From Motilibacter peucedani (GTDB lineage Bacteria; Actinomycetota; Actinomycetes; Motilibacterales; Motilibacteraceae), in the NCBI RefSeq assembly GCF_003634695.1, contig NZ_RBWV01000009.1, forward strand, positions 1 to 64,000: DNA of 64,000 nt, read 5' to 3'. Positions 1 to 64,000 of the stretch are shown piece by piece. How positions within the stretch are numbered: position 1 is the first letter of the stretch; each line of letters starts with the position of its first letter. The position numbers were made by a program, and so were the translations under genes. The notes beneath the pieces were generated by a model. It saw nothing but the letters and a program-made list of their open reading frames with translations, made no database searches and was not told where the DNA came from.

Positions 1-152
1 ACGACGGCTGGATCCTCGAGCACGACCCTCGACGACCCGGCCTGTTCCAGTTCCGCAACCCCCGCGGCGGGCCACCCACCCCCGCCGTCCACACCGTCGA
101 CCGACGCCCCGGCACCAGCATCCCGCTGCCCTTCGAGCCAGCCGACCCGTGA
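1..152 (+). CDS. 3' end of a CDS, possibly HNH endonuclease (DUF222-type) C-terminus
   Basis: Only the last 49 codons are in the window. They read DGWILEHDPRRPGLFQFRNP and continue through a proline-rich tail to a TGA at 150-152. A short tail of the form GW..-aromatic-P-x-G followed by prolines is common at the ends of actinobacterial DUF222/HNH endonuclease proteins, so that is the best guess. The catalytic region lies outside the window, so the assignment is weak. The next gene on the same strand starts about 110 bp later. Confidence 0.4.
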   Translation, partial: DGWILEHDPRRPGLFQFRNPRGGPPTPAVHTVDRRPGTSIPLPFEPADP

Positions 153-260
153 TGACGCAGGGGTGGAGTACCGTCACGCTCCGAAACCACAGACCGAGTG
201 CCGCCGAGCGATCGAGCCGAAGCGCTACAGCGACGACCACCTCCTGCCGAGGGAGCACGC

Positions 261-2588
261 ATGAGGGCAGCGGCTCCGACGCGGGTGCGGCTCGTCGCCC
301 CGCTGCTGCTGGCCGTCCTGGCGACGGTCGCCGTCGTCGGCACGGGTGCGGACGGAGCCGACGCCCGGCGGTGGACCGTCGACCTGGCCGAGGTGGCCCT
401 GGCCTTCCTCGCCGCCCGGACCTGCGCCGGCCGGGCGCGGCACGGCGCGACCACGACCGAGCGGTGGGGCTGGCGGATGCTGTCGCTGGGCTGCGCGTCG
501 TGGGGCTGCGGCCAGGGGCTGTGGTCGTGGTTCGAGCTGGCCCTCGGGCACGAGACGCCGTTCCCGTCGCTGGCCGACGCCGGCTTCCTCGGCTTCCCTC
601 CCGCGGTGGTCACCGGCCTCTGGCTGCTGCGGGCCCGCGAGACGGTGGGCAACCGCACCAGGAGCGTGCTCGACGGCCTCGCCGTGGCCTGCGCGATCGG
701 GCTCGTGTCGTGGACGACGAGTCTCGGGGCGGTCTTCCACGCGGGCGGCGACTCGACGCTGACCGCCGTCGTCTCGCTCGCCTACCCCGCCGGCGACGTC
801 GTCGTCCTCACGATGGCGGTGGTCGCCATGTCGGCGGAGCGCCGGCGCACCGCCGTCCTCACGCTCGTCAGCCTCGGTGCGGTCGCCATGGCGCTCTCGG
901 ACAGCGTCTTCGCCTACGAGACCGCCACGGAGTCCTTCGCCACCGGCGTCACCGACCTCGGCTGGTGCGCAGCGTTCGCGCTCCTCGCCGTCGCCGGGCT
1001 CGACCGCTCCACCCCGGCGCCGGCGGCCCCGGCCACCGGCAGCCGCCCGGTCCGCCCCCTGCCCTACCTGGTGCTCGCGCTCGCCGGTGCCGTCGTGCTG
1101 GTGCAGTACGCCGTCGGCCACCGCTTCGACGCCGTGTCGTTCTGGGTCGGCACCCTGCTCGTGGGTCTCGTGCTCGTTCGCCAGTGGACCGCAGCCCACG
1201 AGAACTCCCGCCTTCTCGGGCTGCTCGAGGAGCGGGAGGCCCAGCTGCGCCACCGCGCCTTCCACGACGACCTGACCGGGCTGTCGAACCGCGCGGTCTT
1301 CAGCGAGCGCGTCGCCCATGCCCTGGCGCTCGCCGAGCGCACCTCGCTGCCCCTCACCGTCGGCTTCCTCGACCTCGACGGCTTCAAGGGCGTCAACGAC
1401 CGCTTCGGCCACGCCGCCGGCGACGAGCTGCTGGTCCACGTGGCCCGCCTGCTCGAGAGGGTGCTGCGCCGCTCCGACACCCTCGCCCGCCTCGGCGGAG
1501 ACGAGTTCGCGGTGCTGCTCGAGGCGTGCGACCGCGTCGAGGCAGCGGCCGTCGCCGCCGCCGTGCTCGAAGCCCTGCGCGCCCCTGTCGCGCTGCGCGG
1601 CTCGACCGTCGCGGTCTCGGCCAGCATCGGCATGGCGACCTGGGCGCCCTCGGGCGGCTCGGCCGGCGACGAGCTGCCGAGCGCCGACGCCCTGCTGCGT
1701 CGCGCCGACCTCGCGATGTACGACGTCAAGCGGCACGGCAAGAACGGCGTACGCCTGCACGACCCCGCGCTGCGCAGCGACGACGCCGACGACCTCACCC
1801 TGCACGCCGCGCTCGCCGACGCCCTCGAGAGGCGGGAGGTGCGCGCCGTCTTCCAGCCCGTCCTGGCGCTGGCGGACGACCGGGTGGCGGCGTTCGAGGT
1901 GCTCGCGCGCTGGGACCACGACGGCCGCGCCGTGCCGCCGCCGGTGTTCGTGGGCGTCGCCGAGCGCACCGGGCTCTCCTCGGCCCTGACCTCGCTGATG
2001 CTCGACCTCGCGTGCGCCCAGCTCGCCCGCTGGCGCAGCGGGCCGCTGGGCACCGACGCCATGGTCGCGGTCAACGTCACGCCGGCCGAGCTGCGCGACC
2101 CGGCCCTGCCGCAGCGGGTGCTCGCGACGCTGCGCAGCCACGGCGTACCGCCCCACCAGCTCGTGCTCGAGGTCACCGAGTCCGGCATCCTGCGCGACCT
2201 CGACCGCACCCGCGAGGTGATGGCGGAGCTGCGCGGGCACGGGATCGCGTTCTCGCTCGACGACTTCGGCACCGGCTACAGCTCCCTCGCCCAGCTGCTC
2301 TCCATCCCGCTCGACTCGGTGAAGGTCGACAAGCTCTTCGTCGAGGACATCGACCGCGACCCGACCCGCCTGCAGTTCCTCGAGTCCGTGATCGCGCTCG
2401 CGGCGAGCGCGGGCCTGCGCGTGGTCGCCGAGGGCGTCGAGCGAGCCGGCCAGCTCGAGGTGCTCCGGCGCATCGGCTGCACGTGGGGCCAGGGCTACCT
2501 GCTCGGCCGCCCCGTCCCGGCCGACGAGCTCCCCGCCCTGCCTGCGGCAGTCACGGGCGTCGAGGCGAGGACGCGCCAACCGTCTTGA
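261..2588 (+). CDS. membrane GGDEF-EAL diguanylate cyclase/phosphodiesterase
   Basis: A 775-residue inner-membrane c-di-GMP protein. About seven to eight hydrophobic segments fill residues 1-330, followed by a short linker. The GGDEF domain has an intact RLGGDEF signature (GGDEF at about residues 412-416) and the metal-binding LDLDGFKGVND. The EAL domain has the signature changed to EVL (about 546-548) but keeps LEVTESG, LDDFGTGYSSL and VVAEGVE, so it could still be a phosphodiesterase. ATG at 261 was chosen because GAGGGAG lies just upstream. A GTG at 198 would add 21 residues of non-membrane sequence. No dedicated sensory domain other than the membrane region is evident. The signal sensed is unknown. 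Confidence 0.9.
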   Translation: MRAAAPTRVRLVAPLLLAVLATVAVVGTGADGADARRWTVDLAEVALAFLAARTCAGRARHGATTTERWGWRMLSLGCASWGCGQGLWSWFELALGHETPFPSLADAGFLGFPPAVVTGLWLLRARETVGNRTRSVLDGLAVACAIGLVSWTTSLGAVFHAGGDSTLTAVVSLAYPAGDVVVLTMAVVAMSAERRRTAVLTLVSLGAVAMALSDSVFAYETATESFATGVTDLGWCAAFALLAVAGLDRSTPAPAAPATGSRPVRPLPYLVLALAGAVVLVQYAVGHRFDAVSFWVGTLLVGLVLVRQWTAAHENSRLLGLLEEREAQLRHRAFHDDLTGLSNRAVFSERVAHALALAERTSLPLTVGFLDLDGFKGVNDRFGHAAGDELLVHVARLLERVLRRSDTLARLGGDEFAVLLEACDRVEAAAVAAAVLEALRAPVALRGSTVAVSASIGMATWAPSGGSAGDELPSADALLRRADLAMYDVKRHGKNGVRLHDPALRSDDADDLTLHAALADALERREVRAVFQPVLALADDRVAAFEVLARWDHDGRAVPPPVFVGVAERTGLSSALTSLMLDLACAQLARWRSGPLGTDAMVAVNVTPAELRDPALPQRVLATLRSHGVPPHQLVLEVTESGILRDLDRTREVMAELRGHGIAFSLDDFGTGYSSLAQLLSIPLDSVKVDKLFVEDIDRDPTRLQFLESVIALAASAGLRVVAEGVERAGQLEVLRRIGCTWGQGYLLGRPVPADELPALPAAVTGVEARTRQPS

Positions 2589-2621
2589 CCCCGGGCACCT
2601 GCCGCGAGCACTGTCGGACCC

Positions 2622-3359
2622 ATGCCCGTCACTGCTCGCCGGGTGACGGCGGGCGCCCGCTTCCTCGCCGGCTTCGTCCTGCCCACGGCCCTGTTCTACG
2701 TCTTGCGCGCGCTCGGTGTCGGGCTCTACGCCTCTCTGCTGGTCTCGGCGCTGGTGTCCGCGGCACCCGCGGTGAGCTCGGTGGTGCACGAGCGCCGGGT
2801 CGACGGGCTGTCGACCTACTTCACGGTCATGACGCTCGGTGCGGTCGGGGTGTCGCTCGTGCCGGGCGGGTCACGCTTCCTGCTCGCCAGGGAGTCGCTG
2901 ATGACCGGCGTCACGGGGGTGTGGTTCCTCGCCAGCCGCTGGACGGACCGTCCCCTGGCCTACTTGTTCTGCAAGCCGCTGCTGCAGGGTCGGCTGCGTT
3001 GGCCGGACGACTGGGAGCACCTGTGGCAGGCGTCGCCTCGCTGGCGGCGCATGTGGCGGGTGTCGAGCGCCCTGTGGGGCATCGGCCTGCTGACCGACGC
3101 CGCAGCGCGCGTGGTCGCCGCCTACACGCTGCCGCCCGACAGCGTGCCGGCGCTCGGGCTCGCGCTCTACGCGGTGACGCTCGTCGTGCTCAACGTCGTC
3201 ACGTCGGTCTACTACGTCGCCTCCGGCGTCTACGACCCGCGCTCGCCGCTGCGCCGGGAGGGGGCGGACCGCCGCGAGGTGGCAGACCGAGGAGTCGTCG
3301 TGAGGGCGCGGGGCTCCCAGCGCGAGATCGCGCGCCGGGGAGGCCCGGAGGTCAGCTGA
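2622..3359 (+). CDS. VC0807-like integral membrane protein
   Basis: A 245-residue protein with about five to six hydrophobic segments arranged as two halves. The first covers residues 10-60 and 70-100, then comes a basic loop (LRWPDDWEHLWQASPRWRRM), then two helices at about 150-205. This arrangement, with aromatic and basic residues after a central loop, resembles the VC0807/DUF3159-like membrane protein group. Function is unknown. The ATG lies 33 bp after the stop of the GGDEF-EAL gene on the same strand, so co-transcription is possible. The charged C-terminal tail overlaps by 8 bp the stop of the convergent dehydrogenase gene. Confidence 0.65.
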   Translation: MPVTARRVTAGARFLAGFVLPTALFYVLRALGVGLYASLLVSALVSAAPAVSSVVHERRVDGLSTYFTVMTLGAVGVSLVPGGSRFLLARESLMTGVTGVWFLASRWTDRPLAYLFCKPLLQGRLRWPDDWEHLWQASPRWRRMWRVSSALWGIGLLTDAAARVVAAYTLPPDSVPALGLALYAVTLVVLNVVTSVYYVASGVYDPRSPLRREGADRREVADRGVVVRARGSQREIARRGGPEVS

Positions 3360-4236
3360 AGGGCATGCCGCCGGTCACCGCGAGCGCCTCGCCGGTGACG
3401 TAGCTCGACTCCTGGGAGGCGAAGAAGACGTAGGCCGGGGCGAGCTCGGCAGGCTGGCCGGCGCGGCCCAGCGGGGTCTGCTCGCCGAACCCCTCGACCT
3501 CGTCCTCCGGCATGGTGGCCGGGATCAGCGGGGTCCAGACCGGTCCGGGTGCGACCGCGTTGACGCGGATGCCCTTCTCCGCCAGCGACGCGGCGAGCCC
3601 CTGCGTGAAGGTGACGATGCCGGCCTTCGTCGTGGCGTAGTCGAGCAGCTCGGGCGAGGGGTTGCGCGCCTGGATGGACGCGGTGTTGATGATCGTCGAC
3701 CCCGGCTGCATGTGCGGCACCGCAGCCTTCGACAGCCAGAACATCGCATAGAGGTTCGTCTTCATGACCCGGTCGAACTGCTCGGTCGTGATGTCGGTGA
3801 TGCCGCCCGGCTGGGCCATCTGGTAGGCCGCGTTGTTGACAAGGATGTCGACGCCGCCGAGCTCGCTGACGGCCGTCTCGATGATCCGCTGGCAGTGCTG
3901 CTCGTCGCGGATGTCGCCGGGCACGGTCACGGCCTTGCGACCGGCCTCCTCGACCAGGCCCTTGACGGTCTGCGCGTCCTGCTCCTCCTCGGGGAGGTAG
4001 GCGAGAAGGACGTCGGCGCCCTCGCGGGCGAAGGCGATGGCCACCGCGCGGCCGATGCCCGAGTCGCCGCCGGTGATGACGGCGCGCTTGCCGGTGAGGC
4101 GGCCCGTGCCGCGGTAGCTCTGCTCGCCGTGGTCGGGCTCGTCGCCCATGCCGCCGGTGGTGCCGGGGTGCGACTGCTGCTCGCCCTCGGTGTCGGGCTG
4201 CGGGTGCTTGCTCGTGGGGTCGTCCTGCTGCGCCAT
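3352..4236 (-). CDS. SDR family oxidoreductase (YghA/YdaD-like)
   Basis: A 294-residue short-chain dehydrogenase. A hydrophilic N-terminal extension of about 45 residues (MAQQDDPTSKHPQPDTEGEQ...) precedes the Rossmann fold, as in the YghA/YdaD/YhxC group. Visible motifs are TGGDSGIGRA for cofactor binding, NNAA, a catalytic-type Ser in NTASIQ, YATTK (Tyr-x3-Lys) and a C-terminal VTGGMPFS. It should reduce or oxidise a small alcohol or carbonyl with NAD(P). Relatives are often stress-induced, but the substrate is unknown. The ATG has an AAGGAG site 7 bp upstream. The gene is divergent from the secreted protease gene across a 181-bp gap. Confidence 0.92.
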   Translation of the reverse strand: MAQQDDPTSKHPQPDTEGEQQSHPGTTGGMGDEPDHGEQSYRGTGRLTGKRAVITGGDSGIGRAVAIAFAREGADVLLAYLPEEEQDAQTVKGLVEEAGRKAVTVPGDIRDEQHCQRIIETAVSELGGVDILVNNAAYQMAQPGGITDITTEQFDRVMKTNLYAMFWLSKAAVPHMQPGSTIINTASIQARNPSPELLDYATTKAGIVTFTQGLAASLAEKGIRVNAVAPGPVWTPLIPATMPEDEVEGFGEQTPLGRAGQPAELAPAYVFFASQESSYVTGEALAVTGGMPFS

Positions 4237-4417
4237 GGCGCACTCCTTGCGAGGGTGAGGGGTCCGTGCTGAGGTGCGGCCGGCTTCTCGACCATCGCGT
4301 CCGACTTGCCCGGGTCGTCCCGGTCGTTAACCTCGCGACCACAGCCGTTCCCCTGCGCGGGACGCACCGTCGGACCCATGCTGGACGCCCGCAGGTCCGC
4401 GACAGACGGAGTCCCCC

Positions 4418-6019
4418 ATGCACCGGCCGAGACACCTCGCCGTCCTGCTCGCCCTGCTGGGCGCCCTGGCGCTCACCCTGCCGACGGCCGCCTCCGCCGA
4501 CGGTCCCGGCCCCGCGCTCGTCGTCGCCGTGAGCGGGCCGTCGACCACGACCGTCGGCGACACCAGCACGTTCACGGTCACCGTCACGAACGCCACCGGG
4601 CTCGACGCGGGGCAGCTCGAGCTCACCGTGTCGTCGGCCCTGCCGTTGCTGTCGCTGACCAGCCCCGGCGCGGCGTGCGACGCCGCCGCAGCCCGCTGCG
4701 ACACCGCGTCCCTCCCCGCGGGTGCCGTGCTGAGCGCGCAGGTCACGGTCCACCAGGACCTGTCGGGCACCTACGACCTCACCGCCGGCGCCTACGGGGT
4801 CGCGACCACGGGCGAGGACCTCGGCACCGGGTCGGCGTCGCTCGCCTTCACCGTCGCCGCCGCCCCGACCTCCCTCACCCTGACCGTAGGACCGGCGTCC
4901 CCGGTCGCCGGCTCCACCGTCACGCTGACGGCCCGCCTGACGACGGCCGCGGGCCAGCCGGTCGTCGGCGAGCCGGTCACGTTCTCGCGGCGCACGGGCG
5001 GCGCGTCGGAGCAGGTGGGTGTCGGGACGACCGGCTCGGACGGCGTGGCGACGGTGACCGACGTCGCGGTCGACACCACGACGTACGACGCGACCTACGC
5101 CGGCTCTCTCGCGCTGGGCGCCTCGTCCGCGGCGGCCGCCGTGACGGTCCGCCTCGGCGTCGCGGTGCGCGTCAGCCCCGCGACCGTGCCACCGGGGGCA
5201 CCGCTCGACGTCGTGGTGACGGTGACGCCGGCTGCGCCGGCTGCGCGGGTGGCGGTGCAGCAGCGCATCGGACGCGGCGGCTGGCGCACCGTCGCCCGCC
5301 CCGTGCTCGACGCGCACGGCACCGCGACCGTGCACCTGCGCGTGGGCGGCGGCACCGGCCGCTGGAGCTACCGGGTCGTCGTGCCGGGCGACGGCGTACG
5401 CAGCGCCGGCTCCGGCAGCGCGGCGACGACGGTGACAGTGCGCGGCAGGGGCAGTGCGCGCGCGTGGGCGCCCGAGGCAGGTACGCGGTCGGCACCCGTG
5501 CGCTGGAACCCGTGCGCGCCGATCTCCTACACGGTCAACGACCGGCTCGGCCCGCCCGGAGCCCGGGCCGACCTGACCGAGGCGCTGCGCCGCGTCACCA
5601 TGGCCTCGGGCCTGAGGTTCCGGTTCGCCGGGCGTACGTCGGCCCTGCCGCAAGGCTTCCTCGGCAACACCCGTCCGGGCACGCTGCTCGTCGCGTGGAC
5701 GACGCCGGCGAGGAGCAGCTACCTGCCCGACGGGGTCGCGGGGTTCGGCGGCTACGTGAGCAGCGGCCGGCGCATCACCAGCGGCACCGTGACCATCGAC
5801 GCCCGGTGGGCGAAGCACGCCCCGACCGGCTTCGGTGCAGGCGACACCGACGGCGGGGTGCTGATGCACGAGATCGGTCACGCCGTCGGCCTGGGCCACG
5901 TCAGCGACCGCTGGTCGGTGATGCAGCCGGTCGTCGACCTCCCCTCGGCCGTGTGGGGCGCGGGTGACCTGGCGGGGCTTCGCGCCGTCGGGCGCGCCCA
6001 CGGGTGCCTGTCGGGCTGA
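4418..6019 (+). CDS. secreted Ig-like domain protein with matrixin-type zinc metalloprotease domain
   Basis: A 533-residue exported protein. A Sec signal peptide covers residues 1 to about 28 (MHRPRHLAVLLALLGALALT). Two or three Ig-like/CARDB-type beta domains follow, rich in Val/Thr, at about 30-350. The C-terminal domain, from about 365, contains HEIGHAVGLGH, the HExxHxxGxxH zinc signature of metzincins, followed by a methionine in VMQPV that may be the Met-turn. This matches matrixin-like (M10-type) peptidases. The protein probably acts outside the cell, with the beta domains binding a surface or polysaccharide; that role is inferred. A GACGGAG site precedes the ATG. Confidence 0.85.
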   Translation: MHRPRHLAVLLALLGALALTLPTAASADGPGPALVVAVSGPSTTTVGDTSTFTVTVTNATGLDAGQLELTVSSALPLLSLTSPGAACDAAAARCDTASLPAGAVLSAQVTVHQDLSGTYDLTAGAYGVATTGEDLGTGSASLAFTVAAAPTSLTLTVGPASPVAGSTVTLTARLTTAAGQPVVGEPVTFSRRTGGASEQVGVGTTGSDGVATVTDVAVDTTTYDATYAGSLALGASSAAAAVTVRLGVAVRVSPATVPPGAPLDVVVTVTPAAPAARVAVQQRIGRGGWRTVARPVLDAHGTATVHLRVGGGTGRWSYRVVVPGDGVRSAGSGSAATTVTVRGRGSARAWAPEAGTRSAPVRWNPCAPISYTVNDRLGPPGARADLTEALRRVTMASGLRFRFAGRTSALPQGFLGNTRPGTLLVAWTTPARSSYLPDGVAGFGGYVSSGRRITSGTVTIDARWAKHAPTGFGAGDTDGGVLMHEIGHAVGLGHVSDRWSVMQPVVDLPSAVWGAGDLAGLRAVGRAHGCLSG

Positions 6020-6066
6020 GCTCTCGCCTGGGCCGCTGGGAATGCAGAGACGTGCCGCCCCGTTGC

Positions 6067-6078
6067 GTGACATGTCAC
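6067..6078. promoter_or_regulatory. 12-bp perfect palindrome upstream of SDR gene
   Basis: GTGACATGTCAC is a perfect inverted repeat 29 bp before the ATG at 6107. Its position suits a repressor operator. The MarR regulator encoded immediately downstream on the other strand (6861-7376) is a candidate to bind it. That link is only positional. Confidence 0.4.
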
Positions 6079-6106
6079 AGACCAACGGACGGGAAGAAGC
6101 AGGACC

Positions 6107-6856
6107 ATGGGGCAGCTGGACGGCAAGACCGCACTGGTGACCGGCGCGACGTGGGGCATCGGACTCGCGACGGCGCAGCGCTTCGCCGCCGAGGGAGCGC
6201 ACGTGTTCGTGACGGGGCGACGCCAGGACGCGCTCGACGCTCTCGTCGCGTCACTGGACGGGAGCGCCACGGGCGTACGCGCGGACGTCACGGACGACGA
6301 CGACCTCGACCGCGTCTTCGCAGCCGTGGCGGGACGCGGAGCGGGGCTCGACGTCCTCTTCGCGAACGCCGGTGGAGGAGAGTTCGCCGCGCTCGGGGAC
6401 ATCACCGTCGAGCACGTCCGCTCCACCTTCGACGCGAACGTCGGGGGCACGTTGTTCACGGTGCAGAAGGCGCTGCCCCTGCTCAACGAGGGGGCGTCGG
6501 TCGTCCTCACCGGGTCCAACATCGACGTCAAGGGCGTCCCGGCCTTCAGCGTCTACGCCGCGACCAAGGCCGCGATCCGGTCCTTCGCCCGCACCTGGGC
6601 CGCCGAGTTGGTAGGGCGTGGTATCCGGGTCAACAGCATCGCGCCGGGACCCGTCGACACCCCCGGGCTCAGCGGCCTGGCCGGCGACCCGGAAGGCGCG
6701 AAGCAGCTGCTCGACTCGCTGGCCGCTGCCGTGCCGATGCGGCGCCTGGGCCGGCCCGAGGAGATCGCCGACGCGGTGCTCTTCCTCGCCTCCGACTCGA
6801 GCCGCTTCGTGACGGGCACCGAGATCTACGTCGACGGCGGCGCCAGCCAGGTGTAG
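6107..6856 (+). CDS. SDR family oxidoreductase
   Basis: A 249-residue classical short-chain dehydrogenase. TGATWGIGLA is the cofactor-binding glycine motif, here with Trp in place of the more usual Ser/Ala. ANAGGGEF corresponds to NNAG, YAATKAA carries the catalytic Tyr-x3-Lys, and the C-terminus ends in VDGGASQV. It is probably NAD(P)-dependent with an unknown substrate. The stop is 4 bp from the stop of the convergent MarR gene, and a 12-bp palindrome lies in its leader. Confidence 0.93.
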   Translation: MGQLDGKTALVTGATWGIGLATAQRFAAEGAHVFVTGRRQDALDALVASLDGSATGVRADVTDDDDLDRVFAAVAGRGAGLDVLFANAGGGEFAALGDITVEHVRSTFDANVGGTLFTVQKALPLLNEGASVVLTGSNIDVKGVPAFSVYAATKAAIRSFARTWAAELVGRGIRVNSIAPGPVDTPGLSGLAGDPEGAKQLLDSLAAAVPMRRLGRPEEIADAVLFLASDSSRFVTGTEIYVDGGASQV

Positions 6857-6860
6857 CCGG

Positions 6861-7376
6861 CTAGATGTCGACCGCGGGAGGCGGCGGGAGCGTGCCGTTG
6901 TCGAGCACGCCGTCGTAGACGCGTTCGAGGAGCTCGGCCAGGACGGGCAGGTCGTCTGCACCCAGGGCGCTGAAGAACAGACGTCGCACGGACGCGACGT
7001 GCGGCGGCGCGGCCTGTTCGATGGCCGTCCGTCCCGCGGGCGTCAGCACGGCGTCGGTCGCACGCCCGTCGGTGGCGGACGGCGTGCGCCCGACCAGCCC
7101 GCGCGCGGCCATGCGCTGCAGGTGGTGGGAGAGCCGGCTGCGCTCCCAGCCGATCGTGCTCGCGAGGTCCGAGAGCCGCTGCCGCCCCTCGGCCGACCCG
7201 CTCAGGGCGACGAGCACGTCGTAGTCGGCACGCGAGAGGCCGCTGTCCTCCTGCAGCTCTCGGTTGATCTCGTAGTCGAGCCGCAGCGAGACGCGCATCC
7301 AGGCCAGCCACACCCGTTGCTGCTCGGCACTGAGCCACTGCGGCTCGGACCCGCTCGCTGGCTTCCTCCGTGGCAT
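6861..7376 (-). CDS. MarR family transcriptional regulator
   Basis: A 171-residue winged-helix regulator. The N-terminus is hydrophilic, then a dimerisation helix (WLSAEQQRVWLAWMRVSLRL) leads into a wHTH region of MarR type: LSRADYDVLVAL, then WERSRLSHHLQRM as the recognition helix, and GRTPSATDGRATDAVLT as the wing. The ATG at 7376 was chosen over longer frames because GGGAGG lies 7 bp upstream. It is divergent from the SnoaL-like gene and convergent with the SDR gene, and could control either. The ligand is unknown. Confidence 0.9.
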   Translation of the reverse strand: MPRRKPASGSEPQWLSAEQQRVWLAWMRVSLRLDYEINRELQEDSGLSRADYDVLVALSGSAEGRQRLSDLASTIGWERSRLSHHLQRMAARGLVGRTPSATDGRATDAVLTPAGRTAIEQAAPPHVASVRRLFFSALGADDLPVLAELLERVYDGVLDNGTLPPPPAVDI

Positions 7377-7469
7377 GACGTCCTCCCGCAGAGGGTTCCG
7401 CTGCTGCACCCAACCCTGCCAGCATGGGCTGGCCCGCCGTACGGCGGTAGACCGCACAGGAGAGCTGCC

Positions 7470-7826
7470 TTGACCGACACACCTGCACAGCTGGTCACCG
7501 AGTCGCTGCTGCACGTCTTCGGCGAGCGCGACCGCTCCGCCCGCGAGCGGACGATCGCCAGGGTCTTCGCGGCCGATGTGGAGTTCCGAGACGCGGAGGG
7601 GTCCGCGCACGGCCACGGAGGTCTCGCCGCGAAGGCGGCCGCGGTGCTCGAGTCGGCCCCCGCCGACTGGGTGTTCCGCCCGAGCGGAGCGGCGCAGGAG
7701 CTCGGCGACCTCGTCAAGCTGGACTGGAGCTTCGGACCCGCAGGCGGCCCCGCCGCGGTCACCGGCACCGACGTGGCCTTCGTCGCCGACGGCTTGATTA
7801 ACCGGATGTTCACGTTCCTCGACTAG
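7470..7826 (+). CDS. SnoaL/NTF2-like small protein
   Basis: A 118-residue protein read from a TTG start at 7470 with AGGAG upstream. The fold pattern fits NTF2-like ketosteroid-isomerase proteins: an N-terminal helix pair ([15 protein letters not shown]), [12 protein letters not shown], a [11 protein letters not shown] helix and a terminal strand ending [18 protein letters not shown]. Such proteins are isomerases, hydrolases or ligand binders; no catalytic dyad can be assigned with confidence. It lies 41 bp before the alpha/beta hydrolase gene on the same strand and is probably co-transcribed with it. It is divergent from the MarR gene. Confidence 0.75.
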
Positions 7827-7866
7827 GAAGATCGTTCCAGCACCACACCTGCGAGAAGGGCACCCC

Positions 7867-8691
7867 ATGGGCACGGTCACCACGCCGGACGGCGTCGACA
7901 TCTACTACAAGGACTGGGGCTCGGGCCAGCCCATCGTCTTCAGCCACGGCTGGCCGCTCTCGAGCGACGACTGGGACGCCCAGATGCTGTTCTTCCTGCA
8001 GCACGGCTACCGCGTCATCGCGCACGACCGTCGCGGCCACGGGCGCTCCACCCAGGTCAGCGACGGCCACGACATGGACCACTACGCCGACGACCTGGCC
8101 GCGCTCACCGCGCACCTCGACCTGCACGACGCCGTGCACGTCGGACACTCCACAGGTGGCGGCGAGGTCGCGCACTACATCGCCCGCCACGGCGAGAGCC
8201 GCGTGTCCAAGGCGGTCCTCATCAGCGCCGTACCCCCGCTGATGCTGCAGACGGACGCCAACCCGGGCGGTCTGCCGCTCAGCGTGTTCGAGGGCCTCCA
8301 GGCCGAGGTCGCGAGGAACCGCTCGGAGTTCTACCGCGCGCTGCCCTCCGGCCCGTTCTACGGGTTCAACCGCGAGGGCGTCGAGCCGTCCGAGGCGATC
8401 ATCCAGAACTGGTGGCGCCAGGGCATGATGGGCGGCGCGAAGGCGCACTACGACGGCATCGTCGCCTTCTCCCAGACCGACTTCACCGAGGACCTCAAGA
8501 AGATCACGGTGCCCGTGCTGGTCATGCACGGCGACGACGACCAGGTCGTGCCCTACGACGACTCCGCGCCGCTCACGGCGAAGCTGCTGCAGAACGGCAC
8601 GCTGAAGACCTACGCCGGCTTCCCCCACGGCATGCCGACCACGCAGGCCGAGACCATCAACGCCGACCTGCTCGAGTTCCTGAAGAGCTGA
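7867..8691 (+). CDS. alpha/beta hydrolase (non-heme chloroperoxidase-like)
   Basis: A 274-residue alpha/beta hydrolase fold enzyme. The oxyanion motif [11 protein letters not shown] follows the first strand, the nucleophile elbow is GHSTGG (Ser about residue 95), [11 protein letters not shown] carries the acid region, and the C-terminal FPHGM supplies the His. DRRGHGRS and the [14 protein letters not shown] region are typical of cofactor-free haloperoxidase/perhydrolase-type esterases. The physiological substrate is unknown. It lies between the SnoaL-like gene and a DadA-like oxidoreductase that begins 13 bp later, which suggests one transcript. Confidence 0.92.
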
Positions 8692-8704
8692 CCGGCCTGT
8701 CGTC

Positions 8705-9772
8705 ATGAGCGACGTCGTGGTGGTGGGCGCCGGGATCGTCGGCGCCTCCGTCGCCTACCACCTCGCCCGCGCCGGCGCGGGAGTCACGCTGCTCGACCGG
8801 TCGCTGCCTGCGACCGGTGCGACCGGTGAGTCCTTCGGCTGGATCGGCCGGGGGCTCGCCGGTGCGCCGCCCGAGCAGCTCGCCCTGCGGCACTGCGTCA
8901 TCGACGACTACCGCCGCCTCATGGATGAGCTGCCGCACGTGGACGTCCACTGGTCCGGCTCCCTGTCGTGGAGTGCCGGGCAGCCGGTGGACGAGCCCGG
9001 TGACGGCAGGCTCGTCGACGCCGTCGAGGTCGGCGCGCTCGAGCCGAACCTGCGCGACGTCCCGCCGCACGCCGTCTTCCGCCCCGATGACGGGTCTGTC
9101 GACCCGGTGGCGCTCACCGAAGCGCTCCTGCACGGTGCGCGGGAGCACGGTGCAGACGTACGCCTCGGTGCCCTGGTCGCGGGGCTGGAGGTACGCAGTG
9201 GCCGGGTCACAGGGGTGCGAACCTCGACAGACCACCTGACCGCGGAGGCAGTCGTGCTGGCTGCGGGCGCCGACACCGCTGTCCTGTGCTCCACCCTCGG
9301 TGTCGGCCTGCCGGTCTTCTCGTCACCTGCCATCCTCGTGCGCCTGCGCGGGGCACGGCCGGGGGTCGTCCGCACCGTCGTGAGCAACGACGTGGTCGAA
9401 GTACGGCAGACCCCGGACGGCGACCTGCTCCTCGCGCTCGACCACGAGGGCCAGCAGAGCTACGACGCCCTGCGCCGTGCCGGGGAGCAAGCGCTGGAGC
9501 GCATGAAGGCGTCGTTCAGGGGCACTGACGACGCCACGCTGGTCGGCGTGACGGTCGGAGCCCGCCCGATGCCCGCCGACGGCTCCCCCGTCGTGGGCCC
9601 GCTTCCCGGCGCAGCCGGTGCCTACGTCGCGGTGATGCACTCGGGCGTCACGCTCGCACCCACCGTCGGCCGGCTCGCGGCCGCCGAGCTGGTCGACGGC
9701 CGCGAGGCGGCAGAGCTCCGCGACCTCCGGCCGCGGACGAGCTCACATGAAGTTGCGGCTGTGCAGCGCTGA
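8705..9772 (+). CDS. FAD-dependent oxidoreductase (DadA/glycine oxidase-like)
   Basis: A 355-residue flavoprotein with an N-terminal dinucleotide motif VVVGAGIVGASVAYHLARAG and the ATGATGESFGWIG segment common to D-amino-acid/sarcosine/glycine oxidase-type enzymes. A second FAD contact is VVLAAGADT, and the C-terminus has PVVGPLPGAAGAYVAVMHSGVTLAPTVGRLAA. It should oxidise an amine or amino acid in the cytoplasm. It is 13 bp downstream of the hydrolase. Its last 30 bp overlap the 3' end of the convergent TusA-ferritin gene. Confidence 0.88.
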   Translation: MSDVVVVGAGIVGASVAYHLARAGAGVTLLDRSLPATGATGESFGWIGRGLAGAPPEQLALRHCVIDDYRRLMDELPHVDVHWSGSLSWSAGQPVDEPGDGRLVDAVEVGALEPNLRDVPPHAVFRPDDGSVDPVALTEALLHGAREHGADVRLGALVAGLEVRSGRVTGVRTSTDHLTAEAVVLAAGADTAVLCSTLGVGLPVFSSPAILVRLRGARPGVVRTVVSNDVVEVRQTPDGDLLLALDHEGQQSYDALRRAGEQALERMKASFRGTDDATLVGVTVGARPMPADGSPVVGPLPGAAGAYVAVMHSGVTLAPTVGRLAAAELVDGREAAELRDLRPRTSSHEVAAVQR

Positions 9773-10918
9773 GAGCTCGGCCGCCTCGTCGGCGGGGAAG
9801 CCGATGTGCTGCAGCCGGCGCTGCCTGCCCTGGTCCATCGCGTACTGCAGCTGCTGCACCGCCTGCCAGCCGCGTGCGAGGGCGGCGGGCTCCCACGATC
9901 CGGCGGCGAGCAGCACCAGCGAGTCGTAGACCTCCGCATTCAAGCCGGCGGTGTCGAGCAGGGCGCTGTGGCGACGTTCGATCGCGGAGCGGAGGTGAGC
10001 GAGGAACGCAGGATCAGTACGCGCCGCATGAGTCGTGTGGGCGACGCCGAACGCGACGTGGCGCGCCTCGTCCTGCAGCGCGAGCCGGGTCACGTCGGCC
10101 GTGACGACGTCGGGCGCGTGGGTGTGGATGAAGCGCAGGAGGTCGAGGAAGGTGCCTTCACCGAGAACGCTGAGCAGGAAGCCGGCCAGGGTGAAGTCGG
10201 GCTCGTCGAGCAGCGTCTGCAGCGACGCGCGGCCGCCGGCGCCGGACGTACCGATCGTGTCGCCGTGCAGCACCGCGCGCCGGCTGAAGACCTCGACGTG
10301 GCGCGCCTCGTCGGCCGCCTGCACGGCCAGCAGCTGCACGACCTCGCGGAAGTGCGGGTGCACACGGGTGAGCAGGCGGGCCGGGATGACCAGCGCCGCC
10401 TGCTCGTTCTCGACCAGGTAGGTCATCAGCTGCACGACCGCTGCCTCGACGTCGGCCGGCGCCTCGGTGCCCGCGTCCCACCGCACCGCCGTCGCCGGGT
10501 CCCACTGCGCGGCGGCGGCCGCTGCGTAGAGCTGCGGCGCGACGTCGGCCCAGACGTGGTCGCGCTCCACCAGCGGCAGGCGCAGCGGCGGGCCGCCGGC
10601 CTCGACGAGGGCGCCGCGGGCCGCCAGGCCCCAGCGCGCGTCGGCGAGAGCCATCGGCGGACCCGCCGGGGAGCCGGCGCGCTCGGCGCCGGCCCACCGC
10701 TGCGTGAGCGCCTCGCCCTTGCGCACCACCGGCGGGTCGCCGTCCTCGAAGCCGTGCCCCTGAGACCGGCACCACGCGGCGAGGTGCACCTTGAGCGCCG
10801 GCGAGCTGCCCTGCACCGTCAGGCGGTCACCTGGTGCGAGAGCGGCGAGGGTGCGGTCGACGAGCAGGTGGCCACCCGCGTCGAGCCCGAGGTGCTCAAG
10901 GTCGGTAGTCGCGGGCAC
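9743..10918 (-). CDS. degenerate TusA-like domain fused to di-iron ferritin-like oxygenase domain
   Basis: A 391-residue protein from a GTG start with GGGAGGG upstream. Residues 1-60 resemble a TusA fold (LAALAPGDRLTVQGSSPA and HLAAWCRSQGHGFED) but lack the CPxP cysteine motif. Residues about 160-300 hold a full four-helix di-iron set: Glu170 or Glu172 in VENEQ, E204-A-R-H207, Glu254 in LGEGTF, and E284-A-R-H287. This is the E...ExxH...E...ExxH pattern of ferritin-like oxygenases. It is likely an iron-dependent oxidase/oxygenase with an unknown substrate. It overlaps the upstream substrate-binding protein gene by 23 bp, so translation is coupled. Confidence 0.8.
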   Translation of the reverse strand: MPATTDLEHLGLDAGGHLLVDRTLAALAPGDRLTVQGSSPALKVHLAAWCRSQGHGFEDGDPPVVRKGEALTQRWAGAERAGSPAGPPMALADARWGLAARGALVEAGGPPLRLPLVERDHVWADVAPQLYAAAAAAQWDPATAVRWDAGTEAPADVEAAVVQLMTYLVENEQAALVIPARLLTRVHPHFREVVQLLAVQAADEARHVEVFSRRAVLHGDTIGTSGAGGRASLQTLLDEPDFTLAGFLLSVLGEGTFLDLLRFIHTHAPDVVTADVTRLALQDEARHVAFGVAHTTHAARTDPAFLAHLRSAIERRHSALLDTAGLNAEVYDSLVLLAAGSWEPAALARGWQAVQQLQYAMDQGRQRRLQHIGFPADEAAELSALHSRNFM

Positions 10919-11750
10919 GGACCCTCCCCGAGTCGTCGTAGAAGCCGGCCCCGTCGACGGCCCTCTCGAGCTGGGAGAAGCCCTCGAGACGAGGCGGCCG
11001 CCACTCCTTGAGGCCCTCGAGGTCGAGCAGCGGGCGCAGCTCCGGGTCGGCGTAGGACATGCCGAGCAGCAGCTCGCCGAAGCGGTCGACCAGCCGCGGG
11101 TCCGCCGACGGCCCGGCCGTCATCGTGCAGTGGTCGTAGACCGGGGTCTGCCCGACGACGCGTGCCCCGGGCGGGAGGACGCCCTCACGGGCGAAGAGCA
11201 GCGAGTTGCCGTCGATCATGCACGCCGCGTCGACCTCGCCCGCCGCCAGAGCGAGGGCGGCGTCGCGCTCGCCGCCGACGTGGTCGCCGTGGAGGCCGAC
11301 GCCGATGTCGAAGCGGCGGACGGCGACGTCGGTGCCCGGGTCGAGCCCCACCGAGCGGAGCAGGTGGAGAGGCAGCAGCGTCGCCTGCGGCGAGTCGACC
11401 GCACCCGTCGCGACCGTGCGCCCCCGAAGGTCCGCGAGCTCCTGCACGTCGGAGTCGGCGCGGACGACGACGACCGAGGTCAGATCGCAGTCGGTGTCGC
11501 GCATCGTCACCGGGCGCAGGGGTATGTCGCGGGCCTGCGCGAGGCGGCGCGCGCGTACCCATGCCAGCGGCGAGTTCCAGGCGACGTCGATGCGCCCGCT
11601 CACCAGGTCCTCGGCCTGCCGCTCGTAGTTGGAGTAGAGGACGTAGTCGAGGTCGAGGTCCTGCGTGCGCAGCCACACCCGGAACCCGTCCCAGATCGTG
11701 ACCACTTTGGGGTCGTAGGCGACCGCACCGAGCAGCAGCGTGCCGGCCAT
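10896..11750 (-). CDS. PhnD/SsuA-type periplasmic substrate-binding protein without signal peptide
   Basis: A 284-residue protein of the phosphate/phosphonate/transferrin-like binding family. It opens directly with LLLGAVAYDPKVVTIWDGFR, contains YERQAEDLVSGRIDVAWNSPLAWVRA (the ligand-pocket region) and DLRGRTVATGAVDSPQATLLP, and ends after a helical domain. No signal peptide or lipobox is seen, and no permease or ATPase lies nearby. It may therefore work in the cytoplasm as a binding or enzyme partner rather than in uptake; that is inference. The ATG overlaps the stop of the acyl-CoA-dehydrogenase-like gene as TGATG. Confidence 0.82.
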   Translation of the reverse strand: MAGTLLLGAVAYDPKVVTIWDGFRVWLRTQDLDLDYVLYSNYERQAEDLVSGRIDVAWNSPLAWVRARRLAQARDIPLRPVTMRDTDCDLTSVVVVRADSDVQELADLRGRTVATGAVDSPQATLLPLHLLRSVGLDPGTDVAVRRFDIGVGLHGDHVGGERDAALALAAGEVDAACMIDGNSLLFAREGVLPPGARVVGQTPVYDHCTMTAGPSADPRLVDRFGELLLGMSYADPELRPLLDLEGLKEWRPPRLEGFSQLERAVDGAGFYDDSGRVRARDYRP

Positions 11751-12873
11751 CACGCGTCCCCCAGCAGCGGTAGGCCGCAGAGCGCCCGCCCGACGAAGTC
11801 GTGCAGGGCGTCGGTCGTGGGTGCCATGACCCGCGCGGCGCGCGAGTCGCGGAAGAGCCTCTCGACGGGCGACTCCTTCCGGAACGCCGCCCCTCCGCAC
11901 GCCCGCAGCGCCAGGTCGGCGGCGTCGGCGGCCGCCTCACCCGCCGCTGCCTTGACCTCGAGCACGAGCAGCTGGGCGTCCTCCCGCCCGGACTCGACCG
12001 CCGAGAGCGCGTCGTCGACCAGCGCCCGGGTGCGGTCGGACTCGATCTGGAGCCTCGCGAGCGAGGTACGCGGCAGCACCTGCTGCGCGAGCGACTGGCC
12101 GAGGTGGGTGAGCTGGGTCTTCTGCAGGTGCACAGCCGTCTCCTGCGCCAGCGTGCGGAGCAGGCCGACGCTCGCCGAGGCGTTGAGCAGCAGGAACACC
12201 GGCAGCACCGCAGTCATGGCGAGGTCGAGGCCGGCACCGTCGGTGCCGAGCAGCGCCGAGCGGGGTACGCGTACGCCCTCCGCCTCGACCGGGCTGGAGG
12301 AGTTGCCCCGCAGGCCCAGGCCGTCGAAGGGGGCGCCGACCGTCAGGCCGGGCGCGTCAGCGGGGACGTACCAGAGCGTCATCGGGTCGTCGGCCTCGAG
12401 CGGGCGGCTGGACCACACGTAGCTGTCCGCCTCGCCGGCCGAGGTCACCCAGCTCTTGCGCGCGTCGAGCACGACCTCGTCGCCGTCGGCGGTCGCGGAG
12501 CTGACCGGGGACCAGAAGTGGCTGCGCGAGCCGACCTCCGAGAACGCCAGCGTGGTGATGTGCCGGCCGGCCGCGATCTCGCGCAGCACGTCGTCCACGC
12601 CGGCCGCCGCCAGCGCCGCGGTGCCGGCGTAGTGCATGGTCACGACCATCGCGGTGGAGCTGCAGGCCGCGCCGAGCTCGCGCACGACCTGCGCGGCGGC
12701 GGTCAGGCCCAGCCCGCCACCGCCCAGCTCGGTCGGCACGGTGAGGGCGAGCAGCCCTCGGCTGCGAGGGCGTCGAGCTGGCGCCGGGGGTACGCAGCGG
12801 CGCGGTCGGTCTCTGCCGCGAGCGGGGCCACCACCTCGGCGACCACACGGGTGAGCGCCTTTTCGTAGGACAC
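11750..12873 (-). pseudogene. acyl-CoA dehydrogenase-family flavoprotein with a 1-base frameshift
   Basis: The main frame from about 12755 down to 11750 codes for an acyl-CoA-dehydrogenase-type protein: LLALTVPTELGGGGLGL, STAMVVTMHYAGTAAL, TLAFSEVGSRSHF and RACGGAAFRKESPVERLFRD. Its natural N-terminus lies in another frame. GTG at 12873, with an AAGAGGAAG site, reads SYEKALTRVVAEVVAPLAA on through RQLDALAAEG, then falls out of frame near 12755 in a GAGGGCTGC context where one base appears to be missing. Either the gene is broken or the assembly has an error; the rest is intact. It resembles flavin monooxygenases of the ACAD fold (DszC/SfnB type) as much as true dehydrogenases. It is first in a three-gene operon. 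Confidence 0.8.
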
Positions 12874-13136
12874 GGGTCTTCCTCTTCCTGGTGCAGGAGC
12901 AGGGGTCGGTCGGACCGCCCGGCACCGGGAGGCGGATGGTCAGCCGGCCTCGGTGCTGCGGAGCGGTACGCGCCACCCGACCGGGCGGCAGTGGGCAGGG
13001 GCTCAACGGTGACCGGTCATGCCGACCACCTCCGCTCCCCGCCTCGGGCACACCTCGACCTCAGGCAACCTACGCGCCCGGTGCCCGGCGGGCTCGTCGG
13101 GCACGCTCGGGCGTGGCCCTACGATGGTGGTGCCTT

Positions 13137-13209
13137 GCCGACGTGGCGCAATTGGTAGCGCACCCGACTTGTAATCGGGCGGTTAGGGGTTCAAGTCCCC
13201 TCGTCGGCC
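13137..13209 (+). tRNA. tRNA-Thr (anticodon TGT)
   Basis: A 73-nt cloverleaf. The acceptor stem pairs GCCGACG with CGTCGGC, the D arm is GCGC-AATTGGTA-GCGC, the anticodon arm is CCCGA-CTTGTAA-TCGGG with anticodon TGT, and the T arm is AGGGG-TTCAAGT-CCCCT. CCA is not encoded. Everything from the anticodon loop onward lies inside a 47-bp sequence repeated at 36474-36520, so this tRNA is the integration target of the island. Confidence 0.95.
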
Positions 13210-13214
13210 CTACG
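13168..13214 (+). repeat. attL-like direct repeat (47 bp, overlaps tRNA-Thr 3' end)
   Basis: This begins CTTGTAATCGGGCGGTTAGG and runs through the T arm and acceptor 3' strand to CCCTACG. It is identical to 36474-36520. The bases outside both ends differ (A versus C before, TCTGAC versus CGCGGT after), which defines the 47-bp length. Confidence 0.92.
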
Positions 13215-13268
13215 TCTGACCTGCGACGATGCGCTCTGAGTGACCATCCTTGGCCGCTTCGGGGGGCG

Positions 13269-13290
13269 TGCGCTAGGAATGCGCTAGGAA
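13269..13290 (+). repeat. two tandem 11-bp repeats near attL (possible integrase arm sites)
   Basis: TGCGCTAGGAA occurs twice head-to-tail with no spacer, 55 bp inside attL. A near-identical pair with the same 11-bp spacing (core GCGCTAGCA) lies at 36328-36349 near attR. Paired short repeats inside both att sites are typical of tyrosine-integrase or excisionase arm sites. Confidence 0.6.
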
Positions 13291-13848
13291 CTGGCGTCAC
13301 CCGGTCTGCTCGAGCTGGAGGCTCGCGTCACCGAGCTGTCCGATGCCGCAGACCGGCTCGAGCGAGAGCTAGACCGATGGACGCGACCAGGGCGACTCGT
13401 CGTACCCGACACGAACGTGTTCCTGCACTTGCCGGAACCTTGGGTCGAAGTCCCGTGGAAGGACAGAGTCGGCTGCCGGGTAGCTGAAGCGCTTCGTCTA
13501 GTGATCCCGCTACTCGTGGTCGACGAGCTCGACCGCGCCAAGCTCGGTCGCAACGAGACCCGAAGCCGGGCGCGTGGTGTGCTCAGGTTGCTCGACCAGC
13601 ACTTCCCGGATCCCTCAGCGGTAGCGCTGCTGGCAGGTTCAGGAGAGCTTCAAGGGTCCGTCACCGTCGAGCTCCTGCTCGATGATCTGGGCCATGTACG
13701 CCTGCCCGATGCGGACAGCGGGCTGGTGGACCGGGCCGTAGAACTACAGGCTCTTGCGGATCGCGATGTCACGATCGTGACCCTTGACATCGGGATGGCG
13801 CTTCGTGCCCGCGCAGCCGGCGTGCGGGCCCTTCGGCTCACCGAGTAG
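13288..13848 (+). pseudogene. 5'-truncated PIN-domain protein
   Basis: The frame opens after a TAG at 13285-13287 and reads a coiled-coil-like stretch (LLELEARVTELSDAADRLER) followed by a PIN nuclease domain: VVPDTNVFLHL with the first acidic residue, VIPLLVVDELDRAKLG, then PDADSGLVDRAVELQ and VTIVTLDIGMALRARAAG with the later acidic residues. No ATG, GTG or TTG exists before the domain; the first is the GTG at 13417, inside the domain after the catalytic Asp. The N-terminus therefore seems lost at the island boundary. PIN proteins are Mg-dependent RNases, often toxins. Confidence 0.7.
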
Positions 13849-13869
13849 CGCTCAACGCCGCGCCCGATG

Positions 13870-14230
13870 TCAGTGGCGCAGCTTGGCGAACGGCAGCTTG
13901 CCGGTCGTCCGGCGGAAGGATGCGATCAGCGCTGACTCGACGTCGCCAGGGTCCTCCTGAGTCTTACGCCACGCGACCAGCAGCTTGTCGGCATCGGCAA
14001 GCTGCCACAGGTAGCGGCCTCCCCAGTGCCTCACGGGCTGGCCCTCGCCGAAGCAGCGGTACTCCTCGAGGCGGGCGCGTAGTCCCCGCTGAGAGGTCCC
14101 GCCTGGACGCGTGGCCTTGCCGATGTAGAACCACCTGCACGTCGCTCACCCACGCTTCCTGCAGCACGTGCACGGCCACTGCGGGATCCTCTCCGAGGCG
14201 CTCACTGCGGCTCGACGCGGCCTCTACCAA
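13870..14230 (-). pseudogene. frameshifted GIY-YIG-like nuclease-domain gene
   Basis: Reading leftward, the C-terminal part is [20 protein letters not shown], then [29 protein letters not shown] and [11 protein letters not shown] before a TGA at 13870-13872. FYIGKA and the ARLEEY helix fit a GIY-YIG-type domain. The upstream part ([16 protein letters not shown]) lies in another frame. Removing one G near 14132 joins them as SDVQVFYIGKA. TTG at 14230 is a possible start. The 5' end overlaps a HEPN-like fragment on the other strand, so the two were probably brought together by deletion. Confidence 0.55.
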
Positions 14231-14631
14231 GCTGCCCTCGTTCTTCTCGGCGCGGTGTCAGAAGGAGCCTGGTATGTGTCGGCGAGAGCTTCCGCACCCG
14301 CAGCAGCGAGATGGCGAAGTCCCTCGACAGCGAGTCGACCGCTCAGGTGCAGCGGCTCGTCCGAGACGAACTCGCGCAAGTCAAGCGTCAGGCCTCGACC
14401 GCCGGCGAGCTCTACGCCCACACCTGCTATCTCCGAAACATCCGCAACTACGGCATACATGCCGGCGGCGAGGAGCAGGAGTCGCTCGAGCACGCCTTCA
14501 CGGAGCCCTCGACTATGGTCCTGGTTCTGGAGACGCAGAGGCACCTGGTGCGCCTGCTGACCGCTGCCAACGCCGCAGGAGCTGGACTTGGTCTCACGCG
14601 CCCAGTCTTGTCCGAGGAGCCGGCACAGTGA
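14141..14631 (+). pseudogene. frameshifted HEPN-like (DUF4145/Abi-type) protein
   Basis: The first part reads ILSEALTAARRGLYQAALVL and continues LLGAVSEGAWYV in one frame. The second part, from about 14286, reads ESFRTRSSEMAKSLDSE and later YLRNIRNYGIHAGGEEQE in another. One missing base near 14285 explains the switch. RNYGIH matches the R-x4-H RNase motif of HEPN domains, and the alternation of long helices fits. HEPN proteins of this type occur in abortive-infection and toxin systems. With the frameshift the gene is probably inactive. The downstream frame alone could start at ATG 14311 (106 residues). Confidence 0.55.
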
Positions 14632-15955
14632 GGTGGGGAGTGTGGAAGATGCGACGCTGCAGGAGTGGGAAGCGCGCCGCAGCGCGGAGCAGTGTGCGGA
14701 AGATGCTGCGTGGCAGTGGCGCGGGGTTGGTGGCGCGTTCGGCGTTCTTGGTCGACAGGGCCAGGGCGGCGTTCGCGTAGGGGCGCATCCGCTTCTCGTA
14801 GTCGCCTACGGCGGCCGTGACCTGCGCGCGCCGATCTCCAGATGCGCGTGTCAGCGTGCCGCGGTGCTCGAGGAGCAGTGTGCGCAGGGTGTCGGCGTCC
14901 CGGAGCGCGGTGTTGGCGCCGATGCCGCCCATCGGGGTCATGTTGTGGATGGCGTCGCCTAGCAGGGTGACGTTGTCGGGCTCCCACTCCTCGAGCGGCG
15001 GCATTGTCCGCAGCGGGACCGGTCCGATGTCGGCGGGCTCCGTGGCGGCGACGAGGTCGCGGAATGGGGAGGCCCAGTCGCGGATTTCTTGCTGCACGTG
15101 CTTCTTGAGCTGCTCGCCGGTGAGGTCGTCACCGGAGGAGGGGTACGTGTCGCGCCGCGCCGCCCAGGCCCAGACCAGGTACCGGCCGGCGGCCCGATTG
15201 CCGTCGGCGCCCAGCGGAGCGATCGCGTGGCCGGTGGCCCAGGTGGAAGCGAACATCCATCCTTGTCCGGCGGGCACGATGTTGTTGATGGAGGTGTCGC
15301 ACAGCTGTGGGGGCAGGGTCGCCTGGAGTTCTGAGGTCAGCGGGACCCGGCCGGCGACGTTGAGGATGCCGAGGTCGCGACGCGCAAGTGCGGGCAGCCG
15401 CTGGCCCCGGACCCGTGAGTTGCTGCCGTCGGCGCCCACGAGCAGGTCGCACGTGGTGGTTGTGCCGTCCGCGAAGGCCACGACGACTCGTCCGTCGGTG
15501 TCTTGGCTGTAGCTGCTGAACGTCTTGCCCCAGTGGATAGGCAGCTTTCCTCTCAGGTCCTGCGCAGTGGCTCCGTCGGCGGCCGCGTCGCGCGTTCCGA
15601 GGAGAAGGGCGTCGCGCAGGTCTCCGCGGGTCACTGCGCGGCGGCTGGTGATGGGGTCAGTGGCGTTCTCGGGTGTGCGGAAGTCCAGGGTGGCCAGCAG
15701 CCCGTTGGACGGGTCGTGGAAGTTGACGACGTGGCGGGCGGGGATGGCGCGCGCGGTGATGTGCTGCCAGGCGCGGTCGGGCAGGCAGGCATGGAGTGCG
15801 CGCAGTCCGTCGGCGTTGAGGTGGATGCCGTAGCTGGCCGGTGCGGCGCCGGCGCGGGTGTCGCGTTCGTAGACGGCGACCTCGAAGCCTGCGCCGTGCA
15901 GGCCGTGGGCGAGGCACAGCCCGCCCAGCCCTGCTCCGATGATGACGACTCGCAT
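14594..15955 (-). CDS. FAD-dependent monooxygenase (aromatic hydroxylase family)
   Basis: A 453-residue class A flavoprotein monooxygenase. It has VVIIGAGLGGLCLAHGLHGA at the N-terminus (FAD GxGxxG), RGDLRDALL with the conserved Arg, CDLLVGADGSNSRVR (the DG motif) and LLGDAIHNMTPMGGIGAN (the GD motif with a Pro-Met-Gly-Gly loop). It likely hydroxylates or epoxidises an aromatic or polyketide-like compound using NAD(P)H and O2. The ATG at 15955 has AAGGAG upstream. It sits 50 bp after the ABM-domain gene, in an operon starting at 17111 and controlled by the divergent MarR gene. Confidence 0.92.
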   Translation of the reverse strand: MRVVIIGAGLGGLCLAHGLHGAGFEVAVYERDTRAGAAPASYGIHLNADGLRALHACLPDRAWQHITARAIPARHVVNFHDPSNGLLATLDFRTPENATDPITSRRAVTRGDLRDALLLGTRDAAADGATAQDLRGKLPIHWGKTFSSYSQDTDGRVVVAFADGTTTTCDLLVGADGSNSRVRGQRLPALARRDLGILNVAGRVPLTSELQATLPPQLCDTSINNIVPAGQGWMFASTWATGHAIAPLGADGNRAAGRYLVWAWAARRDTYPSSGDDLTGEQLKKHVQQEIRDWASPFRDLVAATEPADIGPVPLRTMPPLEEWEPDNVTLLGDAIHNMTPMGGIGANTALRDADTLRTLLLEHRGTLTRASGDRRAQVTAAVGDYEKRMRPYANAALALSTKNAERATNPAPLPRSIFRTLLRAAARFPLLQRRIFHTPHLTVPAPRTRLGA

Positions 15956-16005
15956 GAGGGTCTCTTCTCCTTGGTGTCGGTGAGGCGTTCGCAGAGCGAG
16001 GGTGC

Positions 16006-16446
16006 TCAGCCGGCGTGGTTTGAGGGGTCGGCGGCGGCGGTGAACTGCCGGTATGCGCGGCTGCGCAGCACCTGCACGGTCGCCAAGGAACGCACCGCCT
16101 GCATGCCGGCGCGCGCACCGGGGCTGGCGAGCATGGAGGCGAGAGCACCGGGGTTCGCCCAGCGGGCGTGGTGGACGATGTGGCGGCCGTCTTCGCTGCA
16201 GGTGAGCTCGGAGCCGAGGAAGCCGGGACTGCGCTCGAGGACGTCGTGGGCGTTGGCGCACAGCAGCGTGAAGAGCCGCTGCTGTCGGTCGGGTGTTGGC
16301 GCTCCTTCCGGCTGGCTCTCTCTGGAGCTGTCAGGCTCGTCGAGGAGGGTGAATACGCTGGTTACCAGCAGATGTTTGGTCGAGCGCTCCTGGCTCGTCG
16401 TGGTGTCGGACCGACTCGTCGGGGTCGTGGGCTCTGGCGCGCTCAT
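16006..16446 (-). CDS. antibiotic biosynthesis monooxygenase (ABM)-domain protein
   Basis: A 146-residue protein. The first about 50 residues are hydrophilic and Thr/Ser/Glu-rich. The rest folds as an ABM dimeric alpha-beta barrel: QRLFTLLCANAHDVLERSPG, FLGSELTCSEDGRHIVHHAR and WANPGALASMLASPGARAGM. Such domains oxidise or remove small aromatic compounds, or act as accessory quinone-forming enzymes. The ATG overlaps the stop of the DUF3159 gene by 4 bp (ATGA). The FAD monooxygenase follows 50 bp later, so the two oxygenases probably act on related substrates. Confidence 0.78.
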   Translation of the reverse strand: MSAPEPTTPTSRSDTTTSQERSTKHLLVTSVFTLLDEPDSSRESQPEGAPTPDRQQRLFTLLCANAHDVLERSPGFLGSELTCSEDGRHIVHHARWANPGALASMLASPGARAGMQAVRSLATVQVLRSRAYRQFTAAADPSNHAG

Positions 16447-17111
16447 CGCATGGCCTTGCGGGCGGAGACGACGGTGACGGCGACGAGTGTGGCGAACAGC
16501 GGTCCGGTGGCCGCGTGCGCGACGGCGAGGACAGCGGTGTCGCTGCGGCTGTAGAAGATGACCTGGAGAGCGCCGTTGACGGCGTTGATGGCGATCGCCG
16601 CCGTGGTGGCCCGGTCGTGGACACGGAGCAACCGTCGATGCCGCGGCCAGTCGGCGGGCCCCCCGGTGATGCGGTTGAGGATGAGCCCGGTCAGCGGGCG
16701 CCGGGCCACGAGGCTCCCGAGGCACACCGCGATGACGACGAACGGCACCAGCGTGGGCAGCAGGAAGAAGCCGCGGGCCTCTCCGGTCACCGCGGCCACG
16801 ACGGCGCAGGCGGCCACGACGAGCACCCCGACCAGCGCAGCCCGCAGCGGCTCGCGGCGGCGGAGCCGGAGCGCCAGGACGATGAGGGAGGTGACACCCG
16901 CGGCGAGCAGTGCCCAGCCCAGCTCGGTGGCGGCTGCGACCACGACAAGGACGACGCTCGGTGCGACGGCGGCGAGGATCCCGATCCACCGGGATGGCGT
17001 CGACCACACGGCCGCCACTGCCGACCACCCGGAGTCGGGCGCTCGGCCGCTTCCCGGCGGTGTGCGGTACTCAGCGTCCGGGGTCACCGGACGGCGCTGC
17101 TCCAGTTCCAT
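16443..17111 (-). CDS. DUF3159-family membrane protein
   Basis: A 222-residue integral membrane protein with about five to six TM segments between residues 40 and 220. GFFLLPTLVPFV and a C-terminal motif around RITGGPADWPRHRRLLRVHD and VNGALQVIFYSR match the actinobacterial DUF3159 pattern. Function is unknown. It is the first gene of the MarR-linked operon and faces the MarR gene across a 92-bp region with a strong palindrome. Export or resistance linked to the downstream oxygenases is possible but unproven. Confidence 0.8.
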   Translation of the reverse strand: MELEQRRPVTPDAEYRTPPGSGRAPDSGWSAVAAVWSTPSRWIGILAAVAPSVVLVVVAAATELGWALLAAGVTSLIVLALRLRRREPLRAALVGVLVVAACAVVAAVTGEARGFFLLPTLVPFVVIAVCLGSLVARRPLTGLILNRITGGPADWPRHRRLLRVHDRATTAAIAINAVNGALQVIFYSRSDTAVLAVAHAATGPLFATLVAVTVVSARKAMR

Positions 17112-17144
17112 GGCCTCTCCAAAGTCGCCGTTTGTCTACGTCGA

Positions 17145-17166
17145 GACCGTCTCACGTGAAACGGTC
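17145..17166. promoter_or_regulatory. 22-bp near-perfect palindrome between MarR and monooxygenase operon
   Basis: The arms are GACCGTCTCAC and GTGAAACGGTC, with one mismatched pair (C/A) in eleven. It sits between the divergent starts at 17111 and 17204, where a MarR dimer would be expected to repress both genes. A related half site, ACGGT, follows at about 17175. Confidence 0.75.
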
Positions 17167-17203
17167 TTTGGTCAAACGGTAACGGCTGAGATAGTGTCGG
17201 GCT

Positions 17204-17734
17204 ATGACAGCGACGAGGACACCGAGCCGTCCGGCTCCCGAGCCCGTGGCGAGCGAGCGGTCAGCGCCGCCCCCCGCGGGCCGGTCCGCGGCGGCCACCA
17301 AGACGGTTCCGCCGGCCGCTGACGTCTCGCCGTTCGCGATGGGCTTGCTGTTGAGGCAGGCTCATGAGCAGGTAGCCGAGGCGATGGACGAGGTGTTGCG
17401 GCCCTTTGGGATCGAGCGCCGGCATCTCATGGTCTTGATGCGCCTGGATGCCGACGGACCGCTGAGCCAGCGCGACCTGGTGGTGCTCACGCGGCACGAC
17501 AAGGCGTCGATGGTTCGCATCGTCGACGACCTCGAACGCCTTGGTCTGGCCTCGCGGGAGGCCGTCGTTGGCGACCGCCGCCTCCGCGCGGTCACGCTCA
17601 CCGATGAAGGGCGCCGGGTGTTCGCTGATGCGCACCGGGCGGCGACACCGGCGGCGGACTCAGCCTTGCAGCCTCTGACAGCCGGAGAGATCGCTCAGTT
17701 GCGCGGACTGCTGCGTCGCCTGACCTCGCGGTAG
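17204..17734 (+). CDS. MarR family transcriptional regulator
   Basis: A 176-residue protein with a disordered N-terminus of about 40 residues followed by a MarR wHTH: GLLLRQAHEQVAEAMDEVL for dimerisation, RRHLMVLMRLDADGPLSQRDL, HDKASMVRIVDDLERLGLAS as the recognition helix, and GDRRLRAVTLTDEG as the wing. It is divergent from the DUF3159/ABM/FAD-monooxygenase operon, which it most likely represses through the palindrome at 17145-17166. Induction by the monooxygenase substrate is a reasonable inference. Confidence 0.92.
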   Translation: MTATRTPSRPAPEPVASERSAPPPAGRSAAATKTVPPAADVSPFAMGLLLRQAHEQVAEAMDEVLRPFGIERRHLMVLMRLDADGPLSQRDLVVLTRHDKASMVRIVDDLERLGLASREAVVGDRRLRAVTLTDEGRRVFADAHRAATPAADSALQPLTAGEIAQLRGLLRRLTSR

Positions 17735-17747
17735 GAAGCGGCGGGGA

Positions 17748-18104
17748 CTACCGAGCGAGGAGGAACCGGCGAAGCCGGAACTGCAGGCGCTGTGTGCGAC
17801 TCCCCCGCACCGCTTCCACGTCGCCGGTGAGGCGTCGCCATCTGGCAGCTGCGACGACCGCGGACAGGGCGTCGAGGATCACGAGGTAGCCGAGAACGGC
17901 CACGCCCTGCCCGAGCGGGTTCGGGTGCGCCACCCCGGCGGCGAAGAGCAGGATGCCGACGCCGATCGCCCCACCGCGACGCAGCGGCCGAGCCCAGAAC
18001 CACGCGACGTGACGGCCCGATAGCGCTCCTGCCGGACCGACACCTCGAGGGAACTCCCGCTCCAGCTCCGCGAGGACCTGCCGCTCGTGAGCAGACAGCG
18101 ACAT
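17748..18104 (-). CDS. DUF3040-family small membrane protein
   Basis: A 118-residue protein beginning SLSAHERQVLAELEREF, the characteristic DUF3040 N-terminal helix, followed by two hydrophobic segments (GGAIGVGILLFAAGVAHPN and GVAVLGYLVILDALSAVVAA) and a basic C-terminus. The family is actinobacterial and of unknown function. ATG at 18104 was chosen because GAAGGAGA is 5-6 bp upstream. The stop lies 13 bp from the convergent MarR stop. Confidence 0.8.
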   Translation of the reverse strand: MSLSAHERQVLAELEREFPRGVGPAGALSGRHVAWFWARPLRRGGAIGVGILLFAAGVAHPNPLGQGVAVLGYLVILDALSAVVAAARWRRLTGDVEAVRGSRTQRLQFRLRRFLLAR

Positions 18105-18163
18105 GGCTTCTCCTTCTTCCACGAGCGTTTCCTGTATGACGGATAAGCCGCTGCACCCGTCGG

Positions 18164-19282
18164 TCAGGTGCGACGAAACAGTCGGGGAGCGGACAACTGC
18201 CGCGCCACGAGCCCGTCCCCAACGTTCAGCGCGTGGACCGGGGCCTCATGCCGGGCGCGCGCGTCAGTGACGGCGCCAGGTGCGTCTCGGAGCGGGCTGG
18301 CCGCGAAGCGGATGGGTGCGTGGTGGCCGACGACGATGGCAGTGACGCCGAGGACGGCCCAGGTGAGCAGGACGGCCAGGTGACCGCTAGCGCCGTTCCC
18401 GTCGAAGTAGGCCGAGCTGCGCAGCAGGTTCGCCCCGGCGCCGGGCGGTAGCCACTGGCCGATGCGGTCCACCGCGCCCGGAAGCATCTCCGGTGCTGAG
18501 GTGACGGCGGAGAATGGGTTGCCGACGAAGACCATGACGGCGGCGGCGAGCGCAAAGCCTGCGGTGCCGAACAGTGCGATCAGCCCTGCGGTAGCACTGC
18601 TGATCGCGAGGATCACGAGCGCCAGGCTCGCCCAGGTGGCGAAGCCGTCGTGAGGCAAGGCACCGAGCCACGTCTGCGCGACCAGGAAGACGCCCGCTCC
18701 GGCGACCGCTGACACGCTCACCAGGGCGACCACCTGTCGCCAGGCCGGCCGCAGGCGGACGGCGAGGCCGATCGCACTCGCGACGATGATGCTGCAGATC
18801 GTCAGCGGTAGCAGCGATGCGCTCAGCACCGTCCCCTTCGCGTCCGCGGTCGAGAGCGGGACAACGTCGCTCACCCGGACGGTCAGGGCATCACCGGCTC
18901 CGCCGGACTCCGCGGCCACGTTCTGCGCCACGCCGGTGAGCAGCTGCGCGACCACCGGGCTGGCCGCGCTCGCCTCGAGCACGTCGAGCCGACTCTGGCC
19001 AAGGACGAACGCGCCGTAAACGTCGCGCTCCCCGATCGCACGCCGGGCCGCAACCTCATCGGGATAGAGGTGCAGGTCGAATGCACCACCGCCAGCAAGC
19101 CGGCCGGCGAGCTGGGCTTCTGACGGACCCGCTCCCACCACGCCGATCGGCACCTCGCGCGGCTGGACGCGAGCCGCCGGCCATGCGAACGCCAGCACGG
19201 CCAGCGTCACCACCACGGGCAGGCCCACCACCAGGACGAGCAGCTGCTTCCACACCGGATGAGCTGCCAATGGGTTGCGCAT
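18164..19282 (-). CDS. YhgE/ABC-2-like membrane permease
   Basis: A 372-residue membrane protein. One N-terminal TM helix (QLLVLVVGLPVVVTLAVLAF) is followed by an extracytoplasmic domain of about 150 residues (VPIGVVGAGPSEAQLAGRLA through TVRVSDVVPL) and then five or six TM helices. This is the YhgE/Pip and ABC-2 permease layout. No ATPase is encoded nearby. A paralogue with the same layout is at 21109-22158. The divergent TetR gene at 19375 and the operators at 19299-19358 suggest repressed export of a toxic compound. Confidence 0.82.
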   Translation of the reverse strand: MRNPLAAHPVWKQLLVLVVGLPVVVTLAVLAFAWPAARVQPREVPIGVVGAGPSEAQLAGRLAGGGAFDLHLYPDEVAARRAIGERDVYGAFVLGQSRLDVLEASAASPVVAQLLTGVAQNVAAESGGAGDALTVRVSDVVPLSTADAKGTVLSASLLPLTICSIIVASAIGLAVRLRPAWRQVVALVSVSAVAGAGVFLVAQTWLGALPHDGFATWASLALVILAISSATAGLIALFGTAGFALAAAVMVFVGNPFSAVTSAPEMLPGAVDRIGQWLPPGAGANLLRSSAYFDGNGASGHLAVLLTWAVLGVTAIVVGHHAPIRFAASPLRDAPGAVTDARARHEAPVHALNVGDGLVARQLSAPRLFRRT

Positions 19283-19298
19283 GACACTCTCCCTATAG

Positions 19299-19312
19299 CG
19301 AACGATCGTTCG
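19299..19312. promoter_or_regulatory. TetR operator candidate 1 (14-bp palindrome)
   Basis: CGAACGATCGTTCG is a perfect palindrome 17 bp upstream of the permease ATG and in the divergent promoter region shared with the TetR gene. A related site is at 19347-19358. Confidence 0.7.
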
Positions 19313-19346
19313 TTTTAGTGTGCAGACGGTCGCGGAGAATGTCAAG

Positions 19347-19358
19347 ACGAACATTCGT
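19347..19358. promoter_or_regulatory. TetR operator candidate 2
   Basis: ACGAA-CA-TTCGT has the same CGAAC/TTCGT half sites as the palindrome at 19299-19312. It lies 16 bp before the TetR ATG, as expected for autoregulation. Confidence 0.6.
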
Positions 19359-19374
19359 TCTGTATGGTGGAGCC

Positions 19375-19965
19375 ATGCCGAAGGTCACGCAGGAGTACCG
19401 GGATGCCCGTCGCGACCACATCGTCAGCGCGGCCAAGCGCTGCTTCCTGCGCAACGGCTTCCAGGCCACGACCATGCAGGACCTGCTGGCCGAGTCACAG
19501 CTGTCGTCAGGCGCCTTCTACCTCTACTTCGCCAGCAAGGACGACGTGATCCTCGCGATCGCTCAGGAGAACGTCGCCACGGTGACCTCGGTCATCCACG
19601 AGCTGGCGATCAACCCTCGCGAGCAAGGCCTGGGAGGAGCGCTGGCAGCGGTGGTCGAGACGGTTCGCAACCGCGACCAGCAGGACGAGCTCGCCGCCCT
19701 CACTGTGCTTGTGTGGGCGGAGGCGCTGCGCATCCCCCACCTACGAGAGAGCATCGCCGAGGCCGTGGTCTCGATGCGCAGCGACTTGACCGCCGTGGTC
19801 GCGGACCACCAGCAGGCCGGCTCGTTGCCCGACACCGTCAGCGCTGCTGCCCTCGCAGGGCTGCTCATCTCGATCGTGCCCGGAACCATCCTGCAGCTCG
19901 CCGTGTTCGGCGACTCAGCCGTCGAAGGTATCCCCGACGCGGCCCGTGCCGTGTGGCCGACGTAG
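19375..19965 (+). CDS. TetR family transcriptional regulator
   Basis: A 196-residue regulator with an N-terminal TetR HTH: RRDHIVSAAKRCFLRNGFQA, TTMQDLLAESQLSSGAFYLY, FASKDDVILAIA. The C-terminal helical ligand domain is unassigned. It is divergent from the YhgE-like permease gene with two CGAAC/GTTCG operators between them, so local repression of the permease is very likely. The inducer is unknown. Confidence 0.93.
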   Translation: MPKVTQEYRDARRDHIVSAAKRCFLRNGFQATTMQDLLAESQLSSGAFYLYFASKDDVILAIAQENVATVTSVIHELAINPREQGLGGALAAVVETVRNRDQQDELAALTVLVWAEALRIPHLRESIAEAVVSMRSDLTAVVADHQQAGSLPDTVSAAALAGLLISIVPGTILQLAVFGDSAVEGIPDAARAVWPT

Positions 19966-20060
19966 CACACACGCGTGCTGACCCTCAGCTTGGGCGCCAA
20001 CGCTTCCGTCGCGGTGTGTGCCAGCTGCTAGAGGCCCTGAGGCCCTTCTGAGGGCCGATG

Positions 20061-21116
20061 TCAGCATCCGCTGAGGGTGAAGGAGGAGCCACTGCTCGAC
20101 GGGACCCACACGCCGGGGAGTGATGCGGCCAGAGCGTGCTGAGCACGCCATCCCGTGCAGTGTCCGGCGACGACGAGGTCGGGCTCCTCGGCCTGGAGCG
20201 CGGTGACGGTGGCGGTGATCGTCGACTCGAACGCGGGCCCGGACAGGTGCAGACCGCCCATCAGCGCGTGGAGCGGGAGTCCGCCGGTGAGCCGTCGGGC
20301 GTGGCGGACGATGTTGACGGCGCCGGCGTGGGCGCAGCCGGTGATGACCAGCAGGCCGCGGCCCCGGACATGAACGACGAGGGCCTGGTCGTCGACGACG
20401 AGGGGGTCGTGCTGCCATCGCCCGTCGGCCCACTCCTGGTGAGCCGCGGGCATGCCTCGCTCGAACTCGGTGGTGCGGTCGATCTCGCCGGTCACGAGAA
20501 CGGTGTCCTCGAGAAGCAGGGATGCCTGCCGCCGCTCGAGCACCGTGAAGCCTTCGGCGCTCAGGGCGCTGCTGCTCAGCGTGGGCAGCTCGTCGACCGA
20601 CCCCGGGAGCGCGAGCCGTCGGCGCGCCCAGACGTGCGGATGGACGACCATGGGAAGGGCGCGTACGCCACGGCGGCCCATGAGCCCGGCGAGGCCTCCA
20701 GCGTGGTCGTGGTGGCCATGGCTGAGGACGACGGCCTGTGCGGAGCGGAGATCGCGCCCGAGGCGTTCAGCGTTGAGGCGCATGCCGTCCGGGGAGACAC
20801 CGGCGTCAAAGACGACGGTGGTCCGGAGCAGTCCTCGCCGTACCTCGACGAGGGCGGAGAAGCCGTGCTCGGCGCGCAGCCCCACGTTCGTCCGGCCGCC
20901 GAGGAACTGCGGTGCCGCGGCAGACCCGACCCGCAGCTGCGCCCGGGAGACCGCTGCGGAACTGGGCAGCAGGGCGTCGTAGGTGTTGTCGACCAGCGTC
21001 GTGACGACGACCTCGTCGACAGCGGGCAGGTCGATGGGGTCGACCGCCACGCCGTGCACGGGTCGCGGCGCCGCCCGAGCTGCCTCTGCGGCGGTCGCCG
21101 CCGTTGTGTCACACAC
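20061..21116 (-). CDS. MBL-fold metallo-hydrolase
   Basis: About 351 residues from a GTG at 21116 that overlaps the stop of the permease gene. A second GTG at 21059 gives the more conventional start. The metallo-beta-lactamase signature is LSHGHHDHAGG (HxHxDH), with later ligands in TGCAHAG and VAGHCTGWRA. VVTTLVDNTYDALL at the N-terminus is typical of the MBL subgroup related to methanopterin-type (RFA-P synthase-like) proteins, although most members are unstudied hydrolases. It probably binds two Zn ions and hydrolyses an ester or lactone. It is the last gene of a carbonic anhydrase-permease-MBL operon. Confidence 0.85.
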   Translation of the reverse strand: MCDTTAATAAEAARAAPRPVHGVAVDPIDLPAVDEVVVTTLVDNTYDALLPSSAAVSRAQLRVGSAAAPQFLGGRTNVGLRAEHGFSALVEVRRGLLRTTVVFDAGVSPDGMRLNAERLGRDLRSAQAVVLSHGHHDHAGGLAGLMGRRGVRALPMVVHPHVWARRRLALPGSVDELPTLSSSALSAEGFTVLERRQASLLLEDTVLVTGEIDRTTEFERGMPAAHQEWADGRWQHDPLVVDDQALVVHVRGRGLLVITGCAHAGAVNIVRHARRLTGGLPLHALMGGLHLSGPAFESTITATVTALQAEEPDLVVAGHCTGWRAQHALAASLPGVWVPSSSGSSFTLSGC

Positions 21117-22158
21117 GGCGCGGGCCGCGTGAGGGGATGCTCCGGCTCGGGACCCTCGGGCGGGTGCGGGCCGACCGCAGCACGACCAACGCGGAGCCGG
21201 CAACGCTCCACGCGGCCAGCACGAGCAGCGGGACCACGGTCCGGGTGCCGTCGAGATAGCCGAAGCGGGTGAGGGCGCGGACTGCCGCGCCAGGTGGCAG
21301 CACCGGTGACACCGTCCGTGCCCACGCGGGCAGCAAGTGCACCCCGATGATCGCGCCGCTGGTGGCGTTGCCGATGGTCGTCAAGAGCAGCACCGCGAGC
21401 CCGATCCCTGGTGGTCCGAGCCACGTGCCGAGTGCCTTGGTGGCAAAGGCGCTGGCGGTCGAGAGCAGCACGAGCGTGAGTGCGAGCTCCGGGTAGGGCG
21501 CAGGCAGCGAGCCGTAGACGGGGCCGGCGAGGACCGAGGAGATGAGACCTATCACGACGGCGAAGCCGCCGATGGCCAGCAGCCGGTCGCGCAGCGGGAT
21601 GTCGTCGGCTGCGCCGGTCAGGGCCTGTGCCAGGACGAAGGAGGCGAGCGTGACGCCGAACACGACGTAGAAGCCGGACAGGCCGCGGCTGTCGTCGCCG
21701 ACGAGAGGGACGATGTCGACCGCCCGGACGTCGCGACCGGTGCGCGCCCCGAAGCCGCGGGCGACCGCTTGGACCGCGCCGCTCTCGCTCGCGCCGGCAG
21801 CTCCCGCGTAGTCCAGCTCGAGGGCGCCGCCCGGACCGAGGGACAGGGAGCCGATGACATCGCCGGCGTGGACCCGGCGGGCTCCCTCGGCCGCGTCGGC
21901 GACCTCGGTGAGGGCGGCCGAGGCGCCGAGCCCGGTACGCACCGCGGACGCGAGCGGCTGCCCGGCGACGGCGACGGGCAACCGGTGCGGGGTGGGGTGG
22001 CGCTGGAGCCCGACGTAGACGGCGACGAAGACTGTGCCGATCACCAGACCGGCGAAGACCGGGATGAGCCAGGCGCGGGCTGGGCGGCCCGGCGATCCGG
22101 GCCGCCCTGCCGGGGTCTCGGCCGTCGCGGGAGCCGCGTCCGCCTGCAGGTCGCTCAT
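21109..22158 (-). CDS. YhgE/ABC-2-like membrane permease (paralogue of 18164-19282)
   Basis: A 349-residue membrane protein. A Pro/Ala-rich cytoplasmic N-terminus is followed by a TM helix (AWLIPVFAGLVIGTVFVAVY), an extracytoplasmic domain (HRLPVAVAGQPLASAVRTGL through VRAVDIVPLVGD) and about six TM helices. Its closing VLPPGAAVRALTRFGYLDGT segment parallels LPPGAGANLLRSSAYFDGN of the permease at 18164, so the two are paralogues. The start overlaps the carbonic anhydrase stop by 4 bp, and the stop overlaps the MBL start. No ATPase partner is seen. Confidence 0.8.
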   Translation of the reverse strand: MSDLQADAAPATAETPAGRPGSPGRPARAWLIPVFAGLVIGTVFVAVYVGLQRHPTPHRLPVAVAGQPLASAVRTGLGASAALTEVADAAEGARRVHAGDVIGSLSLGPGGALELDYAGAAGASESGAVQAVARGFGARTGRDVRAVDIVPLVGDDSRGLSGFYVVFGVTLASFVLAQALTGAADDIPLRDRLLAIGGFAVVIGLISSVLAGPVYGSLPAPYPELALTLVLLSTASAFATKALGTWLGPPGIGLAVLLLTTIGNATSGAIIGVHLLPAWARTVSPVLPPGAAVRALTRFGYLDGTRTVVPLLVLAAWSVAGSALVVLRSARTRPRVPSRSIPSRGPRRV

Positions 22159-22694
22159 GTCGTGCCCTGAGGTGCCTGCGGCGGGACGACGAGGGCGGCG
22201 CGGCCGGTACCGACGTCGTACACCCATCCCGAGACCGCGAACCGCGGCAGGAGCAGCCCGGACGACCGCAGCAGGTCGACATCGACATGCACGGAGGCAT
22301 AGGGGTCGCTGACGCTCTTGGCAGGCAGGTCCTGCTCCGGGATGTCGAAGTAGGTCGCGAGCAGGTCGGGATGGGCGGCGAGGTCGGTCATGCCGCAGTC
22401 GGTGTGGTGCAGCACGACGAGGTTCCACCCAGCACCGGGAGGGCTGCCGTTCGCCGCCCCGACGCGGCCGAGCATCGCGAAGGTCGCGAACGTCGCGGGC
22501 GTGATGCGGCCGCCGACGTTGCGGATGACGGCGCCCTCCCCCAGCCGCAGCCCGAGCACGGCTGCCGGATCGACCCGGGGGTCGACGCAGCCGACCACCA
22601 TGAGCTGCCTGGTCGGGTTCAGCTCCATGGTCGGGTCGAACTGCCCCTGGGCGAACGCCTCGTTGCGTGCGCTGAGCTCGTCGAGGATGCTCAT
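22155..22694 (-). CDS. beta-carbonic anhydrase
   Basis: A 179-residue beta-class carbonic anhydrase, converting CO2 and water to bicarbonate. The zinc and catalytic residues are visible: GCVDPRVDP (Cys and the Asp-Arg dyad) and HHTDCGM (His and Cys). IRNVGGRITP is the usual following motif. The N-terminus SILDELSARNEAFAQ is typical of the short actinobacterial form. The link with a permease and an MBL hydrolase by overlapping start/stop codons is unusual. Confidence 0.9.
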   Translation of the reverse strand: MSILDELSARNEAFAQGQFDPTMELNPTRQLMVVGCVDPRVDPAAVLGLRLGEGAVIRNVGGRITPATFATFAMLGRVGAANGSPPGAGWNLVVLHHTDCGMTDLAAHPDLLATYFDIPEQDLPAKSVSDPYASVHVDVDLLRSSGLLLPRFAVSGWVYDVGTGRAALVVPPQAPQGTT

Positions 22695-22750
22695 GTCCAC
22701 TCCTAGTCGCTGTCGTTCTCGGGGTGCTGCTCTGGGCACGAGCAGGCGGG

Positions 22751-23566
22751 TCAGCCGGTGGTGGCCTTCGCCGCGGCATCGATGGCGTGGTAGACGTCGG
22801 CCGGGTCAGTGACCATGGCGAGGTGGGGCGCGTTGACCTCGATCACGTGGGCGCCCGCGCGGGCAGCCATGGATCGCTGGTTCACCGCCGGGATGATCCG
22901 GTCGGCGGTGCCGACCACGTCCCACGACGGGATCGAGGCCCATGCCGGCTGGTACGGCGAGGGCTCGCCAAGGGCGGCGTTGAGCAGGGGGCGCTGCCCG
23001 GCGGCGAGCACGGCGGCGTCGCGGGGCTTGGCTCCGGCGGCGAACAGGGCGGGGAAGAGGTTCTGCTTGATGTACAGGTCGTACAGCGTCTGGGTGTCGT
23101 CGAGGGGGACGGCGCTGAGGTTGCTCTGGTCCTCCAGGGCGGAGCCGGCGCTGAGACCGGCGACGGTGTCGCCCTGCTGGGGGATGTAGGCGTCGACGTA
23201 CACGAGGGCCTTGACCTGGCTGTTGCCGGACGCGGCGTTGGTGGCGACCATGCCGCCGTAGGAGTGCGCCGCGAGCACGATGGGGCCTGGGATGCTCGCC
23301 AGGACACGGGAGAGGTAGTCCGCGTCGGCCTTCACACCGCGCAGCGGGTCGGGCACGACGTCGACGGTGTAGCCGTGCTTCTGCAGCCGTCGGGTGACGG
23401 CGGCCCAGCTCGATCCGTCGGCCCAGGCGCCGTGGACGAGCACGACGGTCGGCTTCGGTGCCTCCGCGGCGTGCGAGGACGCGGCGCCCGCGGTGACGGT
23501 GAGGGTGGTGAGCACGGCGGCGGTGATCGCGGCAGCACGGCGCCGGAGCGGAGTGGTGAGGAGCAT
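22751..23566 (-). CDS. exported alpha/beta hydrolase
   Basis: A 271-residue secreted hydrolase. The signal peptide spans residues 1 to about 34 (RRRAAAITAAVLTTLTVTAG, then a SHAAEA-type cleavage region). VLVHGAWADGSSW gives the oxyanion motif, AHSYGGMV the nucleophile Ser, DVVGTADRIIP the acid and EVNAPHLAMV the His. It resembles salicylate-esterase/EstC-like extracellular hydrolases. The substrate is unknown. It lies downstream of the second hydrolase (23609-24439) with a 42-bp gap, so the two may form a transcript. Confidence 0.88.
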   Translation of the reverse strand: MLLTTPLRRRAAAITAAVLTTLTVTAGAASSHAAEAPKPTVVLVHGAWADGSSWAAVTRRLQKHGYTVDVVPDPLRGVKADADYLSRVLASIPGPIVLAAHSYGGMVATNAASGNSQVKALVYVDAYIPQQGDTVAGLSAGSALEDQSNLSAVPLDDTQTLYDLYIKQNLFPALFAAGAKPRDAAVLAAGQRPLLNAALGEPSPYQPAWASIPSWDVVGTADRIIPAVNQRSMAARAGAHVIEVNAPHLAMVTDPADVYHAIDAAAKATTG

Positions 23567-23608
23567 CTTCGTGGCCTTCCTGTGGTGGAGTGGAATGATG
23601 GAGGCGCC

Positions 23609-24439
23609 TCAGCCGAGGAAGGTGAGGAGCTCGTGGTTGACCTGGTCGGCGTGGGTCCAGACGATCGCGTGGGGACCTCCGGGCAGGACGACGTGCTGGA
23701 CGTCGCGGATGAGGCCCGGGAGCCGGTCACCGGTGGCTTGGGGTGGCAGCACGCGGTCGTCAGCGCCCTGCACGACGAGGACAGGGATCTCGATGCGGGT
23801 CAGGTCTGCGCGGAAGTCGGTGAGCCAGGTCTCGATGCACGCCACTGCTGCGATCGCCGACGCGTCGGTAGCGGTGTTCCAGCTGGCGCGGAAGCGATCC
23901 TCGCTGACCAGGGTGCCGGCGTTGACGTCGTAGTTGTAGAACGTCTCGAGGAAGCCGGTCATCCACGCCGGGCGGTCACCGCGGGCCGCCTGCGCGAACC
24001 CGTCGAACAGCGAGCGCGGCAGGCCCTCGGGGTTGTCCTCGGTCTGCAGGAGGAACGGGGGGATGGGTGCGAGCAGCACGGCCCGGCGGACCCGGGACGA
24101 GCCGTACGTGCCGAGAAAGCGGGTCACCTCACCCGTCCCCATCGAGAAGCCGACGAGGTCCACGCTGTCCAGCTCGAGGTGGGTGAGGAGCGCGTCGAGG
24201 TCGGCGGTGAAGGTGTCGTAGTCGTAGCCGGCCGCGGGCTGGCTCGACCGACCGAACCCTCTGCGGTCGTAGGTGATGACCCGGCGCCCAGCTCCCAGCA
24301 GGGCAGCTGCCTGCTTCTCCCAGGACCGCCCGTCGAGGGGGTACCCGTGGATCAGCACGACCGGAGCGCCGTCGCCCTGGTCCTCGTAGTAGAGCTCGAT
24401 GGCTCCGGAGTTCTCCTTGCCCACAGCCACGTACGGCAT
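23609..24439 (-). CDS. alpha/beta hydrolase (non-heme haloperoxidase-like)
   Basis: A 276-residue cytoplasmic hydrolase. LIHGYPLDGRSWEKQ, ITYDRRGFGRSSQP and GFSMGTGEV carry the oxyanion, turn and nucleophile motifs; VVQGADDRVLPP is the acid and LPGGPHAI the His. It is similar in layout to the enzyme at 7867-8691. The AraC regulator at 24593-25567 is immediately upstream on the same strand and could control it. Confidence 0.9.
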   Translation of the reverse strand: MPYVAVGKENSGAIELYYEDQGDGAPVVLIHGYPLDGRSWEKQAAALLGAGRRVITYDRRGFGRSSQPAAGYDYDTFTADLDALLTHLELDSVDLVGFSMGTGEVTRFLGTYGSSRVRRAVLLAPIPPFLLQTEDNPEGLPRSLFDGFAQAARGDRPAWMTGFLETFYNYDVNAGTLVSEDRFRASWNTATDASAIAAVACIETWLTDFRADLTRIEIPVLVVQGADDRVLPPQATGDRLPGLIRDVQHVVLPGGPHAIVWTHADQVNHELLTFLG

Positions 24440-24592
24440 CGCTGCCTCCTGTCGATCGATCGGATGCTGAGCCGGGCGTGGCTCACGAGCGGGACGCTAG
24501 GTCGAGCCCGGACGAGCGGGGAAGGTGTCAGGTGGTTTCCGTGCAGGGCACGCATAGCCGGTGTGCAGCCCATGCACGCGACAAGCAGGCGT

Positions 24593-25567
24593 TCAGGAGG
24601 ACTGGGCGTGCTGAGCGCGCCACTCGCGGGGTGAGGTGCCGTAGACGGCGCGGAAGGCTCGCGCGAAGCTGGACCCGTCGCGGAAGCCCCAGCGCCGGGC
24701 GACGTCCGCGATCCCCTCAGCGGAGGCACCCGGGTGGGAGAGGTCCACCCGACACCGCTCGAGCCGTTCGGTGCGCAGCCAGTCAGCCAGGCTGAGGTCG
24801 CCCTCGGCCAGCACCTTGTAGAGCTGGCGAACCGAGACGTGGACGTGCGCGGCGATCTCGTCCGCGCCGAGGCCGGGGTCGGCGAGGCGGCTCCTGGCGT
24901 ACTCGAGGATGCGCACGCGCAGCGTCGCACGCAGGCTCTCCGCACGGACCGTGGACTCACCCGCGTGCGTCGCGATCACGGCCCGCACGAGGTCGACACT
25001 CGGCCGGCTCACCGACTCGGCGCCGTCTCGGGTGAAGATGTCGGGGCGGCTGGCCAGCCGGCGCAGGTAGGTGGCGACGATGTCGGCGACGGGGTCACCG
25101 GGCGTCAGCGTGCGTGCGGCCATTCCCCGCACGATCTCGGGCGGCAGGCCGAGCGCGGACTGCGTGATGCGGAAGAAGTGCTGGCGAATGCCCTCGTCGT
25201 CCAGCAGGAGGTACGGCGAGGTTGAGTCGGAGTACGCGAGGTCCCCGGGACGCAGCACCGCCGTGCGGCCGTCCTGCACGACCATGCTCGAGCCAGCCAG
25301 TTGCAGACCGACGAAGATGCTCGGCTCGAGGTGGTCCCGCGCCAGCTCGGGTGTGCGCTCGACCTTGAGCGCGTTCGACTTCACCGAGCAGACCGTGAGG
25401 TCGCCGAAGTCAGTGATGGCGCCACGCACCGTCGGACCCCTCGGCGAGGGGAAGGAGATGTCCACCCGCACGATCGTGTCGGCGATGGTCTCGTGCACCA
25501 CGTCGCAGCGCAGAGCAGCCGGCACCGCGCCGGTGTTCAGCAGGTGAGTGACACTCCCCCGCTCCAT
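24593..25567 (-). CDS. AraC family transcriptional regulator (AraC-binding-like N-terminus)
   Basis: A 324-residue activator. The N-terminal half is a cupin-like ligand region of the type in AraC-binding-like regulators (LEPSIFVGLQLAGSSMVVQD, LRPGDLAYSDSTSPY). The C-terminal HTH pair includes HVSVRQLYKVLAEGDLSLAD and VARRWGFRDGSSFARAFRAV, ending with YGTSPREWR. The start region is close to the twin palindromes at 25618-25655 that also serve the divergent TetR gene, so the TetR may repress it. Downstream targets are probably the two hydrolases. Confidence 0.92.
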   Translation of the reverse strand: MERGSVTHLLNTGAVPAALRCDVVHETIADTIVRVDISFPSPRGPTVRGAITDFGDLTVCSVKSNALKVERTPELARDHLEPSIFVGLQLAGSSMVVQDGRTAVLRPGDLAYSDSTSPYLLLDDEGIRQHFFRITQSALGLPPEIVRGMAARTLTPGDPVADIVATYLRRLASRPDIFTRDGAESVSRPSVDLVRAVIATHAGESTVRAESLRATLRVRILEYARSRLADPGLGADEIAAHVHVSVRQLYKVLAEGDLSLADWLRTERLERCRVDLSHPGASAEGIADVARRWGFRDGSSFARAFRAVYGTSPREWRAQHAQSS

Positions 25568-25617
25568 GCCGCCTCCAGGCTCAACCGCGCTGTCCCGTCG
25601 GTCGGGTTACGCTTACC

Positions 25618-25631
25618 GGACCGATCGGTCC
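25618..25631. promoter_or_regulatory. TetR operator candidate, copy 1
   Basis: GGACCGATCGGTCC is a perfect 14-bp palindrome repeated exactly at 25642-25655, 24 bp centre to centre. Both lie between the divergent AraC and TetR genes. Confidence 0.85.
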
Positions 25632-25641
25632 CGAGAAGGTT

Positions 25642-25655
25642 GGACCGATCGGTCC
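25642..25655. promoter_or_regulatory. TetR operator candidate, copy 2
   Basis: A second exact copy of GGACCGATCGGTCC, ending 27 bp before the TetR ATG. Two sites of a TetR-type dimer in the divergent region suggest cooperative autorepression and control of the AraC gene. Confidence 0.85.
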
Positions 25656-25682
25656 GGTATGTCAAGCGCAGGAGGTGAGCTC

Positions 25683-26285
25683 ATGCCGCGGCGACGCTCG
25701 TTCGGTGAGGCCGAGGCGGTTCTCGCCGCTCGGGAAGCGTTCTGGGAGCACGGCTACACGGCCACGTCCCTGGCCGACCTCCAAGCCGCGACCGGGCTCA
25801 GCAAGTCGAGCCTTTACGAGGCCTTCGGCAGCAAGCGGGGGCTCTTCCAGCGTGCCCTCGAGAGCTACCTCGCAGAGATACTCCACCCGCTGCTGACACC
25901 CATCGAGGCCGAGGACGCCGGCGTGACCGAGCTAGCCGCGTACTTCGCCTCACTGGGAACCTGGCTGCGCTCTCGATCCCGGCCCGACGCGGCGCGCGGC
26001 TGCCTCGTCGTCAACACGACCGGAGAGTTGAACGCTCTGGACCCTGCGGCTCGCGGGACGGTGTCGAGCTACCGCGAGCGCGCATGTGCCGCAATGCGCC
26101 GCTGTTTGCAGACGCTCAAGTGCTCAGCGGCCGACGCCGATAAGCGGGTCGACCAGCTCATCACCGCCCAGTTCGGCATAGCCGTGATGGCGCGCCTGGA
26201 CCCCTCAAAGGCCGCGGATGTCGCCGACGACGTGGCCAAGGAAATCCTCAGTTGGTCATCAAACGCACCGACGGTCACCACCTGA
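25683..26285 (+). CDS. TetR family transcriptional regulator (AcrR/YxaF-like)
   Basis: A 200-residue regulator with an unusual short lead-in, MPRRRSFGEAEAVLAAREAF, and a clear TetR HTH: WEHGYTATSLADLQAATGLS, KSSLYEAFGSKRGLF. The C-terminal domain (CLVVNTTGELNALDPAARG) belongs to the group that binds small ligands. ATG at 25683 has GGAGGTGAG upstream. It is divergent from the AraC gene with twin 14-bp operators. Confidence 0.93.
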   Translation: MPRRRSFGEAEAVLAAREAFWEHGYTATSLADLQAATGLSKSSLYEAFGSKRGLFQRALESYLAEILHPLLTPIEAEDAGVTELAAYFASLGTWLRSRSRPDAARGCLVVNTTGELNALDPAARGTVSSYRERACAAMRRCLQTLKCSAADADKRVDQLITAQFGIAVMARLDPSKAADVADDVAKEILSWSSNAPTVTT

Positions 26286-26362
26286 CCGGGCTGGCACACA
26301 ATGCGGCACCCGCGGGCGCGGCTCGCCCCTGTCTTCGACCGGTCTAGAAGCATTCCTTTCCG

Positions 26363-26675
26363 CTATACGTCTCCCTCCAGCGGCGTCCGCCGGCACCATT
26401 CGCGCGAAGGTGGCGACACATTTACGACTTTCGAGCGGTGGCATGTTGCCGAGCGGGACACGCCCGAGTAAGGGCCTTGAAGGACGCCTGCGCACTGGGC
26501 GCGGGCAGTCGTAGGTTGGCGCCGAAGACGGTTCCGCGTGGTAGCGGGCTGAAGCGGAATGGACCCCGGCGCTGCGCGACGAGCTAGTGTGTCTTGGTGC
26601 TTACGGCGCCACTCGGTGGCACTGCAGCCGTACGCCTGGCGAAAAACTCTGCTGAAGTATGAGGGATCTTGGAAC
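26363..26675 (-). pseudogene. AraC-family C-terminal fragment truncated by IS3
   Basis: Next to the IS end, the reverse strand reads FQDPSYFSRVFRQAYGCSAT followed by EWRRKHQ, the last recognition helix and closing helix of an AraC HTH. The upstream part of the gene is absent on the far side of the IS (27978-28142), so insertion was followed by loss of the 5' half. The frame then runs on into unlikely protein until 26363. Only about the first 30 codons are real homology. Confidence 0.65.
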
Positions 26676-26690
26676 TGTCTCGCCCCGGGT

Positions 26691-27925
<1,235 letters not shown>

Positions 27926-28103
27926 GACTCTCATCCTCCCGTGGAATGAGAGCCTCCATCAGACCCGGGGCGAGACACGGTATCAGAGACGCCGACAGAC
28001 AGGGAGAGCTGCGGCGAACCGCGGAATTCGTGCGCGGACGTCACGCGGCGCCGCGTGTAGGCGTCAAGTGGTCAAGCCATGCCCTCAGGTCTAGGTCGCT
28101 TCG

Positions 28104-28121
28104 GTCGACAACGTTGTCGAC
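28104..28121. promoter_or_regulatory. 18-bp perfect palindrome upstream of chemoreceptor
   Basis: GTCGACAACGTTGTCGAC is a perfect inverted repeat ending 21 bp before the GTG at 28143, just ahead of the GGAGGG site. It may be an operator, or a symmetric structure in the mRNA leader that masks the ribosome binding site region. Confidence 0.6.
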
Positions 28122-28142
28122 GATAATCACCTGGAGGGCGAT

Positions 28143-29678
28143 GTGTGGACGCGCAAGCAGCAGGGTCAAGCGGACGGCCGGCCGGCCCCTCGGGACGTCG
28201 AGGCGCTTGAACGAGTGCTGCTCGCGTTCAGCACGGGCCTGTCGAGTGCGCAGGAGGCCCGTCAGAAGGGCACCGATGCGCTCGTCGAGTCCCTCGGTCT
28301 TGCCTACGGAGCTCGCTGGGTGCCCGCACCGAGCGGGCAGTACGAGCTCGCCTACGAGACCGGTGAGCTCACGCACGTGATGGCGTCGGCGGCTGGCGGA
28401 GCGCGTGTCCTCAGCCCGGACGCCGGCCTCCTCGGCGAGGCGCTCAGGACTCGCAAGCCGGTTGTCGTCGACTCCCCCGAGGCCGGCGCGCAGTGCTTGC
28501 GCTGGCGGGCCGCGCACGCGGCTGGAGCCCTCGAGGGCGCGGTCATCCCCATGTACGACGAGGGCGCCGTCGTCGGGGTCATCGAGTTCTACAGCCGCAG
28601 CCCGCTGCCGGCGTTCGGCAGCGACAAGTGGGAGGCGATCGGCCGCATCGCCTCGATGGCGCGCAAGCAGGCGATGGGCGCCGCTGCCCTGCAGGAGACC
28701 CTCGACGACCGGAAGGCCGTGACCACTGTCGTCGCCCAGGTCGGCGACGCGCTGGACGCAGCGTCGGCCCTGCGCGTCGCGCTCGAGACGGTGCGCAGCG
28801 CGTTCGGCTGGGCCTACGGGTCGTTCTGGCGGCTAGACGAGGCACACGGCGTCCTGCGCTTCGAGACCGAGTCGGGAACTGCCGGCGCCGAGTTCCGTGA
28901 GGTCACCCTGGCCGCGTCGTTCGCCGAAGGAGTCGGACTCTCGGGCCGGGCGTGGGCGGAGCGCGACCTCGTGTTCGTGCGCGACTTGGCTGAGGTCACC
29001 GACTGTGTGCGCGCCCCAGCCGCGCAGCGCGCCGGCGTGAAGTCCGGGGTCTGCTTCCCCGTCATGGACGGCGGTCGGGTCGTCGGGACGATGGACTTCT
29101 TCGCGACAGAGACCATCGAGCTGTCCGAGTCGCGGGCCGCTGCCCTGCGCAACGTCCAGCAGCTGGTGTCGCAGCGGCTGACCGTGCTGCGTCGTGCTGA
29201 CACCGATGCGGAGAACGCCCGACTGCTCATGGAGACAGTCGCGGAGCTGCGCGCGGCGACCGAGGACGCCGGGCGAGTGGCGGCCACCGCTGGGCAGCGC
29301 GCCGGCGCCATGACCGACGAGGTCGCCGCGTTGGGCGTCGCGTCCGACGCGATCGCGGGCGTCATCAAGATCATTCGCGGCATCGCGGAGCAGACCAACC
29401 TCCTCGCCCTGAACGCGACCATCGAGGCTGCTCGGGCGGGTGAGGTCGGCAAGGGGTTCGCGGTCGTCGCCAACGAGGTCAAGGAGCTGGCGAGCGAGAC
29501 AGCGGAAGCCACCCGCCAGGTGGCGAACCAGGTCGCGGCGATCCAGACCAGCAGCACTGCCGTCGCCTCGGGCATCCACGCCACCAGCCAGACCATCGGC
29601 GAGCTCGATGGTGTGCAGGCCCGCATCGCCGACGTGCTGCATCGACAGGTCAACATGGCGACCGCCTTCGAGCGGTAG
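28143..29678 (+). CDS. soluble GAF-GAF methyl-accepting chemotaxis protein
   Basis: A 511-residue cytoplasmic chemoreceptor with no TM segment. Two GAF domains lie at about residues 15-170 and 180-350 ([20 protein letters not shown] and [20 protein letters not shown] are their equivalent strands). The coiled-coil signalling domain follows, with the hairpin tip [20 protein letters not shown], then [15 protein letters not shown]. It should control CheA in response to a small ligand or redox/light state, and flagellar genes must lie elsewhere. GTG at 28143 has GGAGGG upstream. It is the only chemotaxis gene in the island. Confidence 0.93.
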
Positions 29679-29689
29679 CAGCGCGCCGT

Positions 29690-29710
29690 CCGCGCACCAC
29701 CCGTGCGCGG
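29690..29710 (+). terminator. GC-rich hairpin after chemoreceptor gene
   Basis: CCGCGCAC, a 5-nt loop CACCC and GTGCGCGG form a perfect 8-bp stem 11 nt after the TAG. No U-tract follows. Actinobacterial terminators often lack one, so it is a plausible but unproven terminator. Confidence 0.5.
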
Positions 29711-30086
29711 TCAGTCCCCGTACGGGAACGGCAGCAGGCCGACCCTAGTGCGGCCGATGGCGCGCTGGCGGCACCGGTTCAGCCTGCGCGCGCGGTACGT
29801 GCACTCCGGGCGTCGGGTGGCCGGGGGTGACGCGCCAACATCGGCTGAGGCGATGTGCCTGCGGGCGCCGCTGAGCATCCCACGCCAAGCACGTTGACCC
29901 GCCCCGGGCGCACGGGCGATGGCGCCAGCCACTGGCAGATGGGAAGCACCCACGGCACCGATCTGGCCCTCGGCGACGAGGTGCGGCGACCGCCCACCGG
30001 TGGGGCCCCCGACGTCCCCGGCGGCCTCACGCACAGCTTCGCGACCGCGGCTTCATGGTCAGGGGAATCCTGAGGCGGGCACGGAG
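29711..30086. other. non-coding or degraded stretch
   Basis: About 375 bp with no frame showing convincing protein features. A plus-strand stretch at about 29920-30070 reads like a short decayed peptide (HWQMGSTHGTDLALGDEVRR) without a ribosome binding site. I see no RNA gene or repeat here. It may be decayed gene sequence between the chemoreceptor and the three-gene cassette. Confidence 0.5.
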
Positions 30087-30863
30087 TCAAACGCGGGAGA
30101 ACCTCACCCTGAAACACTCGACGGTCACACGAAGGTTTCCCGAGGCGGCACCGAATGTTGCCAGTGCAGACGGATCTCCGGGACCGGTGGTCGAGACGAT
30201 GACGCTCGGACTCGCGGAGACTGACGCGCGGAGGAAGATGTGGTACTCGTGCTGCGCTCGGGCAGCGAAGCTGACCATTAGATCGTTCGCAGACCCCTGC
30301 TCGGTGCTTCCTGTGCCGTCGTCCGACCAGAGGGATTCTTCGGCATGGCCAACGACCGATGCTCCGCTGCCCTCCAGCGCCGTGAGCGTCAGCGCACAGT
30401 TGCCGTATCCACTCGAAGTGCCCCCGGTCTGGTGACCGCCCTCATAGGTGGCCGAGCAGGACACGGTGACGAGACCATGCCCAGTTGGCGCGAGAGCGAC
30501 GCCCAGAGCCGCCGAGGCGCTCGCGTACGCCGACACGTCAGGGATAGAGAAGATCGTCAGGGCGCTCACGACGAGCTGGCCGCTATGACGGTCGGCCCTG
30601 GCGCTGGCCCAAGGTGAGATGGTCGGCCCAGACTGCTCGAAATCAAAGGGAGCTCGGAAGATCTCCTGATCGTCGCCGGCAGCAAGGTGCAGAGGCGGGC
30701 TGGTTGCGGCCGGTCGACTGGTCGAGCGCTTAGCCAAGCCGAGGGCGAACATGACGGCGGCTGAGTTGGAATCCGACATACTCCGGCGCTTCCCGCGCTG
30801 AACCCCGACAGGTTCCAAAAGGGCGCCCTGTTGGGTTCCCGGTGGTGATGGCGACTCGTTCAC
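30087..30863 (-). CDS. hypothetical protein, third gene of unknown cassette
   Basis: A 258-residue protein not recognised. Residues 1-60 are hydrophilic and Pro/Ser-rich. The rest is rich in small residues and beta-prone Val/Ser/Thr strands (SGQLVVSALTIFSIPDVSAY, GLVTVSCSATYEGGHQTGG, HEYHIFLRASVSASPSVIVS), which suggests a beta-sandwich. No signal peptide is seen. The GTG overlaps the stop of the preceding gene as GTGA, so it is translated with 30860-31270. Confidence 0.6.
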   Translation of the reverse strand: MNESPSPPGTQQGALLEPVGVQRGKRRSMSDSNSAAVMFALGLAKRSTSRPAATSPPLHLAAGDDQEIFRAPFDFEQSGPTISPWASARADRHSGQLVVSALTIFSIPDVSAYASASAALGVALAPTGHGLVTVSCSATYEGGHQTGGTSSGYGNCALTLTALEGSGASVVGHAEESLWSDDGTGSTEQGSANDLMVSFAARAQHEYHIFLRASVSASPSVIVSTTGPGDPSALATFGAASGNLRVTVECFRVRFSRV

Positions 30864-31270
30864 GGCCCGCCTCCCGTCGGTCGCTCCGGGGCTGACGAGG
30901 GCTCGTCCGCCGCGGCGAGGCCGAGCGCCGCCATCGCTTCGCCCGCACTGACCGACCGCAGCGTCTCCAACAGCACGGACGTGTCTTTGACGAGGCGGTA
31001 TTCGACGACCGCCTCCCCGGCGGCCGTGCGTCGACCGGTGGCGCGTTCTTCGACGATGCCGACTCTCGGGAGCCACATCACCGTGTTTCCGTGCTCGTAC
31101 CCGTCGCAGTCGCATGGTTCAATGACGCACACGCAGGGGTTCAGCGGCATATAGCCGCCTTGCATGAAGGGGTGGTCTTCGGGTGCCTCCAGCGCGACAC
31201 CGAAGACGGCCGCCAACGTGCGTGTCGCTTGCTCGAACTGGCGGCTCTTCTGCTCGTCGTAGTTGACCAT
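30860..31270 (-). CDS. hypothetical Cys-rich protein, second gene of unknown cassette
   Basis: A 136-residue protein not recognised. A cluster NPCVCVIEPCDCDGYEHGN contains four cysteines and a His that could bind a metal, between an N-terminal helix and a strand region (WLPRVGIVEERATGRRTAAG). The C-terminus is low-complexity Ala/Pro. It lies 31 bp after the stop of 31302-31883 and is coupled to 30087-30863 by GTGA overlap. Confidence 0.65.
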   Translation of the reverse strand: MVNYDEQKSRQFEQATRTLAAVFGVALEAPEDHPFMQGGYMPLNPCVCVIEPCDCDGYEHGNTVMWLPRVGIVEERATGRRTAAGEAVVEYRLVKDTSVLLETLRSVSAGEAMAALGLAAADEPSSAPERPTGGGP

Positions 31271-31301
31271 TGCAGCCTCGTCTTCGCGGGTGGCCCATCT
31301 C

Positions 31302-31883
31302 TCAGATTGCTTGGGCGACCGAGCCGGCCACGCCCCCGATCAACCCGCCCCAGACGGCGCCACCGACGAGCGAGAGTCCGGCTGTCTTCGGCGCTGCCGG
31401 CACCGCAAACTCTGTGCCGAGGATGGCGCCCACGATGGCGGTTTCTACGTCGGCGTGGGCGATGGGGCCGTCGCCCGTCTCGTCCGCCCGACCCTGTTGC
31501 TCTGCCAGTCGCGACTCGCGGGCCGTGCTGTCCATTGCGATGCGCAGGATGACCTCAACGACCGGGCTCACGCCCGTGTCCAGAGCCGACTGTGCCAACG
31601 AGCGAACAGACTCCGCGATCTGGGGATCTGTTGCCTCGACGTTGCCGACATGGTCATAGACCTGGTGCAACATGGCGACCTCCGGTTCTGAGATCAGCGG
31701 TGAGTCGCTGGCGTCGTCCACCCGCACCTCCCGCAACTGGTCGATGACCCCGTGCGCCCGCTCGATCCGTCCCTGACGGGGAAGGCGTCGGTAGTCGACG
31801 AGAGCCTCGAAGAAGCGCGCATGCAGGTCGCCAGCCGCTGACTCGATGCCGATCCGGTCATAGTGTTGAGCTTCGTTAGGCAT
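31302..31883 (-). CDS. hypothetical protein with C-terminal glycine-rich membrane segment, first gene of unknown cassette
   Basis: A 193-residue protein not recognised. Residues 1-145 are soluble and helical with many acidic residues (HARFFEALVDYRRLPRQGRI, SPVVEVILRIAMDSTARESR). Residues about 165-193 are Gly/Ala-rich and hydrophobic (LVGGAVWGGLIGGVAGSVAQ), like a glycine-zipper helix. Such tails occur in pore-forming or membrane-anchoring proteins. It is the first of three tightly spaced minus-strand genes. ATG at 31883 was chosen over a longer frame that has no good ribosome site. Confidence 0.6.
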   Translation of the reverse strand: MPNEAQHYDRIGIESAAGDLHARFFEALVDYRRLPRQGRIERAHGVIDQLREVRVDDASDSPLISEPEVAMLHQVYDHVGNVEATDPQIAESVRSLAQSALDTGVSPVVEVILRIAMDSTARESRLAEQQGRADETGDGPIAHADVETAIVGAILGTEFAVPAAPKTAGLSLVGGAVWGGLIGGVAGSVAQAI

Positions 31884-32066
31884 GGTCTTCACCAGTCCTC
31901 TGCGGGGAATCTGCACAAGCCGCGAAGCCGGCCGATCAGTGGAGACAAGGCGCGGCAGGTGCCACGCTTCGTCCGTGATCAACAGCTTGACGATAGCGCG
32001 GAGCGCGGCGCGTGGACAGACCCACGGCGCCCTCGCCAACAGGGCTACGCGACGGGTGCTCGGACC

Positions 32067-32122
32067 GGCGGTCCAGGGCTGGCAGTCCAGGGCTGGCGGT
32101 CTAGGGCTGGCGGTCTAGGGTT
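32067..32122 (+). repeat. 14-bp tandem repeat, four copies
   Basis: Four units of GGCGGTCCAGGGCT with small variants (GGCAGTCCAGGGCT, GGCGGTCTAGGGCT, GGCGGTCTAGGGTT). The last units overlap the stop codon of the convergent YdeI-like gene. Variable-number repeats of this kind often arise by slippage. No protein-coding role is seen. Confidence 0.85.
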
Positions 32123-32699
32123 GGCGCCACTGCTTCGCGCGGCGGCCTTCGGCCGCGTCCTCGGGGGTGCGGGCGATCGGCGCCTGGCGGGTCTCCGGCC
32201 GTTTGGTGCTGAGGACCCACTCCAGGATCGCGCGCCGTGCCGAGCGGGGGAAGCGGTCCCAGTGCTCCCGGGCCCCCGGCGCGGCGTTGAGAGCAGCAGC
32301 CAGGTCCTCGGGCTCGACCAGGTCCTCGACCTCGTCCAGCGCTGACCACGTTCCCGACGCCTGGGCCGCGGCGACAGCCGCCAGCCCGGCAGGCTGCATT
32401 AGGCCCGTCGCCGTCAGTCGCTCGACCCGCTCCTTGTTCGCCCGCGACCACCTGCTGGCCGGCTTGCGCGCAGTGACGAGCAGCGCGGAGCGGCGTTCGT
32501 CGACCGCCCGCGGCCGGGAGTCCACCCAGCCGGCGGCGAGTGCTTCCTCGACGACCTCGGCGTAGGGCACGTGCGGCCCGCCCGAGCCCTTCTTCCACGT
32601 CACCACCCACACGCCCGGCGTCTGCGCCCCGTGCCGGGTCAGCCACTCCGGCCACTGCGCCCGGCTCTCCACCAGCAGCTCCGCGTAGTCCGCGCTCAT
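32115..32699 (-). CDS. YdeI/OmpD-associated family protein
   Basis: A 194-residue cytoplasmic protein. PEWLTRHGAQTPGVWVVTWK, VPYAEVVEEALAAGWVDSRP, then TARKPASRWSRANKERVERL match the YdeI/OmpD-associated pattern (YAEVVEEALAAGWVDS and RKPxSxWSxxNKxRVExL). The C-terminal part includes WDRFPRSARRAILEWVLSTK. The family is linked to stress or peptide resistance in other bacteria; the molecular role is unclear. ATG at 32699. The IS30 relic is immediately upstream. Confidence 0.88.
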   Translation of the reverse strand: MSADYAELLVESRAQWPEWLTRHGAQTPGVWVVTWKKGSGGPHVPYAEVVEEALAAGWVDSRPRAVDERRSALLVTARKPASRWSRANKERVERLTATGLMQPAGLAAVAAAQASGTWSALDEVEDLVEPEDLAAALNAAPGAREHWDRFPRSARRAILEWVLSTKRPETRQAPIARTPEDAAEGRRAKQWRQP

Positions 32700-32804
32700 C
32701 CCGCCTCCCGGTGGACCTCCACCCCCGACCAGCACCTGAACCGACCGAGGGGACCCGCGACCCGACGAGCGGTACTGGGCAGTCATCGCCATCCTGGTCG
32801 TGGG

Positions 32805-33316
32805 ATCCCTGGCAGTGCATAGTCGGATCTCCCGGGTACTCGAGCCGCAGCCAGCCGGCGATCTGCTGAGGCGACCACCGGTGCCCCAGTCTGTCCTGCA
32901 CCACCCGCCGCAGCTCGACGTTGGCCACGAGCTTGCAGCGTTTCGGCCTCGCGGCCCGGGCCCAAGCGTCCTGATCCGCGCGGGCGGCCCGGTAGCGGCC
33001 GCGCCCGCCGTGACGAGCGACCTCACGACTCACCGTCGAGGGAGCCCGCCCCAACTCACCGGCAATCCGGCGCAGCGATTTCCCGGCCGCCAGCACGCGG
33101 GAAATATCCTCCCTTTCCTGGAGCTCTAATCGGTCTCGGGCGCGTTGCCGCGGCTCCGGCCGGACGCCGCCACAACGAATCAAATAGGCCCGCACCGTGC
33201 CCGGGCACAGTCCGAGCGAACGAGCTGCCGGCTTGGCAGCCATCCCGGATCGCAGACGCCGCCCACAGCGCGTCGATCGTCTCCGGTGTCCGCTTCTCGT
33301 AGTCACCATGCGGCAC
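32805..33316 (-). pseudogene. IS30-family transposase relic (N-terminal part only, frameshifted)
   Basis: From GTG 33316 the frame reads PHGDYEKRTPETIDALWAA, then shifts. The next frame gives GMAAKPAARSLGLCPGTVRA, then DISRVLAAGKSLRRIAGELG, RAPSTVSREVARHGGRGRYR and WSPQQIAGWLRLEYPGDPTM. The HTH_38 and following region of IS30 transposases is clear, but the sequence leaves the family at TMH near 32818 and has no DDE domain. The element is dead. Confidence 0.75.
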
Positions 33317-33418
33317 GACACCCTCCAGCCCTGGCGGATCCAACGAGTGTTGCGCTGACCCCCTGAGACCGCCGGCATGTCCGGATGCGCAAAGCCCGCT
33401 GGCGGGGTCTCGTGCACC

Positions 33419-34990
33419 TCAAGCTGAGACGGCGAACTCAGGGTCCGTCCAGCCAAGGTAGGGATCGTGCCAGGCGCTGGTGATCTGGTCGAGCGGCACT
33501 TCGCTGACTGTGCCGGCGCCGCCGATGTCGGTCGAGATGACCTGGCGATCGCCGGCGGAGAGAGCGACGTGGCCGGCCAAGCCGCCGTCCCAGAACACGA
33601 GCGCGCCGGCGGGTGGGTTCAGGTCGCCGGGGTGCTGGCTGTGCGACTCAAGCCAGAACTGGCGGGCGGTGTAGGGCGCGCCGACGCCGGAGTGCGCGAG
33701 GCCGTAGGCGCGGGCGACGAAGTTGAGGCAGCGGCGGTGCCACTGCGCCGGGCCGTCCTCTTGGGCAAGGGCCCAACGGATGGCGTCGGCGCAGCTGCGG
33801 GGCGGCGGGTGAGCGAGTGTGAAGGTGCAGTCGGCGACGGGAACGGTGCTGTAGCCGCCGAGCCCGTCGGAGCAGCCATCACCGCCGAGGTCTGCCGTGC
33901 GGGTGGGATCGCCGGCGATATCAGCGCCAAGGGCTGTGAGCACCATGGTGCTGATGCCTGTCAGGCCGGCAGCGGTGTAGCGGCCGGCTGCCATCCAATC
34001 GGGGCGGGCTTGGACGGCGGTGGCGACGTCCACCAGCTGCAGCTGCGCATGCGCTGCGGCGGCCGCACGCAGGGCGGCGGTGAGTTCCCGGTTGGTCGGG
34101 GTGGTGAGCCAGTAGGTGCTGCGTCTGTCGCCGGCCAGCGAAAGCACAGCGTTGACCTCGGCGGTAGCAGCCGCCGCGCTGGTGGGGGCGTCGCTGCCAC
34201 CGAGCGTGACGAGCAGGCTGCCGGGCAGGTCGACGGATCGCGATTGCAGGTCGGCGATGCCACTAGGGGTCGTGCGCCCGCGTGCTGCGGTCGTCACGAC
34301 CGCACCGCCCAGATAGGTGGCGGGGAGGTGGTCGGCGAGCTGGAGGAGGAGCCCCTCTCCTTCGGCCAGCAAACCTGGCGCGTCGGCGACACCCGCCTGT
34401 CCGTCGCCCGGCTGGTCGGGGCGACCGAGCAGGCCGTTGACGATGCGGGTCGCTTCGGTCTGCCAGCGCGCGTAGGCGTCGGGCGTGGCGCTGACCTGAA
34501 CGGCCTGCGCAGCGTCCGTGACGGGCAGCGCGGGCCAGCCGTCGACCCGAGCGAGCCGGTCGAGGAAGGCGCCGGCCGCGTACCCGACGTCCATGCGTTG
34601 TGCGACGGTGCCCCAGCCGGCGCGCTGCTGAAACAACCCGACCGAGTCGGCGTCGCCGGCCGCGACGGCGTCATGCGGGTAGGTGAGCGATTCGGGCACC
34701 GCCTGGGAGGCGAGGTTGCGCAGGCCGGACTCTTGCAGCGCAGCGGCGAGGGCGACAACCGCGGCGCGGCTGGGCAGGCGCCTGGAGACGACCGCCCGGA
34801 CGACGGCGGTGGCGTCCGCCGCCTGAGCGGAGTCCAGCTGCAGATCGGGTGGGACGGTGCCGATCACGGCGACGCCAGGAGGGAGGCAGGCGACCGCCGC
34901 GGCGTCGACCGAGGTGACCACGACGACGGTCAGCAGCGCGAGCACCGTGACGAGCGCCGCCGCGACAGCACTGACGAGCCGGGAGCTCAC
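33419..34990 (-). CDS. secreted cell-wall hydrolase-like protein (NlpC/P60-like; ICE-associated)
   Basis: A 523-residue exported protein. Residues 1-28 form a signal/TM segment (SSRLVSAVAAALVTVLALLT). A helical region follows with ALQESGLRNLASQAVPESLT and DSVGLFQQRAGWGTVAQRMD, typical of lysozyme-like transglycosylase domains in actinobacterial conjugative elements. The C-terminus (CLNFVARAYGLAHSGVGAPY through PAGALVFWDGGLAGHVALSA) resembles an NlpC/P60 or CHAP-like domain with Cys and His. It probably opens peptidoglycan for DNA transfer; that is inferred from context. The GTG overlaps the stop of the HTH gene. Confidence 0.78.
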   Translation of the reverse strand: MSSRLVSAVAAALVTVLALLTVVVVTSVDAAAVACLPPGVAVIGTVPPDLQLDSAQAADATAVVRAVVSRRLPSRAAVVALAAALQESGLRNLASQAVPESLTYPHDAVAAGDADSVGLFQQRAGWGTVAQRMDVGYAAGAFLDRLARVDGWPALPVTDAAQAVQVSATPDAYARWQTEATRIVNGLLGRPDQPGDGQAGVADAPGLLAEGEGLLLQLADHLPATYLGGAVVTTAARGRTTPSGIADLQSRSVDLPGSLLVTLGGSDAPTSAAAATAEVNAVLSLAGDRRSTYWLTTPTNRELTAALRAAAAAHAQLQLVDVATAVQARPDWMAAGRYTAAGLTGISTMVLTALGADIAGDPTRTADLGGDGCSDGLGGYSTVPVADCTFTLAHPPPRSCADAIRWALAQEDGPAQWHRRCLNFVARAYGLAHSGVGAPYTARQFWLESHSQHPGDLNPPAGALVFWDGGLAGHVALSAGDRQVISTDIGGAGTVSEVPLDQITSAWHDPYLGWTDPEFAVSA

Positions 34991-36066
34991 AGTGCCCGCA
35001 GAGCCGGCGCGCCGGCGTCCGGTGCGTGGACGTCGACAAGTGGCGTGCGCTGGTCGAGCAGCTGACAGGCGCGGCGGATCACCGTGGCCCGAGTGAGCGC
35101 GAGCCCTTCGGCGCGCAGCTGAGCCCGCGCCTCCACCTGGAGCCGCACCCGCAGACCGTCCGTGTCGTCCAGGCGCGCCTCGAGCTCCCCGAGCGCGGTC
35201 TCGTCGCCCTCGGGCGGGGCGGCTGTAGTCGGCGGCGCTGTCCACCAGGGGCCGGCTTCGGCGAGGCGCATCGGTGAGCGGGTGGCGGGATCGGCGGCGA
35301 CGGCGAGCAGTGCCGGGACGACCCGGTCGGCGGGGTGCCCGCGGTGCACGACCGCGAGTTGGATCGCGGGCAGCAGCCCCGCTGCGGTCCAGCGGGACGT
35401 CGAGCAGCCGGCCGCCCGGCGGGCGCCGGCGCACTCGGCGGCGAGCGCCGCCAGGTCGCTGATGCCGCACGCGATGAGCAGCGCCGCGCCGGGCGACCGG
35501 TGCGGTGTCGTGGGGGTGGAGGGGGGTGTCTCGGTAGAGGTCTCTGGGTTGGGCGGCACATCTGCGGCCACCCTCGCCGCGGATCTGCGGCCAGGGGTAG
35601 CCGTGACGGTGCGGCCACCCTGCGGCAGCCGTGACGGGGTAGCCGCACCGGTGCGGCCACCCTGCGGCAGCCGTGACGGGGTAGCCGCAGAACTGCGGCC
35701 ACCTCCTGACCTGCCCCTTTCCGGCGCAGCGAGCCCTGGGTTGCTGGTGCGGAGGTGGTAGCGGTTGGTCAGGTTCTGCCGCCCGTCGTGCCGGCGCTCG
35801 ACCCGGACCACGAGGGCGCTCTCCAGTTCGCGCATCGCCCGGTCGACCGAGTCGACCGAGCGATGCAGCCGAGCGGCGAGCAGCCGCCGGGAGGGCATGC
35901 GGCAGCCGGAGCTGCCGCCGTAGCGGAGCAGCAGCACGTAGAGCCGGAACGCGGCATCGGAAAGCTCGCCGTCGATCACCCACTCCGGCACGATCGCGAA
36001 CCGCTGCTCCTCGACGACCAGGCTGCCATCGTCACCGACCCCGTCAGCAAGCTTGGCGGCACTCAT
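34987..36066 (-). CDS. helix-turn-helix protein, ICE-type replication/regulatory protein
   Basis: A 359-residue cytoplasmic protein. The N-terminal 100 residues carry a wHTH: FAIVPEWVIDGELSDAAFRL, YVLLLRYGGSSGCRMPSRRL, HRSVDSVDRAMRELESALVV. This is common in helix-turn-helix proteins of actinobacterial plasmids and ICEs. The middle (residues about 120-170) is a low-complexity linker with two 14-residue repeats. The C-terminal half is helical and Ala-rich. It is coupled on both sides by overlapping start/stop codons. Role in replication or transfer control is inferred from position near attR. Confidence 0.75.
   Translation of the reverse strand: MSAAKLADGVGDDGSLVVEEQRFAIVPEWVIDGELSDAAFRLYVLLLRYGGSSGCRMPSRRLLAARLHRSVDSVDRAMRELESALVVRVERRHDGRQNLTNRYHLRTSNPGLAAPERGRSGGGRSSAATPSRLPQGGRTGAATPSRLPQGGRTVTATPGRRSAARVAADVPPNPETSTETPPSTPTTPHRSPGAALLIACGISDLAALAAECAGARRAAGCSTSRWTAAGLLPAIQLAVVHRGHPADRVVPALLAVAADPATRSPMRLAEAGPWWTAPPTTAAPPEGDETALGELEARLDDTDGLRVRLQVEARAQLRAEGLALTRATVIRRACQLLDQRTPLVDVHAPDAGAPALRAL
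35609..35689 (+). repeat. 42-bp period tandem repeat inside HTH gene
   Basis: A 39-bp block starting GTGCGGCCACCCTGCGGCAG occurs exactly at 35609-35647 and 35651-35689. In protein it yields two copies of a 14-residue unit containing TPSRLPQGGRT. A degenerate third copy precedes the first. It may change linker length by slippage. Confidence 0.85.
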
Positions 36067-36245
36067 GACGCGGCCGGTGTCGGCACCTCGAGGTGCGCGA
36101 CGTGCAGGCCGGGGGCGGTGCGCCCACGAATGCCTTGCCAGTGCCAGCGGCACAGGTAGACGTGCGCGCCGTAGCGGTTGGACAGCAGCACGGCGGCCGC
36201 CTCAGGACAGGACGAGGCCTCGCAGTGATGCACGGATGCGGCCAT
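36063..36245 (-). CDS. small Cys/His protein, possible zinc finger
   Basis: A 60-residue protein with HHCEASSCPEA near the N-terminus and LCRWHW in the middle. A metal site using Cys/His from both regions is plausible. The ATG of the HTH gene overlaps its stop by 4 bp (ATGA), so it heads the trio near attR. Small proteins of this kind are common in actinobacterial ICEs. Function is unknown. Confidence 0.7.
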   Translation of the reverse strand: MAASVHHCEASSCPEAAAVLLSNRYGAHVYLCRWHWQGIRGRTAPGLHVAHLEVPTPAAS

Positions 36246-36327
36246 GGAACGGGCTCCTCAGCAGGGCAGGAGGAAGCGCCGCGGCGGCCCCGTCGAGGTG
36301 AGACGGGCCGTCCGGCATGCGGAGCGG

Positions 36328-36349
36328 TGCGCTAGCAGCGCGCTAGCAA
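36328..36349 (+). repeat. two tandem 11-bp repeats near attR (possible integrase arm sites)
   Basis: TGCGCTAGCAG followed directly by CGCGCTAGCAA, 125 bp inside attR. The core GCGCTAG and the 11-bp period match the pair at 13269-13290 near attL. Confidence 0.6.
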
Positions 36350-36473
36350 CCGCCGCGGACCTGCACGCAAGTACCGCTACAGGCGGCACTCGACTGACAG
36401 GGCGTCTGCACATCACCGCAGGTCAGGGACGTGTGGGCGTCAGTCGTCATCAGCCGTACCGACGTCACTCTGC

Positions 36474-36520
36474 CTTGTAATCGGGCGGTTAGGGGTTCAA
36501 GTCCCCTCGTCGGCCCTACG
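36474..36520 (+). repeat. attR-like direct repeat (47 bp)
   Basis: An exact copy of 13168-13214, comprising the tRNA-Thr sequence from the anticodon loop to just past the acceptor stem. The 5' half of a tRNA is absent here, so it is not a functional tRNA gene. Confidence 0.92.
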
Positions 36521-36594
36521 CGCGGTTGCGCCATCTGCTCGAACGCCCCGGCTCCGGGCTCAGGCTCCGGGCGCAGGTGCCGATACAACCCCGC

Positions 36595-37392
36595 ATGAGC
36601 GGTACCGCGGTCATCGCGACACCCCGAGCCGCCGGCCTGTGCTCGGCCAGTCTCTGCACGGTCATGTGCGCCACCCTCTGCACCGCCCTGCTCGTGGGCG
36701 CCACCACCCATGCCGCGGCAGCTGCGGCCACTGCGAGCGTCTCGGCGGGGGCCCTGCTCGTGACCCTGGAGCTCACCCGCTCCATCCCCGCGTGGATGCG
36801 GCCTCGGCGAACGCGCTGCCGCCAGGGCATCAGCGACACGACCATCGGCCTGCTCGCCGGCTCGGGACCCGGCTGGATCGTGCTCGCCGCCACTACCCAC
36901 GCGACTCCGGCAGCAGCGGCCAGCAGCGTCTGGTTCGTGCTCCACCTGGCCCTCTGGCGCGAGGTGCACCGCATCGACCCGCGGTGCCTCAAGCCCACGC
37001 TCAGCGCCGCGGCGGCCTCCGGCGCCACCGTCGCCGCCGCGTGGGCGGCCGGAGCTGCCGTCCACCACGCGGCCATGGTCACCGGAGGAGCCATCGGCGC
37101 CATCACCCTCGCCTGCACCGCCCTGGCCGTCAAGGCCGCCTTCCGGGCCCCGACGACCACCGGCCTGAGCGCCACTGCGCTCGCCGTCGGCACCCTCGAA
37201 GGCGCTGTCTACCTCGCCGGCGGCGCCGGCCTCGGAGGCGTCCTGCCGGCCGGCACGCTCTCCGTCGGCTACCTGCTCTTCGGGCTCATGGCGCTGGCTA
37301 CCAACGGGCTGCGGCTCGCCCGGGTCGGCCTGCAGACCACGAGGACAGGGCTCTCCAGCGTCGTCAGGGTCGCAGGCCTGATCCTCCGCTGA
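36595..37392 (+). CDS. hypothetical integral membrane protein
   Basis: A 265-residue protein with about six to seven hydrophobic, Ala-rich segments (ATLCTALLVGATTHAAAAAA, GWIVLAATTHATPAAAASSV, LPAGTLSVGYLLFGLMALAT) separated by short basic loops. No family recognised. ATG at 36595 is chosen. A TTG at 36526 would add 23 residues starting beside attR. It is the first chromosomal gene after the island. Its last 29 bp overlap the convergent SDR gene, which weakens confidence in its exact 3' end. Confidence 0.55.
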   Translation: MSGTAVIATPRAAGLCSASLCTVMCATLCTALLVGATTHAAAAAATASVSAGALLVTLELTRSIPAWMRPRRTRCRQGISDTTIGLLAGSGPGWIVLAATTHATPAAAASSVWFVLHLALWREVHRIDPRCLKPTLSAAAASGATVAAAWAAGAAVHHAAMVTGGAIGAITLACTALAVKAAFRAPTTTGLSATALAVGTLEGAVYLAGGAGLGGVLPAGTLSVGYLLFGLMALATNGLRLARVGLQTTRTGLSSVVRVAGLILR

Positions 37393-38107
37393 CGGTGATG
37401 TTCTCGCCGGTGATGTAGCCGGCTGCATCGGAGGCGAGGAAGGCCACGACCTCAGCGACGTCGCGGGCGCTGGCAAGCCGTCCGAAGGGGATGTTCGCTG
37501 CGTAGCTGGCGAGGGCGGCCTCGAGGGCGTCCGGCGCGAGTCCTGACTTCGCCCATATCCCGGTGCGGACGGCGCCGGGACTGACGGCGTTGACCCGGAT
37601 GCGCCGGGGCGCCAGCTCCAGGGCGAGTGAGGGCACCATGGCCAGCAGGGCGCCTCGGCTCCCAGCCGTCGCGGCGCCACCCACGACACCTCGTGCCGCT
37701 CCCAGGCCGACCGTCACGATGACCGAGGCACCGTCGCGCAGCAGCGGCAACGTCCTTGCCAGGGTGAAGAACGCGCTCTTGGTGTTGACGGCGAACAGCT
37801 CGTCGTAGACCGCCTCGTCGAAGCTCTCGGTCGGTCCGGGACGTGTGATGCCGGCGTTCAGGAAGAGCACGTCAAGGGTCCCCAGCCGCTGCTGCACCAG
37901 CTCGACCAAGGACTCCAGGCAGGGCATAGAGGCGGCGTCAGAGCGCACGACCTCGATGCCCTCTGGCAGCGACGATCGTGCGGTTGCGACGGACGAAGGA
38001 TCCCGCCCGGTGACGATGACGCGGTGACCGCGCCCGTGAAGCAGCTCGGCGGTGGCCCGGCCGATCCCGGTGGTGCCGCCGGTGATGAGGGCTGTCGGTG
38101 TGGGCAT
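37364..38107 (-). CDS. SDR family oxidoreductase
   Basis: A 247-residue classical short-chain dehydrogenase. It has TGGTTGIGRATAELLHGRGH, LFLNAGI (the NNAG equivalent), a C-terminal SGGSGLRP and SPGAVRTGIW after the catalytic region. The active-site Tyr-x3-Lys is unusual: the region after VTVGLGAARGVVGGAATAGS shows Ser/Gly-rich sequence with no clear YxxxK, so catalysis may be altered. It is divergent from a LysR gene that most likely controls it. Confidence 0.88.
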   Translation of the reverse strand: MPTPTALITGGTTGIGRATAELLHGRGHRVIVTGRDPSSVATARSSLPEGIEVVRSDAASMPCLESLVELVQQRLGTLDVLFLNAGITRPGPTESFDEAVYDELFAVNTKSAFFTLARTLPLLRDGASVIVTVGLGAARGVVGGAATAGSRGALLAMVPSLALELAPRRIRVNAVSPGAVRTGIWAKSGLAPDALEAALASYAANIPFGRLASARDVAEVVAFLASDAAGYITGENITVSGGSGLRP

Positions 38108-38164
38108 GGGTGAAGCGTGCTGCCGTGCGCGAGCAGCCGTCCAATGAAAGGTTCGCACTGGGCA

Positions 38165-38179
38165 ATGCGTGCGACGCAT
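38165..38179. promoter_or_regulatory. LysR-type T-N11-A site (15-bp palindrome)
   Basis: ATGCGT-GCG-ACGCAT is a perfect inverted repeat with the T-N11-A spacing used by LysR regulators. It lies between the divergent SDR and LysR starts. Confidence 0.8.
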
Positions 38180-38207
38180 CGCTGCAGGTCACGTCTACGC
38201 TGAGCGG

Positions 38208-39122
38208 GTGACTGAGCAGGCGGCCAACTCCACGCAGCTGGACCTGCGGCTCGTCGAGTCGTTCATGGCGCTCGCACGTCACCGCCACTTCGGGCGGGCC
38301 GCTGACGCGGTCCACACCACCCAGCCGTCCCTGAGCCGGCAGATCCGGCGGTTGGAGCACCAGGTCGGCGTCCGCCTGGTCGAGCGCAGCTCGCGCGGGG
38401 CCGAGCTCACCGAGGCCGGTTCGGCGTTCCTGCCGCTGGCGTCCGCACTCCTGCAGCGCGCCCGGCACGCCGTAGCGCAGGCGAGGGCAGCGACGCAGCC
38501 CGCTCGGACCACCATCGGCGTCACCACGAACCTGATCGTCACGCCAGCCGTCCGCCACCTGCGCCAGTGCCACCCCGACGCCGACGTGCAGGTGGTGCAC
38601 CTGCCGTGGGACCAGCCGCGCGCAGCGCTGGTCGACCACCGGGTCGACGCCGTCGTGACACGGCTCCCGCTGACGGGTCCGACGCCGCACGAGCAGGAGA
38701 CCAGCGACGGGCTCCTGGTGACCGTGCTCCACGCCGAACCGCGAGTGCTGATGGTCCCGGTCGACCACCGCCTGGCGGGCCGGCAGTTCGTCACCTTCGA
38801 CGACATCGCCGACGAGCCGATGCCTCGGGTGCACGACGCCGAGTGGAACGCCTTCTGGCGCGTCGATCCGCGCCCCGACGGCCGGCCCGCACCCGACGGG
38901 CCGTTGATCGAGCAGGTGGAGGACAAGGTCGAGCTAGTCGCCTCCGGTCAGGCCGTCACGATCATCCCGAGCGGCGAGCACCTCGGCAGGCTGCGCCCCG
39001 ACCTCCGCACCGTCCCCCTCCAGGGTGCAGAGCCCAGCCACGTCGTGCTGGTCACGCGCGCCGGCGACCCGAGTCCGCTGGTGGACGCTCTCCGGAGCAT
39101 CGCCCCGAGGTACCTCCGCTGA
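38208..39122 (+). CDS. LysR family transcriptional regulator
   Basis: A 304-residue regulator from a GTG at 38208. The wHTH reads LDLRLVESFMALARHRHFGR, AADAVHTTQPSLSRQIRRLE, then LVERSSRGAELTEAGSAFLP. The effector domain includes TTIGVTTNLIVTPAVRHLRQ and a typical mid-domain turn around PVDHRLAGR. It is divergent from the SDR gene with a T-N11-A palindrome between them. The inducer is unknown. Confidence 0.93.
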   Translation: MTEQAANSTQLDLRLVESFMALARHRHFGRAADAVHTTQPSLSRQIRRLEHQVGVRLVERSSRGAELTEAGSAFLPLASALLQRARHAVAQARAATQPARTTIGVTTNLIVTPAVRHLRQCHPDADVQVVHLPWDQPRAALVDHRVDAVVTRLPLTGPTPHEQETSDGLLVTVLHAEPRVLMVPVDHRLAGRQFVTFDDIADEPMPRVHDAEWNAFWRVDPRPDGRPAPDGPLIEQVEDKVELVASGQAVTIIPSGEHLGRLRPDLRTVPLQGAEPSHVVLVTRAGDPSPLVDALRSIAPRYLR

Positions 39123-39306
39123 CCGCGAGCCAACAGGCGCACGCTCAAACGTTGAAGCACCTGACACGAGGGACATCCGCACAGAGCCCTCGATCGAGGA
39201 CCCACCAAGGCGACCACGCCGGATAACGAACTCATAACGCCACTTGACGCCCCCGCGGATCGCGGCCACAGTCGTGCTCAATCGTTACAGCGGAGAAGAG
39301 GTCGAC

Positions 39307-40338
39307 ATGCCGCAGGGGTCGCAGCCGCGCCGCGTGACGCTGCGCGACATCGCCGAGCGCGCCGGCGTCTCGGTGAGCGCGGTCTCCATGGCCCTGGCCG
39401 ACCACGAACGCATCGGCGCGGGCACGAAGGAGGAGATCCGCGCCGTCGCGCAGGAGCTCGGCTACGTCACGAACTCCGCCGCCCGAGCCCTGCGCGGGCA
39501 GCGCTCCGGCACGCTCGCCCTGGTCGTGCCCGCGACGGGCCAGCACGTGTTCGGCCACCCGTACTTCATGCACCTGCTCGACGGCGTGAACGAGGTGGTC
39601 AACGAGGTCGACGGCACCCTGCTCATCTCGACCAACCCCGACGAGCGGCACGGGGTGGCCGCCTACGAGCGCGTGCTCCGGTCACGGGCAGCCGACGGTG
39701 CCATCGTCGCATCGGCCGCGGCGAACGACGCGAACGTGCTGCGGTTGCTGGACTCCGGCGTGCCCGTCGTGCTCATCGGGCGGTTCCCGCGCATCGACGA
39801 CGCCGTCACCGTAGGACTCGCCGACGTCGAGGGCGCGCGGACGGCGACCGAGCACCTCCTCTCGCACGGGTCGAAGCGGGTCGCGCACATCGCAGGTCCG
39901 CGCAACCACCAGACGACGACTGACCGCATCGCCGGGTTCCGCTCGGCGCACGTCGCCCACGGCGTCACCGCGAAGCCGCCCGTGGTGCACGGTGACTTCG
40001 GCGAGGAGTCCGGTCGCGCGGCCGCCGCTCGCCTGCTCGACCAGTTCCCCGACCTCGACGCGATCTTCGCCGCCAACGACGAGATGGCCTTCGGCGCACT
40101 GTGCGAGCTGCGCTCACGGGGGCTCGACGCCCCCGGGAACGTGCGACTGGTGGGCTACGACGACTTCGGCGTCTCCCGCCTGACGACCCCGGCCCTGACG
40201 ACCGTCACCGTGCCGGCCGCCGAGGTCGGGCGCCGCGCGGCGCGTCGCCTGCTCCAGCTCATCGACGGTTCTGTGCCCGAGCCCCGGCACGAGACCCTGC
40301 CGGTCCATCTCACCACCAGGCAGTCCTGCGGCTGCTGA
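39307..40338 (+). CDS. LacI family transcriptional regulator
   Basis: A 343-residue repressor. The N-terminal HTH reads VTLRDIAERAGVSVSAVSMA and LADHERIGAG, with hinge TNSAARALRGQRSGTLALVV. The periplasmic-binding-like core includes DGAIVASAAAND, RTATEHLLSHGSKRVAHIAG and FAANDEMAFGALCELRSRGL, and VRLVGYDDFGVSRLTTPALT near the end. It lies 132 bp upstream of the sugar ABC transporter genes and most likely represses them, responding to an arabinose-containing sugar. Confidence 0.93.
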   Translation: MPQGSQPRRVTLRDIAERAGVSVSAVSMALADHERIGAGTKEEIRAVAQELGYVTNSAARALRGQRSGTLALVVPATGQHVFGHPYFMHLLDGVNEVVNEVDGTLLISTNPDERHGVAAYERVLRSRAADGAIVASAAANDANVLRLLDSGVPVVLIGRFPRIDDAVTVGLADVEGARTATEHLLSHGSKRVAHIAGPRNHQTTTDRIAGFRSAHVAHGVTAKPPVVHGDFGEESGRAAAARLLDQFPDLDAIFAANDEMAFGALCELRSRGLDAPGNVRLVGYDDFGVSRLTTPALTTVTVPAAEVGRRAARRLLQLIDGSVPEPRHETLPVHLTTRQSCGC

Positions 40339-40375
40339 CCTCCAGAGGCTCTGACAAGCCACCTAGCACCACTGA

Positions 40376-40387
40376 CGCTCGAGAGCG
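40376..40387. promoter_or_regulatory. possible LacI operator before sugar transporter operon
   Basis: CGCTC-GA-GAGCG is an inverted repeat with a 2-bp centre in the gap between the LacI gene and the lipoprotein gene. Size and position fit a LacI-family site, though LacI operators usually have a central CG. Confidence 0.45.
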
Positions 40388-40470
40388 CCAGAGCTCGACC
40401 ACCCGCGCCGCGGTCCCGCGGCCGCGTCGCCCTGCCTGCTCCGTCCCAGGTCCGTCAAGGAGGACACCTC

Positions 40471-41754
40471 ATGCCAGTCCCGCTCCCTCGTACGCTGCGG
40501 TTCGCCGCCGCCGTCGCTGCTCTCTGCACCCTCGCCGCGTGCGGCGGTGGGAGCTCGACGTCGTCCGCCAGCAGCAGCTCGGGCGGTGTCGTCAAGCTCC
40601 AGCTGCTCACGGGCTTCACCGGGCCCGACCGGCCTTCCTACGAAGCGCTGGTGAAGAGCTGGAACGACTCCCACCCGAACATCCAGGTCACCATGGACGC
40701 CCAGCCGTGGGCCGCCATCGGCCAGAAGCTGCCGCAGTCCTGGGCGACGGGCCAGGGGCCTGACCTGGCGACCCCGAGCTCGGACCCGGCGGCAGTGTTC
40801 CAGTACATCAAGACGAACTCGGTCGAGCCGCTCGACAGTGCCGTCGGCACGGGCGACGGCAAGATCGACTCGAGCGCCTTCCCGGAGGCGGTCACCAAGG
40901 CCTTCACCGTCGACGGCAAGCTCTACGCCGCGCCGGCCAATCTCGCCACGCTGGTGCTCTACTACAACAAGGACCTGCTGCAGAAGGCCGGGATCACCGC
41001 GCCCCCGGCCACGCAGGCGGACTTCATCGCCGACATCATGAAGACCACCCTCCCTGCCGGCTCCACGACGCCGACGCAGTACGGCATCAGCCTCGCCGAC
41101 CACGCCACCATCCAGATGTGGCCGATCCTGCAGTGGATGAACGGCGGCGACGTGGTCGACTCCAAGGGCTGCGCCACGGTCGACAGCGCGGCGAGCGTCG
41201 CCGCCCTCACCCAGTGGGCCGACCTGGTACGCAAGGACCACGTCAGCCCCGTGGGTCAGACGGGCGCCGACGCCGACACGCTCTTCTCCTCCAAGAAGGC
41301 GGCCTTCGAGATCAACGGCCCGTGGGCCGCGGCCGGCTTCCGCAGCGCCGGCATCGACCTCGGCATCGCGCAGGTCCCGACCGGCAGCGCCGGGGCCGTC
41401 ACGCTCGGCTCCACGGTCCCGCTGATGGTCGCGAAGTCCAGCAAGCACAAGGCCGAGGCCGAGCAGTTCCTGGCCTACTGGACCGGCAAGACCGCGCAGA
41501 CCGACTTCTCCAAGGCCAGCGGCTTCCCGCCCGTCCGCACCGACCTCGCGTCCGCCGTCACAGGTGACGCCAAGACCTTCGCCGACGCCCTCCCCAGCGC
41601 CAAGCTCTACCTCGCGGGGCTCGCCACGGGCACCAAGGTCGACAACGACGTCTACGTGCCCATGATCGGCAAGATCACTCGTGGCACCGACGTCGCCAAG
41701 GCGACCGCCGACGCGGCGAAGCAGATCAACGCCATCACCGGCTGCCAGGCCTGA
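40471..41754 (+). CDS. sugar ABC transporter substrate-binding lipoprotein
   Basis: A 427-residue lipoprotein. The signal sequence ends in the lipobox LAAC, so Cys24 is the lipid anchor, and a Ser-rich linker follows. The rest is an extracellular solute-binding family 1 fold: VVKLQLLTGFTGPDRPSYEA, YAAPANLATLVLYYNKDLLQ, SSKKAAFEINGPWAAAGFRS. It should bind arabino-oligosaccharides or arabinosides for the two permeases that follow 29 bp and 924 bp downstream. Confidence 0.93.
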   Translation: MPVPLPRTLRFAAAVAALCTLAACGGGSSTSSASSSSGGVVKLQLLTGFTGPDRPSYEALVKSWNDSHPNIQVTMDAQPWAAIGQKLPQSWATGQGPDLATPSSDPAAVFQYIKTNSVEPLDSAVGTGDGKIDSSAFPEAVTKAFTVDGKLYAAPANLATLVLYYNKDLLQKAGITAPPATQADFIADIMKTTLPAGSTTPTQYGISLADHATIQMWPILQWMNGGDVVDSKGCATVDSAASVAALTQWADLVRKDHVSPVGQTGADADTLFSSKKAAFEINGPWAAAGFRSAGIDLGIAQVPTGSAGAVTLGSTVPLMVAKSSKHKAEAEQFLAYWTGKTAQTDFSKASGFPPVRTDLASAVTGDAKTFADALPSAKLYLAGLATGTKVDNDVYVPMIGKITRGTDVAKATADAAKQINAITGCQA

Positions 41755-41783
41755 CCTACCGAGGCTCGTCCAGAGGGAGCGAC

Positions 41784-42689
41784 ATGACCACCCTGCCAGC
41801 GCCACCGGGCACACGGGCCCGGCGAGGCCGGCGGTGGAACCCCGCCTACGCGTTCGTCGCGCCCAGCGTGGTCCTCATCGCCGTCTTCATCCTCGAGCCC
41901 ATCGTCCAGTCGGCGTGGATGAGCCTGCACGACTGGTCCGTCGGCGAGGCCAGTCACAAGATGCGCGGCCTGGGCAACTACTCGGACCTGCTGCACGACA
42001 GCAGGTTCTGGAACGCGCTCAAGGTCACGCTGCTCTTCACCGCGGGCACCGCCGTGGGCCAGGTCGCGCTCGGCCTGGCCCTGGCGGAGGCGTTGCGCCG
42101 CACGACGTGGTTCACCTCGCTGCTGCGTACGGCGTTCTTCTTCCCGTTCATCGCCTCCATGGCGGTGGTCGGCATCGTGTGGCGGTTCCTGCTCGACCCG
42201 CAGGTCGGCCTCGTCGACGCCTGGCTGGGCCACGTGGGGCTCGGCCACCCGCAGTGGCTGCAGTCCACCTCCCTCGCGCTGCCCACCCTCGTCGTCGTCG
42301 GCATCTGGAAGGGCTTCGGGTTCACGATGATCGTGCTGCTCGCGGCCATCCAGGCGATCCCCGAGCACCTCTACGAAGCTGCCCGCCTCGACGGTGCGGG
42401 ACGGGCGGCGCAGTTCCGCCACGTGACCCTGCCGGGGATGCGGCAAGCCACTCTGTTCGTGACGGTGATCGCCACGATCACCGGCCTGCAGCTCTTCGAC
42501 CTGTCCTACGTCATGACCGGCGGCGGGCCCGTCTTCCACACGGAGTCCGTCGTGCAGTACCTCTACCAGCGGGGCTTCGTGGACTTCTCCCTCGGCTACG
42601 CCAGTGCGGTCGCCTGGGTGCTCACCCTCGTGATCTTCGCGGTGGCCCTGCTCCAGCTGCGCATCCTGAGGTACAGCGATGTCGACTGA
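41784..42689 (+). CDS. sugar ABC transporter permease (MalF-like)
   Basis: A 301-residue inner-membrane permease with six TM segments. The cytoplasmic EAA motif is EAARLDGAGRAAQFRHVTLP, which contacts the ATPase. The N-terminus RRWNPAYAFVAPSVVLIAVF is typical. It overlaps the next permease gene by 11 bp. No ATPase gene is present in the cluster; a shared MsmK-type ATPase elsewhere is expected. Confidence 0.94.
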   Translation: MTTLPAPPGTRARRGRRWNPAYAFVAPSVVLIAVFILEPIVQSAWMSLHDWSVGEASHKMRGLGNYSDLLHDSRFWNALKVTLLFTAGTAVGQVALGLALAEALRRTTWFTSLLRTAFFFPFIASMAVVGIVWRFLLDPQVGLVDAWLGHVGLGHPQWLQSTSLALPTLVVVGIWKGFGFTMIVLLAAIQAIPEHLYEAARLDGAGRAAQFRHVTLPGMRQATLFVTVIATITGLQLFDLSYVMTGGGPVFHTESVVQYLYQRGFVDFSLGYASAVAWVLTLVIFAVALLQLRILRYSDVD

Positions 42690-43581
42690 CCTCGCCCGCC
42701 CCGCGACCCGGCCGGAGGCGGGGCGCACGGTCGACGGGCCGCGCAGGCACCACGGCGTACGTCTCGCCTCCCGCGTCGCCTCGGCGGCCGCTGCCGTCGT
42801 CCTCGTCGTGGCGGCGGTGGCGACCCTCCTGCCGTTCCTCTGGATGCTCGGCGTGGCGTTCCGCACGTCGGCCGACCTCTACGCCCACCCGGCGTCGATC
42901 GTGCCGACCGCCTGGTCGCTCGACGGGTTCCGCGCGGTCTACGACCAGCTGCCGTTCGGCCGGCTGGTGCTCAACACGTTCGTCTTCGCCGGCGGCGCGA
43001 CGCTGCTGCTGCTGTTCTTCGACTCGCTGACGGCCTACGCGCTGGCACGCCTGGAGTTCCGCGGGCGGAACGCTCTGTTCGTGCTGATCCTCGCCACCCT
43101 CATGGTGCCGTTCCAGGTCACGATCATCCCGGTCTTCCTCACCCTGTTCCACCTCGGGTGGCTCAACACCGAGCAGGGCCTGATCGTCCCGCGGGCCACG
43201 AGCGCCCTCGGCATCTTCATGCTGCGGCAGTTCTTCATGCAGCTGCCACGCGAGCTCGACGAGGCGGCTCGGATCGATGGTGCCGGCGCCTGGACGATCT
43301 ACTGGCGGATCGTCCTGCCCCTGTCGAAGCCGGCGCTCGCGTCCCTGTTCGTCATCCAGTTCGCGGCGCTCTGGAACGACTTCCTGTGGCCGCTGGTCGT
43401 CACCAGCGACATCTCCAAGCGCACGCTGCCCTCCGCGCTCACGCTGTTCTCCAGCCAGGACGGCGTCGACCACGCAGCGCTGATGGCCGGTGCCGCGATC
43501 TCTCTCAGCCCGCTCGCCATCGCCTTCCTGCTGGCCCAGCGGTTCTTCGTCCAGGGCGTCGCAGCGTCGGGCATCAAGTGA
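42679..43581 (+). CDS. sugar ABC transporter permease (MalG-like)
   Basis: A 300-residue inner-membrane permease with six TM segments. The EAA motif is EAARIDGAGAWTIYWRIVLP and TLMVPFQVTIIPVFLTLFHL is the usual preceding region. It forms the heterodimeric channel with the upstream permease. The GH51 gene begins 49 bp later, so all four genes probably share a transcript. Confidence 0.94.
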   Translation: MSTDLARPATRPEAGRTVDGPRRHHGVRLASRVASAAAAVVLVVAAVATLLPFLWMLGVAFRTSADLYAHPASIVPTAWSLDGFRAVYDQLPFGRLVLNTFVFAGGATLLLLFFDSLTAYALARLEFRGRNALFVLILATLMVPFQVTIIPVFLTLFHLGWLNTEQGLIVPRATSALGIFMLRQFFMQLPRELDEAARIDGAGAWTIYWRIVLPLSKPALASLFVIQFAALWNDFLWPLVVTSDISKRTLPSALTLFSSQDGVDHAALMAGAAISLSPLAIAFLLAQRFFVQGVAASGIK

Positions 43582-43630
43582 GCTCGCCTGCAATACCCGC
43601 CCGCCCGACCGTCCTGCAACCGGAGCACCC

Positions 43631-45148
43631 GTGATCCCCTGCCGCGTCACCGTCGACCCCGCCTTCGCGGTGGGCGAGGTCCCCCGCCGTCTGTTCGGCT
43701 CCTTCGTCGAGCACATGGGCCGCTGCGTCTACGGCGGCATCTACGACCCCGCCCACCAGGAGGCCGACACCGACGGCTACCGCGCCGACGTGCTCAAGCT
43801 GACCCGCGACCTCGGCGTCACGCTGGTGCGCTACCCGGGCGGCAACTTCGTCTCGGGCTACCGCTGGGAGGACGGCGTCGGTCCCGTGGACCAGCGGCCC
43901 GAGCGGCTCAACCTCGCCTGGCACAGCACCGAGCCGAACGCCTTCGGGCTCCACGAGTTCGTGTCCTGGGCGCGGCAGGCCGACGTCGAGCCGATGATGG
44001 CCGTCAACCTCGGCACCCGTGGCATCGAGGACGCGTGCAACCTGCTGGAGTACGCGAACCACCCCCGTGGCACGGCCTGGTCCGACCTGCGGGCCCGCAA
44101 CGGCTCCCCCGAGCCCTTCGACATCCGGCTGTGGTGCCTCGGCAACGAGATGGACGGACCCTGGCAGATCGGCTACAAGTCCGCCGACGACTACGGCCGG
44201 CTGGCCGCGCAGACCGGCAAGGCGATGCGTGCGATCGACCCGACCATCGAGCTCGTCGCCTGCGGCAGCTCCACCCCCCACATGCCGACGTTCGGCCAGT
44301 GGGAGGCGACCGTCCTCGAGCACACCTACGACGTGGTCGACTACATCTCCCTGCACGCCTACTTCAAGAACGACCCGGCGGACCGCGGAGGCTGGCTGGC
44401 CTCCGCCTGCGCGATGGACGAGTTCATCGACGGAGTGATCGCGACCGCCGACCACATCGGTGCCAAGAAGCGTTCGCGCCGCCGGCTCAAGGTCAGCTTC
44501 GACGAGTGGAACGTCTGGTACGACGGTCGCACCCCCGGCACGACCGAGGAGTGGGTGCCGGGTCCCCGCCTCATCGAGGAGGACTACGACGTCGAGGACG
44601 CCGTGGTCGTCGGCAGTCTGCTCATGAGCCTGCTGCGGCACGCCGACCGCGTCGGGGTCGCCGCGCTCGCCCAGCTGGTCAACGTCATCGCGCCGATCCG
44701 CGCCGAGCCGGACACGCCTGCGTGGCGGCAGACCACCTTCTTCCCGTTCGCGCTCACTGCCCGCTGGGCGCAGGGCACCGTGCTCGAGACCCGTCCCCAG
44801 GTCGCGACGGTCCCGACGAGGGAGCTCGGTGACGTGCCGGCGGCCGACGTGGTCGTCGTGCACGACGCCGCCCGTGACGGGCTGACCGTCTTCGCGCTCA
44901 ACCGCCACCAGGAGCAGGTCGTGGACCTCCGCATGGACCTGCGCGCCTTCGGGCCGCTCGCCGTCACCCACCACCTGCTGCTCGGCGGCTCCGGCCTGGA
45001 CGACAGCAACACCCGCGCGACCCCCGAGCGCGTCGCTCCGCGCAGCGCCCTGGGCACGGGCGAGGGCAGCCGGCGCGACGGGGACGACCTCTGCGTACCG
45101 CTGCCGCCGGTCTCCTGGAGCGTCCTGCGGCTGGAGCGCGACGCCTAG
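43631..45148 (+). CDS. alpha-L-arabinofuranosidase, GH51
   Basis: A 505-residue cytoplasmic enzyme without signal peptide, of usual GH51 length. LFGSFVEHMGRCVYGGIYDP is the N-terminal signature, RYPGGNFVSGYRWEDGVGP follows, WCLGNEMDGPWQIG holds the acid/base Glu, and VSFDEWNVWY holds the nucleophile Glu. It cleaves terminal alpha-L-arabinofuranosyl residues from imported oligosaccharides. A GGAGCACCC site precedes the GTG start. It belongs with the LacI and ABC transporter genes. Confidence 0.95.
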   Translation: MIPCRVTVDPAFAVGEVPRRLFGSFVEHMGRCVYGGIYDPAHQEADTDGYRADVLKLTRDLGVTLVRYPGGNFVSGYRWEDGVGPVDQRPERLNLAWHSTEPNAFGLHEFVSWARQADVEPMMAVNLGTRGIEDACNLLEYANHPRGTAWSDLRARNGSPEPFDIRLWCLGNEMDGPWQIGYKSADDYGRLAAQTGKAMRAIDPTIELVACGSSTPHMPTFGQWEATVLEHTYDVVDYISLHAYFKNDPADRGGWLASACAMDEFIDGVIATADHIGAKKRSRRRLKVSFDEWNVWYDGRTPGTTEEWVPGPRLIEEDYDVEDAVVVGSLLMSLLRHADRVGVAALAQLVNVIAPIRAEPDTPAWRQTTFFPFALTARWAQGTVLETRPQVATVPTRELGDVPAADVVVVHDAARDGLTVFALNRHQEQVVDLRMDLRAFGPLAVTHHLLLGGSGLDDSNTRATPERVAPRSALGTGEGSRRDGDDLCVPLPPVSWSVLRLERDA

Positions 45149-45227
45149 CGCCGGCCGTCCGAGCACACCGGTCGAGGACGTCTGGCTGACGGTTCAAGAC
45201 GGCGCCGGTCCGGCCGATGGGGCCGGC

Positions 45228-47075
45228 ATGCTGCTGCGCCAGAGGTGGGTCGAGCACGTCCTGCGAGTGCTGCCCGAGGGTCGTCTGCTCCCCGAGGAGG
45301 TGTGGCAGCGCCGTCACCGGCTGATCGTGCGCATCGCGCTGGCACAGGCCGTCGCCCTGGCAGGTGTCGCGACCGCCGCAGGCCACGGCGGGGTGCACGC
45401 GGTGGCGGACGCGGTCCTCGTCGCGGTCCCGGCGGTGCTCGCCCGGTACGCGTCCTGGGGTCGCAAGGGCCGGTCGGCGGCCGCGACGACGAGCCTGATG
45501 CTCGCCTCGGCGACCCTGGTGCACCTGACCAGCGGGCTGACCGAGTCCCACTTCCACTTCTTCGTGATGATCGGCGTGGTGTCGCTCTACCAGGACTGGG
45601 TCCCCTTCCTCGTGGCGGTCGGCATCGTCGTGGCTCACCACGGGGTGATGGGCACGGCAGACCCGCACGCCGTCTACAGCAACCCGCACGCCTGGCGGCA
45701 CCCGTGGCTGTGGGCCGGCGTGCACGGCGGCTTCGTGCTCGCGGCCAGCCTCGCCAACCTCGCAGCGTGGCGCCTGAACGAGCAGCAGGGACTGAGGGAC
45801 CCGCTGACCGGCATGGCCAACCGCACGTTGCTCGAGGAGACGCTCACCCGCATGCTGACCGGCTCCGCGCACCCCGTGAGCGTGCTCTTCGTCGACCTGG
45901 ACGACTTCAAGACCATCAACGACACCCGGGGGCACGCGGCCGGGGACGAGGTGCTGCGGACGGTCGCGGAGCGGCTGCGCAGCTGCGTACGCGGTGGTGA
46001 CGTCGTCGCGCGCCTCGGCGGCGACGAGTTCGCCGTCCTCGTCGACGGGCCGAGCGCTGCCGCCGACACCGTGGGTGCCCGGGTGCTCCGCGCCTTGCGC
46101 GAGCCGGTGGTCGTGGACGGCCGGAGCCTGTTCCTCGGTGCCAGCGTGGGTGTCGCGGACACCAGCGCCACGCCCGAGCGCACCGCCCAGTCGCTGCTGC
46201 TCGGTGCCGACCTGGCGATGTACGCGGCGAAAGGGGCCGGGAAGGGCCACCTGGTGCACTACGCCGGCAGCATGGCCGACGCCTTCGCCTCGCGGGCCCA
46301 GCTGCAGCAGGACCTCGCCCTCGCTGCAGCGTCCGGTCAGCTCGAGGTCCACTACCAGCCCACGGTGCAGCTCGAGCGCGGCCACGTCCGCGGCTACGAA
46401 GCGCTGTTGCGCTGGCGGCACCCCGAGCGCGGACTCGTACCGCCTTCGGAGTTCGTGCCGATCGCGGAGGAGAGCGGCCTGATCGGCGAGCTCACCACGT
46501 ACGTGCTGCACACCGCCACCGCGCAGGCGGCGCGCTGGTCCGAGGAGATCGGTCGCTCGGTGTCGGTGGCGGTCAACCTCTCCCCGGTGGACCTGGCCGG
46601 CGCTGACATCGTCTCCCGGGTGACGACGGCGCTGGCTGCCGCAGGTCTGCCCGCGCACCAGCTCACCCTCGAGATCACCGAGGGCGTGCTCGTGCACGAC
46701 CTGCGAGCGGTCGCCGCCACCCTGACCGAGCTGCGGAGCCTCGGGCTACGGGTCGCGATCGACGACTTCGGCACCGGCTACTCGAGCCTGTCCTACCTGC
46801 GCCAGCTCCCCGTCGACGTCATCAAGATCGACCGCTCGTTCGTCAGCGACCTCGACGGCGCGGGCACCAGCGCCGTCCTCGTCTCCTCGATCGTCGAGCT
46901 CGCCCGCAGCCTCGGGCTCGACGTCGTGGCCGAAGGCGTGGAGACCGGCGCACAGGCGTCCACCCTGAGGGACCTGCACTGCCCGCACGCCCAGGGCTAC
47001 CTGTACGCACGCCCCGTCCCGGCCGCGGAGGCGCGGCACGCGCTCGACGCGCTGGCGCGCGTCCCCGGCGTCTGA
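45228..47075 (+). CDS. membrane GGDEF-EAL protein
   Basis: A 615-residue c-di-GMP protein. About five TM segments occupy residues 30-190, the region including LTESHFHFFVMIGVVSLYQD, which looks like a MASE-type sensor. The GGDEF domain has RLGGDEF (GGDEF about 264-268) after DPLTGMANRTLLEE. The EAL domain has YEALLRW (EAL about 391-393), VNLSPVDLAG, LEITEGVL and IDDFGTGYSSLSYL, so both activities could be present. The start at ATG 45228 has only a weak ribosome site. Confidence 0.93.
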   Translation: MLLRQRWVEHVLRVLPEGRLLPEEVWQRRHRLIVRIALAQAVALAGVATAAGHGGVHAVADAVLVAVPAVLARYASWGRKGRSAAATTSLMLASATLVHLTSGLTESHFHFFVMIGVVSLYQDWVPFLVAVGIVVAHHGVMGTADPHAVYSNPHAWRHPWLWAGVHGGFVLAASLANLAAWRLNEQQGLRDPLTGMANRTLLEETLTRMLTGSAHPVSVLFVDLDDFKTINDTRGHAAGDEVLRTVAERLRSCVRGGDVVARLGGDEFAVLVDGPSAAADTVGARVLRALREPVVVDGRSLFLGASVGVADTSATPERTAQSLLLGADLAMYAAKGAGKGHLVHYAGSMADAFASRAQLQQDLALAAASGQLEVHYQPTVQLERGHVRGYEALLRWRHPERGLVPPSEFVPIAEESGLIGELTTYVLHTATAQAARWSEEIGRSVSVAVNLSPVDLAGADIVSRVTTALAAAGLPAHQLTLEITEGVLVHDLRAVAATLTELRSLGLRVAIDDFGTGYSSLSYLRQLPVDVIKIDRSFVSDLDGAGTSAVLVSSIVELARSLGLDVVAEGVETGAQASTLRDLHCPHAQGYLYARPVPAAEARHALDALARVPGV

Positions 47076-47085
47076 GCCGGCGGCC

Positions 47086-47667
47086 TCAGCGGGTCCGGTG
47101 CCCGGACCTGCCCTGCAGCCCGCGGTCGACCAGGTCGACGAGCCACTCGAAGCTCTCGTCGGTGTCAGTGGACCACTGGAAGCCACCACCGGCCTCGATG
47201 GTCGCGAAGCCGTGGAAGATGCTTCGCAGCGCGCGCAGGGCGTGGGTGGTGTCCGAGGGCGCGATGTCGTAGCCGCGCAGCACGGCGGTGAAGGGCTCGA
47301 GGCTCCGGGCAGCGGCCACGGCGAGCGGGTCGTCAGGGCCGGTGAGCTCGAGGCTGAGCGTGGCGGCGTAGCGGCCGGGGTGCGTGCGGACGAAGTCGCG
47401 CAGGGCGCGGGCGGCGGCCCGCAGGGCGTCGTGCCCCGCGCGGCCCTGGATCGCTGCGCCGACAGCGACTGCTGCCTCGTCCATGGCGAGGGCCGCGATC
47501 CGCCGGTTGAGGTCGTCCTGGCTCGCCACGTGCTTGTAGAGGGAGGGGGTACGGACGCCCACCTTCTCCGCGAGGGCGCCCATGGTGAGGGCGGCGAAGC
47601 CGATCTCGTCGGCGAGTTCGGCGCCGGCGGCGACGACGGCGGCGGGATCGAGGCCGGCCCTAGGCAT
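47086..47667 (-). CDS. TetR family regulator (WHG-domain type)
   Basis: A 193-residue regulator. The HTH reads AAVVAAGAELADEIGFAALT, MGALAEKVGVRTPSLYKHVA, SQDDLNRRIAALAMDE. A C-terminal domain with HPGRYAATLSLELTGPDDPL and IFHGFATIEAGGGF fits the WHG-type TetR group. It overlaps the 3' end of the hydrolase gene by 8 bp and so is translated with it. The palindromes at 48520-48556 upstream of that gene are candidate operators. Confidence 0.92.
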   Translation of the reverse strand: MPRAGLDPAAVVAAGAELADEIGFAALTMGALAEKVGVRTPSLYKHVASQDDLNRRIAALAMDEAAVAVGAAIQGRAGHDALRAAARALRDFVRTHPGRYAATLSLELTGPDDPLAVAAARSLEPFTAVLRGYDIAPSDTTHALRALRSIFHGFATIEAGGGFQWSTDTDESFEWLVDLVDRGLQGRSGHRTR

Positions 47668-48493
47668 CCGCGGTCTCCAGGAAGGTCAGGACCGCCGAGG
47701 TCACCTGCGCGGGGTACTGCACGTGGGGGTAGTGCCCGGCCCCCTCGACCATCACCAGCCGGCCGAGCCCGGTGGGCAGGTCGGCCACGACGGCCTCGCC
47801 CTCGGCGCGGGGGTCGGCCCAGTCGCAGTCGGCGCTGCCCTGCACGACCAGGACGGGGCAGCGTACGTTGCCGAGCTCCTTCCCTGCGTCCACGGGGGTC
47901 GTCCTCCCCATCGCCTGCAGCGCCTTCATGCGGCCGGGCTCTCCGAGCATCGAGGTGATCTGCTGCAGGCGCTCGTCGTAGTCGGCGGGCTTGCTGCCGG
48001 GGTAGGCGACGTCGAGGTACTCCACCCACTGCCGGGTGCTGCCCAGCAGGGTCATGGCCACCAGGTGGCGCAAGCCCCGGCGGTAGGAGCCGACCCGGAG
48101 GTCGCCCAGCCGCATCGACTGCTTGCGGGTGAACGGCGCCAGCTCGACCACCGCCGTGACCAGCTCCGGGGCCCGCGCCGCGGCGATCGTGGCGGCGCCG
48201 CCGGCGATCGAGTGGCCGACGAGGACCGCCGGACCGCCCAGGTGCTCGACCAGGGCGATGAGGTCGCCCGCGATGTCGGTACGCGAGTGGCCGTCCCAGC
48301 CGACGCTCGACTGGCCGTGCCCGCGCAGGTCGAGCTCGGCGACCCGGTAGCCCGCCGCGAAGAGGGCCGGGGTCACGAAACGGTAGGCCGCTCGGCTGTC
48401 GCCCATGCCGTGGGCCAGGACGAGCAGCGGGCCGGTGGTGCCGCGGAGCTCGTAGGCGAGGGTGCCGCCGTCGACGGTCAGGAACTCGGTCAT
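47660..48493 (-). CDS. alpha/beta hydrolase
   Basis: A 277-residue hydrolase. LAHGMGDSRAAYRFVTPALF is the oxyanion region, LDLRGHGQSSVGW the turn, GHSIAGGAAT the nucleophile elbow, VVQGSADCDWADP the acid and EGAGHYPHVQ the His. The substrate is unknown. The ATG has GGAGGCAGAC upstream. It is followed by its own TetR regulator in the same transcript. It separates two of the GGDEF-EAL genes. Confidence 0.92.
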   Translation of the reverse strand: MTEFLTVDGGTLAYELRGTTGPLLVLAHGMGDSRAAYRFVTPALFAAGYRVAELDLRGHGQSSVGWDGHSRTDIAGDLIALVEHLGGPAVLVGHSIAGGAATIAAARAPELVTAVVELAPFTRKQSMRLGDLRVGSYRRGLRHLVAMTLLGSTRQWVEYLDVAYPGSKPADYDERLQQITSMLGEPGRMKALQAMGRTTPVDAGKELGNVRCPVLVVQGSADCDWADPRAEGEAVVADLPTGLGRLVMVEGAGHYPHVQYPAQVTSAVLTFLETADA

Positions 48494-48519
48494 GTCTGCC
48501 TCCAGGTCGTTGCCGCGAT

Positions 48520-48536
48520 GGCTTACTGCGTTAGCC
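48520..48536. promoter_or_regulatory. TetR operator candidate, copy 1
   Basis: GGCTTACTGCGTTAGCC is a 17-bp imperfect palindrome with arms GGCTTAC and GTTAGCC. It lies 27 bp upstream of the hydrolase ATG. A related 17-bp site starts 20 bp later. Confidence 0.65.
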
Positions 48537-48539
48537 AAA

Positions 48540-48556
48540 AGCTACGGTCATTAGCT
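48540..48556. promoter_or_regulatory. TetR operator candidate, copy 2
   Basis: AGCTACGGTCATTAGCT has inverted arms AGCTA/TAGCT and shares the TTAGC element of the first copy, 20 bp centre to centre. Confidence 0.6.
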
Positions 48557-48640
48557 GTGCCTGTCAAGCGGCCCGTTCACCCGACCGGGTGGACACCCGT
48601 GCTCGGCCCTGCAGCCCCGGCGATCTGGACCGAGAACCCG

Positions 48641-50590
48641 GTGGTGAGGACACTCGTGGGCCGCGTCGCCCGGTCAGGCCGTGCGCTGGCCGTCGCACTC
48701 GTGCTCCTCGCCCTGGCCGTCCTCGTCCTCATGCAGAGCGCCGAGCGAGCGCAGTCGCATCGCGCTGCGGAGGAGAACCTGCACTCGGCACGGCTGCTGT
48801 CGAGGTCCGTCGAGGCGGTCAGCCTCACGGTCCGCGACGGGAGAGGTGCACTGGCGCCCGGGGCGGCCGACCACCTCTCGCGGGTCGTCGCCGGCCTGCA
48901 GTCGGCGCACCTGCTGAGCGGCCTCGAGCTGTGGCGCAGCGACGGCAGCCTGCTGTGGGCCGACGCGACGCACGACCCGGACGAGCAGTTGCTGCCCGCC
49001 GACGAGCGGCGCGACCTGTCCCGCCGTCCTGAGGTGGTCATCCGCACCCCGGGGGGCGAGGACGAGCTCGAGGGCAGCCTCGACGTCCTGCAGCTGCGCG
49101 ACCTGGACGGTGACGGCAGGCCCGACGCCGTCGTCGAGGTGGTCTTCCCGCCGGGGCCCTACGACTCGGCCGTCACCCGCTCGCGCACCGTCCTCTGGGC
49201 GACCAGCGCCGCGCTGCTCGTGCTCGTGTCGGCGACTGCGCTGCTCGCCCGCCGGCGACTGCGCCGCCGCAGCCTCCAGGCGCTGTCCGACGGTCTCACC
49301 GGGCTCGGCAACCGCGTACAGCTGCAGGAGAGCGCTCCGGCAGTGCTCGCGCACCCGGCCAGCCTGCTCCTGCTCGACCTCGACGGGTTCAAGGACGTCA
49401 ACGACACCCTCGGCCACGAGGCCGGCGACGACCTCCTCGTCCAGGTGGCCCGGGCGCTCGAGCAGGACGCCGAGCCCGGAGAGGTGCTCGTACGCCTGGG
49501 CGGCGACGAGTTCGCGGTGCTGGTGCCGGGGACGGTCGACGCCGGCCTCCAGCGCGCCACCGCCGTGCGCCGCGCCGTCGAGCAGCCCTTCACCGTGGCG
49601 AGCGTCGCCGTGCGCGTCGGAGTCAGCGTGGGCGTCGCCAGCGCGCCCGACGACGCCACCGACCTGCCCGGACTGCTCCGCCGCGCCGACGTCGCGATGT
49701 ACCAGGCCAAGCGGGGCTGCGAGGGCGTGCGCCGCTGGTCGGCCTCGCTCGACCGGCACGACAGCCAGCAGCTGTCCCTGCTCGCCGGCCTCGCCGCGGC
49801 GATCGACGGCGAGCAGCTGCGCCTGCACTACCAGCCGAAGCTCCAGGCGGCCGACGGTCGCGCGCTGAGCGTCGAGGCCCTCGTGCGCTGGCAGCACCCG
49901 GAGCACGGCCTGCTCTCCCCCCTGACGTTCGTCCCCTTGGCCGAGCGCACCGCGCTCATCCGTCCCCTCACCGAGTGGGTCCTGCGCCGGGCGGCCGAGC
50001 AGTGCGTGGCCTGGCGCCGCACCGGGCTCGACGTGGCGGTGGCCGTCAACGTCTCACCCCGCTCCCTCCTGGACGACTCGATCCTCGAGCTGGTCGCCCA
50101 GACCCTCACGGAGACAGGGCTTCCCGCCCACGCCCTCGACATCGAGATCACGGAGTCGGCGGTCGCCGAGGACCCCGACCGCGCGTTCCGGACCCTCGTC
50201 GGGCTCCACGAGCTCGGCGTGACGATCAGCATCGACGACTTCGGCGCCGGCTACACGTGCCTGGCGCACCTGCGCACGCTGCCGGTCGACCGGCTCAAGC
50301 TCGACCGCTCGTTCGTCTCCGGGATGAGCGGCAGCGCCGGTGACGAGGCCGTCGTGCGCGGCATGATCGCCCTCGCGCACGACCTCGGGCTCGGCGTGGT
50401 CGCAGAGGGCGTCGAGGACCACGCCACCGGAGAGCGGCTGGCAGAGCTCGGGTGCGACCAGCTGCAGGGCTTCGCCTACAGCCGCCCGCTGCCGCCCGAT
50501 GAGGCGGTGCTCGTGCTGCAGGCGATGGCCGGCGAGGCTGCCGTGGCCCACGACCGCGGTCCGGCGGTGCCCGCCCGGGGCAGCCGCTAG
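48641..50590 (+). CDS. membrane GGDEF-EAL protein with extracytoplasmic sensor
   Basis: A 649-residue protein. A TM helix (ALAVALVLLALAVLVLMQSA) is followed by an extracytoplasmic domain of about 150 residues and a second TM helix (LWATSAALLVLVSATALLAR). The sensor includes a DLDGDGRPDAVVEV segment, an Asp-rich EF-hand-like loop. The GGDEF domain has RLGGDEF (about 287-291), and the EAL domain has VEALVRW (about 412-414) and IDDFGAGYTCLAHL. GTG at 48641 is preferred; GTG 48557 would add 28 residues. The ribosome site is weak for both. Confidence 0.9.
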   Translation: MVRTLVGRVARSGRALAVALVLLALAVLVLMQSAERAQSHRAAEENLHSARLLSRSVEAVSLTVRDGRGALAPGAADHLSRVVAGLQSAHLLSGLELWRSDGSLLWADATHDPDEQLLPADERRDLSRRPEVVIRTPGGEDELEGSLDVLQLRDLDGDGRPDAVVEVVFPPGPYDSAVTRSRTVLWATSAALLVLVSATALLARRRLRRRSLQALSDGLTGLGNRVQLQESAPAVLAHPASLLLLDLDGFKDVNDTLGHEAGDDLLVQVARALEQDAEPGEVLVRLGGDEFAVLVPGTVDAGLQRATAVRRAVEQPFTVASVAVRVGVSVGVASAPDDATDLPGLLRRADVAMYQAKRGCEGVRRWSASLDRHDSQQLSLLAGLAAAIDGEQLRLHYQPKLQAADGRALSVEALVRWQHPEHGLLSPLTFVPLAERTALIRPLTEWVLRRAAEQCVAWRRTGLDVAVAVNVSPRSLLDDSILELVAQTLTETGLPAHALDIEITESAVAEDPDRAFRTLVGLHELGVTISIDDFGAGYTCLAHLRTLPVDRLKLDRSFVSGMSGSAGDEAVVRGMIALAHDLGLGVVAEGVEDHATGERLAELGCDQLQGFAYSRPLPPDEAVLVLQAMAGEAAVAHDRGPAVPARGSR

Positions 50591-50610
50591 CGGCGCAGCC
50601 CCACGGCGGG

Positions 50611-50850
50611 CTAGGCCGGGGCCGGGCAGACGGTCAGCGACGTGCCCTGCGAGCGGTCGATGGTGTGCAGGGCCATCGACCGCCCGCACGACGGGCAGTC
50701 CACGACCTTGCCCGAGGGCGTCGGTGGTGCCTCGTCGGGGTCGCCCAGGTCGGGCGGGCCCATGAACCACATCACCAGGCGCCCGAGCCCCTTGCGCTCC
50801 TGAGGCCGGCCGGCCGCCTCGACGGCGGAGTCGTCGTCCCGTGCCACCAC
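50611..50850 (-). CDS. small zinc-ribbon protein
   Basis: A 79-residue protein. The N-terminus is charged, the middle Pro-rich, and the C-terminus reads VVDCPSCGRSMALHTIDRSQ then VCPAPA. CPSCG plus the final Cys form an incomplete zinc ribbon. Function is unknown. GTG at 50850 is strongly supported by AGGAGG 5 bp upstream. The stop is 21 bp from the convergent GGDEF-EAL stop. Confidence 0.75.
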   Translation of the reverse strand: MVARDDDSAVEAAGRPQERKGLGRLVMWFMGPPDLGDPDEAPPTPSGKVVDCPSCGRSMALHTIDRSQGTSLTVCPAPA

Positions 50851-51001
50851 TGCGTCCTCCTGGGATTGCGCTGCCCTCCCACGGTCGTGGTCCCCGCAGG
50901 TTCACGCAACACGAGAGCGGCGCCGCGTTCTGCTCACCCACGCGTACCGGTGGCCGATGGGTGCGGACGTCGGACCGGCCGGCCGTGGGAGGGGGTTAGC
51001 A

Positions 51002-53263
51002 GTGAGCGCGTCGTCCAGGGTGCCCGCGTCCGCGCGCACCTACTTCCTGGCGCTGACCCTGCTGGCCGCAGCGGTCACCGCCTTCCAGCTGCCCGACAGC
51101 TGGCCGCCGCTGACCTCGTGGGCGGCCGGCGTCATCGTGCTGCTGGTCACGCGCTTCCCGCTCCTCGTGATGCGCCGCGCCGGCGGCCTCGAGGTCGGCC
51201 TCGACCCGGTGATCGCGCTGTTCCTGGCCTTCAGCGACGCGCCGCACGCTGCCGTCGTCTGGACCTTCACGGCCGGCGTCGCGCAGCTCTTCACCTCGAA
51301 GGCCTCCTGGGTGCGCCTGTTCAACGCGGCCGTCACCGTCCTGTCGGGCGCCGCCGCCCTGGCGGTGGTCGCACACCTCGACGCCGCGCCGTTGGCGGGT
51401 GGGCGCAGCGGAGCCGTCACGGCCGTGGTCGCGGCCGCCTGCTACTACCTCGTCGACTACCTGCTCTCCGTCTTCGCCATCGTCTCGCTGCGCCGGGCGA
51501 CGCTGCGCGAGGCGATCTGGGACGACACCGCTCCGCTCACGATGGCCTGCGTCGCGGCGGCCGGCAGCCTGGGCTACGTCGGCGCGGTCCTCGTGCGGAC
51601 CGACCCCTGGACGCTGCCGCTCGCCGGGATCCCGCTCGTCACGGTGGTGCTGGCCGGGCGCGCCTTCGCCACGGCCCACGGGGAGCGGATGCGGGTGCAC
51701 GCGCTGTTCACCGCCGCAGAGCGCCAGCACAGCGCGGCCACGACCGCAGCGGTCCTCGAGGCGGCGGTCGAGGCCGGCCGTGAGGCGCTCGCCGCGCCGG
51801 TGGAGCTGCGCGAGGTCGAACCGGTGGACGGCGTCGCGAGCACCGTCGACACCCCCGACGGCGCCCGCTGGATCCACGCGACCACGCGCAACCAGCAGAG
51901 CCGCGTCTTCACCCAGAGCGACCGGGAGCTGCTCGAGGTCCTCGCCTCGCTGACGAACGACTCCCTGCGCCGGCAGGCGCTGGTGGAGAGCCTCGAGCGG
52001 ATGGCCGCCACCGACGCGCTGACGGGGCTCGCCAACGCGGCGGCCTTCCGTGCCGCAGTGCGGTCCGCCGGGCCCGGCTCGGCCGTGCTCTTCTGCGACC
52101 TGGACGGCTTCAAGGGCGTCAACGACGACTTCGGCCACGAGGCGGGCGACGCCCTGCTGTGCGAGGTAGCCGACCGGCTGCGCGGCTGCGTGCGCGAGGG
52201 CGACGTGCTGGCGCGCAACGGCGGCGACGAGTTCGCCGTGCTGCTGGTCGGCGCCGACGCCGAGCGGGCGGAGGCGGTCGCCCAGCGCGTGGTGGAGGTC
52301 GTCGCGGCGCCGATCTCGCTGCCCGGCGTGGGCCACGCGAAGGTCACCGTCAGCGTAGGCACCGCGACCGGTGACGGCGCCCTCGTGCAGCGCGCCGACA
52401 TCGCGATGTACGCGGCGAAGGCCGCCGGCAAGTCGCGCCACGTCGTGTGCACCGACGAGCTCTTCGCAGCGCACCAGAGCCGCCGCACGCTGGCCGACGA
52501 GCTCGGGCGGGCCATCGATCGCGACGAGCTCGTCCTGCACTACCAGCCGATCGTCAACCTCGCGCTCGACCGCATCGACGGGGTCGAGGCGCTGGTGCGC
52601 TGGCAGCACCCCGAGCGCGGGCTGCTCGGCCCGGGCGAGTTCGTGCACCTCGCCGAGGAGACCGGGACCATCGACGACCTCACCCGGTGGGTGCAGCGCC
52701 GGGCCGTCCAGGACGCCGTCCTGATGAGCCGCCTGGCCGGCCGGCAGATCTCGGTCAGCGTCAACGTCTCGCCCAGCTCGCTGGTGCGCGGCGTCCTGCT
52801 CGACCAGGTCGAGTCCGGATGCACCGACGACGTGCAGCTCATCCTCGAGGTCACGGAGACCGCGGTCGCCGAACCAGCGGCAGTGCCGGTGCTCGAGGAG
52901 TTCCGGCGCCGCGGCGTACGCATCGCGCTCGACGACTTCGGCACCGGGCACTCGTCGCTCGCGACGCTGCGCCTGCTGCCTGTCGACATCATCAAGCTGG
53001 ACCGCGCCTTCATCGAGGGCATCGCGGTCGAGCAGGAGGCCAGCCTGCTCGTGAGGTCGGTCGCCGAGCTGGCGCGCGCGCTCGCCAAGCCGCTCGTCGT
53101 CGAGGGCATCGAGGACGCGGCCCAGCGCGCCGAGCTCGAGCGGCTCGGCGTCGCGCTCGGCCAGGGCTACCACCTCGCCCGCCCCGCGCCCCTCGACGTC
53201 GTCCTCGAGGGGCTCCGCCAGTCAGCGGTCGAGGAAGCAGCGTCGCTCGTGCCCGGGCGCTAG
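51002..53263 (+). CDS. membrane GGDEF-EAL protein
   Basis: A 753-residue c-di-GMP protein. Six to seven TM segments lie in residues 10-235 (LALTLLAAAVTAFQL, AAVVWTFTAGVAQLFTS and others), followed by a linker domain of about 120 residues. The GGDEF domain has RNGGDEF (GGDEF about 407-411), and the EAL domain VEALVRW (about 529-531), LEVTETAV and LDDFGTGHSSLATL. GTG at 51002 has GGGAGGGGG upstream. An upstream start at 50957 would add 15 residues and is less likely. Confidence 0.93.
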   Translation: MSASSRVPASARTYFLALTLLAAAVTAFQLPDSWPPLTSWAAGVIVLLVTRFPLLVMRRAGGLEVGLDPVIALFLAFSDAPHAAVVWTFTAGVAQLFTSKASWVRLFNAAVTVLSGAAALAVVAHLDAAPLAGGRSGAVTAVVAAACYYLVDYLLSVFAIVSLRRATLREAIWDDTAPLTMACVAAAGSLGYVGAVLVRTDPWTLPLAGIPLVTVVLAGRAFATAHGERMRVHALFTAAERQHSAATTAAVLEAAVEAGREALAAPVELREVEPVDGVASTVDTPDGARWIHATTRNQQSRVFTQSDRELLEVLASLTNDSLRRQALVESLERMAATDALTGLANAAAFRAAVRSAGPGSAVLFCDLDGFKGVNDDFGHEAGDALLCEVADRLRGCVREGDVLARNGGDEFAVLLVGADAERAEAVAQRVVEVVAAPISLPGVGHAKVTVSVGTATGDGALVQRADIAMYAAKAAGKSRHVVCTDELFAAHQSRRTLADELGRAIDRDELVLHYQPIVNLALDRIDGVEALVRWQHPERGLLGPGEFVHLAEETGTIDDLTRWVQRRAVQDAVLMSRLAGRQISVSVNVSPSSLVRGVLLDQVESGCTDDVQLILEVTETAVAEPAAVPVLEEFRRRGVRIALDDFGTGHSSLATLRLLPVDIIKLDRAFIEGIAVEQEASLLVRSVAELARALAKPLVVEGIEDAAQRAELERLGVALGQGYHLARPAPLDVVLEGLRQSAVEEAASLVPGR

Positions 53264-53472
53264 GCCTCCGTCTCGCGCGCAGCGGACTCCGCCGCGTCAC
53301 GCAGCTCGTCGCGGTCGGCGTGCGCCGCCGCGGTCGGCGTGCGGAAGACGGTGTCACCCGGGTCAGGTGCGGCTGCCTGGTCGGGCTGGTCGCCCGACGG
53401 GTCGGCCGGCGCGGCCAGACCGCCGTCGTCGGGGAGCTGTGCGTGGGGCACCAGGGGTTCCATCATCGACAT
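53260..53472 (-). CDS. small acidic protein
   Basis: A 70-residue hydrophilic protein, rich in Asp, Pro and Ala with a short C-terminal helix (DRDELRDAAESAARE). No family recognised. The ATG is well supported by AGGAGG 5 bp upstream, which makes a real gene likely. Its stop overlaps the convergent GGDEF-EAL stop by 4 bp. Confidence 0.6.
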   Translation of the reverse strand: MSMMEPLVPHAQLPDDGGLAAPADPSGDQPDQAAAPDPGDTVFRTPTAAAHADRDELRDAAESAARETEA

Positions 53473-53527
53473 GCGGTCCTCCTACCCCTTCCGGCAGCTC
53501 GGCACCGCGCTGACGGCAGCAGCACGC

Positions 53528-55861
53528 TCACGCCGAGGTGCCCGGCGTCGGGAACTCGGGGATCAGGAAGGTCGGGGTCAGGAACTCCTTCGGCTGCAGC
53601 GCCCGGATGCAGACGCGTACGTCGCCGACCCAGCCGTGGAACCCCTGCCCGAACTGCTCGTTGCTCTGCGTGCCGCCGATGACGAACGGCTTCCCGAGCG
53701 TCTCGATGCCCCGCGCCCGAGCGGTCGGGTTGCGCGAGATGCGCGAGCCGTTGACGTAGACCACCGAGTGCGTGCCGTCGTTGACGACGGCCACGTGCTG
53801 CCACACGCCCGTCGGCAGGGCGTGGCTCCAGTGCGTGGGGTTGTTGTCGACGTCGAGCTCGGGGTAGAGCACGAACTGCAGGAAGCGCTCGGGCGAGAGG
53901 TTGAGGCTGCACGGCGGTTCGTCCGGGGTGTAACCGCTCGTGCGGCCGTTGTTGCCCTCCCAGCTCAGGATGCCCATCCAGTCGTGGCTGCCCACGAAGG
54001 GGTCGGGCAGCTTGACGAACGCCTCGATCGTGAAGCCGGACAGGAACTTCTCGCTGTTGATGCGGGCGCCCTGCACCGACTCGAGGATCGCCCCGCGGGT
54101 GCCGCTGCCGTTGAAGCGCAGGCTCGCCTGCGCCGGCGACCCAGGCATGTGGTCGTCGGACCAGGTGAGCAGCTCTGACCCCGCGGGCAGCGGGCCCTTC
54201 AGGTCGCTCGAGAGCTGGAGGTCGGCCAGCTGCAGCAGCGGGTCACCGTTGTTGGCGGTGACGGTCAGGCGGTAGGACGAGTACGCGGTGGGCTTCGCGA
54301 CGGCGTACTGCGCCATCTGGAAGCGGCTGGCGAAGCGCTGGCCCGACCGCTCGTCGAGGTCGACCCACGTGCTGCCGTCGTTGGAGCCCTGCAGCACCCA
54401 GTCGCGCGGGTCGCGCCCCGGAGCGTCGTTGGCACTGGTGAGCGCATAGGCGACGACCGCGACCGGGGCGTCGAGCGCGTACTGCACCCAGCCCTTCGTG
54501 TCGAAGGCGAGCCACTTGGTGCCGCTGTCGGCATCCCTCAGGTTGACGGCGACCTCGTTCGGCGCGTTCTCCGCGCTGGCGGTGACGGTCTTGACGTGTC
54601 CGGCGATGCTGCCGGGCAGGGCCGACGGGGCGCCGGACCCGATGCTGCGCGACACCAGGTCGTTCCCGTTGCCGGAGAGGTCCTTGATCCTCGTACCGGC
54701 GGCGACGGCCGCGCCGGCGATCCCGGCACCCGAGTAGCCGGCCGCGTCGAACCGCCAGTAGGCGAGCGTGCCGCGCGGGAGCACGGCGCTCGCCGGCCGG
54801 GGAGCAGGGAGCGCGAGCGGTGAAAAGCCCTTGAACCGCTGGGCGAAGTCGATGCCCAGCGTGAAGCGGTCGACGTCGCTGGTGAGCTCGACCGTCTCGG
54901 CGGCCAGCGGCGAGCGCTTCGCCGGGTCACGGTCCAGGAACCACGGGGAGAAGGTCTCGACGTCGATGACCCCGCGAGCGAGGTCGAAGTGGTAGAGCCG
55001 GACCATGCCAGCGCCGCCGTAGTAGCGGTCCTGGTAGTTCGTGATGTGGGCGTGCACCTCGTTGCCCGCGTCGTTGTGGAGCACCGTGCGCGCCGGTGGC
55101 CAGTAGTGCCCGTTCAGCATGAGGAACACCTGGTCGTTCTTGCGCACCAGTGCCTCCCAGAGCCGCTCTCCGTTGTCCGACAGCGCAGCCCCGCCGTCAC
55201 CGGCCGGGGCGACGAGGTCGTGCGTGGTCAGAATCACAGGCAGGTCGTGGTGCGCGTCGATGACGCCCTGCACCCACGCCACGCCCTTGTCCGACGTGCG
55301 CCAGTCCAGCGCCAGAACCAGCCACTCCTGGCCGGCTGCCGTGAGGACGTGGTAGCTGTTGTAGCCGTCCGGTGAGGCACCTCCGAAGGTCGGCATCACC
55401 GCGAACCGGCTCGGGCCGAAGGCCTGGAGGTACGGTGTGGTGCCTCGCTGGTCGTCACCCGAGACGTCGTGGTTGCCGCCGAGGACGCTGTAGGGCATCT
55501 GGTCAGCGAGGCCCGCGTCGAAGGTGCTGGCTGCCAGTGAGATCTCGTCCTGCGTCCCGTGCTCGGTGACGTCGCCGAGGTGGGTCATGAAGACGATGTT
55601 GTCGTCCTTGCGCTGCTTCAGCAGGTAGTGGAACGTCTCCGCGAGCGGGCGCGGGTCCGCCGCGTCGTGGTCGAAGAGGTACTGCGTGTCGGGCAGTACG
55701 GCGAGGGTGAAGCGCGGGCTGTCGGCGTCGACGCGGCCATAGGCGGCGCCCGTGCTGGCGGCCGAGGCGCGCGCCGGGCCGGCGACCGCGGGAAGCGCGA
55801 GCGCGGCGGGGGCGACGGCGGCGGCCTGCAGGAGACTGCGGCGGCTGACGTGTGCAGGCAC
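53528..55861 (-). CDS. secreted metallophosphoesterase with discoidin-like and LamG-like regions
   Basis: A 777-residue exported protein. The Tat-like signal begins SRRSLLQAAAVAPAALALPA. The calcineurin-type phosphoesterase domain (about 45-330) has PDTQYLF, HLGDVTEHG, GNHDVSG, TTHD and NGHYW, with metal-binding Asp, His and Asn residues. A discoidin (F5/8 type C)-like region follows (LAFDTKGWVQYALDAPVAVV, WVLQGSNDGSTWVDLDERSG). A LamG/concanavalin-like region (FTIEAFVKLP, GVWQHVAVVNDGTHSVVYVN, GRISRNP-like turns) closes the protein. It probably cleaves an extracellular phosphodiester and binds sugar. GTG at 55861 has GAAGAGG upstream. Confidence 0.88.
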   Translation of the reverse strand: MPAHVSRRSLLQAAAVAPAALALPAVAGPARASAASTGAAYGRVDADSPRFTLAVLPDTQYLFDHDAADPRPLAETFHYLLKQRKDDNIVFMTHLGDVTEHGTQDEISLAASTFDAGLADQMPYSVLGGNHDVSGDDQRGTTPYLQAFGPSRFAVMPTFGGASPDGYNSYHVLTAAGQEWLVLALDWRTSDKGVAWVQGVIDAHHDLPVILTTHDLVAPAGDGGAALSDNGERLWEALVRKNDQVFLMLNGHYWPPARTVLHNDAGNEVHAHITNYQDRYYGGAGMVRLYHFDLARGVIDVETFSPWFLDRDPAKRSPLAAETVELTSDVDRFTLGIDFAQRFKGFSPLALPAPRPASAVLPRGTLAYWRFDAAGYSGAGIAGAAVAAGTRIKDLSGNGNDLVSRSIGSGAPSALPGSIAGHVKTVTASAENAPNEVAVNLRDADSGTKWLAFDTKGWVQYALDAPVAVVAYALTSANDAPGRDPRDWVLQGSNDGSTWVDLDERSGQRFASRFQMAQYAVAKPTAYSSYRLTVTANNGDPLLQLADLQLSSDLKGPLPAGSELLTWSDDHMPGSPAQASLRFNGSGTRGAILESVQGARINSEKFLSGFTIEAFVKLPDPFVGSHDWMGILSWEGNNGRTSGYTPDEPPCSLNLSPERFLQFVLYPELDVDNNPTHWSHALPTGVWQHVAVVNDGTHSVVYVNGSRISRNPTARARGIETLGKPFVIGGTQSNEQFGQGFHGWVGDVRVCIRALQPKEFLTPTFLIPEFPTPGTSA

Positions 55862-56014
55862 GAGGAACCTCTTCGGGGCAGTTCGGGTTGGTGCCCCGAC
55901 TCTTCGAGGCGTCGGTGTCACGCCGCCGACGCGCAGGTGGACGACCGGTGTGACCTCGGAGAACACGGCCGGTCCCCTCTCGACACCCGCCCTTCCCCGG
56001 GGTGCACTGGCGGC

Positions 56015-56482
56015 ATGGCTCTGATGGTCCAGGCGACCCGCATGCTGGCCGGTGGTCTTCCGGTGTCCGACACGACGCTGCGCTCGTGCGGCGTCGCTGC
56101 CGTCGGGCTGCTCGTGGAGCAGGACGTGACCGGCTTGTCCCTGCAGCAGATCCGTGACGTGGTGCACCTCGGCGTCAGGCAGGTCTCGGCGGAGCTCCAC
56201 GCCCGCCAGCTCCACGACTTCGTCACGGCCGAGGAGGGGATCGCGGTCGTGACGGTCACCCGGCACGGCCAGCGGCCGCTCGCCGGGCGGATCACCGGTC
56301 CCTACCGCTACGACCCGGCGGGCTATCCCGGCAATCCGCACGTGCGCGACGTGCGGTGGGGTGCCTACCTGCCCCCGGGCGTCGAGATCTCAGACCGCTT
56401 GCGCCGCACGGTCTTCCCGGTCAACGGCGCGCTGGTCGCCCCGCTGGTCGAGCTGGCCGCCGGCCTGCCCGTGCCTGCCTGA
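56015..56482 (+). CDS. hypothetical protein with Mrr-N-like C-terminal domain
   Basis: A 155-residue protein. The N-terminal part is helical (LQQIRDVVHLGVRQVSAELH). The second half (FVTAEEGIAVVTVTRHGQRP then GRITGPYRYDPAGYPGNPHV and RDVRWGAYLPP) resembles the Mrr N-terminal domain, which ends with a HxRxVxW pattern. No nuclease domain accompanies it. A standalone recognition module is possible. The start has no clear ribosome site. The last 118 bp overlap the convergent TetR gene. Confidence 0.5.
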   Translation: MALMVQATRMLAGGLPVSDTTLRSCGVAAVGLLVEQDVTGLSLQQIRDVVHLGVRQVSAELHARQLHDFVTAEEGIAVVTVTRHGQRPLAGRITGPYRYDPAGYPGNPHVRDVRWGAYLPPGVEISDRLRRTVFPVNGALVAPLVELAAGLPVPA

Positions 56483-57186
56483 GCGGACGCCTGCAGCCGC
56501 AGGCCCTCGAGGAGAAGGTCGAGCCCCGCGCGGAACTGCGCCGCGTCGTCGTGGCCGGCGAACTCCTCGACGACGTAGTGCACGAACGGGTACGCCGCAG
56601 GGTCGAGCTGGCGCCAGCTGTCGGCGAACCGCTCGAGGTAGGCCTCGCGAGTGACGGTGCCGTCGAGGACCTCCTGCGGCGGCTGCTGGCCGAGGTCGGC
56701 GGCCGTGCCCACGACGTAGCCGATGACCGCCGACACGGCGTCGAAGCTCTGGCGCGGCGGCAGCTCGAGCCTCAGGACCTGCTCGCCCATGCGCTCGAGG
56801 AGCATCAGCGCGTTCGGTTGCAGCTCGGTGTCGCGCATCAGGTAGGCGCCGAGCCAGGGCCGGTCGGCCACCGCGTCGAAGAGCGCGACGGCGATCGCGC
56901 GCAGGTCCGCGACCGGGTCCTCGCTCTCCGGCAGCTCGTCGGCGAAGGCGACCACGCCCGCCAGGACGTGGTTGGTCGCGCGGTCGAGCAGCTCGTCGCG
57001 GCCGGAGACGTACCAGTAGATGCTGCCGACGCCGCCGCCGAGGCGCGCGGCCAGCGCGCGGAAGGTGAGCGCCGACTCGCCCGACTCGTCCAGCAGCGCT
57101 ACCGCCTCGCGCAGCACGGCCTCCATCGAGTGGGTGGCGCGCCGCCGCGGTGGGGCGCCGGCCGTCGGTGAGCGTCGCGGTGCCAT
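56365..57186 (-). CDS. TetR family regulator of MFS efflux gene
   Basis: A 273-residue TetR/AcrR regulator. The HTH reads SMEAVLREAVALLDESGESA, LTFRALAARLGGGVGSIYWY, VSGRDELLDRATNHVLAG. The C-terminal ligand domain is of the TetR_C type. The final 38 residues (TGRPAASSTSGATSAPLTGK and beyond) are low-complexity and overlap the opposing Mrr-N-like gene, so may not be meaningful. It is divergent from the MFS gene with three GAACNNNGTTC operators between. Confidence 0.9.
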   Translation of the reverse strand: MAPRRSPTAGAPPRRRATHSMEAVLREAVALLDESGESALTFRALAARLGGGVGSIYWYVSGRDELLDRATNHVLAGVVAFADELPESEDPVADLRAIAVALFDAVADRPWLGAYLMRDTELQPNALMLLERMGEQVLRLELPPRQSFDAVSAVIGYVVGTAADLGQQPPQEVLDGTVTREAYLERFADSWRQLDPAAYPFVHYVVEEFAGHDDAAQFRAGLDLLLEGLRLQASAQAGTGRPAASSTSGATSAPLTGKTVRRKRSEISTPGGR

Positions 57187-57217
57187 GGCTCCATCCCATC
57201 ACACCTTGCGCCCGGTC

Positions 57218-57228
57218 GAACGCTGTTC
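57218..57228. promoter_or_regulatory. GAACNNNGTTC operator copy 1
   Basis: GAACGCTGTTC, an inverted repeat 32 bp before the TetR start. Related copies lie at 57238-57248 and 57256-57266. Confidence 0.8.
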
Positions 57229-57237
57229 TATATTACC

Positions 57238-57248
57238 GAACAGTGTTC
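57238..57248. promoter_or_regulatory. GAACNNNGTTC operator copy 2
   Basis: GAACAGTGTTC, 20 bp centre to centre from copy 1. Confidence 0.8.
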
Positions 57249-57255
57249 GACAATC

Positions 57256-57266
57256 GAACGCCGTTC
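57256..57266. promoter_or_regulatory. GAACNNNGTTC operator copy 3
   Basis: GAACGCCGTTC, 20 bp before the MFS ATG and 18 bp from copy 2. Confidence 0.8.
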
Positions 57267-57286
57267 GCTCCTTCGGAGGTGCCCCC

Positions 57287-58741
57287 ATGAGCTCGACCAC
57301 CGCGGCCGTCCCGGCCACGACCTACCCCTCCCTGCGAGCGGCGTGGATCCCGCTGTTCGCCCTGTGCCTGGCCTTCTTCGTGGAGATGGTCGACAACACG
57401 CTGCTGACCATCGCGCTGCCGACCATCGGTCGCGACCTCGGCAGCGGCACGACGGGCCTCCAGTGGGTGACCGGCGCCTACTCGCTGACCTTCGGCGGGC
57501 TGCTGCTGACGGCCGGGTCCGCGGCGGACCGGCTCGGGCGCCGACGGGTCCTCTCGGTCGGGCTCGCCGCCTTCGGCACCATCAGCCTGGCGGTCCTGGC
57601 CGTCAGCTCCGCCGGCGAGCTGATCGTGCTGCGCGCGGCCCTCGGCGTCGCGGCCGCGGCGATGGCGCCGATCACGAACTCGCTGGTGTTCCGGCTGTTC
57701 GACGAGGAGGCCCTGCGCATGCGGGCCATGACGGTGATGATCGTCGTAGGCATGAGCGGCTTCATCCTCGGCCCGCTGCTCGGTGGCACCGCGCTCGCCC
57801 ACGTGCGCTGGGAGTGGCTGCTGCTCGTCAACGCCCCGCTGGCGCTCGTCGCCTTCGTCGGCGTGCGGCTGGGCGTTCCCGCCGACCGGCCCGAGGACCT
57901 CACGGCCGACCGCCTCGACCTGCCCGGTGCGGTCCTCAGCGTCGCGACGATCGGCCTCGCCTGCTACACGCTCACCAGCGGCGTCGAGCACGGCTGGCTC
58001 TCCGCCCTCACCTGCTGCTCCGCGCTCGGTGCCGTGGTCGCGCTGGTCGCCTTCCTGCGCCACGAGCGGCGCGCCGAGCAGCCGATGCTCGACCTCGGCG
58101 TCTTCACCAGCGGCACCGTCCGGGGCGCGGCACTGGCCCAGGTCGGCACCTCGATCGCCATGGCCGGCGTGATGTTCGGGCTGATCCTGCACTTCCAGTA
58201 CGCCTACGGCTGGAGCCCCGTGCGCGCCGGCCTCGCGAACCTCCCGCTCATCGTCACGATGCTGCTGGCCACCCCGCTGTCCGAGACGCTGGCCACCCGC
58301 TTCGGCCACCGCGTCGCCTGCCTGGTCGGCGCCGTGCTGCTGGCCGGGTCGCTGGCCGGCCTGTCGTGGGGCGTCGACCACGGCTACGCCGCGATCGCGG
58401 TGTGCATGGTCGTCCTCACCGTCGGGCTGCGCACGGTCATGACGATCTGCGCGGTCGCCCTCGTCAGCGCGATGCCGGAGAACCGCACGTCGATCGCGGC
58501 GGCGCTCAACGACACCGCCCAGGAGGTGGGCACGAGCGTCGGCACCGCCGTCGTCGGCACGCTGATCGCCGCACTGGTGACCGTGAGCCTGCCCGACGGC
58601 CGGTGGAGCCGCGCGCTCGTGGCCTCGTTCTTCCACGGCGAGCGGGTCACCTACGCGACGCTGGCGGTGGTCGTCGGCCTGGTCGCCGGCTGGGGCGCGC
58701 TCACCCTGACCGACTCGCGCTCGACCGACGAGGGCCACTGA
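57287..58741 (+). CDS. MFS transporter, DHA2 (EmrB/QacA) family
   Basis: A 484-residue inner-membrane drug/H+ antiporter, likely 14 TM segments. VDNTLLTIALPTIGRDLGSG is the DHA2 N-terminal motif, ADRLGRRRVL is motif A, and GPLLGGTAL is the motif C region. The ATG has GGAGG 8 bp upstream. It is divergent from its TetR repressor. It should export a hydrophobic toxic compound. Its last 41 bp overlap the convergent NDH-2-like gene. Confidence 0.95.
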   Translation: MSSTTAAVPATTYPSLRAAWIPLFALCLAFFVEMVDNTLLTIALPTIGRDLGSGTTGLQWVTGAYSLTFGGLLLTAGSAADRLGRRRVLSVGLAAFGTISLAVLAVSSAGELIVLRAALGVAAAAMAPITNSLVFRLFDEEALRMRAMTVMIVVGMSGFILGPLLGGTALAHVRWEWLLLVNAPLALVAFVGVRLGVPADRPEDLTADRLDLPGAVLSVATIGLACYTLTSGVEHGWLSALTCCSALGAVVALVAFLRHERRAEQPMLDLGVFTSGTVRGAALAQVGTSIAMAGVMFGLILHFQYAYGWSPVRAGLANLPLIVTMLLATPLSETLATRFGHRVACLVGAVLLAGSLAGLSWGVDHGYAAIAVCMVVLTVGLRTVMTICAVALVSAMPENRTSIAAALNDTAQEVGTSVGTAVVGTLIAALVTVSLPDGRWSRALVASFFHGERVTYATLAVVVGLVAGWGALTLTDSRSTDEGH

Positions 58742-60089
58742 GCTCGGCGGCCACGCCCTGTGCCACGGCGGTGCGGGCGTCCTCCTCCCGCACGACGGAC
58801 AGCTGCGTCGACTCCGGCGGCAGCACGGTCTGGAACAGCCAGTCGGCAGCGACGCGCACCCGGTTCGCCGTCGAGGGCAGCGCCCACAGGTGGTAGCCGC
58901 GCGTCACCACCTTCGCCAGCGGACCGGTGAGCGCGACGCCCAGGGGCCGGGCGACCGCGTCCCAGCCGCCGAGGTCGGCGACCAGGCCGAGGTCGCGGTG
59001 GCGGTACGCGGTGGGCGAGCCGACGCCCAGGCTGGCCGCGATGTTGCGGCCGAGAACGGTGCCCTGGCGCTGGGCGTGCTGGGCGGTGGGCGGCGTGTCC
59101 GGACCGGCCGCAGCCGTACCCCGCGCCACCAGGTCGGGAACGGCGGCGGCGTCGCCGGCGGCCCACACGTCCGGCGCGCCGGGCACCGAGAGGTCCGGCT
59201 CGACGAGCAGTCGGCCGTTCCGGGTCGGGAGCCCGAGCTCCGACACGAGCGGGTGGGCCACGACGCCCGCTCCCCACACCAGGGTGCGGGTCGGCACGGT
59301 CGTCCCGTCGCTGAGCCGCACCGCGCGCTCGTCGGCCGAGACGACGGAGACCTCGAGGCGGACGTCGACGCCGCGCCGCCTCAGCAGGTCCAGGGCCCTG
59401 GCGCCGAGCTCCGGCCCGAGCTCGGGCAGCACCGTCGGCGCGAGGTCGACCAGCACCCACCGGACGTCCTGGGCGCTGGTGCGGCTCCACCGGCCCTGGA
59501 TGGTGCGCAGCCAGCGCTGGGTCTGCGCGACCAGCTCGGTGCCGGTGTAGCCGGCGCCGACCGCGACCACGGTCAGCAGCGCTGCGCGCTCGGCCCGTCC
59601 CTCGACGGTGTCGGGCTCTGCGTCGGCGAGGTCGAGCTGCTCGAGCAGGTGGTCGCGCAGGAACACCGCCTCGACCAGTTTCTTGAGCGCGCGACCGTGC
59701 TCACCGACGCCCGGCACGGGGATGCGGCGGGTCACCGAGCCGGGAGCGAGCGCGAGCCGGTCCCAGCCCAGCGTCGACCGCGTACCACCGGTGCGGCCCA
59801 CGACCGTGACCGTGCGCGCGGCCAGGTCCACGTCCTCGACCCGCCCGAGCACCAGCCGCACCCGCGGCAGCATGCGGCGCAGGGACACGGCGATGTGCCG
59901 GGCCTCCACGACGCCGGTCGCGACCTCGGGCAGCAGCGGGCTGTAGAGCAGGTAGTCCGTCGGGTTGACCAGCACCAGCTCCGCGGCGTCGGGCGCGAGC
60001 AGCCGCTCGAGCCGGCGCAGGGCGTAGAACCCGGCGAACCCGCCGCCCACCACGACCACACGGGGCCGAGCGGGTCCGCCCGTCGTCAT
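58701..60089 (-). CDS. NDH-2-like NAD(P)/FAD-dependent oxidoreductase
   Basis: A 462-residue flavoprotein. VVVVGGGFAGFYALRRLERL is the FAD site, LLYSPLLPEVATGVVEARHI the NDH-2-type loop, VVAVGAGYTGTELVAQTQRW the NAD(P)H site, and VWAAGDAAAVPD the final FAD contact. It likely oxidises NADH and passes electrons to quinone, or is a related disulfide-like reductase. The start overlaps the NmrA-like gene stop by 4 bp, giving an operon controlled from the Rrf2 sites. Confidence 0.9.
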   Translation of the reverse strand: MTTGGPARPRVVVVGGGFAGFYALRRLERLLAPDAAELVLVNPTDYLLYSPLLPEVATGVVEARHIAVSLRRMLPRVRLVLGRVEDVDLAARTVTVVGRTGGTRSTLGWDRLALAPGSVTRRIPVPGVGEHGRALKKLVEAVFLRDHLLEQLDLADAEPDTVEGRAERAALLTVVAVGAGYTGTELVAQTQRWLRTIQGRWSRTSAQDVRWVLVDLAPTVLPELGPELGARALDLLRRRGVDVRLEVSVVSADERAVRLSDGTTVPTRTLVWGAGVVAHPLVSELGLPTRNGRLLVEPDLSVPGAPDVWAAGDAAAVPDLVARGTAAAGPDTPPTAQHAQRQGTVLGRNIAASLGVGSPTAYRHRDLGLVADLGGWDAVARPLGVALTGPLAKVVTRGYHLWALPSTANRVRVAADWLFQTVLPPESTQLSVVREEDARTAVAQGVAAELSGPRRSSASRSG

Positions 60090-60841
60090 CGCCGGGCCGC
60101 CGGCGAGGCGAGCCACTGCTCGAGCGAGACCGCGCCGACGCGCGCGCCGGGGTGGGTGCACAGCGAGCCGCGCTCGAGCACGGCACCCGAGTAGAGCGCC
60201 TGCGCGTCGACGACGAGCTCGCGCTGCTCGCCGCGGGCGGCGAGGTAGCGACGGGCCAGCTCGCCGATCGGGAGCACGTCGGGGCCACCGAGCTCCACGG
60301 GGCCCTGCACCGGCTCCCCGACCGCCAGCTCCGCGAGGGCGTCGGCCACGTCGTCGGCGGCGACGGGCTGGATGTCGGCGTCGGGCAGGCGCACGACGCC
60401 GTCCTGGGTGGACATGGCGAGGATGCCGCCGGTGAACTCCATGAACTGGGTGGCCCGCAGCGCCGTGAAGGGGACCCCGGAGGACTCGAGGATGCGCTCC
60501 TGGGCGAGCTTGGCCCGCATGTAGGGGCTGTCCTGCATGCCGTCCAGCCCCACGATGGACACGACGAGGTGGTGCTGCACGCCGGCCGCGGCCTCGGCCG
60601 CGGCGAGGGTCCGCCCGGTGGTCTCGAAGAAGGCGAGCACCTCGTCGGGGGCCAGGGACGGCGAGTTCGTGACGTCGACGACGACGTCGGCACCGGCCAG
60701 CACCTCGTCCAGTCCCTCCCCGGTCAGCGTGTCGACGCCGGACGCGCGCGAGGCCGAGACCGCCTCGTGCCCGGAGCGCCCGAGCCGCTCGCGGACCCTG
60801 GTGCCGATCTGACCGGTGCCTCCGACGACGACGACGCGCAT
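60086..60841 (-). CDS. NAD(P)-binding (NmrA/atypical SDR) protein
   Basis: A 251-residue protein. VVVVGGTGQIGTRVRERLGR is the GxxGxxG motif, and VVSIVGLDGMQDSPYMRAKL with the YxxxK pair corresponds to the atypical SDR active site. HLVVSIVG and FTALRATQFMEF are typical of the NmrA-like group. It is either a sensor or an oxidoreductase for NAD(P). The start faces the Rrf2 gene across a 96-bp region with twin palindromes. Confidence 0.88.
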   Translation of the reverse strand: MRVVVVGGTGQIGTRVRERLGRSGHEAVSASRASGVDTLTGEGLDEVLAGADVVVDVTNSPSLAPDEVLAFFETTGRTLAAAEAAAGVQHHLVVSIVGLDGMQDSPYMRAKLAQERILESSGVPFTALRATQFMEFTGGILAMSTQDGVVRLPDADIQPVAADDVADALAELAVGEPVQGPVELGGPDVLPIGELARRYLAARGEQRELVVDAQALYSGAVLERGSLCTHPGARVGAVSLEQWLASPAARR

Positions 60842-60874
60842 GACCCGCTCCTCTGCGGCGACGTGTCCGCTTCT

Positions 60875-60891
60875 CGGACACTGCTTGTCCG
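60875..60891. promoter_or_regulatory. Rrf2 operator candidate, copy 1
   Basis: CGGACA-CTGCT-TGTCCG is a perfect inverted repeat (17 bp) with a 5-bp centre. A second copy lies 27 bp downstream, centre to centre. Confidence 0.85.
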
Positions 60892-60901
60892 GGATGCTAC
60901 T

Positions 60902-60918
60902 CGGACAGTCTGTGTCCG
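60902..60918. promoter_or_regulatory. Rrf2 operator candidate, copy 2
   Basis: CGGACA-GTCTG-TGTCCG, with the same arms as copy 1. It lies 19 bp before the Rrf2 start. Confidence 0.85.
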
Positions 60919-60937
60919 CGTCAAGTACCCTTGCGTC

Positions 60938-61417
60938 GTGAAGATGTCCGGTGGTGTCGAGTGGGCGCTGCACTGCTGCGTGGTGCTCACGGCGGCCGCG
61001 CGCCCGGTGCCGGCCCTGCGCCTGGCCGAGCTCCACGACGTCTCGCCCACCTACCTGGCCAAGCAGCTCCAGGCGCTGTCCCGCGCCGGCATCGTCCGCT
61101 CGACCCAGGGGCAGGCGGGCGGCTACGTGCTCACCCGTCCCGCCGATCAGGTCAGCGTGCTCGACGTGGTCGAGGCCGTCGACGGGGCGCGGCCGGCCTT
61201 CGTGTGCACGGAGATCCGCCAGCGCGGCCCGCTCGCGAGCCCGCCGGAGAAGTGCACGGCTCCGTGCGCCATCGCGCGGGCGATGTACGCGGCGGACGAC
61301 GCGTGGCGCGCGTCGCTGCGTGCGGTGACGGTCGCCGAGCTGGCGCGCACGGTCAACGGCGACTCCGGCGCCGACGTCATGGGCACCGTCGGCGCCTGGT
61401 TGCAGCAGCGGGCCTGA
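60938..61417 (+). CDS. Rrf2 family transcriptional regulator (cysteine-containing)
   Basis: A 159-residue regulator from a GTG. MSGGVEWALHCCVVLTAA begins the wHTH, LAELHDVSPTYLAKQLQALS is the recognition region, and STQGQAGGYVLTRP the wing. Three Cys lie near residues 90, 106 and 110 (FVCTEIRQRG and KCTAPCAIA), in the place where NsrR/IscR carry an Fe-S cluster, with different spacing. It is divergent from the NmrA-like/NDH-2 operon with two CGGACA-N5-TGTCCG operators between. A redox or nitric-oxide sensor is plausible. Confidence 0.93.
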   Translation: MKMSGGVEWALHCCVVLTAAARPVPALRLAELHDVSPTYLAKQLQALSRAGIVRSTQGQAGGYVLTRPADQVSVLDVVEAVDGARPAFVCTEIRQRGPLASPPEKCTAPCAIARAMYAADDAWRASLRAVTVAELARTVNGDSGADVMGTVGAWLQQRA

Positions 61418-61427
61418 CGGCGTCGGG

Positions 61428-62288
61428 CTAGTACGCCGACCCGCCGCGCGCGAGCAGCTGGCGCAGCGAGGTCGCCGGGTGGCCGGTCAGCCGTGGCACG
61501 TCGCCGCTGACGGCGTCGAGCTCACCGGCCGCGATGGCGGTGTAGGTCGAGACCCAGGCGTCGAGCTGCCAGTCGGGAGCGCCGTAGGAGCGGCGCGACG
61601 CGTACGCCTCCTCGAGCGTCTCGGGCTCGTAGCGCACCTCGCGGCCCTGCGCCTCGCTCAGCACCGCCGCCGCCTCGGCCAGCGACAGCGCCTCCGGGCC
61701 CGTCATCGCGTAGGTCGCGCCCACGTGCGCCGACGGGTCGAGCAGCACGGCGGCTGCCGCGTCGGCGATGTCGTCCTGGGCCACCACGGCCGCGCGCCCG
61801 TCGCCCGCCGGTCCGCGGATGACACCGTCGTCACCGACCAGGGCCGGCACGAAGTCGGCGTAGAGGTTGTCTCGCAGGAAGGTGAACGACAGGCCCGACG
61901 CCCGGACGTGCTGCTCGGTCGCGAAGTGGTCGCGCCCCAGCGTGAACGTGCAGTCCGGCGCCGCCCCGTCGAACGACACGTAGACCAGGTGCTCGACCCC
62001 GGTAGCGGCTGCGGCGTCGACGAAGGCCGTGTGCGCCGCGACGCGGTCGGGCCGCTCGGACGCCGAGACCATGAAGAGGGTCCGGACGCCCGCCAACGCC
62101 GCGAGCGCGGCCTCCCGGTCCTCGAACGACGCGCGCACGACGGTGGCGCCGGCCAGCTCGGGTGCGCGGGACGGGTCCCGCACGAGCAGGCGGGTGGCGG
62201 CGCCCGCGGCGGACAGGCGCCGGGCGACCCGGCTGCCCAGCCGGCCAGTGGCGCCCGTGACGGCGATCTGCCCGGGACCACCCGTCAC
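61428..62288 (-). CDS. NAD(P)H-binding (NmrA-like/atypical SDR) protein
   Basis: A 286-residue protein. IAVTGATGRLGSRVARRLSA is the glycine-rich motif and FTLGRDHFATEQHVRASGLS, FTFLRDNLYADFVPALVGDD are typical of QOR2-like quinone reductase/NmrA relatives. Binding of NAD(P)H is likely; the catalytic role is uncertain. The GTG start overlaps the LtrA-like gene stop (GTGA), so both share a transcript. It is convergent with the Rrf2 gene. Confidence 0.88.
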   Translation of the reverse strand: MTGGPGQIAVTGATGRLGSRVARRLSAAGAATRLLVRDPSRAPELAGATVVRASFEDREAALAALAGVRTLFMVSASERPDRVAAHTAFVDAAAATGVEHLVYVSFDGAAPDCTFTLGRDHFATEQHVRASGLSFTFLRDNLYADFVPALVGDDGVIRGPAGDGRAAVVAQDDIADAAAAVLLDPSAHVGATYAMTGPEALSLAEAAAVLSEAQGREVRYEPETLEEAYASRRSYGAPDWQLDAWVSTYTAIAAGELDAVSGDVPRLTGHPATSLRQLLARGGSAY

Positions 62289-63601
62289 GAGACCTGCTCC
62301 TCGAGCGCGCGCACGGTATGACCGTAGGCCACCACCTCGTGGCCCACGACCTCGACCACCGCGGACGACGCGATCAGCGCGACCACGAGGACCAGCAGCG
62401 TGACCGAGGCGCCGTCGCCGGTCTTGACGCGGCGGTCGAAGCCGGTCGCCCACGCCAGCACGACGGCAGCGGCGCTCGGTGCGAGCGCCACGGCGAACAG
62501 CGGCAGGTGGGTCAGGTCGTAGGAGCTCATGAGCACGCTCCAGGTGGCGAAGACCATGACCAGCACGCAGACGACGGGGACCGCCATCGCGAGCGTGAGG
62601 TGGCCGAGCGACAGCTCCCCCGACTCGACCCCCTCGGCGGCCACCCGCAGCCCCGCGCCGACCGCTGCGATCGAGCCGAACATCGGCAGGTGCGCGTAGC
62701 GCCAGGCGAACGTGCGCTCCGGCAGCTGCTCGAGGACGACGCGCGAGGGGATGAGGAAGTACGCCCACCACAGGGAGGCGGTGAGCACGAGGCCGGAGGC
62801 GACGACGACCACGGCGCCGACCGACCAGCCCTGCTCACCCACGAGGGCGCTGACGGCCGAGACGGTGGCGGCCACGACCTCGCCGAGGGTGATCAGGGTG
62901 AGCAGGCTGAAGCGCTCGGCGAGGTGGCCGGCGTTCCAGGGCAGCCGTCCGCGGCGCTCCTCGAGCAGCACCGGGACCGTCATCTCGGCGACGGCGAGCA
63001 GCACCAGGGCCGCCACCGTCAGGGCCAGGGGCAGCGGCAGGAGCACCGTGGCCGCCCAGGCCGCCTGGGCGACGACGATGGTCGCCGCGTACCCCGTGCA
63101 GGTGCGCGCGTGCGCAGGGTCGGCCCGGGCGGCGCGCAGCCACAGCGCGACCAGCGGCAGCCGCATCACGACGTAGCCCGTGAGCATCAGCGGGTTGTTG
63201 GGACTGTCGCCCTGGGCCGCGTCATCGGCGCTGACGGGCAGCCCGAACGTCAGCACCACCACCCCGACCATCTGCACGAGCGTCGCGAGCCGGAGGACGA
63301 CGTCGTCGTTGCTGTAGGCCGAGGCGAACCACGTGAAGCTCATCCACGCCCAGCTGATGGAGAACACGGCGAACGCGTAGGCCCCCAGGGCCGCCGCGAC
63401 GTGGCCGTCGCTCAGGTGGGTGGCGAGCTGGTCGGCCGCCGCGCCGAAGGCGACGACGTAGGTCAGGTCGTAGAGCAGCTCCAGCGGCGTCGACGACCGC
63501 CCCCGCTCACGAGGGTCGCGCCCGCGCATCGGGCGGAGCCGGTGCCGCAGCTCGTCGAACAGCTGGCGCCGGACGTCCTCCTGCACCTCCGCCACCTCCA
63601 C
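62285..63601 (-). CDS. ltrA: LtrA-like low-temperature-requirement membrane protein
   Basis: A 438-residue integral membrane protein with about 10-12 TM segments. The N-terminus reads RDPRERGRSSTPLELLYDLT, then YVVAFGAAADQLATHLSDG; STPLELLYDLTYVVAF is the LtrA-family signature. ERFSLLTLITLGEVVAATVS is the second hallmark. Function is not settled in the family. It is the upstream gene of a pair with the NAD(P)H-binding protein. The gene symbol reflects family membership only. Confidence 0.9.
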   Translation of the reverse strand: MEVAEVQEDVRRQLFDELRHRLRPMRGRDPRERGRSSTPLELLYDLTYVVAFGAAADQLATHLSDGHVAAALGAYAFAVFSISWAWMSFTWFASAYSNDDVVLRLATLVQMVGVVVLTFGLPVSADDAAQGDSPNNPLMLTGYVVMRLPLVALWLRAARADPAHARTCTGYAATIVVAQAAWAATVLLPLPLALTVAALVLLAVAEMTVPVLLEERRGRLPWNAGHLAERFSLLTLITLGEVVAATVSAVSALVGEQGWSVGAVVVVASGLVLTASLWWAYFLIPSRVVLEQLPERTFAWRYAHLPMFGSIAAVGAGLRVAAEGVESGELSLGHLTLAMAVPVVCVLVMVFATWSVLMSSYDLTHLPLFAVALAPSAAAVVLAWATGFDRRVKTGDGASVTLLVLVVALIASSAVVEVVGHEVVAYGHTVRALEEQVS

Positions 63602-63848
63602 CGTCCTCGTGCGCCCGGAGCGCCACCGCGGAAAGGGCAGCGCTGCTGAGGCTAGGTGAACGGCGAAGATCCGTCGAGCATGAACACCTCCGACCAGCGC
63701 GTCATACCAGACCAGTCCACTGAGCTGCGGCGTGAGCCGGCCCCCTGATCATTGCCAGAGGACGCCTCGTCGGGGTTGACTACGGTCTGTCCCCACCTCC
63801 CCCGGGCCCGACTCTCGCCGTGCCCTCACCCCGGACAGGCCTGCACCG

Positions 63849-64000
63849 ATGACGATGCGCGTACCGCGGCTCCCCTTCCCCCTGCCCCGACGCGGAGGAG
63901 GGCGGGCTGCGGCAGTCGTCGCGGCCGCCTTGCTCCTCGCGCCCGCCGTGGCGGCGACGCCCGCGCAGGCGGCCGGCGCACCGAGCGCCGGCACGGGGTC
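63849..64000 (+). CDS. secreted protein, 5' end only
   Basis: The first 50 codons of a protein that runs off the window. MRVPRLPFPLPRRGGGRAAA leads into VVAAALLLAPAVAATPAQAA, a clear signal peptide (basic n-region, hydrophobic h-region, AQA cleavage). A TTGACT -35-like box lies at about 63776. ATG 63855 is an alternative start. The mature function cannot be told. Confidence 0.6.
   Translation, partial: MTMRVPRLPFPLPRRGGGRAAAVVAAALLLAPAVAATPAQAAGAPSAGTG

What the first reader, a model, noticed from the sequence alone, without database searches (positions are those of the whole stretch)
9743..12873. Unusual three-gene operon: ACAD-like flavoprotein, PhnD-type binding protein, TusA-like/di-iron protein
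The genes are translationally coupled (TGATG, 23-bp overlap). The binding protein has no signal peptide and no transporter partners. The third protein fuses a TusA-like domain lacking its CPxP cysteine to a complete E...ExxH...E...ExxH di-iron site. I do not know a described pathway with this set. An oxidative step in sulfur- or phosphonate-like compound metabolism is a possible role.
Basis: partly seen in the sequence, partly recalled or inferred. Interest (0 to 1): 0.8.

Follow-up and report, generated by a model that had tools for sequence, protein, structure and literature searches.

The report
Selenium-linked three-enzyme operon, function unknown
Three neighbouring genes (a flavin enzyme, a binding protein that stays inside the cell, and an iron enzyme fused to a sulfur-carrier-like domain) travel together in bacteria of several phyla and have so far been found only in genomes that can make activated selenium, so they are probably an undescribed piece of bacterial selenium metabolism.

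Summary
The ACAD is broken here by a 1-nt frameshift near 12754. Of the 80 best P3 loci from 84,980 species, 80 have the SBP adjacent and 75 the ACAD. NCBI holds ACAD and SBP as families of unknown function (M. tuberculosis Rv1679, Rv1680); in mycobacteria their third partner is Rv1681, a radical SAM enzyme with the same kind of N-terminal domain. So P3 looks like an oxygen-dependent stand-in for it. The new result is selenium: SelD (selenophosphate synthetase) is present in 51/51 P3 genomes tested against 28% of the class; 50 have SelA, and the one without SelA has SenB. The operon lies beside SelABD or selenoneine genes in at least 12 loci; in Amycolatopsis suaedae SelD follows P3 by 26 bp. 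The radical SAM version shows no such link (4/11). I propose a cytosolic module acting at the SelD step, more likely supplying selenium than using it. The selenium link is strong; direction and substrate are inferred.

The parts
11750..12873 (-). Acyl-CoA-dehydrogenase-like flavoprotein gene (ACAD; closest to the Rv1679/FadE16 family), split by a 1-nt frameshift near 12754; canonical catalytic Glu replaced by Ala (MAPT motif)
12754..12873 (-). First 40 codons of the ACAD, in a different frame from the rest (frameshift at about 12754)
10896..11750 (-). PhnD-type substrate-binding-protein fold without signal peptide (SBP; closest to the Rv1680 family); S120, H154 and the invariant H207-C208 line the expected pocket
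9743..10918 (-). P3: TusA-like domain fused to a ferritin-like di-metal domain, 391 aa
10718..10918 (-). TusA-like N-terminal domain of P3 (about residues 1-67), without the CPxP cysteine
9764..10564 (-). Ferritin-like di-metal domain of P3 (about residues 119-385); ligands E172, E204, H207, E254, E284, H287

Best explanation
The operon encodes a cytosolic three-protein module of selenium metabolism that works together with SelD. Shown here: tight co-conservation of the three genes, and presence only in genomes with SelD plus a user of selenophosphate (SelA or SenB). Inferred: it sits on the supply side. The SBP holds a small selenium-bearing anion (seleninate or selenite type, possibly selenophosphate) with its invariant His-Cys at the position of the ligand cap. 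P3 uses O2 at its di-metal site for the oxidative step on an organic selenium compound; its TusA-like domain acts as docking or binding module rather than persulfide carrier. The ACAD-like flavoprotein, which lacks the canonical base, completes the release of inorganic selenium. The product would be selenide or a precursor of it, which SelD turns into selenophosphate. The mycobacterial version replaces the di-iron unit by a radical SAM unit on the same kind of N-terminal domain.
For: SelD over its cut-off in 50/50 named P3 genomes plus the window genome against 69/247 of the class; Fisher p about 1e-24 over genomes, 1e-7 over genus-level groups. More distant P3 relatives in the phylum sample 7/7 SelD+. 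SelA in 50/51; the only genome without SelA has SenB, so the operon follows selenium use whichever the end product. Physical linkage to SelA/B/D or SenA/SenB within 8 kb in at least 12 of 80 loci, about 0.5 expected; in L117 SelD starts 26 bp after P3 on the same strand. L052 has SelB, SelA and SelD beside the operon. Three-gene set in 75-80 of 80 loci. Invariant His-Cys at the ligand cap of the SBP. P3 fold and ligands of O2-activating di-metal enzymes. An ACAD-superfamily enzyme that cleaves C-S bonds is known (PMC6370202).
Against: No experiment. The same ACAD-SBP pair with the radical SAM partner occurs without SelD (7 of 11 mycobacterial genomes; G199), and the His-Cys pair is shared, so the core chemistry need not be specific for selenium. 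Most SelD+ genomes lack the operon (67 of 69), so it is an accessory. In the window genome SelD and SelA lie about 0.6 Mb away and the ACAD is frameshifted. Substrate and direction are not shown.
Confidence: 0.5

Rival explanations
1. Downstream of SelD: the operon uses selenophosphate to make a new selenium-containing small molecule, as SenB and SenA do for selenoneine. The SBP would bind selenophosphate itself, whose PO3 group resembles the phosphite and phosphonate ligands of its relatives, with selenium facing the His-Cys cap.
For: Strict SelD presence; SelD directly behind P3 in L117 and sen genes beside the operon in L089, L094, L103 and L117; phosphonate/phosphite-binding fold; accessory distribution typical of specialised metabolites; oxidative enzymes are common in biosynthesis.
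Against: Every tested P3 genome also has another user of selenophosphate (50 SelA, 1 SenB), which this model does not require. No obvious enzyme that would form a C-Se bond in the set. The ACAD-SBP core occurs without SelD.
Confidence: 0.3
2. General sulfur or oxyanion chemistry shared by the di-iron and radical SAM versions (for example release of sulfur from a small organosulfur compound); the selenium link of the di-iron version is an indirect effect of lifestyle or of transfer with neighbouring selenium genes.
For: Radical SAM version not linked to SelD (4/11 against 66/148). Shared pocket residues. SfnB and sulfinopropanoyl-CoA desulfinase among the more distant ACAD matches.
Against: 51/51 across 22 genus-level groups, including 16/16 Streptomyces while the Streptomyces-like controls had 0/8, is hard to explain by lifestyle. 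Linkage occurs with two different selenium gene sets (Sec and selenoneine).
Confidence: 0.15
3. Phosphonate or phosphite use, with the SBP as a normal transport component.
For: Pfam Phosphonate-bd match E 2.5e-33; best folds are PhnD and PtxB.
Against: No signal peptide, no permease or ATPase beside it, capping Tyr replaced by an invariant Cys, part of the STS anion motif lost, and a selenium context instead of phosphonate genes.
Confidence: 0.03

Closest known systems
Rv1679 (FadE16) - Rv1680 - Rv1681 (MoeX) gene set of mycobacteria (NCBIfam NF049984, NF049985, NF049973)
   Same: Related ACAD and SBP in the same order, and a third gene that begins with the same kind of TusA-like domain
   Different: Third gene is radical SAM there, di-iron here; window ACAD and SBP score below the curated cut-offs; the mycobacterial set is not linked to SelD
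PhnD / PtxB / HtxB / AioX / ArrX periplasmic binding proteins
   Same: Same fold; conserved ligand His and first Ser of the anion motif
   Different: Those are secreted transport or sensor proteins; this one is leaderless, with invariant His-Cys at the cap and no transporter
VlmB azoxy synthase, aldehyde-deformylating oxygenase, R2lox (ferritin-like di-metal enzymes)
   Same: Fold (Z 20-23) and the six-ligand 4 Glu / 2 His site
   Different: About 15-21% identity; extra TusA-like domain; different gene context
YedF (SirA/TusA-like plus DsrE domains), a selenium-associated protein (PMC5322559)
   Same: TusA-like domain fused to a second domain in a family that tracks SelD
   Different: Second domain is di-iron, not DsrE; different partners; the TusA-like cysteine is absent
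senABC selenoneine cluster
   Same: Depends on SelD; in L089, L094, L103 and L117 the operon lies beside sen genes
   Different: No SenA- or SenB-like enzyme in the operon; most carriers lack SenB (48 of 51)

Membership tests
Rv1679/FadE16 family (NF049984) | Curated score cut-off of 600 bits | tested here: not met
   337 bits on the 334-residue in-frame part; best family by far, but below cut-off
Rv1680 SBP-like family (NF049985) | Curated score cut-off of 400 bits | tested here: not met
   229 bits; best family, below cut-off
Acyl-CoA dehydrogenases | Three-domain ACAD sequence match | tested here: met
   Pfam N, M and C domains over their cut-offs
Acyl-CoA dehydrogenases | Catalytic Glu at the canonical YEGT position | tested here: not met
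   Ala in MAPT, 74/75 relatives; a base at the alternative position used by isovaleryl-CoA dehydrogenase was not checked
PhnD-type ABC transporter component | Signal peptide and transporter partners | tested here: not met
   Fold starts at residue 5; no permease or ATPase beside it
TusA sulfur carriers | TusA fold | tested here: met
   Profile match to E. coli TusA E 1.6e-4 and matching order of secondary structure; below the Pfam cut-off
TusA sulfur carriers | CPxP persulfide cysteine | tested here: not met
   No cysteine conserved to 95% in the domain across 81 sequences
Ferritin-like di-metal oxidases and oxygenases | Six ligands (4 Glu, 2 His) and four-helix fold | tested here: met
   Invariant ligands in 81/81; fold Z 20-23
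Ferritin-like di-metal oxidases and oxygenases | Metal content and O2 activation | not testable with these tools
   Needs purified protein
VlmB azoxy synthases | Orthology to VlmB | tested here: inconclusive
   Top fold match, but ADO and R2lox are within about 1.5 Z units and identity is 20%
SelD-dependent selenium metabolism gene | Confined to SelD+ genomes and linked to selenium genes | tested here: met
   51/51 against 28% background; at least 12 of 80 loci linked
SelD-dependent selenium metabolism gene | Selenium-dependent phenotype or selenium-containing ligand | not testable with these tools
   Needs experiments

The most novel reading that the evidence does not exclude
The operon defines a new oxygen-dependent branch of bacterial selenium metabolism: a leaderless PhnD-fold protein that captures selenophosphate or a selenium oxyanion inside the cell and passes it to a TusA-like/di-iron oxygenase and an ACAD-like flavoprotein without the canonical base, with a radical SAM counterpart in mycobacteria (Rv1679-Rv1681 in M. 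tuberculosis) running analogous chemistry on another element.
Probability: 0.4. Interest if true: 0.85.

Novelty: new variant of a known kind. Interest (0 to 1): 0.74.

Why it matters
How bacteria obtain selenium is poorly understood: a 2026 review states that no specific high-affinity selenium transport system has been identified in prokaryotes (PMC13188914). An operon that so far appears only in genomes with SelD, and sits beside Sec or selenoneine genes in several lineages, gives three concrete proteins to test for a missing supply step or a new selenium metabolite. The swap between a di-iron and a radical SAM catalytic unit on the same kind of N-terminal domain is a clean case for comparing oxygen-dependent and oxygen-independent solutions, and it offers a handle on the uncharacterised Rv1679-Rv1681 genes of M. 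tuberculosis.

Tried and rejected
Phosphonate transport or catabolism: rejected (no signal peptide, no transporter, cap residues changed). Link to 5'-methylthioadenosine phosphorylase: seen in L053, L055, L056, L058 and L059, but the first three share one genus and a related genome (L069) has the same synteny without the operon, and none of the 80 P3 loci has it; not pursued. Defence system: no PADLOC match. Plasmid carriage: no plasmid match at E 1e-20. Selenium link for the radical SAM version: tested in 148 genomes of the Mycobacterium-like genus and not found. Literature for the operon or for the function of Rv1679-Rv1681: nothing found in open-access papers; subscription papers are not covered. 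A search for As(III) binding by a cysteine of AioX gave no primary paper, so that comparison rests on fold similarity and my own knowledge.

Full report
OBSERVATION. The three genes are present as described, all on the minus strand: ACAD-like 11750-12873, SBP 10896-11750, TusA-like/di-iron protein (P3) 9743-10918. ACAD stop and SBP start overlap by one base (TGATG) and SBP and P3 overlap by 23 bp. The one correction is that the ACAD gene is split by a 1-nt frameshift near 12754; intact copies exist in the relatives.

IDENTITY OF THE PROTEINS. The ACAD is closest to NCBIfam NF049984 (Rv1679, FadE16; 337 bits, cut-off 600) and the SBP to NF049985 (Rv1680; 229 bits, cut-off 400). P3 has only weak library matches: AurF 0.0014, TusA 0.003. 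A P3 profile matches E. coli TusA (1.6e-4) and R2lox-type proteins (7e-7). The P3 model is confident (mean pLDDT 93.9). Its C-terminal domain matches VlmB azoxy synthase (Z 23.4), an ADO-like protein (23.2), R2lox (22.1) and ADO (22.0). The six metal ligands are invariant in 81 sequences. The SBP model (pLDDT 96.1) is closest to PhnD and PtxB, then ArrX, HtxB and AioX.

CONSERVATION. A scan of one genome for each of 84,980 species gave 377 relatives of P3; the best 80 (55-72% identity) come from many actinomycete genera and from MAGs labelled Chloroflexota, Acidobacteria, Planctomycetota, Myxococcales, Rokuibacteriota, Nitrosomonas and others. SBP is adjacent in 80/80 and ACAD in 75/80. Median gaps between the ends of the tblastn matches are 17-18 bp. 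No other gene family is shared by more than a small part of the loci (cluster 3 there is a wrong-frame reading of the P3 gene).

THIRD-GENE SWAP. In mycobacteria the same pair is followed by a radical SAM protein of the Rv1681 family: 11/11 loci ACAD-SBP-radical SAM, also in G199. Its N-terminus shows a weak TusA match (0.032) and aligns with the P3 N-terminus (hhalign probability 86.6, E 4.5e-6). So two unrelated catalytic units, one O2-type and one radical SAM, share the same kind of N-terminal domain and the same partners. In G227 a MetE-like protein overlaps the SBP gene instead.

SELENIUM LINK. Neighbours in several loci proved to be SelA, SelB, SelD, SenA, SenB and formate dehydrogenase. 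SelD exceeds its cut-off in 50/50 named P3 genomes and in the window genome, against 69/247 of the window's class, where P3 itself occurs in 2, both SelD+. Fisher p is about 1e-24 over genomes, 1e-7 over genus-level groups, and 1e-6 for 16/16 Streptomyces against 0/8 controls of what appears to be the same genus (the genus of the 8 controls is inferred from size and kinship). The more distant P3 relatives in the phylum sample are 7/7 SelD+ where the background is 194/296. SelA is present in 50/51. The exception, Amycolatopsis suaedae (L117), has SenB, and there SelD starts 26 bp after P3 on the same strand, followed by SenB and SenA on the other. The radical SAM version is SelD+ in 4/11 against 66/148 of its genus: no link. 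The selenium association thus belongs to the di-iron version.

LIGAND POCKET. In phosphite-binding relatives the ligand is held by an STS motif, a His and a capping Tyr (PMC5700983). By sequence alignment the first Ser (S120) and the His (H154) are kept, the other two motif residues are changed, and the cap (Asp205-Tyr206 of Prochlorococcus PhnD, Tyr208 of Trichodesmium PtxB) is an invariant His207-Cys208. This suggests, without proving, a soft ligand near a thiol. The pair is shared with the radical SAM version, so it is not by itself selenium evidence.

ACAD. The catalytic Glu of solved acyl-CoA dehydrogenases aligns with Ala in MAPT. An ACAD-like protein that cleaves a C-S bond exists (3-sulfinopropionyl-CoA desulfinase; PMC6370202), which makes release of sulfur or selenium from carbon a reasonable but untested idea.

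MECHANISM AND CONFIDENCE. A functional tie to SelD-dependent selenium metabolism: about 0.8. Supply side as stated: 0.5; product side: 0.3. Steps shown: gene set, folds, ligand residues, co-occurrence, linkage. Steps inferred: substrate, order of reactions, electron flow, role of the TusA-like domain.

NOVELTY. [quoted passage not shown] As the ACAD and SBP families are catalogued, I file it as a new variant of a known but uncharacterised gene set, with a new biological link.

LIMITS. The genomes are not independent; the 50 genomes tested were mainly isolates among the 80 loci; the literature search covers open-access papers only; the direction of the pathway is undecided.

Noticed in passing
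window 12754: A 1-nt frameshift splits the ACAD gene relative to all relatives; assembly error or recent mutation cannot be told apart here.
   Followed up: partly
window 13137-13210 (+): A tRNA-Thr (TGT) gene lies about 260 bp upstream of the operon; the four other genomes searched from the order, one of them of the same genus, lack the SBP, so the operon may be a recent arrival next to a tRNA gene.
   Followed up: no
window 8705-9772 (+): A DAO-type FAD oxidoreductase converges on P3 and overlaps its 3' end by 30 bp.
   Followed up: no
L059:8264-11470: In G227 the ACAD-SBP pair is followed by an overlapping MetE-like (cobalamin-independent methionine synthase core) gene, a third alternative partner; no SelD match was listed for that genome.
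   Followed up: partly
L058:2295-8610; L059:2924-7372: The non-P3 versions lie near methylthioadenosine phosphorylase and TIGR04282-type ('arsenosugar') glycosyltransferase genes.
   Followed up: no
genomes behind L071-L150: 13 of 50 P3-bearing genomes have two or three SelD genes; the reason is unknown.
   Followed up: no
L062:9103-10689; L063:9315-10870: Distant P3 relatives (about 30% identity) without a full TusA-like domain are followed by a conserved 144-aa protein with no Pfam match, a different two-gene set.
   Followed up: no
L089:12173-14609: Beside the operon and the sen genes, SelD is followed by a gene that looks like a class V aminotransferase (cysteine desulfurase or selenocysteine lyase type, judged from sequence only).
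   Followed up: no
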